Source of the DNA: Mycobacterium vicinigordonae | GTDB taxonomy: Bacteria; Actinomycetota; Actinomycetes; Mycobacteriales; Mycobacteriaceae | Assembly (NCBI RefSeq): GCF_013466425.1 | Contig: NZ_CP059165.1 | Location: forward strand, 4,092,001-4,156,000 | DNA: 64,000 nt | Reading direction: 5' to 3' | Part shown: positions 1 through 64,000 of the stretch, one piece after another | Position numbering within the stretch: the stretch's first letter is position 1 | Layout of the letters: every line of letters starts with the position of its first letter | Translations under genes and position numbers: made by a program | Notes under the pieces: model-generated | Seen by the model: only the letters and a program-made list of their open reading frames with translations | Told to the model about the DNA's origin: nothing | Databases searched by the model: none

Positions 1-294
1 GTGCGCGTTGGCCAGCCGGTCAGCGAAGTCGTCGCCGCGCTGCGGAATCACCTGAAACGACTCGAGTCGGCGACGGATCTCGGTGCCACCGGCTGCACCG
101 TCCAGGTCGCCGGTGAGCGCCACCACCCGCGACGCCACCGGCGTAGCGGACATCGCGTCGAGTGTGTCCAACAGCGCCGCGGCCGCGATCTGCGCGGCAA
201 CCTCTTCGCCCACGGACGCGGCGAGCCGCGTCTTGGCACGGCCCGGCTCGGGGGCCTTCGCCACCACCAGCAGCGTCACCGGCAACCCGGTCAC
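1..294 (-). CDS. DUF2064 GT-A-fold protein (partial, 3' end outside window)
   Basis: The reading frame starts at a GTG (294-292) and stays open for 98 codons to the window edge, so the C-terminus is missing. The N-terminus has a buried beta strand followed by KAPEPGRAKTRLA, the nucleotide-sugar binding loop of the TIGR04282/DUF2064 group (GT-A superfamily). The start overlaps the stop of the upstream glycosyltransferase gene in a GTGA, so the two are translationally coupled and this is the third gene of a minus-strand operon (epimerase, glycosyltransferase, DUF2064). It probably transfers a sugar or nucleotidyl group, but the substrate cannot be told. Family assignment is fairly sure; function is inference. 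Confidence 0.7.
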   Translation of the reverse strand, partial: MTGLPVTLLVVAKAPEPGRAKTRLAASVGEEVAAQIAAAALLDTLDAMSATPVASRVVALTGDLDGAAGGTEIRRRLESFQVIPQRGDDFADRLANAH

Positions 295-947
295 GAGATG
301 ACCTTCCAGAAATCGAGAATCGCGGTGATGCTGCCCCGAAGAGAGCCGCTGACCTTCGATTTACCGCCGGTCCGAGGACCGTAGTTGACATCGAGTTCGA
401 CCACCCGCCAGCCGGCAGCGGCCGCTCGAACCAGCAGTTCCAGCGGATAGCCCGACCGCCGATCGACGACACCCAGATCCAGCAGCGCCGCGCGCCGGGC
501 CACCCGCATCGGCGCTATGTCATGAACCGGCAGGCCATGGCGTGTGCGCAACCGCCAGCTCATCACCACGGTGCCCACCCGAGCCACCCACGGCCAATGC
601 AGCCCCGGCACCGGGCGCCGGCGGCCGATCACCAGGTCGGCGCCCTGGTTGAGCGCGTCGACCAGACGCGGCAGGTCACCGGCGTTCATCGAACCGTCGG
701 CGTCGATCACCGCCACGATCGCGGTGTGGGCGGCGACCACGCCCGCGTGCACCGCCGACCCGTAACCGGGCCGCGGCTCGTGTACGACGACAGCACCTTG
801 GCGGTTGGCGACTCCGGCGGTGTCGTCGGTGCTGCCGTTGTCCACCACCAGCGCGTGGTAACCGGCGGGGATCGCAGCCAACACAGCCGGAAGTGACTCC
901 TGCTCGTTGAGGCAGGGCAGCACCACGGTCACGTCATCGTCGGCCAT
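291..947 (-). CDS. Family 2 glycosyltransferase
   Basis: A 218-residue GT2 protein with the GT-A nucleotide-diphosphate-sugar fold. The N-terminus VVLPCLNEQESLP and VVDNGSTDDT form the nucleotide-binding region, and VIDADGSMNAGD near residue 85 holds the DxD-type metal motif. It has no transmembrane segment, unlike dolichyl-phosphate mannose synthases with C-terminal membrane domains, so it should be cytosolic or peripheral. It starts at ATG 947, 9 bases after the epimerase stop, and its own stop overlaps the next start (GTGA). With the epimerase and the DUF2064 protein it looks like a unit that makes and transfers a modified sugar, possibly for an envelope glycolipid. Acceptor unknown. Confidence 0.8.
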   Translation of the reverse strand: MADDDVTVVLPCLNEQESLPAVLAAIPAGYHALVVDNGSTDDTAGVANRQGAVVVHEPRPGYGSAVHAGVVAAHTAIVAVIDADGSMNAGDLPRLVDALNQGADLVIGRRRPVPGLHWPWVARVGTVVMSWRLRTRHGLPVHDIAPMRVARRAALLDLGVVDRRSGYPLELLVRAAAAGWRVVELDVNYGPRTGGKSKVSGSLRGSITAILDFWKVIS

Positions 948-956
948 TCGTCATTC

Positions 957-1985
957 CTAACGCAGCGGCGCGAAGGCGAATTCGCGCAGGCCCTCGCGCG
1001 GGTCGATGGCCGCCCGGAAACCCAGCACCTCAGCGGCGCGGGCCGGGTCGGCGACGATGTGCCGCACGTCGCCGCTGCGGTACTCCCCGGTGACGATTGG
1101 ACTCAGGCCCGCCTCGCGTGCGTCGCTCACCGCGGCGGCCACCTCGAGGATCGAGATGGGTCGTCCCGAGCAGACATTGACTGCGGTGAAGCCGTCGCAC
1201 TCGGCGGTGGCCGCGACGTTCGCCGCCGCCACGTCGTCCACGTGCACGAAGTCCCGCATTTGCCGACCGTCTTCGAAAACTTTTGGTGGCAAACCCTTTT
1301 CGAGTGAGGAACGAAAGATCGCGGCGACCCCCGAATACGGGGTGTCCCGCGGCATACCGGGGCCGTAGACGTTGTGATACCGCAGCGCCACCACCGAACC
1401 ACCGGTGGCCTCCGACCACGCCAGCGCGTAATGCTCCTGCGCGGTCTTACTTGCCGCGTAGAGACTTCGCGGCCGCAGCGCAACGTCCTCGGCGACAAGG
1501 CGCCAGTGCAACTCCTCACCGCCGACCGGACAGCGGTGCTCGAAGACCCCGGCATCCAGATCGGCCCGCCGACGCGGCAGCGGATCGACCGGTCCGTGCA
1601 CCGAGCAGGAGTAGCTGCCCTGCCCGTACACAACCATCGACGACGCCAGCACCAACCGTCGTACTCCCGCCTCGAACATCTGCGCCAGCAGCACGGTAGT
1701 GCCAAAATCATTGTGCCCGCCATAGGCCGGTGCATCCGCGGCGTTCACCCCAGCACCCACCATTGCGGCCTGATGGCATACCAGGTCCACCCCGGCCAGC
1801 AGTGGCGCCAAGCCGTCGCCGTCGCGGACGTCCACCCGGTGGCATCCGGGCGGCAATTGCGCATCCGGTCCATGCGCCGCCGGCAGCAACAGGTCGACGC
1901 CCACCACGTCATGACCGGCGCCGCGCAGTGCAGCGCCCACCCGCGAACCGATGAACCCCGCCGCCCCGGTCAGCAGCACCTTCAT
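957..1985 (-). CDS. NAD-dependent nucleotide-sugar epimerase/dehydratase (extended SDR)
   Basis: A 342-residue extended short-chain dehydrogenase. The Rossmann motif TGAAGFIGS lies at residues 6-14, followed by an acidic residue for NAD(H) (VVGVD), and the catalytic YxxxK is YAASK. The family 'HNVYGPGM' and 'RDFVHVDD' motifs are present. Such enzymes act on UDP- or dTDP-sugars (4-epimerase or 4,6-dehydratase type); the exact reaction cannot be read. ATG 1985 was chosen because it directly precedes the Rossmann fold; an upstream in-frame start at 2030 would add 15 unconserved residues. It is the first gene of the minus-strand glycosyl operon. Confidence 0.85.
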   Translation of the reverse strand: MKVLLTGAAGFIGSRVGAALRGAGHDVVGVDLLLPAAHGPDAQLPPGCHRVDVRDGDGLAPLLAGVDLVCHQAAMVGAGVNAADAPAYGGHNDFGTTVLLAQMFEAGVRRLVLASSMVVYGQGSYSCSVHGPVDPLPRRRADLDAGVFEHRCPVGGEELHWRLVAEDVALRPRSLYAASKTAQEHYALAWSEATGGSVVALRYHNVYGPGMPRDTPYSGVAAIFRSSLEKGLPPKVFEDGRQMRDFVHVDDVAAANVAATAECDGFTAVNVCSGRPISILEVAAAVSDAREAGLSPIVTGEYRSGDVRHIVADPARAAEVLGFRAAIDPREGLREFAFAPLR

Positions 1986-2110
1986 GACAGCTCTACCGTT
2001 CCTCTCGCCGTGTTTGACCGCTCTCACCATGGCCTAACGTCCTGCCGCTATCCAAATCCGTCACCAAAACGGTTGCGGCATAAGAGCCTCTAAGCTCGGC
2101 CCGTGGGTGG

Positions 2111-3193
2111 TCAGGTCGCCGGCAGCAGCTCGGGGGTGATGACCTGTAAGGTTCCGCCACCGTCGGCAAGGCTGCCCGTCACCACAACAGTGCCCGAATG
2201 TGGATCCACCGCAACGGAATTCGGCTGCCGCACGGTGGCTACATCGCCCAGGATCCGCGGCTTGCCAGGGTCGGGGAGGTCGATCACCCGAACCTGGTTG
2301 GACGCGGTCAATGTGACATAGAGGCGGCGACGCGCACCGTCATACGCCAGACCGTAGGGTTTTCCCGGCGCGTCGACCTTCGCGACACCGGTGAGTTGCG
2401 GGTCCACCCGTTCGATAAGTACCGCGCCACCGTCGGTGTCGGCAAAGGCCGCTCGGTCGCCACCCAGGGCCACCGCATGGGTGAGTTTCACCCCGACCGG
2501 CCCCTGCGCCACTTGCCGACCGGCCGGCCCGTCGTATACCCACACCCCGTTGCCCTGCACGTCGGCCACCGCGGCGTAATTGCCGACGGCTGCGACGCCG
2601 CCCGGCTGTACCGGTCCGGCGGGTAGCGAGGCGACCACCACCCCGCCTCGTACCAGCACCACGCCGCCGCCGTGTTCGTTGGTGACGACGATCGTGTCCC
2701 CCGCCGTCCGCGCCGCGTCGTGCGGTTGGTGGCCGACACCCGTCACAGCCCTGAGCACGTGACCGTCGGCAAGGGAAAGCTCCCACAGCTCGTTGGTCGC
2801 CTCCAGCGGGACCAAGACGGGGCCATCGGGGCCGACCAGGCTCAGGTGCCTGGCCGATCCCCGGGTCGGGACCAGTTGCCGTCGCACGCCCGTCGCCGCG
2901 TCGAACAACTCGATACCGTCGGGGTTACGCACCGCCACCGCGCCGACTCCGGACGTTCCGATGACGATGCCCTCGGGGATGTCGCCCGTCGGGACCACCG
3001 TGCCGACCGGCGCGCCCGGCGCTGGGGCGATCGCTGGCTCGGCTGCGGGTCTTGCTGTGGGCGCCGAGTTGGGCGTACTTGGGTGTTGGGTGCAGCCGGC
3101 AACCAGCGACATCATCGTCAGTACCGCCGCGCCGACCCGCGTCCGCAGCCGCGCCAAAGCGTCGCGATACGGCGCGGCGGCATTCGGTTTCAT
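2111..3193 (-). CDS. YncE/YVTN-like beta-propeller lipoprotein
   Basis: A 360-residue exported protein. Residues 1-35 form a lipoprotein signal (basic start, hydrophobic stretch, lipobox LVAGC), followed by a Pro/Ala-rich linker and then repeated beta-propeller blades. Typical blade motifs are 'DGHVLRAVTGVGHQPHD', 'GLAYDGARRRLYVTLT' and 'PNSVAVDPHSGTVVVTG'. It should be anchored outside the cytoplasmic membrane, where such propellers bind ligands or scaffold proteins. ATG 3193 was chosen because it gives a normal-length signal; an in-frame start at 3238 would add 15 residues. It is read away from the methyltransferase/molybdoenzyme genes to its right and may act with them at the envelope, but that is only inference. 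Confidence 0.75.
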   Translation of the reverse strand: MKPNAAAPYRDALARLRTRVGAAVLTMMSLVAGCTQHPSTPNSAPTARPAAEPAIAPAPGAPVGTVVPTGDIPEGIVIGTSGVGAVAVRNPDGIELFDAATGVRRQLVPTRGSARHLSLVGPDGPVLVPLEATNELWELSLADGHVLRAVTGVGHQPHDAARTAGDTIVVTNEHGGGVVLVRGGVVVASLPAGPVQPGGVAAVGNYAAVADVQGNGVWVYDGPAGRQVAQGPVGVKLTHAVALGGDRAAFADTDGGAVLIERVDPQLTGVAKVDAPGKPYGLAYDGARRRLYVTLTASNQVRVIDLPDPGKPRILGDVATVRQPNSVAVDPHSGTVVVTGSLADGGGTLQVITPELLPAT

Positions 3194-3510
3194 CACGCCA
3201 CACCGGGTACCCGCGGCGGTACAGAACAACCAAATCAAGGGTCTACCAGCTCATATGCGCGAGCAACAATCAGTCCAAGGAATCCCGACGTTTTGAAATC
3301 AGTGTGAGGGCAATCCAACGCGCTACCAGCACCGAATAGCGGGGGAAGGCACCGTCGGTGTCCTCGGGCGGGTGAGGGAAGGGGTTCAACATCGTTCCGA
3401 GCAAAGTCGCTTCGGTGGGCTGTGCCGAACTGCGCGTAGATCGTGCAGCCGGTGACGCGTTTCAACGCCAACCGCAGGACGCTCTCATTGGCGAGAGTTA
3501 CGATCCAGCG

Positions 3511-4200
3511 GTGTCGATGTCGGCGGATCTCATCTATCGCTCGGCCGCGGCCGGCAGGTCATGTTGGTCCCGTAACCATCACGGACACCGCCGTGATCTG
3601 CCGATCGACCGGTGGATGGGTGGCGCGCAGAGCACGCCCCAGGACCGGTCGGCCGATGAGCACGTCCTGGCGCTCTGCTCGTCGCGGCCCACCCTGGACG
3701 TGGGGTGCGGTCCAGGACGGTTCGCCGCGGCACTGCAACAACGGGGATTACCCGCACTGGGCATCGACAACTCCACCGCGGCGGTGGAGATGACACGTCA
3801 GCGAGGCGGAACGGCAATTCGCCGCGACTTGTTCGCGCCGTTGCCTGGCGAAGGCAACTGGGATCAAGTCCTGCTCACCGACGGCAACATCGGCATCGGG
3901 GGCGATCCGGTCCAGACGTTACGGAGGGCGGCGGACCTGCTTGCCCCTGGCGGCGTGGTGATCGCCGAGATCGACTGTCCCGCAACGTCGATCTGTTACG
4001 AACTGATTCGGTGGGAAACCGATCACCATCTGGGACACTGGTTTCCGTGGTCGCGGGTCGGACTCGGTGCACTGGCCGGCATCGCGGTCGCCGCCGGTTT
4101 ACTTGTCACCCAAGCCGTCGACATTCACAATCGGGTGATCACCGTGCTGAAGGCCGACGCCGGCGCACAGCGCGGTGTCAACGGCGGAGTAGTCACCTGA
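3511..4200 (+). CDS. Class I SAM-dependent methyltransferase
   Basis: The core is a Rossmann methyltransferase with motif I LDVGCGPGRFAAAL, the acidic post-I strand ALGIDNS, and motif 'LLAPGGVVIAEID'. The C-terminal part holds a hydrophobic stretch (GLGALAGIAVAAGLLV) that resembles a shortened helix and not a full membrane domain. GTG 3511 was chosen because it begins shortly before the conserved 'RSAAAGRSCW' region; an in-frame start at 3415 is also open, and upstream similarity cannot be judged. Its stop TGA overlaps the CTG proposed as the start of the next gene, so the two are probably coupled. Substrate unknown; the context suggests envelope or redox-linked metabolism. Confidence 0.7.
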   Translation: MSMSADLIYRSAAAGRSCWSRNHHGHRRDLPIDRWMGGAQSTPQDRSADEHVLALCSSRPTLDVGCGPGRFAAALQQRGLPALGIDNSTAAVEMTRQRGGTAIRRDLFAPLPGEGNWDQVLLTDGNIGIGGDPVQTLRRAADLLAPGGVVIAEIDCPATSICYELIRWETDHHLGHWFPWSRVGLGALAGIAVAAGLLVTQAVDIHNRVITVLKADAGAQRGVNGGVVT

Positions 4201-5483
4201 ACGCCACGCCCCGCGACACCGAACATCCCACGACACCCGCGGACGGCGCTCTGCCGTGGTGGCGAAGCCCGCTGCGCGGCCCCTGGCTGACTTCAATACT
4301 TGGCCTAGCACTACTGGTCGGGCTGCCGGTGGTGGCCCTGACCGGCCTGCTCTCCTACATCGCTTACGGCCCCAAACTGGGTCAGGCCATCCCGGGCGAG
4401 GTGGGGTGGCTCAGGCTGCCCATCTTCGATTGGCCAACCCGGCCCTCCTGGTTGTACCGGCTCACCCAGGGCTTGCACGTTGGATTGGGTCTGATCCTGA
4501 TCCCGGTGGTGTTGGCAAAACTGTGGTCGGTCATCCCTCGACTGTTCGTGTGGCCACCGGCACGGACGATCGCGCAGCTGCTGGAGCGGCTGTCGTTGGT
4601 GATGTTGGTCGGCGGGATACTCTTCGAGATCGTCACCGGCGTGCTGAACATCCAGTACGACTACATCTTCGGCTTCAGCTTCTACGACGCGCACTACTTC
4701 GGGGCGTGGATCTTCATCGCTGGCTTTACGATCCACGTGTTAATTAAGTTCCCAAAGATGGTGCGCAGCTTGCGTTCTCGGTCTTTTCGCTCCGTGCTTC
4801 GCACCTCGCGTGCCGACACGCTGCCCGAACCTCCCGACGCCGACGGGCTGGTAGCCGCGAATCCCGCGCCGCCCACGATGAGTCGTCGCGGAGCGCTCGG
4901 GCTGGTCGCCGGCGGCGCGCTGTTCGTCGGAGTACTCACCGCCGGCCAGACCGTGGGCGGTGTCGCCCGCAGTGCAGCCTTCCTGGTGCCGCGAGGCCGA
5001 AGCCGCGGCAACGGCCCCAACGATTTTCAGGTCAACCGTACCGCCGCCGCCGCCGCGATCACGCCCGCAGACATGGGCGCCGGCTGGCGACTCGCGCTGC
5101 TCGGACCGACCGGGACGAAGTTGCTGGATCGGCGCGACCTCGAGTCGATGCCGCAACACACCGCAACGCTGCCGATCGCCTGCGTCGAAGGCTGGTCGAC
5201 CACCCAGACCTGGAGCGGAGTCCGGCTCGCGGATCTGGCCGCGATGGCCGGGATGCCCGGACCTGCCCGAGCCACCGTCCGTTCGCTGGAGCGGTTCGGC
5301 GCCTTCAACCAGGCGGTGCTGGCCGCCAACCAGGTGGGTGATCGTGACTCGCTGCTCGCCCTGCGGGTCAACGGCGTCGATTTGTCGCCCGATCACGGCT
5401 ACCCCGCACGCATCATCGTTCCCGCCCTACCAGGGGTGCACAACACCAAATGGGTGCGGTCTATCGAGTTCGGAACGCCCTAA
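4197..5483 (+). CDS. Cytochrome b561-like membrane domain fused to a sulfite-oxidase-type molybdopterin domain
   Basis: A two-domain protein of about 428 residues. The N-terminal half has several membrane helices with candidate haem-ligand histidines (GLHVGLG, DAHYFGAW, FTIHVLIKF). The C-terminal half, after an SRRG motif and another hydrophobic stretch, is an oxidoreductase molybdopterin-binding domain with LPIACVEGWS; its cysteine is the expected Mo ligand. The arrangement resembles a fused MsrP/MsrQ (YedY/YedZ) pair, so electrons would pass from the membrane haem to a Mo site outside the membrane. No ATG, GTG or TTG exists near the N-terminus. CTG 4197 lies 7 bases after GGCGGAG and overlaps the upstream stop (CTGA). 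Start uncertain; domains sure. Confidence 0.8.
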   Translation: MNATPRDTEHPTTPADGALPWWRSPLRGPWLTSILGLALLVGLPVVALTGLLSYIAYGPKLGQAIPGEVGWLRLPIFDWPTRPSWLYRLTQGLHVGLGLILIPVVLAKLWSVIPRLFVWPPARTIAQLLERLSLVMLVGGILFEIVTGVLNIQYDYIFGFSFYDAHYFGAWIFIAGFTIHVLIKFPKMVRSLRSRSFRSVLRTSRADTLPEPPDADGLVAANPAPPTMSRRGALGLVAGGALFVGVLTAGQTVGGVARSAAFLVPRGRSRGNGPNDFQVNRTAAAAAITPADMGAGWRLALLGPTGTKLLDRRDLESMPQHTATLPIACVEGWSTTQTWSGVRLADLAAMAGMPGPARATVRSLERFGAFNQAVLAANQVGDRDSLLALRVNGVDLSPDHGYPARIIVPALPGVHNTKWVRSIEFGTP

Positions 5484-5484
5484 G

Positions 5485-5997
5485 ATGCGCGCGCTGATCG
5501 CTCGGTTCCGCGCGTTCTACGGCGGCAATCCGTTGCATCTTTTGGGCACGGTTGCAGCCTGCGCGCTGGCCGGTTACGTGGTCACCGTGCTGGGGCCGGC
5601 TGCCCTGTTTAACCCCAGAGTCTGGTGGCAGTCGATCGGAGTCTGGTTTCTGGCCGCGGTGGTCGCACACGATCTGATCCTGTTTCCCCTCTACGCCATT
5701 GCCGACCGCTCGCTGGTTCGGGCGCTCGCGGCCGTGCGGGCGCGCCGTGCAGCGCCGCGGCCGGGAGTCTCGCCGCTGAACTATCTGCGTGTTCCGACGC
5801 TCGCGACTGGGCTGTCACTACTGCTGTTCTTCCCGGGCATCATCCAGCAGGGGCATGCGACGTATACGACGGCTACCGGGCAGGATCAGAGCCCGTTTCT
5901 AGGACGCTGGCTGCTGCTGGTCGCTGCCGTCTACGCTCTGAGCGCACTGGCCTATGCCGTCCGACTCGCAATGGCGCGACATCCAAAGGAACGGTGA
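5485..5997 (+). CDS. Small integral membrane protein, unknown function
   Basis: A 170-residue protein with about four hydrophobic segments (around residues 15-38, 50-70, 105-125 and 138-160) joined by short basic loops. It begins at ATG 5485, one base after the stop of the molybdoenzyme gene, and its stop overlaps the next start (GTGA), so it is clearly part of that operon. The segment VVAHDLILFPLYAIADR contains a membrane histidine-aspartate pair, but I recognise no family motif. It may be an accessory membrane subunit of the redox protein or of the following glycosyltransferase-like protein. Function unknown. Confidence 0.7.
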   Translation: MRALIARFRAFYGGNPLHLLGTVAACALAGYVVTVLGPAALFNPRVWWQSIGVWFLAAVVAHDLILFPLYAIADRSLVRALAAVRARRAAPRPGVSPLNYLRVPTLATGLSLLLFFPGIIQQGHATYTTATGQDQSPFLGRWLLLVAAVYALSALAYAVRLAMARHPKER

Positions 5998-7349
5998 AGA
6001 CGGGTCGCCGCGAAATCGTCGCGGTATCCATCGGCGTCGCTTTGGTGACAGCCGCTTTCGTGGTACCGCATCTGAACCTTGGCATTGTTACTCCCCTGAT
6101 CCACAGTTCGCCGCAGACGATTCACGACTTAGCCGGCACCGCACCGATTTTCGGTTGGTGGAACGTCCACGCCGGCTGGAGCAGCATCGCCGCCGCAGCC
6201 ATAGGAATCGCGGCGGTGGTCTGGGGACCCCGTCTGGCGCAGCAGTTGTCGTGGCGAGCGCTGACACTCTCGACGTGGGCAACCTCGTGCGCATGGGCCT
6301 TTGCACTGGCGATGATCGACGGCTGGCAGCTCGGGTTCGCGGGCCGGCTGGTCGCCCGCCACGAGTACCTACGTCAGGTGCCCACGGTCACCGACATCCC
6401 GGAGATGTTGCGGACCTTCTCTCGCCGCATCCTTGATTTTCAGCCCGATTCGTGGATAACCCATGTCTCCGGGCATCCGCCCGGCGCGCTGCTTACCTTC
6501 GTCTGGCTCGACCGCATCGGATTGGGCGGCGGCGCATGGGCGGGAGCGTTCTGCCTGTTGATCGGGTCGAGCGCAGCGACCGCGGTGATCGTCGCGGTGC
6601 GCGCCACCGCCGACGAAGCCACCGCACGCAACGCCGCACCGTTCGTCGCCGTCGCACCAACCGCGATCTGGGTCGCAGTCTCGGCGGACGCCTACTTCGC
6701 CGGAGTCGCCGCCTGGGGTATCGCCCTGCTCGCGCTGGCCGCCAGCCGGACCGTGCGCGCGCCGGTCCCGGTCGCCGTCGCAGCCGGTCTGCTGCTCGGC
6801 TGGGCCGCATTTCTGAACTACGGCATGGTGTTGATGGCACTGCCCGCGCTGGCAGTGCTCGTCGCCGTCCGTAATCGCCGGGCGGCCTGCACAGCGCTGG
6901 CGGCAGCACTTCTTGCCGCCCTGGCGGTGCTGGTGGCGTTCGCGCTGGCCGGGTTCTGGTGGTTCGACGGATACACGCTGGTTCAGCGACGCTATTGGCA
7001 GGGCATCGCGATGAACCGGCCGTTTCAGTATTGGAGCTGGGCCAATCTGGCTTCGGTCTGCTGCGCGATCGGTCTTGGCAGCGTCGCCGGCCTGGGCCGG
7101 GTCTTCGACACGGCAGCAATCCGCCGGCGGTCCGGTCTGCAGCTGCTGGTGCTGGCCGCGATTGCAGCCATCATCTGCGCCGATTTGAGCATGCTCAGCA
7201 AGGCTGAAACGGAGCGAATCTGGCTGCCGTTCACGGTGTGGCTGACTGCGGCCGGCGCGCTGCTACCTGGGCAGTCGCAGCGCTGGTGGCTGGCGGCCAA
7301 CGTGATCGGCGCACTCGCGATCAACCATTTGATCCTGACCAATTGGTAG
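5994..7349 (+). CDS. Polytopic membrane protein, GT-C glycosyltransferase-like
   Basis: A 451-residue protein with roughly ten transmembrane helices. The first large extracytoplasmic loop contains NVHAGWSS and a later loop contains the conserved VSGHPPGALL, features seen in mycobacterial membrane proteins related to GT-C (polyprenyl-phosphate-sugar dependent) glycosyltransferases. GTG 5994 was chosen because it overlaps the upstream stop as GTGA; longer in-frame reading upstream runs through the previous gene. It is the last gene of the plus-strand operon. Together with the cytosolic sugar enzymes across the divergent region, it could complete an envelope glycosylation path. The GT-C call is inference. 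Confidence 0.6.
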   Translation: MKTGRREIVAVSIGVALVTAAFVVPHLNLGIVTPLIHSSPQTIHDLAGTAPIFGWWNVHAGWSSIAAAAIGIAAVVWGPRLAQQLSWRALTLSTWATSCAWAFALAMIDGWQLGFAGRLVARHEYLRQVPTVTDIPEMLRTFSRRILDFQPDSWITHVSGHPPGALLTFVWLDRIGLGGGAWAGAFCLLIGSSAATAVIVAVRATADEATARNAAPFVAVAPTAIWVAVSADAYFAGVAAWGIALLALAASRTVRAPVPVAVAAGLLLGWAAFLNYGMVLMALPALAVLVAVRNRRAACTALAAALLAALAVLVAFALAGFWWFDGYTLVQRRYWQGIAMNRPFQYWSWANLASVCCAIGLGSVAGLGRVFDTAAIRRRSGLQLLVLAAIAAIICADLSMLSKAETERIWLPFTVWLTAAGALLPGQSQRWWLAANVIGALAINHLILTNW

Positions 7350-7392
7350 CCGGGTCAACCCAAACGATCCGGCAAACGCCGCCTTGCGCAGG

Positions 7393-7465
<73 letters not shown>

Positions 7466-7679
7466 CTATCAGTCCAGCGAGACGCTGGTGCTGACCGCGG
7501 GACGACTCTAGCGTACTGGCATAGGCGGCCCCAACTAGAGGCCCCCGGGTAAGTTGCGGACCAGTTTGCCGATTCCTGCGGTTTCGGGTCAGCGGCCCTT
7601 TGCCAGCAACTGGGGTGCGCCGAACCCGGGTCAGATGAGGCAGGATGGACCTATTCACTCGTCTCTCGGAGGGATCGCT

Positions 7680-7964
7680 TTGATCGGGTATGTCGCCGTG
7701 TTGGGGGTGGGCTACGTGCTGGGCACGAAGGCCGGACGTCGCCGCTACGAGCAGATCGCCGGCACCTATCGCGCCGTGACCAGCAGCCCCGTAGCCAGAT
7801 CGCTCATCGACGGGGGACGCCGCAAGATCGCCAACCGGATCTCCCCCGACACGGGGTTCGTGACGCTCACTGAGATCGACGCACAGACCGCCGTCGTCGA
7901 ACGCGAAGGCGAGCACCGAGTGGACGACCTGCAACCGGCGGCGGAACCGCAAGTCACGCGGTAA
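7680..7964 (+). CDS. Small conserved mycobacterial protein, Rv2342-like
   Basis: A 94-residue protein. One N-terminal hydrophobic segment (IGYVAVLGVGYVLG) is followed by KAGRRRYEQI and a basic, then acidic tail. This matches the small conserved gene next to dnaG in M. tuberculosis (Rv2342). TTG 7680 was chosen because a strong Shine-Dalgarno sequence (GGAGGG) lies a few bases upstream and the protein then begins at the conserved segment; a longer open frame from 7554 has no such support. It converges on dnaG and the two genes overlap by 11 bases at their 3' ends. It probably sits in the membrane with a cytoplasmic tail; function unknown. Confidence 0.75.
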   Translation: MIGYVAVLGVGYVLGTKAGRRRYEQIAGTYRAVTSSPVARSLIDGGRRKIANRISPDTGFVTLTEIDAQTAVVEREGEHRVDDLQPAAEPQVTR

Positions 7965-9927
7965 GGCCGTCACCGCTGGCCTGCTCCAGCAGGCTTCGGC
8001 GGTAAGCCTCCATCGCAACCAGGTCTCCGAACAGCGCGTGGTACTCGTCGCCATTTTCGATCGGAGACATGCGCTGCAGCTTGGACTTCACCTCGGCAAT
8101 CTGGCGGCCCATCCAGACCTCCTGCAGCCGGGCCAGCACTCCGCCGATGTATCGGGGTAGCTGTTCGTCCTCGGCGCGGATCACCTCGACGCCCAGCTCG
8201 GTGACCAATCCGGCGGTCAATGCCGAGTTGGTGTGCTGACGCACCATGTCCAGCCATTGGGCTCCGCTGACGCCGATTGAGGTTCCACCTGCCGCCTCGA
8301 TGGCCGCGCGCACCGCCGCGTAGCCGGGATGCGTGAAGCTTTCGACGGTCAGGGTGTCGAACACCGGGCCGGCCAACGCCGGAAACTGCAACGCCGACTT
8401 GAGCGCCTCACGCTGCGGCCACAATGTCGGGTCGCGCGGATCGGGACGGGCGGCTGCGGGTGCGGCGGCGACCGTGCCGGCGGTCTGCTGGGCGGAGTCT
8501 TGCACCCGGCGCGGGGACGGCTTGGTCCCGCTCTGGCCGGGATTCTTGGCTTTCTTGGCTTCGCCCCGGACCCGGTCGATGACTTGTGCGACATCGTCCC
8601 AACCGACCCAGCCCGCCAGCTGACGCGCGTATTCGTCGCGCAAGGTAGGGTCCTTGATCTGGCCCACCATCGGCACGCAGCGACGTAACGCGGCCACCCG
8701 GCCCTCGGCGCTGTCCAAATCCATTTCGGCGATAGCAGTGCGAATCGCGAACTCGAACAACGGGGTTCGCCGAGCCACCAGGTCGCGCAGCGCGCCGTCT
8801 CCTGCTTTCAGCCGGAGGTCGCATGGATCCATGCCGTCCGGGGCGACGGCCACGAACGACTGGCCGGCCAGCTGCTGCTCGCCGGCGAAAGCCTTGAGCG
8901 CGGCCGCTTTGCCGGCCTCGTCGCCGTCGAAGACGTAGATCAGCTCGCCGCGAAAGAAGCTGTCGTCCATCATGTGTCGGCGCAGCATCGCCAGATGTTC
9001 GTCGCCGAACGCGGTGCCGCAGGACGCCACGGCCGTGGTCACCCCGGCCAGGTGCATCGCCATCACGTCGGTGTACCCCTCGACCACCACCGCCTGGTGG
9101 CCCTTAGCGATGTCGCGCCTGGCCAGGTCGATGCCGAACATCACCGACGACTTCTTGTACAACACAGTTTCCGGCGTGTTGACGTACTTGGCTTCCATCG
9201 GATCGTCGTCGAACAGCCGTCGCGCCCCGAACCCGATCACCTCGCCGGACGAGGTACGGATGGGCCACAGCAGCCGCCGGTGAAAACGGTCTATCGGGCC
9301 GCGCCGGCCCTGCCTAGACAAGCCCGCCGCTTCCAGTTCCTTGAACTCAAAGCCCTTGCGCTGCAAATGCTTTGTCAGGGTATCCCAGCCAGACGGGGCA
9401 AATCCGCAGCCGAACCGGCGGGCAGCCTCGGCATCGAAGCTGCGCTCGGTCAGGTACTGCCGGGCCGGGGCCGCCTCGTCGGACTCCAGCGCCTGGGCGT
9501 AGAACTCCGCGGCCGCCGCGTTCGCCCCGACGAGTCGGCTGCGGCTGCCGCGGTCGCGCTGCACATTGGTGGCCGAGGCGCCGGTGTAGGTGATGGTGTA
9601 GCCGATGCGGTCGGCAAGCATCTCGACAGCCTCGACGAAGCTGACGTGTTCGATCTTCTGGACGAACGCGAAAACGTCGCCGCCCTCCCCGCAGCCGAAG
9701 CAGTGGAATTGGCCGTGGTTGGGACGCACGTTGAACGACGGCGACTTCTCGTTGTGGAACGGGCACAACCCCTTCATCGAATCGGCGCCGGCCCGCTTGA
9801 GTTGCACGTAGTCGCCGACGACTTCCTCGATCCGGGTGCCTTCCCGGATGGCGGTGATGTCGCGATCGGAAATCCGGTAACGGCCGCCGCGACGGCCATC
9901 GTCCCTGGAACCTGCCGGACTCGACAC
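7954..9927 (-). CDS. dnaG: DNA primase
   Basis: Synthesises RNA primers for the replicative polymerase. The 657-residue protein has the N-terminal zinc-binding domain (CPFHNEKSPSF with HCFGCGEGG near residues 40-65), the TOPRIM catalytic core (VVVEGYTDVMA and the acidic VFDGDEAGKAA metal site) and the C-terminal DnaB-interaction domain after a Pro/Ala-rich linker (about residues 455-490). Length is close to the 639 residues of the M. tuberculosis protein. It starts at GTG 9927; a start about 17 residues inside would remove an unconserved Arg/Gly-rich tip. The dgt stop is 9 bases upstream, so dgt-dnaG form an operon. Confidence 0.97.
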   Translation of the reverse strand: MSSPAGSRDDGRRGGRYRISDRDITAIREGTRIEEVVGDYVQLKRAGADSMKGLCPFHNEKSPSFNVRPNHGQFHCFGCGEGGDVFAFVQKIEHVSFVEAVEMLADRIGYTITYTGASATNVQRDRGSRSRLVGANAAAAEFYAQALESDEAAPARQYLTERSFDAEAARRFGCGFAPSGWDTLTKHLQRKGFEFKELEAAGLSRQGRRGPIDRFHRRLLWPIRTSSGEVIGFGARRLFDDDPMEAKYVNTPETVLYKKSSVMFGIDLARRDIAKGHQAVVVEGYTDVMAMHLAGVTTAVASCGTAFGDEHLAMLRRHMMDDSFFRGELIYVFDGDEAGKAAALKAFAGEQQLAGQSFVAVAPDGMDPCDLRLKAGDGALRDLVARRTPLFEFAIRTAIAEMDLDSAEGRVAALRRCVPMVGQIKDPTLRDEYARQLAGWVGWDDVAQVIDRVRGEAKKAKNPGQSGTKPSPRRVQDSAQQTAGTVAAAPAAARPDPRDPTLWPQREALKSALQFPALAGPVFDTLTVESFTHPGYAAVRAAIEAAGGTSIGVSGAQWLDMVRQHTNSALTAGLVTELGVEVIRAEDEQLPRYIGGVLARLQEVWMGRQIAEVKSKLQRMSPIENGDEYHALFGDLVAMEAYRRSLLEQASGDGLTA

Positions 9928-9936
9928 GGGCTCAGT

Positions 9937-11214
9937 CTAGGCCGTTGCCCCGGTGCCGATATCAGAGGCGATGCGCTCCAGCCGGCCTTCGGTGTAAGAG
10001 GCGATCTGGTCGACGACCACGCGCAGCCGAGCCCCGTCGTCGGCCGCGGTGTTGAACGCCGCGGCAAACAATGGGTCGAGTGTTTGCGGTGCTCCGGCAA
10101 GCAGCCAGTGCGCCACCCGGTGAATCCGCTCGCGCTGGGCAACCTGGGCCTGCAGGTGCCGCGGATCGGACATGATGAACTGCAGCGCCAGCATTTTCAG
10201 CAGCGCCACCTCAGCCCGCACCAGGTCGGGCACGTGCAGGTCAGCCTGGTAACGCACCAGCGGCCCGGGACCGGCCACAGCGCGGGTGGTGGCGATCGCG
10301 GCCGTGGCGAACCTGCCGACCAGCTCGCTGGTCAGCCGCTTCAACGCGACAGACGCCGCCAGCGTGGCGTCGTACTTGCCGACCGCCGTCACTACCGGCA
10401 GCCCCGACAGCCGCCGGGCGGCCTCTGCCAACTCGTCGGCGCTGAGCCGCGAGAACTCGCTCTCCCCCAGCTTGGCCAGCCCAGCGGCCTCGTCCTCGTC
10501 CGCGAGCACCCGTAGATCAATCCGTTCGGAGACCACACCGTCCTCGACGTCATGCACGGAGTAGGCGACGTCGTCGGCCCAGTCCATCACCTGCGCTTCC
10601 AGGCAGGTCCGGCGCGGCGGTGCGGCGGCGCGGGCCCAGGCGGCGGCGGGTTGGTCCTCGGCGTAGAAACCGAACTTGCGTTCACAGCCCTCGCCGCGCT
10701 GCCACGGATACTTGGTCACCGCATCCAACGCGGCGCGGGTCAGGTTCAGCCCGGCGCTATACCCTTGTGCATCAAGGACTTTGGGTTCAAGGCTAGTCAG
10801 GATGCGAAAATTCTGCGCGTTGCCCTCGAAACCGCCGTAGCCGGCGGCGAACTCATCGAGGGCCCGCTCACCGTTATGGCCGTACGGCGGGTGGCCGATG
10901 TCGTGCGCCAGACCGGCCAACTCTACGAGGTCCAGATCGCAGCCCAACCCCACCGCCATGCCACGCCCGATCTGGGCCACCTCCAGCGAATGGGTCAACC
11001 GGGTGCGTGGCGTGTCGCCTTCCCGCGGCCCCACCACCTGGGTCTTGTCAGCTAGTCGGCGCAGCGCGGCGCTGTGCAGCACGCGCGCCCGATCGCGGGC
11101 GAAGTCGGTCCGGTGCTGGCCCTCGGTGCCGGGCAAACCGGCGGTCTTCGGCTCTTCGACGACGCGCCGCTCCCGGTCAGACTCGTCGTAGGGGTCTTGC
11201 TGATCAGTACTCAC
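9937..11214 (-). CDS. dgt: Deoxyguanosinetriphosphate triphosphohydrolase-like HD protein
   Basis: Hydrolyses dNTPs (classically dGTP) to deoxynucleoside and triphosphate. The 425-residue protein has the HD-domain metal ligands: the histidine of [11 protein letters not shown], the HD pair of [17 protein letters not shown], and the aspartate of [11 protein letters not shown]. The N-terminal KTQVVG region is typical of the Dgt family. It starts at GTG 11214 and runs directly into dnaG with a 9-base gap, the order found in M. tuberculosis (Rv2344c-Rv2343c). Pairing with primase fits a role in dNTP control at replication. Confidence 0.93.
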
Positions 11215-11272
11215 CGCCCCACAGTCTGCCAGCGGCCGGCGTCACCAAATCCACCGACCGAATGACGGTTGA

Positions 11273-12418
<1,146 letters not shown>

Positions 12419-12533
12419 CCACTTGCACCGCGGCACAGGTTCACACCAGTGGAGTGGGCCTCGCCCGCAACCGCAGCACCCTCGTAATGGACCGCGCTCG
12501 CCGCAGCGACGCTCGCCGACGTTTAATAGCGAC

Positions 12534-14534
12534 ATGCGCATCACCCGCCTGCTCGGTTCGTTGCTGACAATCGTCGGCCTGGCGGCGGGGTCGCTGCTGC
12601 TAGCACCCGCCGCGGGCGCACAGCCGCCGTTCCGATTGCCGGGCTATATCACCGACAACGCCGGCGCACTGTCGGAATCCGGCCGGGCCGCGGTTACCTC
12701 GGCAACCATCAAGCTCTATGGCGACCGGCGCATTCGGCTATGGGTGGTCTACGTCGACACCTTCTCCGGCCAAAGCGCCGAGAACTGGGCCCAGCAAACC
12801 TACCGGGCCAGCGATCTGCACAACTATGACGCGGTGCTGGCAGTCGCGACCACCGACCGCGCCTACGCATTCCTAGTTCCCAACGGCGTTCAGGGCGTCA
12901 GCCCGGGTCAGGTCGACAACCTGCGGCACAACCAGATCGAACCGGCACTGGCCAACGGCGACTGGGCCGGGGCGGCCGTCGCCGCGGCCAACGGACTCAA
13001 CGTCGCACCCACCTCCACCAGTCCTTTTCTACTGTTGGGTGCGCTCGGGGTCATTGCGCTGCTGGTGCTGGTGCTGCTCGTGCTGATGCGGCGACGCGCC
13101 CGCCGACGGCGCGTCAAAGCCCTGGCCGCGGCCCGCAACATCGACCCCACCGACGAGACCGCGCTGGCCGCGGTGCCGCTGGACATCCTCGACGAGCTAT
13201 CCCGCGCCAGGGTGGTGGAAGTGGACAACGCCGTGCGCACCAGCACCAACGAGCTGGCGTTGGCTATCGACGAATTCGGCGACCAGCGCACCGCACCGTT
13301 CACCGCGGCGCTGAACAACGCCAAAGCGGCTCTGTCCCAAGCGTTCACAGTGCGTCAGCAGCTCGACGACACGATACCCGAGACCCCGGCGCAGCGGCGT
13401 GAGCTGCTCACCCGGGTGATCGTCTCGGCTGCCAACGCCGATCGCGAATTGGAGGCACAGACTGAGGCGTTCCAGCAGCTGCGCGATCTGGTGATCAACG
13501 CCCCGTCCCGGCTTGACGCCCTGACCCGGCAGTACGTCGAGCTCACCAGCCGCGTCGACCCTGCGGCGCAGCATCTAGTCGAGTTGCACAAAGAATTCGG
13601 CGCCGCGGCGCTGGCCTCGGTGTCGGGCAACGTCACCACCGCCAAAGACCGTCTGGACTTCGCCGACCGCAACATCGGCACGGCTCGCGATCTGGCCGGC
13701 CATGCCGTGAGCGGGCAGCAGTCACCTCTGGTGGACGCCGTGCGGGCTGCCGAATCCGCCCTGGGGCAAGCCCGTTCGCTGCTGGACGCGGTGGACAGCG
13801 CGGCCGGCGACATCCGGCACGCCGTTGCCAGTCTGCCCGCACTGCTCACCGAGGTGCAGGCGGCCATCAAACGCGCCAACGAGCAGCTGCAGAGCGCCAA
13901 GGGCAACAGCGCCACGCACCTCAGCGAACTGATTGGCGCTCGGGATGCGGCGGCCCGCGCGCTGGACAACGCCAGTGGCTCCGGCGGCACCACCGATCCG
14001 CTGAGCGCGTTTGCCCAGCTGACCAAGGCCGATGCCGAACTCAACCAGCTGCTGACCACGGTGGCGCAGGAGCAGGCCAACGCTGAACGCCTCAGCCGCT
14101 CGCTGGAGCAGGCGATGTTCACCGCCGAATCGCGGGTGCGGGCAGTGTCGGAGTACATCGACACCCGGCGCGGCAGTATCGGCCCTGAAGCCCGGACCCG
14201 GCTCGCTGAGGCGAAACGCCAACTCGAGGCAGCCCACGCCAGGAAGGCCTCGCATCTGACCGAGGCAATTGCCTACGCCAACGGCGCATCCACGCTGGCC
14301 TCCCAGGCGCAGTCGCTGGCCAACGCCGATGTCCAGTCGACGCAGCGCGCCTACATGCGCAGCACCGACAGCGACACCCGCGCCATGCTGGGCGGCATCA
14401 TCATCGGCGATCTGCTCAGCGGTGGACTGCGTGGCGGGTTCGGTGGCTGGAGCCCGACATCATTTGGAGGCTCGTCCGGATCGTCGGGGGGCTCGTCCGG
14501 CGGCGGTTTCATGGGTGGCGGCGGCCGGTTCTAA
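12534..14534 (+). CDS. TPM-domain membrane protein, Rv2345-like
   Basis: A 666-residue protein. In order it has a signal peptide (1-30), a TPM_phosphatase domain (about 35-155, with LWVVYVDTFSGQSAENWA), one membrane helix (about 165-185) followed by a basic stop-transfer stretch, a long Ala/Leu/Gln-rich coiled coil (about 210-610), and a Gly/Ser-rich tail ending GGGGRF. This matches Rv2345 of M. tuberculosis in length and layout. The TPM domain should face outward and the coiled coil inward. Family members support membrane-protein repair or photosystem assembly elsewhere; its mycobacterial role is unclear. ATG 12534 starts the signal peptide, so the longer frame from 12423 was not used. Confidence 0.88.
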   Translation: MRITRLLGSLLTIVGLAAGSLLLAPAAGAQPPFRLPGYITDNAGALSESGRAAVTSATIKLYGDRRIRLWVVYVDTFSGQSAENWAQQTYRASDLHNYDAVLAVATTDRAYAFLVPNGVQGVSPGQVDNLRHNQIEPALANGDWAGAAVAAANGLNVAPTSTSPFLLLGALGVIALLVLVLLVLMRRRARRRRVKALAAARNIDPTDETALAAVPLDILDELSRARVVEVDNAVRTSTNELALAIDEFGDQRTAPFTAALNNAKAALSQAFTVRQQLDDTIPETPAQRRELLTRVIVSAANADRELEAQTEAFQQLRDLVINAPSRLDALTRQYVELTSRVDPAAQHLVELHKEFGAAALASVSGNVTTAKDRLDFADRNIGTARDLAGHAVSGQQSPLVDAVRAAESALGQARSLLDAVDSAAGDIRHAVASLPALLTEVQAAIKRANEQLQSAKGNSATHLSELIGARDAAARALDNASGSGGTTDPLSAFAQLTKADAELNQLLTTVAQEQANAERLSRSLEQAMFTAESRVRAVSEYIDTRRGSIGPEARTRLAEAKRQLEAAHARKASHLTEAIAYANGASTLASQAQSLANADVQSTQRAYMRSTDSDTRAMLGGIIIGDLLSGGLRGGFGGWSPTSFGGSSGSSGGSSGGGFMGGGGRF

Positions 14535-14581
14535 GTTCGTTCTGAGTCCGAGCGTCCCCAGCACGCTGTAGGCAAAAAAGA

Positions 14582-14629
14582 ACTGCGCACGTCTACCTGC
14601 GGAACTCGCCGCGGGTAGACGTGCGCAGT
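14582..14629 (-). terminator. Strong intrinsic terminator of the esx unit
   Basis: A near-perfect hairpin: 14582-14602 pairs with 14609-14629 around a six-base loop. It has 16 perfect outer pairs, one G-T pair, then four more G-C pairs. On the minus strand it is followed by TTCTTTTTT, so it ends transcripts from the esx pair. It also lies 47 bases after the stop of the convergent TPM gene and could stop readthrough from that side, though no T-tract exists in that direction. Confidence 0.85.
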
Positions 14630-14685
14630 CGACGGTCGCGGCGGACGCACCGGCAAGCGGTGCGCCGCCCCGAACCGTACTTCTC

Positions 14686-14970
14686 TCAGGCCCAGCTGGA
14701 CCCGACGGCGCTGTCGGTCTGCGCCATGTTGCTGCCGGCGCTCTGGACCTTTTGGCCGTGAGCGTTGGCCTGCTCGTAGATCACCTGGAAGTTGCGACCC
14801 AACTGGGTGATGAACTCTTGGCAAGCCACCGAACCGGCGCCGCCCCAGAAGTCACCGGCAGCCAGCACATCGCGAACGATGGCCTGGTGCTCGGCCTCCA
14901 AGTTGGCGGCCTGCGCGCGGATGAGCGCACCGTGAGCGTCGACGTCGCCGAACTGGTAATTGATCGTCAT
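14686..14970 (-). CDS. esxO: ESAT-6-like WXG100 protein, EsxO-like
   Basis: A 94-residue helical-hairpin protein with the WXG turn (FWGGAG near residue 42). The N-terminus MTINYQFGDVDAHG is the mark of the Mtb9.9/EsxI-L-N-O-V group. A signal peptide is absent, as expected for type VII secretion substrates. It starts at ATG 14970 after AAAGGAG and lies 62 bases downstream of its partner gene, so the pair is co-transcribed and should form a 1:1 heterodimer exported by an ESX system, probably ESX-5 for this subfamily. Synteny with Rv2346c (between Rv2345 and Rv2347c) supports the esxO name over its near-identical paralogues. Confidence 0.85.
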   Translation of the reverse strand: MTINYQFGDVDAHGALIRAQAANLEAEHQAIVRDVLAAGDFWGGAGSVACQEFITQLGRNFQVIYEQANAHGQKVQSAGSNMAQTDSAVGSSWA

Positions 14971-15032
14971 CGAACCTGTTCTCCTTTGTCTGTGGAAGTT
15001 GTTGGCCTGCAGCGATTTTCGCCGCAGTCGGA

Positions 15033-15374
<342 letters not shown>

Positions 15375-15463
15375 TCAACCAGTTTTGATTGATGTGATCG
15401 CCGCCTTCGGGAACTCCGAAGCGGTCAATCACCCGTAGACAACGACAGTCTTGACCCTTTCTC

Positions 15464-15820
15464 TCATCCGGCTGCCGGCGAATGCGGGACCACGCTGCTA
15501 CCGCGTGGCATCTCGAAACGAGGTTCAGCGTTCTCCGCTTCCCACTGTTTCCACTCAGCCCACTCATCCCACTCGTCGTTGCTCGGTTCGATCGGTTCCG
15601 GATCGACCGCACCGGGCACTACGACGACGTCTTCGACACCAGCTTCAGACTCCTTCGCCCAATGGTCGTAGTCGTCTGGCGGAACAGCCGTACCCCAGCT
15701 GAGCGGAACCGACAGTCCGCCGAGCATGCCTGACTCGCCCCGTTTCGCCGCCACCGAGTCTGGCGGCAAGGGCGGACCAAGAGGCAAAAGCACGGTGTCC
15801 CCTTCCAGCGCTGATGTCAT
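15464..15820 (-). CDS. Rv2348c-like small acidic protein
   Basis: A 118-residue protein. The first half reads TVLLPLGPPLPPDSVAAKRGESGMLGG with SVPLSWG; the second is rich in Trp, Asp and Glu (DEWDEWAEWKQWEAENAEPRFE) and it ends PHSPAAG. This is the pattern of Rv2348c, which lies between esxP and the plc genes in M. tuberculosis. ATG 15820 was chosen because upstream codons in the open frame (to 15919) show no conserved pattern. It lies 134 bases before esxP and may share its transcript. It has no signal peptide; the linkage suggests an ESX-related secreted or accessory protein, but the function is unknown. Confidence 0.75.
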   Translation of the reverse strand: MTSALEGDTVLLPLGPPLPPDSVAAKRGESGMLGGLSVPLSWGTAVPPDDYDHWAKESEAGVEDVVVVPGAVDPEPIEPSNDEWDEWAEWKQWEAENAEPRFEMPRGSSVVPHSPAAG

Positions 15821-16113
15821 AACACCATTGCTTGACGGCGAGTGCACACCACCAAGCACTCGAATCGTAAGCCAATTCTCGGCCCAGCATGTCCTGAATC
15901 CGGATATTCCCGGCAGCAAAACTCTTTAGTCGTGGTCGGCGCCGACGATGGCGCCCGCCGAACGCGGCCTTCTCAGCGTTTTCGACAACTCTTCGGTCGG
16001 GCGGCAGCTTTGCATCTGGCTGACCCAAACCGCGGCCGGCCACCCGATGACCAGCGTCGGAATGCTTTCGGCGACCGGCACTTTCCGTCGCCTCGAGACC
16101 GATGCGTAGTCCG

Positions 16114-17679
16114 CTAACAGAGGCCGCTTGGGGTGCCTCGGGTGGGCTGGGTTTCCTGGGTGGGCATGGATTGCGGGAACGGCACGCGATACGGAATCGA
16201 GGTCTTCGTCGTCGTGCCCAGCACAGCGTTGGGGACGCACTGCGGCAATTTCGGCAGCGCGGCCAGCCGCGGGTGGTCCAGATGCGGTTTCGAGGGATTC
16301 GGCGGGACCGCGAAATTGAACGCCGAGGTCATATCGCCGACGACACTATTGCGCCAGGCGCTGAGGTTGGGCACCGGCACCCCGAAGCGGGTGCTGATCA
16401 GTTTCAGCGTCGAAGTGTGGTCGAAAGTGTTGTGACACACCAGCGGACCGCGACTGTACGGCGAGATGACGATGCACGGTACGCGAAATCCCAAGCCAAT
16501 CGGACCGCGGATCCCGCCTGAACCGGAAACCGAGTTGATGTCGGCGACGGTCACGTATTCGCCCGGGGTATTCGGTGGCGCTGTCGGCGGTATGACATGG
16601 TCGAAGAAGCCGCCGTTCTCGTCGTAATTGACGATCAGCGCGGTCTTCTCCCACACCGCCGGATTGGACAGCAGGATCCGGAGCGCGTCGACAATGCCCA
16701 CCGCCCCAATCGAAACCGGGAACGCCGGATGTTCGGACAGCAGAAACCCCGGGAGCAGCCAGGAGACCTTAGGCAGTCTGTTGTTGCGGACGTCGGAGAA
16801 AAAGTCCATCGGATAGGTCGGTGCGATGCCGTAGCGGGCCAGGTTCGACCGCGGGTCGGCCGCCTGCTTGAAATCGTTGATCAGGCCGTTGTAGCCGATG
16901 ACCGTGTTGTTCAGTGGACCTAGCAACTTGTTCTGGTACACCTTCCAGCTGACCCCAGCAGCTTCCAGGCGATCCGGCATGGTCTCCCAGCTGTACTGCT
17001 GTAACGGCTGGATATTGGGTTCTACGAGCACGGGCCCGCCGTGCGTGCCCTCCGGGTCGATCCAGGCGCTCATCCAATAGAGCCGATTCGGCGTGGTACC
17101 GCCCAGCAACGAACAGAAGTAGCGGTCGCAGATCGTGAAGGTGTCGGCGAGCAGATGGTGAATCGGGATGTCGGCTCGCGTGTAATATCCCATGGTCACC
17201 GGGGTGTTGCCCTGCAGAGGGCTGTGCGCCGCCTGCGCCGGTAGCCAGCCGTCGTTGGCGCCTCCGTTCCAGGACTGGTGCATGGCGGTCCAGCTGTGAT
17301 CGGGGTCGTTCACGCATTCACCGGCGACCAGCGGGCCACGGGTGGTGTCGAACCGGAACGGAATGGTTGTCCCGGCAGGGTCGTTCGCCTGTGTCGCCGG
17401 GTTCCATCCCTTTTGCTGAAACACGTTCGGAGGCGTGGTGTCCCCGAATCCCGATACACCCGAAAGGGTGCCGAAGTAGTGGTCGAAGGAACGGTTCTCC
17501 TGCATTAACAGCACAATGTGTTCGATGTCGGTCAAATGACCGTTGCAGGGACCGGCGCCGTAGGCTTTTTCGATTATCGGCCCGGCAAGGTCCATGAATG
17601 CGCCGGCGGTGCTGGCGGCGGCAGCCTTCGCCAAAAATTGTCGACGGGTCATTCCGTCGACCGGGTGTTCGGTGCCCAC
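16114..17679 (-). CDS. Phospholipase C (PlcA/B/C family), Tat-exported
   Basis: A 521-residue phosphoesterase of the bacterial PLC/acid-phosphatase superfamily that cleaves phosphatidylcholine and sphingomyelin. It has a twin-arginine signal ([13 protein letters not shown] near residues 10-25), the [16 protein letters not shown] catalytic/metal motif, '[11 protein letters not shown]' and the C-terminal '[10 protein letters not shown]' motif. GTG 17679 was chosen because AAGGAGG lies just upstream and the length then equals that of mycobacterial PlcB as I recall it; ATG 17652 at the Arg pair is an alternative. Only one plc gene is present, where M. tuberculosis has plcC-plcB-plcA in a row. It sits next to the PPE38 locus as in M. 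tuberculosis. Confidence 0.9.
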
Positions 17680-18157
17680 ACGCCCTCCTTGAAGGCTCAT
17701 TCGCCGCCTGATCACGGTATATTCACGCGGCCGACCAGCCGCGGATACGGCGACCGGCGTGTCGGAATCCAGTTCCATTTCGCTGCACCGAGATAAAACT
17801 GTGACTCCGTTCTTGCACGAAGCGCTTGGATTAGTGCTAATGCCGTGTCACGCCGCCGGCAGCACCCCCGGTGTTGCGCGATAGCAAGAATGGCGGTCGC
17901 CGAAAAAATTAAAGTAATCGCATATTCCTAATCAATCCCTCACACAGCGATTCAATACTCGGACTGAGGAATGCGGCGGACGGGCGGCCCGAGGTCAGGG
18001 GCCATTTTTGAACTTGCGCCGGCCGAGCCTGCGCGGCAGGCCCCCTTAGCGATACGCCAGAAATGGTCCGATTGTCTGGATGCTCGTGGCGCGACGGGAA
18101 AACGGTGGCCGGCAATGGGTTTCGCGACCCTAACCCGGCGTTGTAGCGTCCGTTGCC
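17680..18157. other. Divergent intergenic region, plc / GAP-family gene
   Basis: 478 bases without a supported gene. Part of it (about 17890-17960) is clearly more AT-rich than the surroundings and could hold divergent promoters. A small perfect hairpin (six pairs, 18027-18032 with 18036-18041) is present. I see no convincing operator or RNA gene. Confidence 0.4.
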
Positions 18158-18862
18158 ATGTGGTGCACGGTGCTGGTGTTAGCTCTTGTTGCTACCGCCG
18201 ACCCGATTCGGATCGGTGTCAGCGCCGTTTTGTCGTCGCGGCCCAGGGCGGCCGGCCCGCTGCTCGCGTTCTGGCTCGGCGGAATGGCGATAAGCGTTGT
18301 TCTGGCGGCCGGTGTGCTCTTTGGTTTGCGCGACGTCGCTGTGACGGCGATGCACCGAGTGCAACTCGCCGCGGCCACGACGACGGCAGCTCACATCCAG
18401 ATCATGCTGGGTTCGTTGGCGTTGCTGGTCGCGGTCGCCGTAGTCGGTCTGTCGTCGCGCCGACGCACCCGACCGGGACTGGGGGCGCCCGGGCCATCAC
18501 CCTCGGCCTTCGCAAGAATGTCGACGCGCGCGAACCATGCGTTAGAGACGAGGCCACTGGGCGTTGCGTTCGCACTCGGGATGGGAATGCTGGTGGACTT
18601 CCGGTTCCTGGCGGCGCTCACCGCGATCCTGGCCTCAGACGCGGCAATGCGGGTGCAGGTCGGCGCTGCCGGGGTGTACACCCTGATCGCACTGGCGTTT
18701 GTCGAACTTCCCCTGATCAGTCAATTCGCGGCTCCGGCCAGGACCGACCGTGTCATGGCCGCGGTGAATCAGTGGGCGAAGGCCCGCCGGCAACAGGTTT
18801 CCGCCGCCGTCATCGCCCTGCTCGGAGCCTTCTTGATGAGCCGCGGCCTCGGTCACGCCTGA
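18158..18862 (+). CDS. GAP-family (Sap-like) membrane protein
   Basis: A 234-residue protein with about six membrane helices in two groups separated by a basic, Pro-rich loop (around residues 95-125). It begins directly with a helix containing the conserved ADPIRIGV and has LLAFWLGG in helix 2, the pattern of the GAP/Sap family. Members of this family in mycobacteria (Gap, Sap) are linked to surface export of glycopeptidolipids and sulfolipids. ATG 18158 gives the conserved first helix. It converges on the PPE38-like gene with a terminator between. The exported lipid cannot be told from the sequence. Confidence 0.75.
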   Translation: MWCTVLVLALVATADPIRIGVSAVLSSRPRAAGPLLAFWLGGMAISVVLAAGVLFGLRDVAVTAMHRVQLAAATTTAAHIQIMLGSLALLVAVAVVGLSSRRRTRPGLGAPGPSPSAFARMSTRANHALETRPLGVAFALGMGMLVDFRFLAALTAILASDAAMRVQVGAAGVYTLIALAFVELPLISQFAAPARTDRVMAAVNQWAKARRQQVSAAVIALLGAFLMSRGLGHA

Positions 18863-18920
18863 CCGTCGGCGTGTCACAACAGGTGTCGTAATGCGTTGCG
18901 CCACCGCTGAAAACAAAGAC

Positions 18921-18951
18921 GCGGGCGACGCGCACCCCCTGCGTCACCCGC
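18921..18951 (-). terminator. Intrinsic terminator after the PPE38-like gene
   Basis: GCGGGCGACGC (18921-18931) pairs with GCGTCACCCGC (18941-18951) with one mismatch and a nine-base loop. On the minus strand it is followed by TCTTTGTTTTC. It lies 17 bases after the PPE stop at 18968 and 59 bases after the convergent GAP-family stop. Confidence 0.7.
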
Positions 18952-18967
18952 GCCACTGCGTAGACGG

Positions 18968-20161
18968 TTATCCGACGCCAGTCCGCGGGATCACACTCGG
19001 CCGGTTCTGTACGACATGCGGACTCGCACCACCGCGGCCCATCATGCCGCCGGGCATGCCCGCCCCGGCGCCGCCACCCATACCCATCGGCATCGGCATC
19101 ATCGGCATACCGCCGCCGGCACCCGCCGCACCAGCGGCTTGCGCCATCTCTGCAGCGTTGGCACCGAGGCCCGCCATCGCCGAGCTGGCCATTCCCTTGG
19201 GTACCGAGCCCTGCCAGGTCGGCGGCACCGACATCGCGCCAACCAGTCGGGCGTTGCCGAGGCTTCCCGCCATACCGGCACCCAGGCCGGCCCCGCCACC
19301 GCCGATGCCCCGCATCGGATTGACGTCACCAACGAACTTCGGCGCGTCGGCCAGGTCAGCCGCGGTCGTGGCTCCGACCAGGCCAGCGGTGCCGGCGTTG
19401 GCGGTCTGCCCCACTTGCATCAGCGGACCCAGCATCATGCTCGCCGGCATCGCTGCGACCTGAGCGAAAGACGACATCTGCGCGATGGGCAGCGCCGAGG
19501 CCATCGCCGAAACCTGGGTCGCCGCAGTCGAAACACCGGCAACCGCGTTCGCGGCAACCGGGCTCAGTGCGGCGGTAGCCGAAGTAGCCAGCCCGGCAAC
19601 ATTGCCGTTGACCGTGGCAGCCAAACCCGCCAAATCCACCGGCGGCATGCTGAACGGCATCAAACTCTCCGCCACCGCCGTCGCACCCGAGTGATACCCC
19701 AGCATCGCCGCCACATCCTGAGCCCACATCTCCACATAATCGAACTCAGTCGCAAAAATCGCCGGCGTATTCAACCCCAAAAAATTCGTCGCCACCAACG
19801 TCGCCAACGACACCCGATTAGCCTCCACCGCCAACGGATGCACCGTCGCCGTCAACGCCGCCTCAAACGACGACGCCGCCGCCCGCGCCTGACCCGCCGC
19901 CGCCCCCGCCTGCGCCGCCGCCGCACTCAACCACCCCACATACGGAGTCGCCGCAGCCACCATCGACGCCGACGCCGGACCCGACCACGGCCCACCCGCC
20001 AACCCCACAATCACCGAATCAAACGAACTCGCCGACGCCGACAAATCCGCCGCCAAACTCTCCCAAGCCGCCGCCGCCACATGCAACGGACCCGACCCCG
20101 CACCAGCAAAAATCCGCGCCGAATTAATCTCCGGCGGCAACCACGCAAAATCCAAAATCAT
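18968..20161 (-). CDS. PPE-SVP protein, PPE38/PPE71-like (copy 1)
   Basis: A 397-residue PPE protein. The PPE domain (residues 1-180) starts [17 protein letters not shown] and has the EspG-binding helical hairpin and the YVEMWAQDV region. The C-terminal part has the GxxSVPxxW motif ([12 protein letters not shown]) and a Met/Gly-rich stretch ([10 protein letters not shown]) ending [11 protein letters not shown]. It matches PPE38 (Rv2352c), whose product is required for ESX-5 secretion of PE_PGRS and PPE-MPTR proteins. ATG 20161 was chosen over an in-frame TTG 12 bases upstream because PPE38 starts there. The N-terminal half is nearly identical in DNA to copy 2. No esxX/esxY genes lie between the copies, unlike the full M. 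tuberculosis locus. Confidence 0.88.
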
Positions 20162-20200
20162 CAACAACCCCAACCCACCAGCCGCGTCAACGGCGCCAAC
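19560..20200. repeat. 641-base near-identical direct repeat, copy A
   Basis: This segment and 20960-21600 align without gaps at an offset of exactly 1400 bases. By eye I found only two mismatches (near 19577 and 19615-19620). It covers the first ~200 codons of each PPE38-like gene plus about 40 bases upstream of the ATG, then similarity stops abruptly on both sides. Confidence 0.9.
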
Positions 20201-20379
20201 AAAGCCTTGCCACTACGACCCGACACGCACCAGCCCACGGCCGGATCGTAAGACAGACCGATCCGAAAATCCGGGCTTTCGCCAAATTGGCCCAACACCC
20301 GGTAGCCGATCACGAACCGAGATAGCTACTCGTCCATCATATTCGGGACCCGCAGGTGCTCCCTGCAGGAATTGTGGCG

Positions 20380-21561
20380 CTATCCGACGCCGGTCCTCGG
20401 GATCACGCTCGGCCGGTTCTGCACGGGCTGCGGACTCGCGCCGCCGCGGCCCATCATGCCGCCGGGCATGCCCGCTCCGGCGCCACCGCCCGCGCCCATC
20501 GGCATCGGCATCATCCCCATACCGGAGCCACCGGCAGGCTGCGCCATCGCCGCGGCGCTGGGCATTCCGCCCAATCCCGCCATCGCCGAGCTGGCCATTC
20601 CCTTGGGTACCGAACCCTCCCAGGTCGGCGGCACCGACAGCGCGCCGACCAGTCGCGCGTTGCCCAGGCCTCCCGCCATGCCGGCACCCAGGCCGGCCCC
20701 GCCGCCCATCCCGCCCAGCGCCGGCGTCGTTTCCCCGACGAACTTGGGGACGTCGGCCAATCCTTCGGCGGCGCCGGTCAATCCGGCGGCACCGACGTTG
20801 GCGGTCTGCCCCAATTGCATCAGCGGACCCAGCATCATGCTCGCCGGCATCGCTCCGGCCTGAGCGACTTGCATCAGCATCGAGACGGGAGCCCCGGAGG
20901 CCACCGACTGCACACCGGCGATCAGTGTCGCGGCGCCCGCGGTGACCTGCTCAGCGATCGGGCTCAGTGCGGCGGTGGCCGAAGTAGCCAGCCCGGCAAC
21001 ATTGCCGTTGACCGTGGCAACCAAACCCGCCAAATCCACCGGCGGCATGCTGAACGGCATCAAACTCTCCGCCACCGCCGTCGCACCCGAGTGATACCCC
21101 AGCATCGCCGCCACATCCTGAGCCCACATCTCCACATAATCGAACTCAGTCGCAAAAATCGCCGGCGTATTCAACCCCAAAAAATTCGTCGCCACCAACG
21201 TCGCCAACGACACCCGATTAGCCTCCACCGCCAACGGATGCACCGTCGCCGTCAACGCCGCCTCAAACGACGACGCCGCCGCCCGCGCCTGACCCGCCGC
21301 CGCCCCCGCCTGCGCCGCCGCCGCACTCAACCACCCCACATACGGAGTCGCCGCAGCCACCATCGACGCCGACGCCGGACCCGACCACGGCCCACCCGCC
21401 AACCCCACAATCACCGAATCAAACGAACTCGCCGACGCCGACAAATCCGCCGCCAAACTCTCCCAAGCCGCCGCCGCCACATGCAACGGACCCGACCCCG
21501 CACCAGCAAAAATCCGCGCCGAATTAATCTCCGGCGGCAACCACGCAAAATCCAAAATCAT
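20380..21561 (-). CDS. PPE-SVP protein, PPE38/PPE71-like (copy 2)
   Basis: A 393-residue paralogue of the gene to its left, with the same PPE domain, SVPPTW motif and Met/Gly-rich C-terminus ending [11 protein letters not shown]. The N-terminal ~200 codons are almost identical to copy 1 in DNA; the middle region (residues about 205-300) differs, with '[20 protein letters not shown]' in place of '[17 protein letters not shown]'. Upstream, a block CCACGGCCGGATCGTAAG at 21633-21650 is also found before copy 1 (20234-20251), which suggests related promoters. It is probably the PPE71-type copy of a PPE38/PPE71 pair. It lies directly downstream of two PPE-MPTR genes, the kind of substrate whose export PPE38 supports. 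Confidence 0.88.
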
Positions 21562-21600
21562 CAACAACCCCAACCCACCAGCCGCGTCAACGGCGCCAAC
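20960..21600. repeat. 641-base near-identical direct repeat, copy B
   Basis: Partner of 19560-20200. The sharp ends inside otherwise diverged paralogues point to recent duplication or gene conversion of the PPE domain. Confidence 0.9.
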
Positions 21601-21823
21601 CCGGATGTGGCGGACCCGTCACGAGAGCCAGTCCACGGCCGGATCGTAAGGCAGATTCCGGCGATAATCCTGGTTTTCATCAGATTTTTCGGTTAATTCG
21701 ACGAGTCTGTCGTTAACTGGCCCGGGCACCGGCCGCGACCGGACAACAATTCGCATCGTTGTTCGAATGCCGGGGGCATGGGATTGGGAGTTATGTTCTC
21801 CGAACTCGGAATGGAACACGCTT

Positions 21824-23596
21824 CTAGAACAAGCCCTTGAGGACTCCCGACTGCGCGTTGCCCGCAACGAGGATGCCGGAGCTGCCGATCCCGGAGTTGA
21901 AGATTCCCGACGTCAGATATCCCGCGATAAAGAAGCCCGCGTTGCGGTTCGAGGCATTGTAGACACCGGCGTTGAAGTATCCGGTGTTGAGAATGCCCGA
22001 GTTGCCGCCGGGGGCGGTCACCGTGCTGGTATTGACGTAGCCAGAGTTGCCGATCCCAGAATTCTGCAAGCCGGAGTTGCCGGAGCTCGTCGAATCAAGA
22101 TGACCGAAGCCCGAATTGCCCGTCCCAGCATTGAAGAAGCCCGAGTTTGGCCCACCTTGCGTTGCCGCACTAAAGAACCCGGTGTTCAAGCCGCCAGCGT
22201 TGAACGCGCCGGTGTTGGTGTTGCCGGCATTGACCAGACCGGTGTTGACATCGCCCGCGTTACCGAAGCCGGAATTGACATCACCGGCATTGAGGAAACC
22301 GGTGTTCACGTCACCGGCGTTACCGAAGCTGGTGTTGGAATCGCCGGAGTTAAAGCTGCCCGCATTGAAGTTGCCCGAGTCGAAAAAGCCGAAATTGCCA
22401 GCACCCGCGTTGGCCGCACCGGTGTTCGTGCTGCCGCCATTCCAGAATCCGGTGTTGACGCTGCCCGCGTTGCCGAAGCCGGTGTTTCCGACGCCGGAGT
22501 TGAACAAGCCGACGTTGCCGTCGCCGGAGTTGAAGAACCCGATGTTGTTGTTACCCGAGTTGAATAACCCGATGTTGCCGGTCCCAGTGTTCAACGCGCC
22601 GAACCCGACCTGGTTGTCGCCCGTAAGCCCAAAGCCGAAGTTGTTGTTGCCGGAGTTCCCGAAGCCAACGTTGCCGGTGCCGGTGTTACCGAAGCCGATG
22701 TTGTTACTGCCGGCGTTGCCGCTGCCCAGGTTGCTGTTACCGGTATTGCCACTACCGAAATTGGTGTTGCCGATATTGCCGCCGCCGACGTTGGTGTTGC
22801 CGATGTTGCCGCTGCCGAGATTCGTGTTGCCGATGTTGCCGCTGCCCAGGTTTTGGCCGCCGAAGTTGCCGCTGCCGACGTTGAAATTGCCGCTATTGCC
22901 GCTGCCCAGGTTGGTATTACCCCGATTGCCGCTGCCTAGGTTGCTGCTCCCGATGTTGCCGCTGCCCAGGTTGCTGCTGCCGATATTGCCGCTGCCCAGG
23001 TTGCTGTTGCCGATATTGCCGCTGCCGACGTTGAGCGAACCGATGTTTCCGAGTCCGAGGTTGATACCTGACAAGGCCTCCTGCCAGGACGACAACGCCG
23101 CAGCCGCCGCCGACGCCCCACCGTGATACCCCACCATCGCCGCCACATCAGCAGCCCAGAACTGCTCATACACACTCTCAGCAGCCGCAATCGCCGGCGC
23201 ATTCTGACCCAACACATTCGAGACCACCAACTGCACAAACGCATCCCGATTCGCCGCCACCACCAACGGATGCACCGTCGCCGACAACGCCGCCTCAAAC
23301 GCACCCGCCACCGCCTGCGCCGACACCGCCGCCCCCGCCGCCCGCGCCGACGCCGCCGACAACCACCCCGCATACGGCAACGCCGCAGCCCTCATCGCCT
23401 CAGCCGCCGCACCCTGCCACGCACTGCCAGCACCCCCCGCCAAACCCGACGCCACCGCCACAAACGAATCCGCCGCCGACCCCAACTCCTCAGCCAACCC
23501 CGACCACGCCGCCGCCGCCGCCAACATCGGCGCCGACCCCGCACCAGAAAACAGCCGCAACGAATTGATCTCCGGCGGCAACACCACGAAATTCAT
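21824..23596 (-). CDS. PPE-MPTR protein (copy 1)
   Basis: A 590-residue protein. The PPE domain (1-175) starts [20 protein letters not shown] and ends with [20 protein letters not shown]. The rest is made of NxGxGNxG-type pentapeptide/decapeptide repeats (major polymorphic tandem repeats) that should form a right-handed beta-helix. It would be secreted by ESX-5 with EspG5 and a PE partner encoded elsewhere, to the cell surface or outside. ATG 23596 was chosen because homologous PPE proteins start MNF; the longer open frame reads through the spacer. It lies 25 bases after the neighbouring MPTR gene, so the two are a tandem pair. The PPE domain DNA looks identical to the neighbour's. Confidence 0.9.
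21880..23062 (-). repeat. MPTR tandem repeats encoding NxGxGNxG peptides (copy 1)
   Basis: Short in-frame repeats with 15- and 30-base periods (for example the unit encoding [10 protein letters not shown]) fill the C-terminal part of the gene. The first third is very regular, the later part more diverged. Confidence 0.85.
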
Positions 23597-23605
23597 CGAA
23601 ACGCC
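23076..23605. repeat. 530-base direct repeat of the PPE domain, copy A
   Basis: Aligns with 24958-25487 at an offset of 1882 bases; I saw no mismatch by eye. It covers the PPE domain and the last nine bases before the start codon. Confidence 0.88.
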
Positions 23606-23621
23606 CTTCAGGAAAGTGCGG

Positions 23622-25478
23622 TCAGCGGAAGAAGCCGGAAAGTCCCGAGCCGGTGTTGAATCCACCGGAGCTGTCGTTACCGGAGTTCGAGATGCCGGAG
23701 GTGTTGTTGCCGGTGTTGGAGTAGCCCGCCGAAAAGTTGCCGTTGTTTGAGAAGCCGGCATTGTTCGTGCCGATGTTGCCGAAGCCGGAGTTATACCCGG
23801 CGAGCAGAGCCGGACCGCTGTTGGAGAAGCCGGAGTTGCCGATGCCGAAGTTGTTGTATCCAGAGTTGTAGCTGCCGTTGGGGTCGCTGTGGCCCCATCC
23901 CGAGTTGTTCGTACCGACGTTGCCGAAACCGGAGTTCGCGACCGGTTGACTGACGGCGCTGAGGAATCCGGTGTTGAGGTTGCCGCCGTTGAAGCCGCCA
24001 GTATTGATGTCGCCGCCGTTGAAGAGGCCCGTGTTGTAACTACCGCCGTTGAAGACGCCGGTGTTCGAATTCCCCGCGTTCAAGAATCCGGTGTTTCCGG
24101 CGCCGGCATTCCCGAAGCCGGTGTTGCTCCAACCTGCGTTGAAACTACCGGAGTTGTAGCTGCCGCCGTCGCCCAGTCCAAAGTTGGAGTTCCCGGCACT
24201 TCCAATGCCGGTATTGGAATTGCCGGCGTGCCAGAAGCCGGTGTTGAAGTTGCCGGCGTTGCCGAACCCGGTGTTGCCGTTTCCGGAGTTGAAGAAGCCG
24301 ACGTTGCCGTCGCCGGAGTTGAAGAAGCCGATGTTGTTGTTGCCCGAGTTGAACAGTCCGAAATTGCCGGTCCCGGTGTTCAATGCCCCGAAACCGCGCT
24401 GGTTGTCGCCGGTGAGCCCGAATCCGATGTTGTTGTTGCCGGAGTTCCCGAAACCGATGTTGCCGGACCCCAAATTGCCGAAGCCGATGTTGTTACCACC
24501 GTTGTTACCGCTGCCCAGGGTGAAGCCGCCGATGTTCCCGCTGCCCAAGGACAGATCACCGATGTTTCCGCTGCCGATGTTGATAGTGCCGAAGTTGCCG
24601 CTGCCCAGGTTGAGGCTGCCGATGTTGCCGCTACCCAGGTTTCCGGAGCCGAAGTTGCCGCTGCCCAGGTTGAAGTCGCCGGTGTTGCCGATTCCGAAGT
24701 TGCCGGTCCCAATGTTTCCGCTGCTTAGGTTGAAGCTGCCGATGTTGCCGCTGCCCAGGTTCCAGCTGCCGATATTGCCGCTGCCCAGGAAATTGAGATC
24801 CCCGATGTTGCCGCTGCCGATATTGAGGGAGCCGATATTGCCCGAGCCGAAGTTCAGGACGAGGTCGCTGAGCCCCGCGGCCGCCGCGGCCGGGGCGGCC
24901 GCGGCGTTTGCGAGCTGAGCGCCTAGCGCTCCCGGCAGACCTTGCAGGCCTGTCAAAGCCTCCTGCCAGGACGACAACGCCGCAGCCGCCGCCGACGCCC
25001 CACCGTGATACCCCACCATCGCCGCCACATCAGCAGCCCAGAACTGCTCATACACACTCTCAGCAGCCGCAATCGCCGGCGCATTCTGACCCAACACATT
25101 CGAGACCACCAACTGCACAAACGCATCCCGATTCGCCGCCACCACCAACGGATGCACCGTCGCCGACAACGCCGCCTCAAACGCACCCGCCACCGCCTGC
25201 GCCGACACCGCCGCCCCCGCCGCCCGCGCCGACGCCGCCGACAACCACCCCGCATACGGCAACGCCGCAGCCCTCATCGCCTCAGCCGCCGCACCCTGCC
25301 ACGCACTGCCAGCACCCCCCGCCAAACCCGACGCCACCGCCACAAACGAATCCGCCGCCGACCCCAACTCCTCAGCCAACCCCGACCACGCCGCCGCCGC
25401 CGCCAACATCGGCGCCGACCCCGCACCAGAAAACAGCCGCAACGAATTGATCTCCGGCGGCAACACCACGAAATTCAT
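23622..25478 (-). CDS. PPE-MPTR protein (copy 2)
   Basis: A 618-residue protein built like its downstream neighbour: PPE domain (1-175), a short Ala-rich linker ([21 protein letters not shown]), then MPTR repeats to a C-terminus GLSGFFR. Like other PPE-MPTR proteins it should be an ESX-5 substrate with a beta-helical repeat domain, exposed or shed. ATG 25478 follows AAAGGAG by 10 bases, a good ribosome site, so it is the first gene of the MPTR pair. The Ala-rich linker between the PPE and repeat domains is absent from copy 1, where the repeats begin almost directly. Confidence 0.9.
23680..24850 (-). repeat. MPTR tandem repeats encoding NxGxGNxG peptides (copy 2)
   Basis: In-frame 15/30-base units similar to those of the neighbouring gene; stretches such as the one encoding '[15 protein letters not shown]' recur in both genes, offering targets for recombination. 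Confidence 0.85.
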
Positions 25479-25487
25479 CGAAACGCC
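24958..25487. repeat. 530-base direct repeat of the PPE domain, copy B
   Basis: Partner of 23076-23605. Sequence similarity ends within a few bases of the domain boundary on both sides. Confidence 0.88.
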
Positions 25488-25712
25488 ACTCCTTTGGCCA
25501 ACTATTCGCAACCGCGCACCCGGCTGTTACCGAGATCCGCAAGCCGCGGACGGGGCGCCTGATCGAGCAACCCGGAACCAAGTAGCGACCCTAAGCGCCC
25601 CTGGAATCAAAATCCCGGATTTCACCCGCGACGCGCGGCTGGTCGCGGCCAGCCAGCACTGGCCAGAGGGACCGGGCTCGCCGCGGCGCGATGTGGGCGA
25701 CGAAAGTGCGGC

Positions 25713-27095
25713 TCAGCTGCCTTTGAGACGCACAGCGAGATAGTCCGCGACACTGTCCATCGCGACCCGCTCCTGGCTCATCGCGTCCCGTTCGCGAATC
25801 GTGACGGCGTTGTCGTCGAGTGACTCGAAGTCGACGGTCACGCAGTACGGCGTGCCGATCTCGTCCTGGCGGCGGTAGCGCCGGCCGATGGCGCCAGCGT
25901 CGTCGAATTCGATGTTCCAAGATTTGCGCAGTTCGGCGGCCAGGTCGCGGGCCTTGGGGCTCAGATCGGCGTGCCGCGACAGCGGCAACACCGCGGCCTT
26001 GACCGGCGCCAGCCGCGGATCGATCCGCAGCACCGTGCGCTTGTCCATGCCGCCTTTGGCGTTCGGCGCCTCGTCTTCGGTGTAGGCGTCAATCAGAAAC
26101 GCCATGAACGAGCGGGTCAGGCCGGCCGCCGGTTCGATCACGTACGGCGTGTAGCGGGTGTCGCTGCCCTGGTCGTAGAAGGAGAGCTCGGTCCCGGAAT
26201 GCTTGCTGTGCGTCGAGAGGTCGAAGTCGGTTCGGTTCGCGACGCCTTCCAGTTCGCCCCACGGGTTGCCGGCGAAGCCGAATTTGTACTCGATGTCCAC
26301 GGTGCGGTCGGAGTAGTGCGACAGCTTCTCTTTGGGGTGCTCATACAGTCGTAGGTTCTCTGGGTCGATGCCGAGGTCGATGTACCACTGTCGCCTGGTG
26401 TCGATCCAGTACTGATGCCACTCCCTGGCCGTCGACGGCTCGACGAAGAACTCCATCTCCATCTGCTCGAACTCCCGCGTACGGAAGATGAAGTTGCCCG
26501 GGGTGATCTCATTGCGGAAGCTCTTGCCGATCTGCCCGATCCCGAACGGCGGCTTTTTGCGGGACGTCGTCACCACATTGGCGAAGTTGACGAAGATGCC
26601 CTGCGCGGTCTCTGGACGCAGATAGTGCAGACCCTCTTCGGTCTCGATCGGCCCGAGGTAGGTCTTGAGCATCATGTTGAACTCGCGCGGTTCGGTCCAC
26701 TGACCCTTGGTGCCACAGTCCGGGCAGACGATCTCTGTCATCGGGACGTCCTCGGGCTGACCGCCTTTCTTGAGGGCGTAGGCCTCCTGCATGTGGTCCT
26801 GCCGGTGCCGCTTGTGACAGTTCAGGCACTCCACCAACGGGTCGTGGAAGACCTCGACGTGGCCGGATGCCACCCACACCTCGCGCGGGAGGATGATCGA
26901 CGAATCCAGACCCACCACGTCGTCGCGACCGGTGACAATGGCTCGCCACCACTGACGTTTGATGTTCTCCTTCAGTTCCACGCCCAGCGGACCGTAGTCC
27001 CACGCTGATTTGGTGCCACCGTAAATCTCCCCGGCGGGGAAGACGAAGCCGCGCCGTTTGGCCAGGTTGACTACGGTGTCGATTACAGACGCCAC
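25713..27095 (-). CDS. glyS: Glycyl-tRNA synthetase (dimeric, class II)
   Basis: Charges tRNA-Gly. The 460-residue protein is the eukaryote/actinobacteria-type alpha2 enzyme. Class II motif 1 lies near the ERR-type N-terminal region, motif 2 is [21 protein letters not shown], and motif 3 is in [11 protein letters not shown] zinc-like CxxC...CxxC set (CLNCHKRH and CPDCGTKG) lies in the insertion around residues 87-140. It starts at GTG 27095. It diverges from smtB-zur, as in M. tuberculosis (Rv2357c next to Rv2358-Rv2359). Confidence 0.97.
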
Positions 27096-27192
27096 GGGGC
27101 GTGGGCTCCCTTCGGAGAATCAGCCAGACGCGGGGGCCGATGGGCTGCCCGCAAAACATCAGTCATGGTAGCGACCGTTGCACCGGTCTTTG

Positions 27193-27212
27193 ACATGCAT
27201 CATCATGCATGT
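27193..27212. promoter_or_regulatory. Palindromic operator, probable SmtB site
   Basis: ACATGCAT and ATGCATGT form perfect inverted arms around CATC, inside a larger TGACA...TGTGACA context. It lies about 100 bases upstream of smtB and 98 bases upstream of divergent glyS. ArsR/SmtB repressors bind 12-2-12-type palindromes like this, and smtB-zur of M. tuberculosis is autoregulated by zinc through such a site. Assignment to SmtB is inference from position and symmetry. Confidence 0.7.
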
Positions 27213-27309
27213 GACAGTGGAGAGCAGCCGCGGGGTGTCGAGAGGTGGGTCCGAGGCTAATCAGGTGCAATCGATTGCTTAGTACTTCAAGAGGTGGTGA
27301 CCGCACACG

Positions 27310-27708
27310 GTGACGTCGCCCTGGACGCCTGCGCCCCCTTCCGCCGACGACGACCTGGTCGGCCCGCACGAGCACCTGGTCGACGCTTTCACGCCGCGCG
27401 CCGCCTACCCGACTCCGCCAGCGCGGGAAATCCTTGATGCCGCCGGTGAACTGCTGCGCGCACTGGCCGCGCCGGTCCGGATCGCCATTGTGTTGCAACT
27501 CCGCGAATCCCAGCGCTGCGTCCACGAATTGGTGGATGCGCTCGGGGTGCCGCAGCCGCTGGTCAGCCAGCACTTGAAGATCCTGAAGGCGGCCGGTGTG
27601 GTGTCCGGCGAACGGTCCGGTCGCGAGGTGCTCTACCGGCTCGCCGACCATCACCTGGCGCACATCGTGGTCGACGCGGTGGCGCACGCGAGCGAGGACA
27701 ACCCATGA
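27310..27708 (+). CDS. smtB: ArsR/SmtB-family zinc-responsive repressor
   Basis: A 132-residue winged-helix repressor. The core spans residues 40-115, with recognition helix VPQPLVSQHLKILKAAGVV and wing SGREVLYRLADHH. The C-terminal helix (DHHLAHIVVDAVAHASE) carries the Asp/His ligands of an alpha-5 metal site, as in SmtB/CzrA. Zinc binding releases the operator, allowing expression of itself and zur. It starts at GTG 27310 and its stop overlaps the zur start (ATGA), so the two are coupled, as for Rv2358-Rv2359. The palindrome at 27193 is the likely target. Confidence 0.93.
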   Translation: MTSPWTPAPPSADDDLVGPHEHLVDAFTPRAAYPTPPAREILDAAGELLRALAAPVRIAIVLQLRESQRCVHELVDALGVPQPLVSQHLKILKAAGVVSGERSGREVLYRLADHHLAHIVVDAVAHASEDNP

Positions 27709-28097
27709 CCGGGACGAGCGTCCGTTCCACCCGCCAACGAGCGGCCATCTCGACACTGTTGGAGACCCTCGAGGAGTTCCGCTCCGCGCAGGAATTGCAC
27801 GATGAGTTGCGACGCCGTGGCGAGAACATCGGTTTGACGACGGTCTACCGCACCCTGCAGTCGATGGCGACCGCCGGCCTGGTGGACACGCTGCGTACCG
27901 ACACCGGCGAATCGGTCTATCGCCGATGTTCGGATCACCATCACCACCACCTGGTGTGCCGCGGCTGCGGCTCCACCATCGAGGTGGGCGACCACGAAGT
28001 AGAGGAGTGGGCCGCCGAAGTCGCCAGCAAGTACGGTTACTCGGACGTCAGCCACACGATCGAGATTTTCGGCACCTGCTCCGACTGCCGCGCCTGA
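27705..28097 (+). CDS. zur: Zinc uptake regulator (Fur family)
   Basis: A 130-residue Fur-family repressor (FurB/Zur). The N-terminal winged helix has GLTTVYRTLQSM as recognition helix. The dimer domain has the His-rich DHHHHHLVCRGCG metal site and a structural zinc site made by CRGCG and CSDC at the C-terminus. With zinc bound it represses zinc uptake and alternative ribosomal protein genes. It is translated through the ATGA overlap with smtB, which places the two zinc sensors under one promoter: high zinc relieves SmtB and so raises Zur. Confidence 0.95.
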   Translation: MTGTSVRSTRQRAAISTLLETLEEFRSAQELHDELRRRGENIGLTTVYRTLQSMATAGLVDTLRTDTGESVYRRCSDHHHHHLVCRGCGSTIEVGDHEVEEWAAEVASKYGYSDVSHTIEIFGTCSDCRA

Positions 28098-28105
28098 CCA
28101 CAGCG

Positions 28106-28504
28106 CTAGCCGAGCAGTTCAGTGCGAATCCGCGCGCCGCTGTCGAGTACCAGCAGGATGAGCGTGCGCAGCGCGTCGTCAGTCAGGCCGGCACCGGGAA
28201 AGTTGTACCGCAGCATCACGTCCCCGGCTTTCTTCTTGCCCAGGTCCTTCGCCAGCACGCTCACCGAGCCGAAGTTGAGATCGCGCCCCTGACGGGCCAC
28301 CTGGTCGGTGACTTTCCTGGTTAGCGGCACGTCCCAGGCGATCACCTGGGTCAGTGACACCATGTCGAGGTCCTCGACGATGTTCACGACTCGTAGCGAG
28401 GCGAACGTTCCGTTGTGCCGGACGGTGATCGCGCCATCGGCCTCCTCCGCCACGGGCAGTACCTCGCTGAGTAGCGGTGTGAGTCGCTGCTGCAGGGATG
28501 ACAT
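28106..28504 (-). CDS. Conserved mycobacterial protein, Rv2360c-like
   Basis: A 132-residue protein with no signal peptide or membrane segment. It alternates short amphipathic helices and strands (SLQQRLTPLLSEVLPVAEEADG, then ITVRHNGTFASLRVVNIVEDLDMVSLTQVIAWDVPL), resembling YbjN-type or secretion-chaperone-like folds, but I recognise no motif. It begins at ATG 28504 directly after the uppS stop, so it belongs to the recO-uppS unit; the same order is found around Rv2360c. It ends nine bases from the convergent zur stop. Function unknown. Confidence 0.75.
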   Translation of the reverse strand: MSSLQQRLTPLLSEVLPVAEEADGAITVRHNGTFASLRVVNIVEDLDMVSLTQVIAWDVPLTRKVTDQVARQGRDLNFGSVSVLAKDLGKKKAGDVMLRYNFPGAGLTDDALRTLILLVLDSGARIRTELLG

Positions 28505-29398
28505 CTAAGCGCTCCCGAATCGTCGATTACGCGAGGCGTATTCCTCGCAGGCCGCCCACAGATCGCGGCGGTCGTAGTCCGGCCACAACTTGTCCTGGAA
28601 AACAAACTCGGCGTACGCCGCTTGCCACAACATGAAGTTGCTGGACCGATGTTCCCCCGACGTGCGCAGGAAAAGGTCGACATCGGGAATATCAGGCCGC
28701 TGTAGGTAGCGGGAGATGGTGGCCTCGGTGATGCGGTGTGGGTTGAGCCGTCCGGCCGCGACCTCGTCGGCGATCCGGCGAGTGGCCTCAGCTATCTCAG
28801 CGCGGCCACCGTAGTTGACGCAATAGTTGACGGTGATGACGTCGTTGCGGGCGGTCATCTCCTCCGCGATCGCCAGTTCGTTGATTACGCTGCGCCACAG
28901 GCGCGGTCGGGAACCGACCCACCGGATCCGGACCCCGATGTCGTTGAGGTTCACCCGGCGCGTGCGGACCACGTCCCGGTTGAAGCCCATCAGGAAGCGG
29001 ACCTCCTCGGGTGAGCGCTTCCAGTTCTCCGTGGAGAACGCATAAAGGCTGAGCCACTTGATCCCGAGTTCGATTGCACCGCAGACGATGTCGATCACCA
29101 CCGCTTCGCCCATCTTGTGGCCCTCGGTCCGGCTGAGGCCGCGTTGGGTGGCCCAGCGGCCGTTGCCGTCCATCACGATCGCGACGTGGTTAGGCAACTG
29201 GGCCGCCGGGATCCTGGGCGCGACGGCCTTCGAAGTGTGCTGCGGCGGCCGTCGCGGTCCCCCGTCCCGCGACGGCGGCAGCGGCGGGAAGACAACTGGC
29301 CATGTCGAGGTGTCGGGAAACGTCGGATAGTCGTGCGGCGCCGGGGACAGCTGCGGGAAGTCGGCGGACCTCAGCTTTCGCTCGGCCTTTTTAGCCAC
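28505..29398 (-). CDS. uppS: Decaprenyl diphosphate synthase (cis-prenyltransferase)
   Basis: Makes decaprenyl diphosphate, the lipid carrier for peptidoglycan, arabinogalactan and LAM. The 297-residue protein has the cis-prenyltransferase motifs [14 protein letters not shown] (catalytic Asp), [15 protein letters not shown] and the C-terminal [16 protein letters not shown]. The N-terminal ~75 residues are Pro-rich as in Rv2361c (296 residues). It overlaps the recO 3' end by 8 bases and abuts the next gene, so the three form one operon. Confidence 0.96.
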
Positions 29399-30188
29399 AC
29401 TCGCTATCCTGCCCGATCAGCGCGGCGCGGCGGTCGGCCAGGGTGCGATCGGCCTGGTAGTTCCGCTCCACCAGCGGCAGCGTTTTCAGCTGCCGTTCCA
29501 GATGCCATTGCAGGTGCGCGGCCACCAGTCCACTGACGTGGCTGCGGTGCGCCTGCGGTGAGCGCTCGGCGCTTTCCCAGTCACCGTCGTGCAGGGCCGA
29601 CATCAGGTCCAGTACGCCCAACGGCGGTGTCGTCGCACCGGCCGGCCGACAGTGCGGGCAGACGCTGCCGCCGGCGGCGATGTGGAACGCCCGGTGTGGT
29701 CCGGGTGTGGCGCAGCGGGCACATTCGGTCAGCGCCGGCGCCCATCCGGCGGTGGCCATGGCGCGCAACAGGTACGCGTCCAACAGCAGATCGCGGGGCC
29801 GGCGCCCGTCGGCCACCGCCCGCAGCGCACTGACGGTGAGCTTGTGCAGCGCCGGGGCGGGCGCCCGCTCCTCGCCGGCCAGCCGCTCGGCGGTTTCCAG
29901 CATCGCGCACCCGCAGGTATAGCGGCCGTAGTCGCTGACGATGTCGGTGGCGAACGCGTCGATCGAAACGACCTGGGTGACGATGTCGAGGTTGCGGCCC
30001 GGGTGCAGCTGGGCGTCGATGTGCGCAAACGGCTCCAGCCGGGCACCGAATTTGCTGCGGGTGCGGCGTACGCCTTTGGCCACTGCGCGCACCAGCCCGT
30101 GATCGCGGGTCAACAGGGTAACGATCCGGTCGGCTTCGCCGAGCTTGTGCTGGCGCAGCACAACAGCCCGGTCTCGATATAGCCGCAT
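29391..30188 (-). CDS. recO: DNA repair protein RecO
   Basis: Loads RecA on gaps and anneals SSB-coated DNA in the RecFOR path. The 265-residue protein has the N-terminal OB fold ([23 protein letters not shown]), a helical middle and the C-terminal zinc-like knuckle CARC...CPHC near residues 180-203. ATG 30188 was chosen because mycobacterial RecO starts MRLYRD; another ATG lies two codons upstream. It is first in the recO-uppS operon and diverges from amiA2 with only 62 bases between. Confidence 0.95.
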
Positions 30189-30250
30189 CACCATAGTTTT
30201 GCACCCCGCCGCGACATCCTCGGTATCCGCGCCGATTAGTCTCGTACCCC

Positions 30251-31762
30251 GTGGTTGGCGCTTCTGGGTCTGGTTCTGGGGCCGTTTTCGGCTCCGGCCA
30301 GCAGCGCTTGCCCACCTTGACCGACCTGCTGTACCAGCTGGCTACCCGGAAGGTGACGTCTGCCGAGCTGACGCAGCGGTCGCTGCACGCCATCGATGTG
30401 AGCCAGTCCACCTTGAACGCCTTCCGGGTGGTGCTCACCGAATCCGCGTTGGCCGATGCGGCCGCTGCCGACCGACGCCGGGCCGCCGGGGATACCGCAC
30501 CCCTGCTGGGCATCCCGATCGCAGTCAAGGATGACGTCGATGTCGCCGGAGTGCCGACCGCCTATGGGACCGACGGGTATGTCCGGCCCGCCGCTCAGGA
30601 CAGCGAGGTGGTGCGCCGGCTCAAGGCGGCCGGCGCGGTGATCGTCGGCAAGACCAACACCTGCGAACTCGGCCAGTGGCCGTTCACCAGCGGGCCAGGA
30701 TTCGGACACACCCGAAATCCGTGGTCTCGCCGGCACACCCCGGGCGGGTCTTCGGGGGGTAGCGCGGCCGCGGTGGCCGCGGGACTGGTGACCGCCGCCA
30801 TCGGCTCCGACGGCGCCGGCAGCGTTCGTATCCCGGCAGCGTGGACGCACTTGGTGGGCATCAAGCCTCAGCGCGGCCGCATCTCCACCTGGCCCGATCC
30901 CGAATCGTTCAACGGCCTGACCGTCAACGGCGTGCTGGCGCGCACCGTGGCCGACGCCGCACTGGTCCTGGACGCGGCGTCCGGGAACGTCGACGGCGAC
31001 CTACACAAGCCGCCACCACTTACCGCGTCCGAATACGTGGGCATCGCGCCCGGCCCGCTGCGAATTGCGCTGTCCACGCGGGCTCCATACACCTTCTTCC
31101 GGGCCAAATTGCATCCCGAGATCCTGGCCGCAATCCAGCAGGTGGGCGAGCAACTCGAGTTGCTCGGTCACACCGTCGTCAAGGGAAACCCGGACTACGG
31201 GATGAGACTTTCCTGGGATTTCCTAGCCAGATCCACCTCCGCATTGTGGGCGTGGCAGGAGCGGATGGGCGACGGCGTCAACTGGGACCCTCGCACGCTG
31301 TCCAACATGCGCACCGGCCACATGCTGTCGCAGGCCACGCTGCGCACCGCCCGCCGCCACCAGGCCACCGACCAGCGCCGGGTGGGATCAATTTTCAACA
31401 TTGTCGATGTGGTGCTGGCACCGACCACCGCTCAGCCGCCGCCGCAGGCCCGCGCCTTCGACCGGTTGAGCAGCCTGGGCACCGACCGTGCCATCATTGC
31501 CGCCTGCCCGTACACCTGGCCGTGGAACGTGCTCGGCTGGCCTGCGATCAATGTGCCGGCCGGTTTCACCTCCGACGGGTTGCCCATCGGTGTGCAGTTG
31601 ATGGGACCAGCTAACAGCGAAGGCATGCTGATCTCACTGGCCGCCGAATTGGAGGCCGTCAGCGGGTGGGCATCCAAGCAACCGCAACCCTGGTGGATCA
31701 CCGGGAACAGTTCGCCGCCGATTCACAGCGTGCCCACTGGGCCGTCACCGAAAAAGCGCTAG
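30251..31762 (+). CDS. amiA2: Amidase (amidase-signature family), AmiA2-like
   Basis: A 503-residue amidase of the AS family that hydrolyses an unidentified amide. The Ser-cisSer-Lys triad is visible as the lysine of IAVKDDVDVAG, the Gly/Ser-rich TPGGSSGGSAAAVAAG, and the nucleophile in GSDGAGSVRIPA. No signal peptide is evident. It starts at GTG 30251 with the N-terminus VGASGSGSGAV. The C-terminus runs about 20 residues past the point where I remember the M. tuberculosis protein (484 residues) ending. Its stop TAG shares a CTAG palindrome with the stop of the convergent GlxA-type regulator. Confidence 0.92.
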   Translation: MVGASGSGSGAVFGSGQQRLPTLTDLLYQLATRKVTSAELTQRSLHAIDVSQSTLNAFRVVLTESALADAAAADRRRAAGDTAPLLGIPIAVKDDVDVAGVPTAYGTDGYVRPAAQDSEVVRRLKAAGAVIVGKTNTCELGQWPFTSGPGFGHTRNPWSRRHTPGGSSGGSAAAVAAGLVTAAIGSDGAGSVRIPAAWTHLVGIKPQRGRISTWPDPESFNGLTVNGVLARTVADAALVLDAASGNVDGDLHKPPPLTASEYVGIAPGPLRIALSTRAPYTFFRAKLHPEILAAIQQVGEQLELLGHTVVKGNPDYGMRLSWDFLARSTSALWAWQERMGDGVNWDPRTLSNMRTGHMLSQATLRTARRHQATDQRRVGSIFNIVDVVLAPTTAQPPPQARAFDRLSSLGTDRAIIAACPYTWPWNVLGWPAINVPAGFTSDGLPIGVQLMGPANSEGMLISLAAELEAVSGWASKQPQPWWITGNSSPPIHSVPTGPSPKKR

Positions 31763-32706
31763 CGGCGGGACGCTTCGCGAAAGGTGCCGCGATAGCTCTG
31801 CGGCGACACACCGACCACCCGCCGGAACTGTTCACGGAAATTCGCCGCAGACGCGAAACCGACTCGGCGCGAGATGCTTTCGATGCTGTCGCCCGTCGCT
31901 TCCAGGAGTTCCTGGGCCTGCCGGATGCGCACACCGCAAAGCCACTGCATGGGCGTTTGTCCGGTCTCACGGCGGAAACTACGGTTCAGCGTCCGCACGC
32001 TGGTGGAGGCGTGCCGTGCGACGTCGGCCAGGGTCAACGGCTGATCAACGTTGCGCAGCATCCAGGCCAGCACCGCATCGAGTTCAGTGTTGGCTGCGCG
32101 ACGGTTGCGGACGATGAACTGCGCCTGGCCGCCAGTGCGGTACAGCGGGGCGACCGCCATGCGCGCCGCGTCCGCGGCCACGGCCGAGCCGTAGTCGCGG
32201 GCGACCATGTGCAGGCACAGGTCCATGCCCGCCGTCGCACCGGCCGAGGTGAGGATCTGACCTTCGTCGACGTACAGCGCATCGGCGTCCAGACGTACGG
32301 CCGGATAGGCGGCGGCGAAGTACTCGGCAGCCATCCAGTGGGTGGTCGCTCGCTTGCCGTCCAGGATCCCCGCGGCGGCCAGGGTGAACGCGCCGCTGCA
32401 GATAGAAGCTATTCGTGTTCCGTTCTGATGTGCGGTCGTCAGTGCCGCGACTACGTCTTCGCGAACTCCGGTGGTGACATCGTTGCGTCCGGGCACCACG
32501 ATGGTGTCGGCCCGGCCGAGCTCGTCCAGACCGAACTCGGTGGTGATGCTGATCGGCCCGGCCGCCACGACGGACTCGACGCCGCACACCCGCACGCGAT
32601 AGCCGGGATCGCCGCTGGCCAGCCGGACCCGGCCGAATGTCTCGATCGCGATGGCGAGGTCGAACGCGATGACGTCGGACTCGGCCAAGACGGCGATCGC
32701 GTGCAT
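31759..32706 (-). CDS. GlxA-type transcriptional regulator (DJ-1/PfpI domain + AraC DNA-binding domain)
   Basis: A 315-residue regulator. Residues 1-175 form a DJ-1/PfpI-like domain with the nucleophile elbow SICSGAFTLA; residues 215-312 form the AraC/XylS double helix-turn-helix (LADVARHASTSVRTLNRSFRRETG and SRRVGFASAANFREQFRR). It probably senses a small molecule and activates the divergent DJ-1 gene, whose start is 67 bases away. It is an insertion relative to M. tuberculosis, where amiA2 and era are neighbours. The ligand is unknown. Confidence 0.88.
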   Translation of the reverse strand: MHAIAVLAESDVIAFDLAIAIETFGRVRLASGDPGYRVRVCGVESVVAAGPISITTEFGLDELGRADTIVVPGRNDVTTGVREDVVAALTTAHQNGTRIASICSGAFTLAAAGILDGKRATTHWMAAEYFAAAYPAVRLDADALYVDEGQILTSAGATAGMDLCLHMVARDYGSAVAADAARMAVAPLYRTGGQAQFIVRNRRAANTELDAVLAWMLRNVDQPLTLADVARHASTSVRTLNRSFRRETGQTPMQWLCGVRIRQAQELLEATGDSIESISRRVGFASAANFREQFRRVVGVSPQSYRGTFREASRR

Positions 32707-32773
32707 GCATTGGCAATATACCCGCGCATCATGTCTATCCGGCCACTAGTCGAATACCGATGCACCGACCACC

Positions 32774-33439
32774 ATGTGTGGAATGCGTGCGCAGATAGTG
32801 CTTTACGACGGGTTCGACCCGCTCGACGTCGTCGCCCCATTTGAAATACTTTCCGCCGGAAGCGAATTTGTGGGAGGCGACCTGGAAGTGTCGCTGGTGG
32901 CGGCGGAGGGCGCCCGCAGCGTGACCAGTGGCACTCGCGGTTTGGCCCTGGCCGCCACCGCGGCCCTCGATCCGGCGGACAGCGGCTGTGTGCTGGTGCC
33001 CGGGGCGAGCGGACCGATCGCCGGTGACCCCGACGACGGCGTCGAGACTATTCCCGTACTACTGGCCCGCGCAGCACAGACGGAGCTTTCGCCGTTGCTG
33101 GCCAAGGCATTCGACAATCCGGAAATTACGGTAGCGGCAGTTTGCGGCGGTTCAGTGATCATGGCGATGACAGGCCTCATTGAGGGGCGCCACGCGGTGA
33201 CCCATCACCTGGGCCTGGACCTGCTGGACGCATCCGGCGTCAAGGCGGTGGCCGCTCGGGTAGTGGACGACGGCGACCTGGTCACCGCTGGCGGGGTGAC
33301 ATCGGGCCTGGACCTCGGACTGCACCTGTTGGACCGCTGGTACGGCCCGCGGATCGCGCATGCCGTTGAAGAACTATTCGAATACGAGCGCCGAGGCGTC
33401 GTGTGGCGCGACACCGGCCGGGAACCGCAGGAGGTCTGA
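32774..33439 (+). CDS. DJ-1/PfpI family protein
   Basis: A 221-residue DJ-1/PfpI-superfamily protein. The nucleophile elbow is AAVCGGSVIMAM (cysteine near residue 118), followed by a histidine in AVTHHLGLD and the conserved VTAGGVTSGLDL. Proteins of this type include isonitrile hydratases and glutamine-amidotransferase-like enzymes; the reaction cannot be assigned. It starts at ATG 32774, or possibly ATG 32783 three codons later. It is divergent from a GlxA-type regulator and followed directly by a small conserved gene, so these three form one cassette. Confidence 0.85.
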   Translation: MCGMRAQIVLYDGFDPLDVVAPFEILSAGSEFVGGDLEVSLVAAEGARSVTSGTRGLALAATAALDPADSGCVLVPGASGPIAGDPDDGVETIPVLLARAAQTELSPLLAKAFDNPEITVAAVCGGSVIMAMTGLIEGRHAVTHHLGLDLLDASGVKAVAARVVDDGDLVTAGGVTSGLDLGLHLLDRWYGPRIAHAVEELFEYERRGVVWRDTGREPQEV

Positions 33440-33760
33440 GTGAGCTCTGAGTCGAGATTTTGTGGCGGCTGGGACGTGGCGATCAAGACGCCGATCGGCA
33501 CATTGGCGGTACGGTACGTTTTCGCCGAAGGACCCTCGGGCCTGACGGGCACCGCCACATATAAGGCGGAAACCGTTGCCTTGCACGATATTAGGAGTGC
33601 CGACGACTGCGCCCGGCTGACCTGGCGGCAATCGGTACGCAAGCCAATGCGGCTCAATCTGGATTTCGACGTGGTGTTCGACGGCGATGTGATGAATGGA
33701 TATTCCCGTGCCGGCCGGCTACCACGCTCGGTGGTGACGGGCACGCGACAAACAGCCTAG
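33440..33760 (+). CDS. Small conserved protein, unknown function
   Basis: A 106-residue soluble protein rich in beta strands (GWDVAIKTPIGTLAVRYVF, GLTGTATYKAETVALHDIRS, LNLDFDVVFDGDVMNGYSRAG). The pattern suggests a small lipocalin-like or barrel fold, as in proteins that bind hydrophobic ligands, but no family motif is recognised. GTG 33440 directly follows the stop of the DJ-1 gene, so it is co-translated. Its stop shares a CTAG palindrome with the era stop. Confidence 0.65.
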   Translation: MSSESRFCGGWDVAIKTPIGTLAVRYVFAEGPSGLTGTATYKAETVALHDIRSADDCARLTWRQSVRKPMRLNLDFDVVFDGDVMNGYSRAGRLPRSVVTGTRQTA

Positions 33761-34656
33761 AAGCCTAGGCGGCCGAGCTGTTTGGGGTCACGTTGCCAGT
33801 TCTTGGCGACCTTGACGCGTAAGTCCAGGTACACCTTGGTGCCGAGCAGCTTTTCGATCTGAGTGCGTGCGGCGCTGCCCACTTCGCGCAGCCGAGCGCC
33901 GCCCTTGCCGATCACGATGCCCTTCTGACTGTCCCGTTCGACATAGAGCACTGCGTGCACGTCGATCAGGTCGTCGCGATCCTCGCGAGGAGTGACCTCG
34001 TCGATCACCACCGCCAGCGAATGCGGCAGCTCGTCGCGAACACCCTCGAGTGCGGCCTCGCGGATCAGCTCGCCCATCAGCACCTCCTCGGGTTCGTCGG
34101 TCAGCTCGCCGTCGGGGTAATAGGCGGGGCCCGGTGGCAGCGACGCGGCCAGTACATCGATCAAGACGTCGACCTGCGCCCCGGAAACCGCTGACACCGG
34201 GACGATTTCGGCCGCATTCGGGACCAGCTCGCTCACTGCGACTAATTGCGCGGCGACCCGCTCCTTGGGCACTTTGTCGATCTTGGTCACAATGGCCACC
34301 AGCGTGGTCCGCGGGGCCACCGAAGCGATCTGTTCGACGATCCAGCGATCACCAGGACCGATCGCCTCGTCCGCCGGGATGCACAACCCGATGACGTCCA
34401 CCTCGGTATAAGTGCCGCGGACCAGGTCGTTGAGGCGCTTTCCCAACAGAGTTCGCGGCCGGTGCAGGCCCGGGGTATCGACCAAGATGATCTGAAAGTT
34501 CTCCCGATGCACAATGCCGCGGATGGTGTGCCGGGTGGTCTGCGGGCGCATCGAAGTGATGGCAACCTTGGCGCCGACCAGCGCGTTGGTCAGGGTCGAC
34601 TTGCCGGTATTGGGCCTACCCACCAAACACACGAAGCCCGAACGGAACTCACTCAC
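33757..34656 (-). CDS. era: GTPase Era, 16S rRNA processing factor
   Basis: A 299-residue GTPase needed for 30S maturation. It shows the G1 loop GRPNTGKST, G2/G3 DTPGLHRPR, G4 TKID and the C-terminal KH domain with GIVIGKGGARLREVG, which binds the 3' end of 16S rRNA. It starts at GTG 34656 and lies 20 bases downstream of the CNNM gene. The order ybeY-CNNM-era matches M. tuberculosis Rv2367c-Rv2364c, a unit linking ybeY rRNA processing with era. Confidence 0.96.
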   Translation of the reverse strand: MSEFRSGFVCLVGRPNTGKSTLTNALVGAKVAITSMRPQTTRHTIRGIVHRENFQIILVDTPGLHRPRTLLGKRLNDLVRGTYTEVDVIGLCIPADEAIGPGDRWIVEQIASVAPRTTLVAIVTKIDKVPKERVAAQLVAVSELVPNAAEIVPVSAVSGAQVDVLIDVLAASLPPGPAYYPDGELTDEPEEVLMGELIREAALEGVRDELPHSLAVVIDEVTPREDRDDLIDVHAVLYVERDSQKGIVIGKGGARLREVGSAARTQIEKLLGTKVYLDLRVKVAKNWQRDPKQLGRLGF

Positions 34657-34676
34657 TCACCATCCTCCGCCCAGTG

Positions 34677-35960
34677 TCACTTGCCCTCCTCGGTTTCGGC
34701 CGGGCTCAGCAGTACGGTGCCGATCCGGACCCGGCCCCGGTGATCGCGACCGCCTTCGGCGTGCAACCGCAACCCGTGCGAGACCACCTCGGCACCGGGC
34801 AACGGGACCCGCCCGAGTTCCAGCGCCAACAGGCCACCCACCGTGTCGACGTCGAGGTCGTCGTCGAACTGCACGCCGTACAGCTCGCCGACGTCTTCGA
34901 TGGGCAACCGGGCTGACACCCGAAACCGGTTGTCCCCTAGTTCTTCCACGGGGGCCGTTTCGGCCTCGTCGTACTCGTCGGCGATTTCACCGACGATCTC
35001 CTCGAGCACGTCCTCGATGCTCACCAACCCGGCTATGGCACCGTACTCGTCGACCAGCAGCACCAGGTGAATGCGGTCGCGTTGCATCTCGCGCAGCAGG
35101 GCGTCTAGCGGCTTGGAGTCCGGCACGAATACCGCCGGACGCATGACTTTGTACACCAAAACGTCGCGGCCGCTGTCGATGGAGAAGAATGCCTGTTGCA
35201 CAAGATCTTTGAGGTAGACCACACCCAGGACATCGTCGACGTTCTCGCCGATCACCGGCAGGCGGGAATGTCCGCTTCGCACTGCTAAGGCGATCGCCTG
35301 ACCGGCTGATTTGTCGCCTTCGATCCACACCATCTCGGTACGGGGCACCATCACCTCACGGGCTGGGGTGTCGCCGAGTTCGAAGACCGATTCGATCATC
35401 CGGCGTTCATCGGCGGCGACCACGCCGCGCTGCTGGGCCAGGTCGACGACTTCGCGCAGTTCAATTTCAGAGGCGAACGGCCCGTTGCGGAAACCGCGGC
35501 CGGGGGTCAGCGCATTGCCGAGCAGCACCAGCACCCGGCTGATCGGCATCAAGAGCCACGAAATCACTTGCAGCGGAAGGGCAGTTGCCAGCGAAATGGA
35601 GTACGCGTGCTGGCGCCCGAGAGTGCGTGGGCCGACACCAATCACGACGAAGCTAGTGACCACCATGATCGCCGACGCGTAGAACAGCCCCCAACCCAGA
35701 CTGTGGCCGAACTGGAAATAAACCACCAGTAGCGCGGTTGCCGTGATCTCGCACACGATGCGCAGCAGTACTACCAAATTGATGTAGCGGGGACGGTCGG
35801 TCATGACTTTTAGCAGCGACTGCGCACCGGGGCGTTCGTCGCGCACCAGTTCCTGGACCCGCGCCAGCGACACCGTGCTGACAGCGGCGTCGACCATCGC
35901 GAAGCACCCACCCAGAGCCACCAACACGATCGCACCGAGCAGCTGGGAAAGGCCGCTCAA
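34677..35960 (-). CDS. CNNM/HlyC-type membrane protein with CBS domains, Rv2366c-like
   Basis: A 427-residue protein. The N-terminal DUF21 (CNNM) domain has about four membrane helices (residues 1-140). Two CBS domains follow (about 200-330, with [10 protein letters not shown] and [29 protein letters not shown]), then a CorC_HlyC ligand domain. Such proteins are linked to Mg/Co efflux or haemolysin-like activity. TTG 35960 was chosen: it overlaps the ybeY stop as TTGA and gives a start like that of Rv2366c. The longer frame runs back through ybeY. Confidence 0.9.
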
Positions 35961-36490
35961 TTGTCGAAATACCTTGACTTGTCCAACAATCGGCGGTCGC
36001 GCTCTTCCTGCCGGTCCTGCTGGTAGGCCTCGACCTGTTCGGCCACCCACTCCGCGAGAAGCCGGTCCTGCAGCGCGAACATCTCCCGCTCCTCGTCGGG
36101 TTCCCCGTGGTCGTAGCCGAGCAGGTGCAGGACGCCGTGGACGGTGAGCAGCGCGAGTTCATGTCCAAGGCTGTGGCCTGCTGCGGCAGCCTGTTTGGCG
36201 GCGAATTCCGGGCACAACACGATGTCACCCAGCATGGCCGGCCCGGGTTCGGGCGCGTCGGGGCGCCCGCCAGGTTCGAGCTCGTCCATCGGGAAGCTCA
36301 TCACGTCGGTCGGCCCCGGCAGGTCCATCCACCTCATGTGCAGATCCGCCATGGCCGCGGTGTCCAGCAGCACCATCGACAGCTCGGCGGCCGGGTTGAC
36401 GTCCATTCTGGCGATGACGAACCGCGCGACGCTGACCAGTTCAACTTCGGAGACGTCGATGCCCGACTCGTTGGATACTTCGATGCTCAT
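35957..36490 (-). CDS. ybeY: Endoribonuclease YbeY
   Basis: A 177-residue metal-dependent RNase for 16S rRNA 3'-end maturation and ribosome quality control. The zinc motif [11 protein letters not shown] (three histidines) is intact near residues 120-130. ATG 36490 begins [10 protein letters not shown] as in mycobacterial homologues; an in-frame start at 36505 is unsupported. It lies 18 bases after phoH and its stop overlaps the TTG of the CNNM gene, so phoH-ybeY-CNNM-era form a tightly packed operon. Confidence 0.95.
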
Positions 36491-36508
36491 AACACGCTCA
36501 CGCACTCA

Positions 36509-37561
36509 TCATCGACGATTGCGCCCGCCGGATGCCCGCCGAGCCGCTCGGTTCATTCCCGCGCCGGGTTCTTCGTATCTCGCGTAGGCGTCGACGATCT
36601 CCCCCACCAGACGGTGGCGGACCACGTCCTGGCTGGTCAGTTCGGCGATGTGGATGTCGTCGATGTCGTCGAGGATGTCGACGGCGGCCCGCAGGCCCGA
36701 TCGCGCGCCGCCGGGAAGATCGATCTGGGTAACGTCACCGGTCACGACGATCTTGGAGCCGAAGCCCAGCCGGGTGAGGAACATCTTCATCTGCTCGGCG
36801 GTGGTGTTCTGCGCCTCGTCCAGAACGATGAACGCGTCGTTAAGCGTCCTGCCGCGCATGTACGCCAGCGGTGCCACCTCGATCACCCCGGCCGACATCA
36901 GCTTGGGGATCAGCTCGGGATCCATCATGTCGTAGAGCGCGTCATACAGCGGCCGCAGGTACGGGTCGATCTTCTCGCTGAGTGTGCCGGGCAGAAAGCC
37001 AAGGCGCTCACCGGCTTCCACCGCCGGACGGGTCAGGATGATGCGGGTGACCTGCTTGGTCTGCAACGCGTGCACGGCCTTGGCCATAGCAAGGTAGGTC
37101 TTGCCGGTCCCGGCCGGGCCGATCCCGAAGACGATGGTGTGGTTGTCGATTGCGTCGACGTAATGCTTCTGGTTGAGCGTCTTGGGCCGAATCGTCTTGC
37201 CGCGGCGGGACAAGATGTCGAGCGTGAGGACGTCGGCGGGTGACTCGTTGCCGGTGCCGACCAACATCGCGACGCTGTGGCGCACACCTTCGGGCGTCAG
37301 CGCCTGGCGTCGGTCCACAATCGCGATCAGTTCGGCGATTGCACGTTCGGCCAGCGCGACGTCAGCCGGCTCACCGGACAGGCTGATGGTGTTGCCGCGA
37401 ACATGCAGCTTTGCGCTGAGGTCACGTTCCAAGGCCCGCAGATTCTCGTCGGCCGAACCCAGCAGGCCCACGACGAGGTCGGGTGGAACATCGATGCTGC
37501 TGCGAACCTGAGCGTCAGCCGGCCGGGCAGACTCAGCAGCGCGGGTCTCGCGGGGCGTCAC
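36509..37561 (-). CDS. phoH1: PhoH-like ATPase
   Basis: A 350-residue P-loop ATPase. Residues 30-90 resemble a KH-like RNA-binding region. Walker A is GPAGTGKTYLAMA (near residue 150) and Walker B is DAFIVLDEAQN, with the conserved LTRPAVEAGERLGFLPG between them. PhoH proteins are proposed RNA helicases that act with YbeY, which is encoded next. It starts at GTG 37561. Confidence 0.94.
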   Translation of the reverse strand: MTPRETRAAESARPADAQVRSSIDVPPDLVVGLLGSADENLRALERDLSAKLHVRGNTISLSGEPADVALAERAIAELIAIVDRRQALTPEGVRHSVAMLVGTGNESPADVLTLDILSRRGKTIRPKTLNQKHYVDAIDNHTIVFGIGPAGTGKTYLAMAKAVHALQTKQVTRIILTRPAVEAGERLGFLPGTLSEKIDPYLRPLYDALYDMMDPELIPKLMSAGVIEVAPLAYMRGRTLNDAFIVLDEAQNTTAEQMKMFLTRLGFGSKIVVTGDVTQIDLPGGARSGLRAAVDILDDIDDIHIAELTSQDVVRHRLVGEIVDAYARYEEPGAGMNRAARRASGGRNRR

Positions 37562-37614
37562 GTGGTTACCAAGACCTTCGGGTGCCTGCTTTCTGGCCTA
37601 TCGGACGGGGCAAC

Positions 37615-38271
37615 TTAGTCTAACGCCGGTCGTTGACCGCTTCCCAGCGATTCGATACCCACCAACAGGATGTTCAATCCGCGCTCAAAATCCGCCGCGG
37701 CCGTGGACTGCTGGCTGACCTGGGACAAGGCGGCGATGTGCGGGTGTTCCTCGCCGGCCAGTCGGCCGATTCGGGCTGCCACGGCAACCTGCTCGCGATC
37801 CCGCCCGGGACCGGCCAAAGGGCCGGCGAGCTCCGCCTGCGCGCTGCCCATGACCAGGCCGAGCACCGCCCGGAAACTGGCCAGCAGATCCTCGGCATCG
37901 AGTCCCGCACGTGTGAGAGCGGCGATCAACCGGTCCGCCGCGAGATAGCTCGACGCCGACACGGTGCGACGGGTCAACACCAGTGGGATGGCGTTGGGGT
38001 GCCGACGTAGCGTCTCCCACATCGCCAGTGCGATGGCCCGCACGTCGCTGCACCAATTATCCGATTTAACAGGCACTTTCACTTCCGTGATGACCGCCTC
38101 GGCAACCAGCTCCTCGAGTTCGCCGCGGTCCCGGACGTAGTTGTAGAGCGTCATGGGACCGGTGCCGAGGGAACCGGCCAACGAACGCATGCTCAGCCCG
38201 CTCAGACCGTCCCGGTCGACGATCTCGAGCGCGGCTGTGGCGATGTCGGAAACCGTGAATCGCGCCCGCAC
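37615..38271 (-). CDS. TetR-family repressor
   Basis: A 218-residue TetR protein with an N-terminal helix-turn-helix (residues 5-50: FTVSDIATAALEIV and SMRSLAGSLGTGPMTLYNYV) and a C-terminal ligand-binding/dimer domain. GTG 38271 was chosen because GGGAGG lies a few bases upstream and the protein then begins just before the DNA-binding domain; the open frame to 38475 crosses the operator region. It is divergent from an alpha/beta hydrolase gene, with direct repeats between them, so it probably represses the hydrolase operon and itself. Inducer unknown. Confidence 0.88.
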   Translation of the reverse strand: MRARFTVSDIATAALEIVDRDGLSGLSMRSLAGSLGTGPMTLYNYVRDRGELEELVAEAVITEVKVPVKSDNWCSDVRAIALAMWETLRRHPNAIPLVLTRRTVSASSYLAADRLIAALTRAGLDAEDLLASFRAVLGLVMGSAQAELAGPLAGPGRDREQVAVAARIGRLAGEEHPHIAALSQVSQQSTAAADFERGLNILLVGIESLGSGQRPALD

Positions 38272-38292
38272 CCGAACCTCCCAACGGTTGAC

Positions 38293-38331
38293 ACGTACAA
38301 CGTACGCATAGTACAACACGTACATCGTACG
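38293..38331. promoter_or_regulatory. Repeated operator between tetR and hydrolase gene
   Basis: ACGTACAACGTACG (38293-38306) is repeated as ACGTACATCGTACG (38318-38331), with one mismatch and a 25-base centre-to-centre spacing. The intervening CATAGTACAAC is also GTAC-rich. A TTGACA lies at 38288-38293 and overlaps the first copy, so a bound repressor would block a plus-strand promoter. TetR binding is inferred. Confidence 0.65.
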
Positions 38332-38344
38332 TATTGGAGGATTC

Positions 38345-39235
38345 ATGGGCACTATCACCGCTACCAGCTTCACTTCGCAGGCCACTCGCTGCGCGGCCTG
38401 GCTCTCCCGGCCGCCTGGCGTCGGGCCGCACCCCGCGATCGTCCTCGCGCACGGACTAGGCGCCAACCACACCATGGCGCTGTCGCGCTACCAACAACAT
38501 TTCGCAGCAGCCGGCATGGCAACGCTGGCGTTTGACTACCGCAACCTCGGAGACTCCGACGGCACCCCCCGACAACGGCTCAGCCTGCGTCGACATCGTC
38601 GCGACATCGCGGCAGCGCTGGATTTCGTGCGCGAACTGCCGGACGTCGATGCCGGTCGCGTGGCCCTGTGGGGAACCAGCCTGGGCGCGATGCACGTCCT
38701 GCGGGTCGCCGCACAAAGGCCTGACCTCGCCGCGGTGGTGGTGCAGTGTCCGATCGTCGACGGACCGGCGACGCTGCGACGGATGGACCCGGTCGCGCTG
38801 CTACGGATCGGGCCGGCGATCCTCGAGGACGCCGTTCGCGCCGCTTTCGGACGGGAGCGCCGATACGTGCCCATCGTCGGACAGCCCGGCAGCGTAGCGG
38901 CTGTCACGGTGGCCGGGGCGCAAGCCGGCTGGGATTCGACGGTGGACCCCGGGGGGTCGTTCGACAACCGCGTCGCCGCATCGAATGTCATCGAGATCGC
39001 CGTCACCAGCGCCAAGCGCGCGGCGCGCCGGATCACCGCCCCGGTGCTGGTATGCATATCAGACCGGGAGACGTTGATGGATCCGCGCCACGCCGAGGAT
39101 GTCGCCCGCCGTGCCCCACGCGGCACCGCGCGGCACTACGACGGCGACCATTTCCAGATCTACCATCCGCCGCTGCTAGCCGACCTGCTCGCCGATCAGA
39201 CCGCGTTTCTCAAGGAGCATCTCAGTGTCGCATAA
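38345..39235 (+). CDS. Alpha/beta hydrolase
   Basis: A 296-residue serine hydrolase. The oxyanion region is HGLGANHTMALSRY, the nucleophile elbow is WGTSLGAM (Ser near residue 114), the acid is in CISDRETLMDP and the histidine in YDGDHFQIYHPP. It resembles the DeoC/acetylxylan-esterase-like hydrolases that act on small esters; substrate unknown. ATG 38345 follows TTGGAGGA closely. It overlaps the next gene by 11 bases and is under the divergent TetR repressor, so hydrolase and DinB-like protein form an inducible operon. Confidence 0.85.
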   Translation: MGTITATSFTSQATRCAAWLSRPPGVGPHPAIVLAHGLGANHTMALSRYQQHFAAAGMATLAFDYRNLGDSDGTPRQRLSLRRHRRDIAAALDFVRELPDVDAGRVALWGTSLGAMHVLRVAAQRPDLAAVVVQCPIVDGPATLRRMDPVALLRIGPAILEDAVRAAFGRERRYVPIVGQPGSVAAVTVAGAQAGWDSTVDPGGSFDNRVAASNVIEIAVTSAKRAARRITAPVLVCISDRETLMDPRHAEDVARRAPRGTARHYDGDHFQIYHPPLLADLLADQTAFLKEHLSVA

Positions 39236-39926
39236 CCCGCTGCGTGCCAACGATATTCGATTCGTCGACTTCTCCGCGAGCCTGACGGCGAACGACTGGT
39301 CGCAACCAAGTCTGTGCACCCAGTGGACCAATCACGAAGTGCTGGCCCATCTGGTGCTGGGCTACCGGTCCTCGGTGAGCGAGTTGGCAGTGGGGATGTT
39401 CAGGCACCGCGGCTCGTTCGATCGCGCCAACGCGGCGTTAGCCGCCGAATTAGCGCTGCAGCGCGATCCCACGGAACTGATCGACGAATTCGCCGCCCTA
39501 ATCCACTGTCCCCGTGGCATCGGCCGGGTCTTTCCCCGACGGCTGTTGTTGGGCGACCACATCATTCACGAGCTCGATATTGGGTTTGCACTCGGTAGGA
39601 AGCCCGCGATTGACGTTGCAGCACTCGCCTGTGTTCTGAATACCCAAGTGCGCGTTCCGAATCCGTTCGTCCCTGCAGCAGCGCTGGCGCGTGGCCTGAA
39701 TCTTGCTGCCACCGATGTCGATTGGACCCACGGCTGGGGCGCGCTCACGGTGACCGGTGGCGCGGCACAGCTGGCCTCAGTACTCGCCGGACGACCATGG
39801 GGACTGGATCAGCTCAGCGGCGCCGGAGTCAGCGAGTTACGCTCGCGACTGTGGATTCGACGACACATCACCGGGGTGTCGCGTCGTCGAATCCACAGTC
39901 GGCTGAGTGATCCCAGCGGGAGGTGA
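39225..39926 (+). CDS. DinB-like / mycothiol-dependent maleylpyruvate isomerase-type protein
   Basis: A 233-residue protein whose first half has the four-helix DinB/MDMPI fold: [33 protein letters not shown], with the metal-type histidine in EVLAHL and a second in [13 protein letters not shown]. Members use mycothiol or act as thiol transferases in actinobacteria. GTG 39225 follows AAGGAG by 8 bases and lies inside the hydrolase gene's end. The last 59 bases overlap the convergent rsmE gene and contain a perfect hairpin. Catalytic role is inference from the fold. Confidence 0.75.
39846..39901. terminator. Long perfect hairpin inside the convergent gene overlap
   Basis: CGACTGTGGATTCGACGAC (39846-39864) is exactly complementary to 39883-39901, a 19-pair stem around an 18-base loop. 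It lies at the 3' ends of two convergent genes and is partly coding in both. No T-tract follows on either side. It probably acts as a bidirectional transcription stop or mRNA 3'-end stabiliser. Confidence 0.6.
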
Positions 39927-40653
39927 GCACCCCCAGCGCTCCCAGCGCCACAGCGGCCGCGGTGGAGGTGCGCAGCACGGTTGGGCCCAGCCGGCCCACG
40001 ACGGCACCCGCCTCGGTCAGCGCGGCGATCTCCTCCGGCGCGATACCGCCTTCCGGCCCGATCACCAACATCACCGAATCAGATTGAGCCACAGCAATGT
40101 TCGCCATTGGTTCGATAGCTGATTCATGCAAGGCGACCACCACGCCGCCGGCGGCGACCAGATCTCGAATCCGGGCGGTCAACGCCTTGGTCGACACCAC
40201 GCCGTCGACCGGCGGAATGTGAGCCCGACGGGATTGGCGCGCCGCGGCGCGGGCCACCGCCCGCCACCGGCGCAGCCCCTTATCGACGCGGGCACCCTCC
40301 CAGTTGGCCACGCACCGCGCCGCCTGCCAGGCCAGGAACGCATCGGCACCCGCCTCGGTGGCCAACTCGATGGCCAATTCAGAGCGCTCGGACTTCGGCA
40401 ACGCCTGCACCACGGTCACCCTCGGCCGCGCCGGCGCGACAGTCCACCGCTGCTGCACACGGGCCCGAAGACCGTCCCGCCCAGCATGTTCGACCACGCA
40501 CCGGGCCAGGCAACCCGCGCCGTCACCGAGCACCAACTCTTCTCCCACCCGGACTCGTCGCACGGTGGCAGCGTGGAAACCTTCGTCTCCGGCTACCTCG
40601 ACCAGCGCGCCGGCGCCGGCCAACGCATTGACATAGAACAGCGTGGCCACCAT
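39868..40653 (-). CDS. rsmE: 16S rRNA (uracil-1498-N3) methyltransferase RsmE
   Basis: A 261-residue SPOUT methyltransferase that modifies U1498 in the decoding centre. The N-terminal PUA-like domain has [20 protein letters not shown]; the C-terminal SPOUT knot has [19 protein letters not shown] and the end [12 protein letters not shown]. It starts at ATG 40653, 15 bases after the dnaJ2 stop, in the hrcA-dnaJ2-rsmE operon known from M. tuberculosis (Rv2374c-Rv2372c). Confidence 0.95.
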
Positions 40654-40668
40654 GTGCGGGCCGAACGG

Positions 40669-41814
40669 CTAACGACCGGTGAAGGTCTCGCGCAACCTGC
40701 TGAACAGCCCGCCGCCTCCGGCGTGTGCCGAGCGAACCTCCGCCACATCGCGGGTGCGGCGATTCTTCAGCTCGCGCAGCAATTCGACGTCGTTGTGGTC
40801 CAGCCGGGTGGGAACCACCACTTCCACGTGCACATGCAGGTCGCCCCGGGTGTTGGAGCGTAGGTGCGGCATCCCCCGGCCACGCAGCGTGATCGTGGCG
40901 CCAGGCTGGGTACCGGGCGGAATGACGACGTCGCTGGCGCCGTCCAGGATCGCGTCCAGGGTGACCGTGGCGCCCAGCGCCGCGTCGACCATCGGCACCG
41001 AGACGGTGCAGTGCAAGTCGTCGCCCTGCCGGGCGAAGATGTCGTGGGACTGCTCGTGCACCTCGACGTATAGGTCGCCCGCCGGACCTCCCCCGGGCCC
41101 CACCTCGCCCTGGGCGGCAAGCCGGACCCGCATGCCTTCGGCGACCCCGGCCGGGATCTTGACGGTGATGTCACGACGCGCGCGCACCCGACCGTCGCCC
41201 ATGCACTGATAGCAGGGATCGGGAATGGTCACCCCCACGCCGCGACAGGTGGGACATGGTCGCGAGGTCAACATCTGACCGAGCAGCGAACGCTGCACAC
41301 TTTGCACCTCGCCGCGACCCCCGCAGGTGTCGCACGGGACGGGCGCCGAATCGCCGTTAGTGCCTTTGCCCTGGCAGCGGTCGCACAACACCGCGGTGTC
41401 GACGGTGACCTGCTTGGTAACCCCGGTTGCGCACTCCTCCAGATCGAGCCGCATCCGCAACAGCGAGTCCGAACCCGGACGCACCCGGCCTATCGGACCA
41501 CGTCCGCCGCCGCCTCCACTGAAGCCGCCGCCGAAGAACGCCTCGAACACATCACCCAGACCACCGAAGCCAGCGAAGCCGTTGCCCGCACCGGCGTTTT
41601 CGAGTGGATCGCCACCCAGGTCGACGATGCGGCGTTTGTCCGGATCGCTCAACACCTCGTATGCGGCGCTGATCTCCTGAAATTTGGCCTGTGCGGCCTG
41701 ATCCGGGTTGACGTCGGGATGCAGCTCACGCGCCAACTTGCGGTAGGCGCGCTTGATCTCCGCATCGCTGGCGCCCTTGCTGACGCCGAGCAGCCCGTAA
41801 TAGTCGCGTGCCAC
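40669..41814 (-). CDS. dnaJ2: Co-chaperone DnaJ2
   Basis: A 381-residue Hsp40. The J domain (1-70) has the HPD motif ([10 protein letters not shown]). A Gly/Phe-rich stretch (75-115) and a zinc domain with four CxxCxGxG repeats follow ([32 protein letters not shown], about residues 145-210), then the substrate-binding beta domains. It stimulates DnaK ATPase and delivers unfolded proteins. It starts at GTG 41814. Its linkage to hrcA and not to dnaK marks it as the second DnaJ paralogue. Confidence 0.96.
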
Positions 41815-41873
41815 GTCTGACCTCTCTTAGCCGCCGAGCCGGCGGCTGTCCAAAAAACCCGTTCGGTGCGCGG

Positions 41874-43022
<1,149 letters not shown>

Positions 43023-43097
43023 CTAGCCTTTGCACGTGGTCCCGTCGAGGGTTGCGTCGGGCCGTGTTTGAGGCGAAAGCGACCGGGAGCGACGACG

Positions 43098-43412
43098 ATG
43101 ATCTTCAAAGGCGTACGCGAGGGCAAGCCGTACCCCGAACATGGGCTGTCCTACCGGGACTGGTCTCAGATTCCGCCGCAACAGATCCGTCTCGACGAAC
43201 TGGTGACCACGACGAGGGTGCTCGAACTGGATCGCCTGCTCTCGGAGGACTCCACTTTCTACGGCGACCTGTTCCCGCATGCGGTGCGGTGGCGCGGAAT
43301 CATCTACCTCGAGGACGGCCTGCACCGGGCGGTGCGGGCCGCGCTACGAAACCGCACGGTCCTGCATGCCCGGGTGTACGACATGGACATGGCTCCCGAC
43401 GCGGGGCAATAG
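43098..43412 (+). CDS. Conserved mycobacterial protein, Rv2375-like
   Basis: A 104-residue protein with the conserved core RVLELDRLLSEDSTFYGDLFPHAVRWRGIIYLEDGLHRAVRAALRNRTVLHARV. It matches Rv2375, which lies divergent from hrcA in M. tuberculosis. The DGxHRAxRAA part resembles ParB/toxin-antitoxin-like 'HRA' segments, but the function is unknown. ATG 43098 was chosen because the segment MIFKGVREGKPYP starts there; a long upstream open frame runs antisense to hrcA. Confidence 0.8.
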   Translation: MIFKGVREGKPYPEHGLSYRDWSQIPPQQIRLDELVTTTRVLELDRLLSEDSTFYGDLFPHAVRWRGIIYLEDGLHRAVRAALRNRTVLHARVYDMDMAPDAGQ

Positions 43413-43474
43413 CTGGTCACGTTTTGGTCGCTCCGCGTGTCGAAGAAGTGAAGACACGTATACGGAGGTACGCC

Positions 43475-44065
43475 ATGCCACGACTCACCGGAGTCCGCGA
43501 CCGCGACGCCGGGCTCGGCGCCCGGATCGCGTTCTTCTTCACCAAACGCCGCTTCAGGCAGCTTACTGGCCGCGAGACGGCCACCATGCTCGAACCGATA
43601 CGCATGTATGCGCACGTCCCGCGGCTGCTGCGGGCCTACGGGCGACTGGAACAGGCCGAAGCCAAGCTAGACATCCTCAGCCCCAGGCAGCGCGCGCTGG
43701 CCGAACTGAAGTCAGCGACGACGGCGCGCTGCGAATTCTGCATCGACCTCGGCTCACAGATCGCGCGGGGATTGGGATTCACCGATGAGGAATTACTGGC
43801 GCTGGCCGACTACCGCACCGCCGCATGCTTCAGCGACGTGGAGAAACTCATCCTCGACTACGCCACCGTGATCACCCGCACCCCGGTCGAGGTGAGCAAC
43901 GAACTGTTCGACGCATTGCGCCTGCACTTCGACACCGCGCAGTTGGTCGCGCTCACGCACATCGTGACCCTGGGCAATCTGCGCGCCCGGTTCAATCTTG
44001 CGCTGGACATCGGATCGTCCGGGCTGTCCGACGGCCTGGTGTGTGCGCTGCCCGACCGGTCATGA
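43475..44065 (+). CDS. Carboxymuconolactone decarboxylase / AhpD-family protein
   Basis: A 196-residue CMD-family protein. The AhpD-like core has the redox CxxC motif in TARCEFCIDLGSQIARG (near residue 86) with a following conserved Glu/His region. These proteins are peroxidase-like thiol enzymes or decarboxylases. ATG 43475 follows ACGGAGG. Its stop overlaps the start of the sigma factor gene (ATGA), the typical arrangement of ECF41 sigma factors and their CMD-type partner, so the sigma factor probably controls this gene. Confidence 0.85.
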   Translation: MPRLTGVRDRDAGLGARIAFFFTKRRFRQLTGRETATMLEPIRMYAHVPRLLRAYGRLEQAEAKLDILSPRQRALAELKSATTARCEFCIDLGSQIARGLGFTDEELLALADYRTAACFSDVEKLILDYATVITRTPVEVSNELFDALRLHFDTAQLVALTHIVTLGNLRARFNLALDIGSSGLSDGLVCALPDRS

Positions 44066-44958
44066 CGTCGCAGCCGATCGACCGGTTCGAGGCGGCCCGG
44101 CCCCAGCTGCGCGCAATCGCCTACCGGATGTTGGGGTCGGTCGAGGATGCCGAGGACGCGGTTCAGGAAGCCTGGTTGCGGCTGAGCCAATGGTCGGCCC
44201 GGGAGAACCGCGGTGTCGAGAATGAAGCCGAGAATATCGCCAACCTCGACGCGTGGCTTACTACCGTGGTAGCCCGGATCTGCTTGAACACGCTGCGCGC
44301 CCGTCGCACCGGCGAACAAACCCTGGCGCGCCTGCCGGATCCGATCGTGGATTTCGAGGGCGCATCCGACCCCGAGCACCGGGCGCTGTTGGGCGATGCC
44401 GTGGGCCTAGCACTGCTTGTGGTGCTCGATACCCTGGCGCCGGCCGAGCGGTTGGCCTTCGTGCTGCACGACGCGTTCGCAGTGCCGTTCGAGCAGATCG
44501 CGCCGATCGTTGAGCGCTCACCGGAGGCGACCCGCAAGCTGGCCAGCCGGGCGCGCCGGCGAATCCAGCAGGCAGGGCCGGTTCCCGAGTCCGACGTCGC
44601 CACCGGGCGCGAGGCCCGAGACGTCGTGGCCGCGTTCTTCGCCGCCGGGCGCAGCGGCCACTTCGACCGACTGATCGCGGTGTTGCATCCCGACGTAGTG
44701 CTGCGTGGCGACCTCGGGTCGGGCACCCCGGTCGTACGCGCCGAGGGGGCTTCGGTGGTGGCCGAGTTGGCCCGCAGTTATGCCGGACCGGAACGCGACG
44801 TGCAGGCGGCGACCGTGAACGGGACCGCGGGCGCCGTGGTCTCGGTCGCCGGCCGAGCGACTGCGGTCCTGGCTTTCGTGGTCCACGATCGGCGGATCAC
44901 CGCGATCGACGTGCTGGCCGACCCGGACCGCCTCGCCAGGCTCGGCCTGGACCGGTAG
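44062..44958 (+). CDS. ECF sigma factor with C-terminal SnoaL-like domain (ECF41 / SigJ type)
   Basis: A 298-residue alternative sigma factor. Region sigma-2 lies at residues 8-75 (RAIAYRMLGSVEDAEDAVQEAWLR), sigma-4 at 115-170 (PAERLAFVLHDAFAVPFEQIA), and a SnoaL/NTF2-like domain at about 185-298. ECF41 factors carry this domain instead of an anti-sigma factor and use it to switch activity. The start ATG 44062 overlaps the CMD stop. SigJ of M. tuberculosis has the same domain order but another location, so I do not use that name. Confidence 0.88.
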   Translation: MTSQPIDRFEAARPQLRAIAYRMLGSVEDAEDAVQEAWLRLSQWSARENRGVENEAENIANLDAWLTTVVARICLNTLRARRTGEQTLARLPDPIVDFEGASDPEHRALLGDAVGLALLVVLDTLAPAERLAFVLHDAFAVPFEQIAPIVERSPEATRKLASRARRRIQQAGPVPESDVATGREARDVVAAFFAAGRSGHFDRLIAVLHPDVVLRGDLGSGTPVVRAEGASVVAELARSYAGPERDVQAATVNGTAGAVVSVAGRATAVLAFVVHDRRITAIDVLADPDRLARLGLDR

Positions 44959-44967
44959 CGGGCCGGC

Positions 44968-45474
44968 TCAGTGCGAGGCGGCCTGCAGCAACTCCATCGC
45001 GGAGCTGCGGGAGAGCACCCAGCTGCCCTGATTGACGAAGGTGACGTTCTGAGTGACCGGCGGCGAGAGCTTCGGACCTGACACCGAGACGTCAGCGGTG
45101 GCCGCACCGTTGGCGGCCGGCTGGATGTTGGCGATGCTGAACGCCAGCGGCAACTGGCCGTTCTTCTGTGCCTTCTTAAGCTGATGATCGGCCAGGTGAG
45201 CCTCGGTTCCGCCGATGCCACCCTCGACCAGATCACTCTTGTTCGCGAACGGAACGCTGGGGTCGGCCAGGCTGTTTAGCAGGCCGGTCAGCTGGGCGGC
45301 GGTCGGTACTGCTGCAGTCGGCGCCGGCGCGGGGTCCTGCGGCAGCGGCGCGCCGTAGACGACCGGTTGCACGCGGAAGCCGGTCGGCTCGACTACGGCG
45401 GTTAATCCAGCGGCGGCAGCGCCAACACCGACGACGGCGGCTGCGCCGAAGGCCAGTTTCTTGATGGTCAGCAT
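44968..45474 (-). CDS. cfp2: Secreted low-molecular-weight antigen MTB12/Cfp2
   Basis: A 168-residue secreted protein, the same length as M. tuberculosis Cfp2 (Rv2376c). The signal peptide (residues 1-~40) starts [19 protein letters not shown] Pro/Ala-rich stretch and then a small cystatin-like alpha/beta domain follow ([32 protein letters not shown]). Found in culture filtrate; the function is unknown. ATG 45474 was chosen over a frame beginning at 45513. It separates the CMD/sigma cassette from the mycobactin genes, as cfp2 borders mbtH in M. tuberculosis, but mbtH and mbtG are not next to it here. Confidence 0.92.
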
Positions 45475-45659
45475 TTCGTGTCCCCCTCGATTCTCACGTG
45501 CACAGTTGTGCATGGTGTGACTGATGTTTCGGTTGATGGCCTGGTTGCGTTACACCCACCGTAGCGATCCACGCCGACACCGATGCTGTGCCGCAGCTGT
45601 GTAGCAGGCATGAATAGCTGTGCGACGCTCACCTGCCCGCAAGTCAGCTCTCTCGCACG

Positions 45660-48600
45660 TCAACCCTCGGCGAGCACCTCTTCGTCGGTCAACGCCGCGA
45701 TCTCGAGATAGTGGCGCGCGATTACGGCCAGTCGCTGCGGCGTGCCCCGTTGAGCCTCGCGCGTTTCCAGCCGGTCGGCCAGGCCGGCGACCGTGCGAGT
45801 CGCGAAGAGATCGGTGACCACCGCGTGGTCGACGTCGAGCCAGTCGCGGATTCGGGCGATGACGGTTGTGGCCAGCACCGAGTCGCCGCCCTGGGCGAAG
45901 AAGTCGTCGTGCACGCCGATCGACGAGCGGCCCAGTACCTCGGCGACAATGTCGGCGACCGCCGCTTCCACATCGGTGCCCGGTGTGCCGGCTCCGGCTT
46001 GGAAGGCCTCGGCGGCGTCCGCTGTATCCGACACTCGCGGCTCTAGCAACGCAATCACCGCGCGTCGGTCGAGCTTGGCGTTGGCGGTCAGCGGCATCTG
46101 CGGAAGGACGACGATGCGACTGGGAACCATGTAGCTCGGCAGCAGCTCGCCGAGGGCCTCGGTGAGCCGGGCGGCGTCACCGATTTCGGCCGGTTCGCCG
46201 GCGACGGCGGCGACGAGCTTGGGCGCCCCGGTGCCAACGACCGCGACGACGGCATGGCGTACCCCGGGCACGGTGCGCAGTGCGCTCTCTACCTCGCCGA
46301 GCTCGACCCGATATCCGCGGATCTGCACCTGATGATCGGCTCGGCCCAGGAACTCGATGGTGCCGTCGGGCCAATACCGGGCCAGGTCGCCGGTCTTATA
46401 CCAACGGATTCCGTCGTGCTCGACGAAGCGCTGCGCGGTTCGTTCGGGGTCGTTGCGGTAGCCGGCGGCCACGTTGGCGCCACCCACCCAGAGTTCGCCG
46501 GGCACCCAGTCGAGGCAATCCCGGCCCGACGGAGCGACCACCCGGCACCGCACGTTGCGCAGCGGGACGCCGAACGGCACCGTGGCCCAGTGCGCCGGAG
46601 GCGCGCCGCTCACCTCGCAGATGGTGCTGTGGATGGCGGTCTCGGTTGCTCCGCCCAAACCGGAGAACCGGCAATCGGGAACCTGGCGGGCCAATCGCCG
46701 GGCCAGGTCCGCGCCGACCCAGTCGCCGCCTAGGATCACCGCACGCAGCGAATCCCCCAACTGGTCACCACCGATCTCCAGGATCATGTCCAGCATGCTG
46801 GGCACACAGTTGAGGATCGAAACTCGGTGTCGGCGAATCAATTCCACCCACGAAGCGGCTGCGGCTCGTTCCTCGGCATCGATCGCTACGACAGTCCCCC
46901 CGACGGAGAACATGCCGAACATGTCGTACACCGACAGGTCGAACTCGAGGGCCGACAACGCCAGCGCGCGGTCGTGGCCGCCGACCCCGAACCAGTCGTT
47001 GACGGCGTCGATGGTGTTCATCGCCGCGCTGTGGGGCACCTCGACGCCTTTGGGCTGTCCGGTGGAGCCCGAGGTGAACAGCACGTAAGCGATCGCCCCA
47101 GTATTCGGAACTATCGGCGCCGGAAGGGGTTTGGTGTAGGTGCGGGCGGTGTCCAGGGACAGACAGGGCACCCCGGCGCCCAGGTTAGTTCCGCCCAGCG
47201 TCAGTGCTGCCACGACATCGGCGCCCTGCAGGATCTTGGCCTGTCGCGCTTCCGGCTGATCGAACCCGATCGGCACATACGCGCCACCGGCCGCAAGCAC
47301 CCCCAGGACGGCGACGATCTGGTCGCGCCCCTTGGGCAATTGCACGCCGACCGCGTCGCCGGGCTGGACACCCTGCCCGCACAGCGCCCCCGCGACTGCC
47401 AGAGCCGATTCGGCGAGTTGGCCGTAATTCCAGGACCCAGCGGTGTCGCCGCTGCCCCATACCACCGCCGGCGCATCCGGATTTGCGGTCGCGTGCTCGA
47501 AAAATCCTTGATGCAAACATCTCTGGCTGACCGGCCCGTCGGTGGCGTTGGTCGCCGCACGCACCGTCGCCTGGGCGCTCGGCAGCCGCACCGCGGCCTC
47601 GGCTTCCCAGCCGATGTCACCCTCGCCGAGGCGCTCGACCGCTTCGACGAACCTGTCGAACATGGCCTCGATCAGCCCGTCCGGGAATGCCGATTCCCGG
47701 ACGTCCCAGTTGATCAGCAATCCGCCTCGCAGCTCGGTGATTTGAGCGTCCAGCAGCACCTGTGGGCCTTGCGAAATGATCCAGACGGGCTCGCCGAACG
47801 TGTCGATCACCTGGTCGGTGAACAGCTCACCCAAGTCCAGGGCGCTGGTGAACACGATGGGCGCCAGCACCGGCTCGCCACGTTGCCGGCCCAGGTCACG
47901 CAATACATCCAAGCCGGAATATGCTGTGTGGGATCCGCTTTCGTACATACGGCGCTGGATATCGCGGGCCCGTTCGGCCACCGACACGTTCTCGGTGACG
48001 TCGACCTCGAGCATGATCGAGGAGGTGAAGTCGCCGACTACTCGATCGATGTCGGGATGCACCGTCTCGCGTTGGAACAGTGGGATGTTCAGGAGGAACC
48101 TGCTCTGAGCCGACCACCCGCCGATGGTGTCGGCGAAGACAGCGGCCAGCACCGTGGCCGGGGTGACGCCACGCGCGTGCGCTCCCGTAACTAGCGTCCG
48201 CTTGGCATCTGGCCCCAGCCAGTGGTCGTGGCGGACGGTGCGATACGGTGCGCGCCACTCGCCCGCCGCCACGGTCGGCAGTTCGGGCGCACCCGCCATT
48301 TCGGGTAGACGCTGCTGCCACCAACGCCGGTCTTGGTCGCGCGCCCCGGCGTGTTCGCGACGTTCGGTCCGGTATCGCCGGTAGCTATAGCCCGGGGTGG
48401 GCAGCGTCGCACCGTTGTACGCCTCGGCGAGATCCGCGACCAGAATCCGGTAGCTCATCGCGTCACCGGCCAGCATGTCGATATCCAGGTGCAGTCTGCT
48501 ACGGTCGCCGTCCCGCAAAGTCAGGGTGATGTCGAAGACCTGCCCATCCTCGATCGCCAAGCGCTGGTGGGTCTTTCGGTCGCGCAGCTCATTTAGTGCC

Positions 48601-49196
48601 AACTCGGCGCTGGCTGGTTCCTGGCCGCGCAGGTCGACCACGGCGAAGACCGACCGACCTGGCTCGGGCATCGTCTGTTGTGTACCGTCCGGAAGGAATC
48701 GGGTGCGCAGCATCGGGTGGGCCGCCACCAGATCGGCCACCGCGCGTTCCAGCCGCACCGGGTCCGCGCCGGTCCCATCGAACTCCACGTAGAGGTGCGC
48801 GGCAACGCCGCCGAGCTCCTGCGCATCCTGCCGGCCGATCCAATACGCGTGCTGCATGGCAGCCAACGGGAACGGGTCGAATTCATCCGCCGGCTCCGCC
48901 GCCGAGGAGACGACCGGCTCAGCGGCGCCGTCGGGTTCGCCGTCAAGGGCCAGCAGCCCGTACCAGGAGTCCACCGTAGGGCTGGCGGCAAGCTGGGCGA
49001 ACGTGACGTCGGCACCGCGCTTGCGCCACCCGCCCGCCATCGACATCATCCGGATCGAGTTCAGCCCAAGCTGGATCAGGTCGTCGTGATCGGCGACTTC
49101 CTCCGCAGCGCAGCCCAGTTGCGCCGCGATCGTAGCCTTGATCTCGTCCCTGGTGATCCTGTGTTCGGTGTCGCGCACTCCGTGCAGCGGCTCCAT
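45660..49196 (-). CDS. mbtB: Mycobactin synthetase MbtB (aryl carrier-cyclisation-adenylation-PCP, no TE)
   Basis: A 1178-residue NRPS. The domains in order are: an aryl carrier (1-75, Ser near residue 48 in LGLNSIRMMS), a heterocyclisation domain (about 90-530, motif DMLAGDAMS near 242), an adenylation domain (about 560-1060, A3 motif TSGSTGQPKG near 709) and a PCP (FFAQGGDSVLA near 1104). It should load salicylate (via MbtA), activate Ser or Thr and form the phenyloxazoline ring. The ~230-residue thioesterase that ends M. tuberculosis MbtB (1414 residues) is absent. ATG 49196 was chosen over ATG 49202 because of spacing to GAGAGGGG. Last gene of its operon. Confidence 0.93.
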   Translation of the reverse strand: MEPLHGVRDTEHRITRDEIKATIAAQLGCAAEEVADHDDLIQLGLNSIRMMSMAGGWRKRGADVTFAQLAASPTVDSWYGLLALDGEPDGAAEPVVSSAAEPADEFDPFPLAAMQHAYWIGRQDAQELGGVAAHLYVEFDGTGADPVRLERAVADLVAAHPMLRTRFLPDGTQQTMPEPGRSVFAVVDLRGQEPASAELALNELRDRKTHQRLAIEDGQVFDITLTLRDGDRSRLHLDIDMLAGDAMSYRILVADLAEAYNGATLPTPGYSYRRYRTERREHAGARDQDRRWWQQRLPEMAGAPELPTVAAGEWRAPYRTVRHDHWLGPDAKRTLVTGAHARGVTPATVLAAVFADTIGGWSAQSRFLLNIPLFQRETVHPDIDRVVGDFTSSIMLEVDVTENVSVAERARDIQRRMYESGSHTAYSGLDVLRDLGRQRGEPVLAPIVFTSALDLGELFTDQVIDTFGEPVWIISQGPQVLLDAQITELRGGLLINWDVRESAFPDGLIEAMFDRFVEAVERLGEGDIGWEAEAAVRLPSAQATVRAATNATDGPVSQRCLHQGFFEHATANPDAPAVVWGSGDTAGSWNYGQLAESALAVAGALCGQGVQPGDAVGVQLPKGRDQIVAVLGVLAAGGAYVPIGFDQPEARQAKILQGADVVAALTLGGTNLGAGVPCLSLDTARTYTKPLPAPIVPNTGAIAYVLFTSGSTGQPKGVEVPHSAAMNTIDAVNDWFGVGGHDRALALSALEFDLSVYDMFGMFSVGGTVVAIDAEERAAAASWVELIRRHRVSILNCVPSMLDMILEIGGDQLGDSLRAVILGGDWVGADLARRLARQVPDCRFSGLGGATETAIHSTICEVSGAPPAHWATVPFGVPLRNVRCRVVAPSGRDCLDWVPGELWVGGANVAAGYRNDPERTAQRFVEHDGIRWYKTGDLARYWPDGTIEFLGRADHQVQIRGYRVELGEVESALRTVPGVRHAVVAVVGTGAPKLVAAVAGEPAEIGDAARLTEALGELLPSYMVPSRIVVLPQMPLTANAKLDRRAVIALLEPRVSDTADAAEAFQAGAGTPGTDVEAAVADIVAEVLGRSSIGVHDDFFAQGGDSVLATTVIARIRDWLDVDHAVVTDLFATRTVAGLADRLETREAQRGTPQRLAVIARHYLEIAALTDEEVLAEG

Positions 49197-49226
49197 GATC
49201 ATCCCCTCTCGGCCTCCACCTTGCGG

Positions 49227-53771
<4,545 letters not shown>

Positions 53772-53778
53772 CAGAGCC

Positions 53779-56700
53779 TCACGAGCGGCTCTGCCACGCC
53801 GCGGACAGTGCCGCGAGCGCGTCCGCGTCCAAGCCCGAGGCGCTCATCGGCGCGGCCGACGGTTGCGCCTCGGAATCCGCTGTGGCCACGGGCGCGGCAC
53901 CGGCGGCATCGACGGATGCGGCCAGCTCGGCGAGAGTCATGTACTCGAACACCATCGCCGGCGTCAACGCCAGTCCCTGCGCGTTGGCGCGGGCCGCAAG
54001 CTGCACCGAGATGATGCTGTCGCCGCCGATCGCGAAGAAGTTGTCCTCGCGGTCGACGTCGGTGATGTCGAGCAACTCCTCCAGCAACGCGATCAAGGTC
54101 CGCTCGGTCTCCGCAGAACCTTCGCCGAGTTCCGAGCGTTTGACCATCGCGGGGGTGGCCGGGGCGAGCAACCGCTCCATCGCCTCCGGCGGCAGCAACC
54201 GCACCTGCGAAAGCGGCCGGTCCGGCTCGGTTGCCAAGAACTCGAGCGCGGTGTCGAACGCCGCTCCGATCGACGAAACCGTTTGGGGCTCATACAGATC
54301 AGCGTTGGCGACGACGCGGACACTCAGCTCGGCATCTGGGGTCACGTCCAGCGAGACGTTCAAGTCCAGCAGCGAGATCTCGAAGTCCATTGGGACGGGG
54401 ACCACCGTCGTCGCCCCGTCGCGGGTCAGCTCCCGGGGCAGCAGCGCCCAGTCCTCGCCACGGAAGTGGATCGAATTTTGGAACAGCGGGTGATTGCGAG
54501 ACGGGGAGCGCGGCGGGTTGAGCGCCTCGACTAGTCGCTCGATCGGCAATTCCTGATGCGCCAGCGCATCGAGCACGGCGCCGCGGCTGCGGGAAACGAT
54601 GTCCCGCAGGCTCGGATCCCCGGACAGGTCGTTGCGCAATACCATCACATTGGCACACGGACCCACCATGTTGGTGGTGGCCAAGTCGACTCGGGCGGCG
54701 ACCGGACTGCCGATGCCGATGTCGGTGCCGCCGCCGAGCTTGTGCAACAGTACTGCGAGCGCGGCCTCGTACACCATGAACTCGCTGGCGCCGAGGTCGT
54801 CGGCGAGTCGGACCAGCGCTGACCGTCGCGACGCTGACACCGTGAAATTGACTAGCTCACCGCGCTTTCCGAGGACCGGCGGCCGGGTATGGTCTGCCGC
54901 CATCGGGATCTCGTAGGGCATGCCGGAGACCGCGGTGTGCCAGTGCTGTAGTTGGGCCTGTCCCCAGTCGGTGCTCGCCTCGAATGTATTCCGTTGCCAG
55001 AGTGCGTGTTCGGCGAACTGCGCGGCCATCGATCCCCACTGCGGCGGATAGCCGTCCAGCCGTGCCCGGTATGCGGTGAGGAGGTCTTCGAAGATGATGC
55101 CCATCGACGAGTGGTCGGTGACGGTGTGGTGGATGAGCAGCAACAGCACGTGCGCGGACGGGCCGAGCCGCAGCAGGGTGGGCCGTACCAGAGACTCGGA
55201 GTCCAGCGCGAAGATGTGGCGACGCAACTCTGCGATGGCCTGGTCCAATTCCCCGCCGCCGACATCGATGATCTCGAGCGGCACCTCCCGCGCCGGGTGG
55301 ATATGCTGATACGGAACACCCTCGTGCTCAATGAAGTTAGTGCGCAGCGCTTCGTGGCGGGCGACGACGTCGTTGATGGCGGCCTCGAGCACCGCGACGT
55401 CGAGCGGGCCGTGCACCCGAAGCGTCAGCGCCATGTTGAAGACGTCGTTGGCGCCCCTCATCTTCTGCTGGAACCACATCGCCATCTGCGAGTAGGACAG
55501 CGGCGGGCGCTCCGGACGTACGTCAGTCAACTCCGGTCGGGCCGGGCCTTCGGAACCAACGACGTTGCGCTGGGCCGACATCTCGTCGATGTCGGCGTGG
55601 ACCTCGGCGCTCAACTGCTCAACCAGTCGTGCCGCCAGACCGGCCGGCGTGGGGGTGTCGAACACCGCGCGCACCGTGAGTTCCACGCCGAACTGCGCTC
55701 GGATCTGAGCCACCAGCCTGGCGGCGAGCAGCGAGTGGCCACCTAGGCCGAAGAACGAGTCCTCGGCGCCGACCTTCTCCCAGCCGAACAGCCGGGCGAA
55801 GATCCCGCACATCCGTCGTTCGGTCTCGGTGGCAGGTTGCCGGAAACTGCGCACCGCGACCGGTGTCGGTGCGGGCAGCGCCCGCTTGTCCAGCTTGCCG
55901 CTGACCGTCAGCGGGATCTCTGGGATGACCGCGAATGCGGTGGGCACCATGTATTCGGGCAGAGTCGCGGCCGCGTGGGTGCGCACCTCGTCGAGATTCA
56001 GCGCACCGGAATCACCGTCGCCGGTGGCCGGCACCAGGTAGGCCGCGAGCATGGGGCCGGCCTCGGTGTCCTCGGTCACCACCAGGCAGTGCCGGACGGC
56101 GGGATGGGTCGCGATCACCGACTCGACCTCACCGAGTTCGATCCGGTAGCCACGGACTTTCACCTGCTCGTCGGCGCGGCCGACGAACTCCAGCTGACCA
56201 GAGATGTTGCGGCGAACCAAATCTCCGGTGCGATAGAGCCGCTTCCCGGGATTGAACGGGTCGGCGACGAAACGCGCCGCGGTCAGTCCGGGACGGCCCA
56301 GATAGCAGCGGGCCAGCTGTGCGCCACCGAGATAGAGCTCCCCGATCACTTCGGCGGGCACCGGTTGCAGTTCCTCGTCGAGCACATATGCGTAGACGTT
56401 GCGGTTCGGCCGACCGATGGGAACCACCCGCGCGCCGTGCGACCCGTCGACCACCATGTGCGTGGCGCAGACCACCGCTTCGGTGGGCCCGTAGTGGTTG
56501 CGCAGCTGCGCGTCGAAGTAGCCGGCGAACTTGTCAGCCACCTCCCCGGCCAGCGCTTCACCGCCCACCGGCACGTGGCGCAACTGCCGCCATTCCTCGG
56601 CCTGAGGCAGCAGCAACAGGGTGCTCAGCATCGACGGCACCATGTGCAGCACGGTGATACGGTGCCGGCTGATCAAGTCGGCGATGTAACTCATGTCGCT

Positions 56701-58809
56701 GAAAGCCCCGGTGTCAGATGGTTTCGGCACCACGAGCTGAGCGCCCAGCGAGAGTGTGACGAAGATGTCCAGCAGGGAAGCGTCGAAGCTCACCGAAGAC
56801 GACTGCAGCAGGCGATCTTCGGCGGTCATGCTCCACTCCGCCGCGAAACCCTGAACGTGCTCGGCGATGGCGTGGTGGGACACCGCGACACCCTTGGGCT
56901 GACCGGTGGAGCCTGAGGTGTAGATGACATACGCTAAATGTGCTGGCCGCAAATCCGTTTGGCGATCAGAGTCGATGACCGGAGCATCGGAGCGCTGCGC
57001 GGCGGCTCGTTCGGCGTCGGTGAGTTCTCGTTGCCCGAGCACCAGGTGTGGCCGCGCGTCGCTGATCAGATAGTCGATCCGGTCGTCGGGATAGGCCGGG
57101 TCGATCGGCAGGTAGGCCGCACCGGCTTTGAGCACCGCCAGCATTGCGACGATGAACTCGACAGACGTCGCCAGCCGCAGACCGACGATGTCCTCGGCGC
57201 CGATTCCCTGCTCGATCAGCCAGCGCGCCAGGCGATTTGCCCGGCGATGCAGTTCGTCATAGGTCAGCATTTCGTCGTCGCACACTAGGGCCGTCGCATC
57301 CGGTCGAGCCTCGGCGGCCGCTTCGAGCACGGCGACCATGGTGGTCGGCGGGGTGGGAACCAGTTCTCCGTGCGACTGGGCCAGCACCGCCTCGCGTTCG
57401 TCGGCGTCGAGCATATCCAAGCTGGTGAGGCGGCGGTCAGGCTCGGTAATCGCGTTGTCCAGCAACTGAATGTAGTGAGCCGCCAACTGTTCGACGAGTG
57501 CCGGGCCAAGCACATCGGTCTGATACTCGAACTCGGTCAAGACTCCGTCGGGTTCCAGCACGACGGCCAGGGCAAGGGGCAGATGCGCGGTCACCGCGCC
57601 GAGGCCGAGTTGTTGCACGGTCACGCTGTCCAGGGTCAATCCGCTCACGCTCTTGCGCATGCTGAATCCCAACCGCACGAGTTGGTCCATGCCGTCGTGG
57701 CCCATGCGCTCGGGGTTGGCCTCCCGCACCACCCGGTCGATACCGACTGACTGATGGGCGAACCCGTCCAGGCAGGTATCGCGGACCGTGTCGACGAAAT
57801 CGCCGAAATTGACATTCGGTCGTGCGGTCAGGCGGAGCAACAGCGTGTTGCCGAAATAGCCAATCACTTTCTCGGCCAAGGCTTTTCGATCGGTTACCGG
57901 CACCGATACCAGGAAGTCTGAGCTACCGGTGTAGCGCCGGACTAACACGCCGTAGGCTGCCAGCAGCACCATGAACGGCGAGGCGGAGTGCCGCCGGGCG
58001 AAGTCCTCCAGCCGGTCGAACAGGCCCTCTGGCAAGGACTGGGTCACTCGCTCGGCGAGCCGCGACGGGTGTGCGGTGGGGACACCGGGCAACTCAAGCG
58101 GCTCGGGCGCAGGCCGTAGTTTGTCGGCCCAGTAGCCGACGTCGGTCATGCTGGGTTCGGCTGCGCCCTCGAGTACTTCGACCGCGACGAACTGCGGCGC
58201 CGGTCCCCCGAGCGGTTGGCCGTTGTAGGCCGCGCTCAGCTCGCCGAAGAACACCGCCCAGGCGTCGTCGTCCCAGCAGATGTGATGAACGACGAGTAAC
58301 AGCACGAATTCTTCCGGCCCGGTCCGGATCAGGGTGATCCGTAGCGGCACGTCGTTGGCCAAGTTGAATGGTCGCCCAAATTCCTGGCGCGCCGTTTCCG
58401 CCACCCGCTGGTCGCGTTCGGCCTCGCCCAGGCCGGTGAAATCGTATTCCAGCCAAGGTGTCTCGACATGATCCTGAAATACCTGGTATGGCTCGCCTTC
58501 GCTGTCCACTCCATAGCTGGTGCGCAGCAGGGCGTGTCGTGCGACCACGTCACCGACGGCCGCCCGAAGGCGAGCTGGATCCACCGAGCCGGTCAGCCGA
58601 TAGGCGACGCAGATGTTGAGCGTGGTGTCCTCGACGTCCATTGCCTGCAGGAACCACATGCGTCGTTGTCCGGCGGAAAGGCGGTAGCGCTCCCCCGCCC
58701 TGAGCTGGACCGTCTCGGCCGACTTCCCTGCCGCTAAACCACTTTCGGCGATCCGGCGGCGCAACAACTCGCGACGACGTTCCTGCAGGGTCTTGGCATC
58801 GTCCGCCAT
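53779..58809 (-). CDS. mbtE: Mycobactin synthetase MbtE (C-A-PCP-C-PCP)
   Basis: A 1676-residue NRPS, near the 1682 residues of MbtE. Domains: condensation (about 40-450, HHICWDDD near 180), adenylation (about 480-980, A3 TSGSTGQPKG near 630), PCP (GLGGHSLLA near 1021), a second condensation-type domain (about 1100-1540, HHTVTDHS near 1228) and a second PCP (IGGDSIISV near 1596). In mycobactin this enzyme uses the first N-hydroxylysine, acylated at the side-chain nitrogen. It starts at ATG 58809, 33 bases after the formyltransferase stop, so it shares that operon and its iron box. Confidence 0.92.
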   Translation of the reverse strand: MADDAKTLQERRRELLRRRIAESGLAAGKSAETVQLRAGERYRLSAGQRRMWFLQAMDVEDTTLNICVAYRLTGSVDPARLRAAVGDVVARHALLRTSYGVDSEGEPYQVFQDHVETPWLEYDFTGLGEAERDQRVAETARQEFGRPFNLANDVPLRITLIRTGPEEFVLLLVVHHICWDDDAWAVFFGELSAAYNGQPLGGPAPQFVAVEVLEGAAEPSMTDVGYWADKLRPAPEPLELPGVPTAHPSRLAERVTQSLPEGLFDRLEDFARRHSASPFMVLLAAYGVLVRRYTGSSDFLVSVPVTDRKALAEKVIGYFGNTLLLRLTARPNVNFGDFVDTVRDTCLDGFAHQSVGIDRVVREANPERMGHDGMDQLVRLGFSMRKSVSGLTLDSVTVQQLGLGAVTAHLPLALAVVLEPDGVLTEFEYQTDVLGPALVEQLAAHYIQLLDNAITEPDRRLTSLDMLDADEREAVLAQSHGELVPTPPTTMVAVLEAAAEARPDATALVCDDEMLTYDELHRRANRLARWLIEQGIGAEDIVGLRLATSVEFIVAMLAVLKAGAAYLPIDPAYPDDRIDYLISDARPHLVLGQRELTDAERAAAQRSDAPVIDSDRQTDLRPAHLAYVIYTSGSTGQPKGVAVSHHAIAEHVQGFAAEWSMTAEDRLLQSSSVSFDASLLDIFVTLSLGAQLVVPKPSDTGAFSDMSYIADLISRHRITVLHMVPSMLSTLLLLPQAEEWRQLRHVPVGGEALAGEVADKFAGYFDAQLRNHYGPTEAVVCATHMVVDGSHGARVVPIGRPNRNVYAYVLDEELQPVPAEVIGELYLGGAQLARCYLGRPGLTAARFVADPFNPGKRLYRTGDLVRRNISGQLEFVGRADEQVKVRGYRIELGEVESVIATHPAVRHCLVVTEDTEAGPMLAAYLVPATGDGDSGALNLDEVRTHAAATLPEYMVPTAFAVIPEIPLTVSGKLDKRALPAPTPVAVRSFRQPATETERRMCGIFARLFGWEKVGAEDSFFGLGGHSLLAARLVAQIRAQFGVELTVRAVFDTPTPAGLAARLVEQLSAEVHADIDEMSAQRNVVGSEGPARPELTDVRPERPPLSYSQMAMWFQQKMRGANDVFNMALTLRVHGPLDVAVLEAAINDVVARHEALRTNFIEHEGVPYQHIHPAREVPLEIIDVGGGELDQAIAELRRHIFALDSESLVRPTLLRLGPSAHVLLLLIHHTVTDHSSMGIIFEDLLTAYRARLDGYPPQWGSMAAQFAEHALWQRNTFEASTDWGQAQLQHWHTAVSGMPYEIPMAADHTRPPVLGKRGELVNFTVSASRRSALVRLADDLGASEFMVYEAALAVLLHKLGGGTDIGIGSPVAARVDLATTNMVGPCANVMVLRNDLSGDPSLRDIVSRSRGAVLDALAHQELPIERLVEALNPPRSPSRNHPLFQNSIHFRGEDWALLPRELTRDGATTVVPVPMDFEISLLDLNVSLDVTPDAELSVRVVANADLYEPQTVSSIGAAFDTALEFLATEPDRPLSQVRLLPPEAMERLLAPATPAMVKRSELGEGSAETERTLIALLEELLDITDVDREDNFFAIGGDSIISVQLAARANAQGLALTPAMVFEYMTLAELAASVDAAGAAPVATADSEAQPSAAPMSASGLDADALAALSAAWQSRS

Positions 58810-58842
58810 GGATTGTCCCTACTCCTAGGTTTCGTTGGTCGG

Positions 58843-59781
58843 TCAGGCCTGGTCGGTCAGATAGCCGCCGCGCAGGAAGAACTCATCGCCCCGGCGTTCG
58901 ACTCCGTCGGTGCCGCGGACCAGGGTGATCACCAGGCCGCGGTTGGCGCCGCGATACGCATTGGGCCCGGATACCACCGCGCCGCCTTCTTCCTGCACGA
59001 TCACCCGCCCCGGCGTTCCACCGTAGCGGGCTTCGGACACCCGAGCCTGCAGTACCTCGATGCGTTCGCCACGGTAGTGGGTGTACGCGCGCGGGTAAGG
59101 GTCCGACAGGGCTCGCACGAACCTTTCCAGGTCCTCGGCCGGCCAACTCCAGTCGATCAAGCTGTCCCGCTCGGAACGCTTGTGGAAGTAGGTTCGTTCA
59201 GCCTTGTTCTGCGGCCGCCACACCGCGGTGCCGGTATGCAGCGCGTCCAGCGCTTCCCGCAACACGCCCGGGATCAGCTCCATACCCTTGACGACCAATT
59301 CGGTGCCGGTGTCGTCCGGGCCGATCGGCAACGATCGCTGGACGAGGATGTCACCGGTGTCGAGTCCCTCGTCCATGCGGTGCACGGTCAAGCCGAACTC
59401 GGTTTCGCCGCTAATCAACGCCCATAGCACCGGGGAGAAACCGGTGAACTTGGGCAGCAGCGAATCATGCAGGTTAAGCGTGCCGTGCGGCGGCATCGTG
59501 TACAGCTCAGGCGGCATCCAGCTGTACCAGCTGTTGACGACTATCACGTCGGGCTCGGCACGTTTCACGATGTCGATGGTCTCGGCGTCGGCGCGGGTGG
59601 TGACGTGGACCCGGATGCCGTGTTCGCGGGCGAGTTCCTCGACCGAGGCCGACCAGATGGCTTTGTAGGACTCGGCACTGGCCGGGTGGGTGACCGCGAG
59701 GACAACGTCGTGGCCCAGCTCGATCAGTGATTGCAGGGTCTTGTGCCCCCAGGTCTGGAAGCCGAACGACACGACGCGCAT
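58843..59781 (-). CDS. Formyltransferase for siderophore biosynthesis (10-formyl-THF dependent, FxbA-like)
   Basis: A 312-residue formyltransferase-fold protein. The catalytic set Asn103-x-His105 (LNLHDSLLP) and Asp141 (LDTGDIL) has the same spacing as Asn108/His110/Asp146 of E. coli methionyl-tRNA formyltransferase. The tRNA-specific loop of Fmt is not visible; residues 29-43 read AVTHPASAESYKAIW. A C-terminal OB-like region is present. FxbA of M. smegmatis exochelin is the best-known analogue. ATG 59781 follows GAAGGGGG by 9 bases; a TTG three codons upstream is less likely. It is first in the operon with mbtE-F-B and lies next to an iron box. It probably N-formylates hydroxylysine or a related amine; substrate is inference. 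Confidence 0.85.
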   Translation of the reverse strand: MRVVSFGFQTWGHKTLQSLIELGHDVVLAVTHPASAESYKAIWSASVEELAREHGIRVHVTTRADAETIDIVKRAEPDVIVVNSWYSWMPPELYTMPPHGTLNLHDSLLPKFTGFSPVLWALISGETEFGLTVHRMDEGLDTGDILVQRSLPIGPDDTGTELVVKGMELIPGVLREALDALHTGTAVWRPQNKAERTYFHKRSERDSLIDWSWPAEDLERFVRALSDPYPRAYTHYRGERIEVLQARVSEARYGGTPGRVIVQEEGGAVVSGPNAYRGANRGLVITLVRGTDGVERRGDEFFLRGGYLTDQA

Positions 59782-59849
59782 CGGATTCAACCCCCTTCGT
59801 CATGTAGGTCTGGACGCCACCCGCGCCGGGTCAATCCGGCCTCAGCAGA

Positions 59850-59868
59850 TTATGTTAGCCTTCGCTAA
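59850..59868. promoter_or_regulatory. IdeR-type iron box 1
   Basis: TTATGTTAGCCTTCGCTAA agrees with the IdeR/DtxR consensus TTAGGTTAGSCTAACCTAA at 16 of 19 positions, counting W and S degeneracies. It lies between the divergent formyltransferase (69 bases upstream of its start) and acyltransferase genes (28 bases before its ATG). With iron, IdeR would shut off both operons. The identity to the second box extends to 24 bases (59850-59873). Confidence 0.82.
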
Positions 59869-59895
59869 GTTGCGAAGTTTTGGCGGCCGTCGGTC

Positions 59896-60639
59896 ATGGC
59901 CGCTTGTCGAACCACTCCCCGCGTGTACGACCTACGCGGCGCCGGCCGCCGCCATCGCGTCGCGACTCGGGTGGGAATTGCCGATTTGGCGGAGGCTACC
60001 GGCGTGGAAGTCCAAGACCTCGAGCAGCGATGCGCGCGTATCGTTGCTCCCGGAACGACGTACCGGAGTTTTTCGCTGCAGCGCGTGCAAGCCGATCGCG
60101 ACCTCGAACTCGTGCACACCTGGATGAACGACCCTGTGGTAGCCCGCTTTTGGGGCAAGCCGTGGCCACGCGACCGAATCGCGGACTACTTGGCCGAGCA
60201 GGACCGCAGCGCCATCTCCAAGCCCTACCTGGGCGTGCTGGACGGCGTTCCCATGAGCTATTGGGAGCTCTATCGCGCTGACCTCGACCCGCTCGCGGAC
60301 CATTACCCCGCCCGCGACCACGACGCTGGGGTGCATCTGCTGCTGGGACCCCCCTCCTACCGCGGCCGCGGCCTCGGGGTGCTGCTGTTGCGCACCGTCT
60401 CCGGCTGGCAATTCGACGCAGATCCACGAGCCACCCGCGCGATCGCCGAACCCGACATCGCGAACGTGCGATCAATCCGCGCGTTCGAACGTGCGGGATT
60501 CCGCCGCGACGCCGAGATGGCCCTGCCGAACAAGCGGGCCGCACTGATGATTCGTGACCGCCACCACTCAACCGGGCCGGTATCGGGCTCGGGACGCCGG
60601 ATAGGTACCCCACCCGAGGGACCGACCGAATTATGTTAG
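59896..60639 (+). CDS. Siderophore-type GNAT N-acyltransferase
   Basis: A 247-residue protein with an N-terminal extension (1-50) and a GNAT domain of the MbtK/IucB/RhbD group. Motifs are VHTWMNDPVVARFWGKPW, the YWELYRADLDPLADHYPA segment, GVHLLLGPPSYRGRGLG (acyl-CoA pyrophosphate loop) and AFERAGFRRDAEM. Such enzymes acylate the side-chain amine or hydroxylamine of lysine/ornithine. MbtK, which places the long acyl chain of mycobactin, lies outside the main mbt cluster in M. tuberculosis, so this gene is an addition here. ATG 59896 follows iron box 1. Its last codons and TAG stop form the start of iron box 2. Confidence 0.82.
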   Translation: MAACRTTPRVYDLRGAGRRHRVATRVGIADLAEATGVEVQDLEQRCARIVAPGTTYRSFSLQRVQADRDLELVHTWMNDPVVARFWGKPWPRDRIADYLAEQDRSAISKPYLGVLDGVPMSYWELYRADLDPLADHYPARDHDAGVHLLLGPPSYRGRGLGVLLLRTVSGWQFDADPRATRAIAEPDIANVRSIRAFERAGFRRDAEMALPNKRAALMIRDRHHSTGPVSGSGRRIGTPPEGPTELC

Positions 60640-60649
60640 CCTTCGCTAA
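60631..60649. promoter_or_regulatory. IdeR-type iron box 2, overlapping the acyltransferase stop codon
   Basis: Identical 19-base box to that at 59850, with identity extending to 24 bases (60631-60654). It sits 121 bases before the thioesterase ATG. The last two codons and stop of the acyltransferase gene (TTA TGT TAG) are the first nine bases of the box. It gives the thioesterase-mbtC-mbtD operon its own iron control. Confidence 0.82.
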
Positions 60650-60769
60650 GTTGCAGGGATCCTGGGGGACTGACGTGCAACAAGACCGGCTCCAAGTCTT
60701 CCCGACCCGCCGGACCGGGCGGGCCGGTAGGTGCCCGGCGAGTCAGGCGTGAGCGAAAGGTGACGATGC

Positions 60770-61531
60770 ATGCCGCGCACACTTGGGTGGATCAGGCAGT
60801 TCCACAAACCTGAATCGCCGGACAGCCCGACGCTGTTGGTGTTTCCCCACGCGGGCGCCGGCGCATCGGCTTACCGCGCCTTCTCCAAAGCTTTGAGCAG
60901 CAAATTCGACGTCATCGTATTCCAGTACCCCGGACGTCAGGACCGCGCGGCCGAACCACCGTTGGGTTCACTACCTGAAATCGCCGCCGGCGCCTTCGAG
61001 GAGTTCGCACGATCCGAACACAATCGCGATGTCCCCGTTGCGGCATTCGGGCACAGCATGGGCGGCTGGGTGGCGTTCGAGTTCGTCCGGATCGCCGAAG
61101 CCAACGGCGTCGAGATCGGCCAACTCACCGTCTCGGCCGCGGTCGCGCCGTGCAACGCGGCGAACAAGCCCTCCCACCCCGAGTCCGACGAGGAGATTCT
61201 CGACCACCTCGCGGCGCTGGAGGGCACCAACTCCGACGTCTTCGGCAACCGTGACCTGATGCGGCTGGCGCTGCCGGTCATCAAGGCGGACTATCGCGCC
61301 TGCGATGCTTACACGCGCGACGAGGACGTCAGGATCTCCGCGCCAATTCATGCGCTCGGCGGCGATCAGGATCCGATCGTCACGCTGGGTGACCTCTACG
61401 GATGGGGCAAGCACACCGACTCCGTCGAAGTGACGATGTTCGACGGTGGGCACTTCTTCCTCAACGAACACACCCACGCGATCGCTGACGTGCTGACCGG
61501 CGAACTGCGGCAGTCCGGGTCGAAGTCATGA
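60770..61531 (+). CDS. mbtT: Stand-alone (type II) thioesterase of the mycobactin locus
   Basis: A 253-residue alpha/beta hydrolase of the NRPS/PKS thioesterase family. It has LLVFPHAGAGASAYRAF at the N-terminus, the nucleophile in FGHSMGGWVAFE (Ser near residue 94), an acid in GGDQDPIV and the histidine of FDGGHFFLNEH near residue 228. The closest match from memory is the thioesterase domain at the end of M. tuberculosis MbtB. It probably edits mischarged carriers or releases the product in trans. ATG 60770; its stop overlaps the mbtC ATG (ATGA). The symbol mbtT is used for stand-alone mycobactin thioesterases. Confidence 0.85.
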   Translation: MPRTLGWIRQFHKPESPDSPTLLVFPHAGAGASAYRAFSKALSSKFDVIVFQYPGRQDRAAEPPLGSLPEIAAGAFEEFARSEHNRDVPVAAFGHSMGGWVAFEFVRIAEANGVEIGQLTVSAAVAPCNAANKPSHPESDEEILDHLAALEGTNSDVFGNRDLMRLALPVIKADYRACDAYTRDEDVRISAPIHALGGDQDPIVTLGDLYGWGKHTDSVEVTMFDGGHFFLNEHTHAIADVLTGELRQSGSKS

Positions 61532-62862
61532 CCTACGGCCGGTCCGTGACAGCCGACTCGACCGAAGACCACATCGTCATCTCCGGGTTGGCAGTCGAGG
61601 CGCCCGGCGGCATCGACACGCCGGTCAGCTTGTGGCACGCGCTCACCGAATCCAGGGAGCTGATCGGCCCCTTCCCGCGGGACCGCGGCTGGCCACTCGA
61701 CGACCTATTCTCGGTATCCGAGATGGACGGCTGGGGCCCGGTCCACGACGCCGGCGGTTTCCTCGACAACGCAACAACATTCGATCCGGCATTGTTCGGG
61801 ATCACCCACCGTGAAGCACTTGTCATGCATCCCCAGCAGCGCGTCGCGATGCGCGTGGCGTGGAAAGCGCTGGAGAACACCGGCATCAATCCCGGGACGC
61901 TGGACGGCGAATTTGTGGGCTGCTTCGTCGGAATGTCACCGATGGAGTACGGGCCGCGCGCCTCGGTGGCCGATGCCTTCACCGGCCACCGGATCGCCAG
62001 TCTGGGCCAATTAGGCGGCGCCGCAAGGATTTCGCACAGCTTGGGCCTCACGGGCCCGTCCATCAGCCTCGACACCGCCTGCGCATCCTCGCTGACCGCG
62101 GTCCACCTGGCCGCCAGCGCAGTCGCCGGCGACGAGTGCGACTGGGCACTGGCGGGCGGGGTGTGCGTGATGGGTTCGCCAGGCGCTTTCTACGAATTCT
62201 CCCGGCTGAACGCGCTGTCCGACGACGGGCACTGTCGCGCTTACGCCAACGACGCCAGCGGCACGGTGTGGGGTGAAGGCGCGGGCATGGTGGTTGTCGA
62301 ACGCGAGTCACGGGCAAAGCGGTTGGGCCACCAGATCTATGGGCGCATCCTCGCCATCCGCACCAACCACAACGGCAAGGGCAAGCCGATCCTGGTCCCC
62401 CGCGTGCGTGCGCAGGAACAGATCGTGCGCAAGACGCTCGACGTAGTGGGAATCGACCCTGCGGACATCGGGATGATCGAGGGACACGGCACCGCAACCC
62501 AGGCCGGCGACCCGGTGGAACTGCTGGCGCTTTTCAAGACCTACGGCGCAGCGGGGTCCGAGGCGCTGCTGGGCTCAATAAAATCCAACCTCGGCCATCC
62601 CCAGGCCGCCTCCGGAATACTCGGGCTGATCAAGCTGCTGCTGGCCGGCCACTACGGACAGATTCCGCCGACACTCTATGCCGACAACCCGACCAAGGTG
62701 CTGGACTGGGACCTGGTCGGGCTGCGGCTGGCCACCAAGGTTCACGAATGGCCAGCCAAGGACGGCTTCCGTTACGGCGCAACTTCGTCCTTCGGCGCGG
62801 GAGGCGCCAATGTCCACGCCATCATCGAAATGCCCGCACCGGCAGGGGAAGTGAAGAAGTGA
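61528..62862 (+). CDS. mbtC: Mycobactin polyketide synthase, ketosynthase MbtC
   Basis: A 444-residue stand-alone ketosynthase, the same length as MbtC. The Cys-His-His triad is visible in DTACASSLT (Cys near 184), EGHGTATQAGD (His near 318) and SIKSNLGHPQA (His near 355). With MbtD it forms the beta-hydroxybutyrate unit that joins the two hydroxylysine-containing halves of mycobactin. It is coupled to the thioesterase (ATGA) and to mbtD (GTGA). Confidence 0.95.
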   Translation: MTYGRSVTADSTEDHIVISGLAVEAPGGIDTPVSLWHALTESRELIGPFPRDRGWPLDDLFSVSEMDGWGPVHDAGGFLDNATTFDPALFGITHREALVMHPQQRVAMRVAWKALENTGINPGTLDGEFVGCFVGMSPMEYGPRASVADAFTGHRIASLGQLGGAARISHSLGLTGPSISLDTACASSLTAVHLAASAVAGDECDWALAGGVCVMGSPGAFYEFSRLNALSDDGHCRAYANDASGTVWGEGAGMVVVERESRAKRLGHQIYGRILAIRTNHNGKGKPILVPRVRAQEQIVRKTLDVVGIDPADIGMIEGHGTATQAGDPVELLALFKTYGAAGSEALLGSIKSNLGHPQAASGILGLIKLLLAGHYGQIPPTLYADNPTKVLDWDLVGLRLATKVHEWPAKDGFRYGATSSFGAGGANVHAIIEMPAPAGEVKK

Positions 62863-64000
62863 CAGTTCCCGATCTTGGCGTGACCTACCGACTCCCGGAC
62901 GGCTCGACCCCGGTCCTGCTGAGTTCGGAAACCGCGGAACTGCTGCGCGCCGAGGCCGCCGCCGTCCTGGCCTATGTCATGTCGCACCCGGCCGTGTCAC
63001 CACAGGCCATCGCGCAGATGCTGTTTCGCACCCGGGCGGCCCGCAAGCATCGCGCACTGGCCATGGTCGACGGCCGTGATGATCTGTTGGCAGCGCTGCG
63101 CGCGGTCGCCGATGGTCGCGACCATCCGTCGGTAGTGAGCACCCACGGATCGGCGCCCCGTCGGCTCGCGTACGTCTTTCCGGGCCAGGGCAGCCAGCGT
63201 CCCGGGATGGGGCGGCTGTTCTATGCGATGGTCCCCGCCTTCCGCGCCGAGGCGGACCGCTGCGCGCTGGCATTCGCGGAGCAATCGGGTCAGTCGCCAC
63301 TGCCTTATCTACTCGACGACAGACTCACCACCGAGAGCGACGCTGGCACTGTGCAACCGGCCCTGTTCACGCAGATGGCTGGGCTGGCCGCGGCCTGGCG
63401 ATCGTTCGGGGTCACCCCGCACGTGACCGTCGGACACAGCCAGGGCGAGATCGCCGCCGCCTACGCTTCGGGACTAATCACGTTGGCAGATGCGGTGCGC
63501 ATCATCGGAATTCGAGCGTTGGCCGCCCGCGAGATCGAGTCAGGTGACTACTCGATGGCCGTCGCGGCGACCGACCGAGATAGCTGCGAGGACCTGCTGG
63601 CTCGGTGCACAGGCTGGGCGGAACTGTCGGTGGTCAATTCGCCGACGATGACCGGCATCTCGGGCGACCGCGACACTGTGCAGGACATCGTGGATGCGTT
63701 ATCCGAGCGCGGTGTGTTCGCGCGGGTCATCGGTGTCCGGTATCCGGCTCACACCAGCCTGATCAGCGGACTCGGCGAGGCGGTACGTACTGCCTCGCAG
63801 CATCAACTGGAGAATCCTAGATTCCTGGACAGCGAAATCCACTGTCTCGGGTCCACTCTGGGCGCGGCGATAACACCGGACCTACCAGTGGACCAGTACT
63901 GGTTCTGGAACCTTCGCAACACGGTGCGGTTCGACAAGGCGATCGCCGCGGCCGCTGAACTGGGTGTCAACACATTTGTCGAACTGGCGGAGCACCCCAC
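62859..64000 (+). CDS. mbtD: Mycobactin polyketide synthase MbtD (partial, runs off window)
   Basis: The first 380 codons of a large PKS protein; the M. tuberculosis protein has about 1004 residues. After a ~100-residue N-terminal region comes an acyltransferase domain: FPGQGSQRPGMGRLFY near residue 110, active serine in VGHSQGEIAAAYASG (near 194) and SPTMTGISGDRD. The ketoreductase and carrier domains expected further on lie beyond 64000. GTG 62859 overlaps the mbtC stop (GTGA). The frame stays open to the edge. Confidence 0.93.
   Translation, partial: MTVPDLGVTYRLPDGSTPVLLSSETAELLRAEAAAVLAYVMSHPAVSPQAIAQMLFRTRAARKHRALAMVDGRDDLLAALRAVADGRDHPSVVSTHGSAPRRLAYVFPGQGSQRPGMGRLFYAMVPAFRAEADRCALAFAEQSGQSPLPYLLDDRLTTESDAGTVQPALFTQMAGLAAAWRSFGVTPHVTVGHSQGEIAAAYASGLITLADAVRIIGIRALAAREIESGDYSMAVAATDRDSCEDLLARCTGWAELSVVNSPTMTGISGDRDTVQDIVDALSERGVFARVIGVRYPAHTSLISGLGEAVRTASQHQLENPRFLDSEIHCLGSTLGAAITPDLPVDQYWFWNLRNTVRFDKAIAAAAELGVNTFVELAEHP

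Follow-up and report, generated by a model that had tools for sequence, protein, structure and literature searches.

We consider it likely, judging by gene content, that the window (the whole 64,000-nucleotide stretch of the Mycobacterium vicinigordonae genome analysed here) holds a nocobactin-type siderophore cluster whose product is an N-formyl mycobactin-like molecule. An earlier note on this DNA had suggested an N-formyl mycobactin variant, and the genes present support that suggestion as the best reading of the locus. In the pathway we propose, an MbtG-type oxygenase would hydroxylate lysine, an N-formyltransferase (NFT) would use 10-formyl-THF to formylate the internal hydroxylysine at its N6-hydroxyamino group, and a ketosynthase (KS) and a polyketide synthase (PKS) would build a lipid tail on the beta-hydroxy acid, yielding an N-formyl, brasilibactin-like mycobactin. 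A GNAT acyltransferase encoded beside the NFT would also serve this hydroxylysine position, as a second donor whose acyl group is probably short. The acyl-donor gene would then be a module gained and lost between sister species, with the window organism in a two-donor state.

Gene content and type of the cluster

The frames of the NFT and the GNAT lie where the earlier note had placed them (Table 1), and its observation that the NFT (ATG at 59781) heads an operon continued by the MbtE-, MbtF- and MbtB-type NRPS genes on the minus strand holds as well. On the plus strand, the GNAT is followed by a stand-alone thioesterase (TE), the KS and the PKS, whose NbtC match begins at about 62883 within an open frame starting at 62748 and whose AT motif reads YPAH. 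Past the window end lie an MbtG-type oxygenase with a weak match (PF13434, 35 bits), an MbtA-type ligase that falls under the cut-off of its best model (TIGR02275, 563.6 versus 723.55), and MmpS and MmpL genes. Also outside the window are an MbtH gene at C1:4158041 and a salicylate synthase at C1:4173176-4174432, which scores 618 bits, above its model cut-off. A second large NRPS locus occurs in the genome at C1:438785-460608, where an 8214-residue frame has an MbtH gene in front of it.

Table 1. Features of the siderophore locus, with positions in the window.
Feature	Position	Strand	Evidence
NRPS, MbtB/NbtF type	45660..49202	-	1 condensation/cyclisation, 1 adenylation, 2 carrier stretches
NRPS, MbtF/NbtE type	49227..53771	-	2 condensation, 1 adenylation, 1 carrier stretch
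NRPS, MbtE/NbtD type	53779..58809	-	2 condensation, 1 adenylation, 2 carrier stretches
N-formyltransferase (NFT; Nocardia nocobactin-cluster NFT clade)	58843..59781	-	Pfam, triad, trees
Iron box 1 (IdeR-box-like), NFT/GNAT intergenic	59850..59868	.	
GNAT hydroxylysine acyltransferase, MbtK/NbtH type	59896..60639	+	Pfam PF13523, motifs, genome search
Iron box 2, copy of box 1, GNAT/TE junction	60631..60649	.	
Stand-alone thioesterase (TE)	60770..61531	+	PF00975; GHSMG motif
Stand-alone ketosynthase (KS), MbtC/NbtB type	61528..62862	+	PF00109, PF02801
NbtC-type PKS (AT-KR-ACP)	62748..64000, runs beyond window end	+	NF037941, domains

By these genes the locus is nocobactin-type (nbt) and not of the M. 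tuberculosis type. The nocobactin gene set is present, namely three NRPS, the KS, the TE, a lysine N-oxygenase and salicylate genes, together with an MbtB/NbtF-type NRPS in which a domain search gave no match to a TE domain. The full-length PKS passes the NCBI NbtC equivalog model (NF037941, 1444.8 bits against a cut-off of 1150) and fails the MbtD equivalog model (708.1 bits against 1150). The genome of the window organism was also searched for the mbt-2 genes MbtM and a separate MbtK, and neither was found there. The MbtM query was a FadD-type protein (tested against Pfam) that adjoins a canonical MbtK at locus L151 of another mycobacterium, where the neighbouring genes appear ACP- and acyl-CoA-dehydrogenase-like by eye from the list of open reading frames. 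This query had a match of 47-100% identity in 7 of 25 hand-chosen genomes, its own genome counted, while the other 18, the window organism's among them, gave matches of 36-39% identity only (best by E-value), and we take none of these in the window organism for an MbtM orthologue.

A canonical mycobactin cluster is thus ruled out by the PKS, MbtM and MbtK tests, and the earlier note's "mycobactin locus" does not apply in the M. tuberculosis sense. What the cluster does share with the mycobactin genes of M. tuberculosis (mbt-1 and mbt-2) is a homologous NRPS set and, on its other flank, hrcA, dnaJ and MTB12-family genes, which neighbour the M. tuberculosis mbt locus too. It differs in the PKS, in the MbtB-type protein, and in having neither an MbtM orthologue nor a separate MbtK. 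Since there is no MbtM orthologue, the genome has no other GNAT of this class (see below) and the PKS is of the NbtC type, a long acyl chain on the hydroxylysine is unlikely; by analogy with nocobactins, the lipid tail should be on the hydroxy acid.

Mycobactins of this general kind have been described from the genus. The mycobactin of M. abscessus (MBT Ab) is reported to be nocobactin-like, that of M. marinum (MBT M) is cited beside it, and neither bears a long acyl group on hydroxylysine (PMC9505556). The predicted product would resemble both in carrying a long alkyl chain in its polyketide portion and in leaving the internal hydroxylysine free of a long acyl group, and M. abscessus likewise does not have the mbt-2 locus (PMC9505556). 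The window cluster differs in holding an NFT and a GNAT, and the word "formyl" is absent from the text of that paper.

The formyltransferase and its relatives

The earlier note's description of an intact formyltransferase is borne out. The NFT matches PF00551 (113 bits) and PF02911 (57 bits), and its triad N103/H105/D141, counted from the ATG (N105/H107/D143 in other numbering), falls in columns that are invariant in all 109 aligned NFT rows, duplicate loci included. Its score on the methionyl-tRNA formyltransferase model TIGR00460 is 164.4 bits, under the cut-off of 201.5, while the genome's own Fmt reaches 211.6 bits; an identity as methionyl-tRNA formyltransferase is therefore rejected. A grouping with Fmt, the outcome that the earlier note had named as counting against its reading, was looked for and not seen: the NFT falls together with NFTs from nocobactin clusters of Nocardia.

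In a quick tree of 99 rows, from which 10 duplicate loci were omitted, the window NFT lies inside a 76-row clade (SH-aLRT 100, stem 0.49) that comprises all 43 rows with an nbt context; its 33 further rows are for the most part mycobacterial NFTs with other NRPS genes next to them. Outside this clade are two rows at 64% identity to the window NFT (G035 and G055) and, on a separate branch, six rows at 54-59% identity, which we presume to be FxbA, one of them having a gene for an ABC exporter next to it. FxbA of M. smegmatis exochelin is of the same superfamily and presumably catalyses the same reaction as the window NFT. A more careful tree of 35 rows separates the 9 Nocardia from the 26 mycobacterial NFTs (100/99), within NFT and GNAT trees that are poorly resolved overall.

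Identity of the window NFT to Nocardia NFTs (76-84%, median 80.4%, 9 loci) is nearly equal to that with other NFT-bearing mycobacteria (median 82.3%, 13 loci), whereas TE, KS, PKS and MbtE are 13 to 16 points less identical to Nocardia than to mycobacteria. The near-equal values fit either exchange of the NFT between the genera or slower evolution of the NFT. Approximately unbiased (AU) tests, for which the groups were chosen after the core tree described below had been seen, rejected a single group of all mycobacterial nbt NFTs that excludes those next to other NRPS genes (p 0.012), which makes some exchange of NFTs between cluster types likely. They did not reject one group for the NFTs of a 12-locus core clade (p 0.088), a group of the window with G045, G104 and G023 (p 0.33), or the counterpart grouping for the GNAT (p 0.19; 0.20 with two database proteins added). 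The nbt-cluster NFT of M. deserti (the L038/L061 pair) groups with an NFT from another context in Mycolicibacterium lacusdiani (100/97), a pairing that points to movement of NFT genes from one cluster type to another. Elsewhere, genome G031 (L102, near 9663) carries a partial NFT gene of about 90 residues, 80% identical, around which no nbt genes were found.

The closest described systems are the formyl clusters of Nocardia (terpenibactin with TerH, brasilibactin, formobactin and nocardimicin G-I), whose NFTs belong to the same clade, TerH itself being absent from our trees, and whose TE, KS, PKS and MbtE are homologous to those of the window. The window differs from them in gene order, in its Mycobacterium host, and in the GNAT beside the NFT: Nocardia nocobactin clusters are reported to hold either an NFT or a NAT, exclusively one, and the products seen by mass spectrometry accord with the gene present (PMC7413640). 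Of the marks of the TerH formyl subfamily, an NFT in the cluster and a place in the Nocardia NFT clade were found in the window, but not an NFT standing in place of an acyltransferase. With NFT-bearing nocobactin clusters already known in Nocardia (PMC7413640) and the window's layout recurring in mycobacteria, being common to the loci compared across them, the earlier note's suggestion of a new system is not supported.

The GNAT and the two iron boxes

The GNAT matches PF13523 with 166 bits (E 7e-49) and carries the HD-x-G-V-H and EPD-x-x-N motifs; alignment with relatives points to the GTG at 60004 as its probable true start. At E<=0.001 it is the only protein of its kind in the genome, and it is thus not the "extra" acyltransferase that the earlier note had seen in it. 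A family-wide search with the GNAT, aimed at the NbtH of Nocardia, returned a match in 1 of 151 genomes at 1e-35 (its own) and in 11 of 151 at 1e-20, and GNATs of the window class also occur in M. kansasii, M. gastri, M. gordonae, M. kubicae, M. intermedium and M. shottsii. In the GNAT tree, row L157 duplicates L114, and the label "canonical" on L157 is wrong.

The earlier note had placed one iron box between NFT and GNAT. That box, TTATGTTAGCCTTCGCTAA, is indeed there, but it is one of two, a second exact copy lying between GNAT and TE. A search of the window allowing up to 3 mismatches gave these 2 matches, against a maximum of 0 in 100 shuffles, and the box agrees at 15 of 19 bases with an IdeR-box consensus. 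The GNAT stop codon lies within box 2 (TTA TGT TAG), and the GNATs of four relatives (L108, L122, L124 and L125) likewise end in LC. Across loci, surveyed at a threshold of 12 of 19 bases, NFT-only loci have one box (9 of 9) and two-donor loci two exact copies (5 of 5); GNAT-only loci have two sites in 13 of 16 cases, some of them variants, and one site in the other three (L119, L123 and L126).

Two NRPS with condensation and adenylation domains at lysine-type positions, together with two donor genes, could be taken to mean that a single molecule bears a formyl group on one hydroxylysine and an acyl group on the other, as the earlier note had also suggested. In nocobactins, the second hydroxylysine forms a terminal N-hydroxy caprolactam (PMC7413640), so NFT and GNAT more likely serve one site, and the same NRPS layout also occurs in clusters that have the NFT only or the GNAT only. 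We regard a molecule with both modifications as highly improbable. For the GNAT as a working second donor at the internal hydroxylysine, we see about even chances, and this reading overlaps with that of a GNAT on its way to being lost, which is weighed below.

Distribution, gain and loss of the donor genes

We surveyed 148 genomes of the genus for NFT (at 1e-80), GNAT (1e-15) and TE (1e-40), which gave matches in 43, 110 and 113 genomes, respectively. Close TE matches (at least 57% identity, near full length) numbered 32 in 31 genomes, and 28 of these loci have MbtE beside them; four loci outside this count (G121, G103, G039 and G162) have TE-KS-PKS with no MbtE found in the stretch. Both donors are present at 2 of the 28 loci, the window and M. 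asiaticum DSM 44297 (G148); the NFT only at 6 (G045, G104, G029, G033, G145 and M. simulans, G023); the GNAT only at 16, in 15 genomes; and neither at 4 (G050, G187, G128 and G132). Named loci beyond the survey add both donors in M. asiaticum strains and M. deserti, and the NFT only in M. persicum and M. angelicum. Two loci cut by contig ends (G007 and G010) stand outside the 28 and were counted as a two-donor and an NFT-only genome in the comparison that follows.

None of the seven NFT-only genomes (the six and G010) has a GNAT at 1e-15, compared with 107 of 138 among the remaining genomes, the two-donor genomes G000 (window), G148 and G007 being set aside (Fisher p 5.5e-5, which is not a true probability since the genomes are related). 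Three genomes with neither donor in the cluster (G187, G128 and G132) likewise gave no GNAT match at 1e-15 and carry an NFT elsewhere, which means that the rule does not hold strictly at the level of the cluster. The four related clusters with neither gene beside the TE further indicate that an in-cluster donor is not strictly needed; these clusters (L127, L128, L130 and L131) bring to mind the M. abscessus mycobactin, which is reported to be without such an acyl group (PMC9505556).

These distributions bear on the alternative that the GNAT acylates the siderophore while the NFT formylates some other substrate. GNAT-only is the commonest state for this layout (16 of 28 loci), as that alternative would have it, but it sits poorly with the missing GNAT in 7 of 7 NFT-only genomes, with the NFT adjoining MbtE in every mycobacterial nbt locus where it occurs (13, the window and 12 others), and with the pairing of Nocardia NFT clusters with formyl products (PMC7413640). 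We consider it very unlikely, and retain formylation of the siderophore by the NFT as the preferred reading.

A core tree of TE, KS, PKS and MbtE (43 of 43 rows kept, each with at least 3 of the 4 proteins; a quick tree with SH-aLRT only and no bootstrap) was built from hand-picked loci, three M. asiaticum strains among them. On this tree, the NFT state requires 5 changes and the GNAT state 6. M. angelicum, with the NFT, and M. szulgai (G153), with the GNAT, are sisters (support 100); G029, with the NFT, groups with the GNAT-only G131 and G057 (100); and M. asiaticum, with both, is sister to the GNAT-only G160, G047 and G006 (100), with whose GNATs its own also group (96/88; 100/99 in a second tree). 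The window is sister to the NFT-only G045, which has no GNAT segment and whose junction consists of the flanks of box 1 and box 2. By eye, the sequence past the single box of G045 matches that after window box 1 for 11 bases, with one mismatch, and then passes into the sequence after window box 2; G045 lacks the "gcggccgtc" that stands after box 1 in the window and after the box of G104 and of G023. The junction and the missing bases favour deletion of the GNAT in G045 over insertion in the window. The deletion seems to have occurred beside the repeated boxes; the break is just past the box and not within it, a position that gives no support for box-to-box recombination. The MbtE and PKS frames of G045 (L103) appear split, through sequencing error or decay.

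The apparent deletion in its closest relative raises the possibility that the window GNAT is a relic being lost, as in G045, and that the NFT alone sets the product, which would be formylated in this case too. The next relatives, G104 and G023, are also without a GNAT, and in the trees the GNAT of the window sits on a long terminal branch (0.40-0.43). Against this, its frame and motifs are intact, a box stands on each side of it, and the three M. asiaticum strains hold both genes under purifying selection: low dN/dS for GNAT (0.08-0.14) and NFT (0.08-0.09) indicates that both are kept there. Between two of these strains (L008 and L009), GNAT dS is 0.52, compared with 0.26 for NFT, 0.19 for TE and 0.20 for KS, which hints at recombination at the GNAT. 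Loss in progress is a lesser but real possibility; formylation is expected either way. More tentatively, the acyl-donor slot of nbt clusters may be exchangeable, sister species losing GNAT or NFT, keeping the pair or replacing one by the other, with at least one deletion beside the boxes, and two-donor species making mixed formyl and acyl siderophores. The window organism may itself make such a mixture; the joint effect of the two donors is a guess on our part because the reported clusters of Nocardia each have a single one of them.

Formyl nocobactins from Nocardia and nocobactin-like mycobactins are already known, and we found no report of an N-formyl mycobactin from a Mycobacterium in the literature searched, which covered few subscription journals. 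By gene content, the N-formyl prediction for Mycobacterium is a strong one. N-formyl mycobactins are predicted in the genus more widely, with an NFT in the cluster of M. persicum, M. simulans, M. angelicum and M. asiaticum, and the rule that the donor gene sets the structure could be tested by siderophore chemistry in a few species. Since the sister loci of M. angelicum and M. szulgai differ in donor gene, the rule would bear on which species can share a siderophore.
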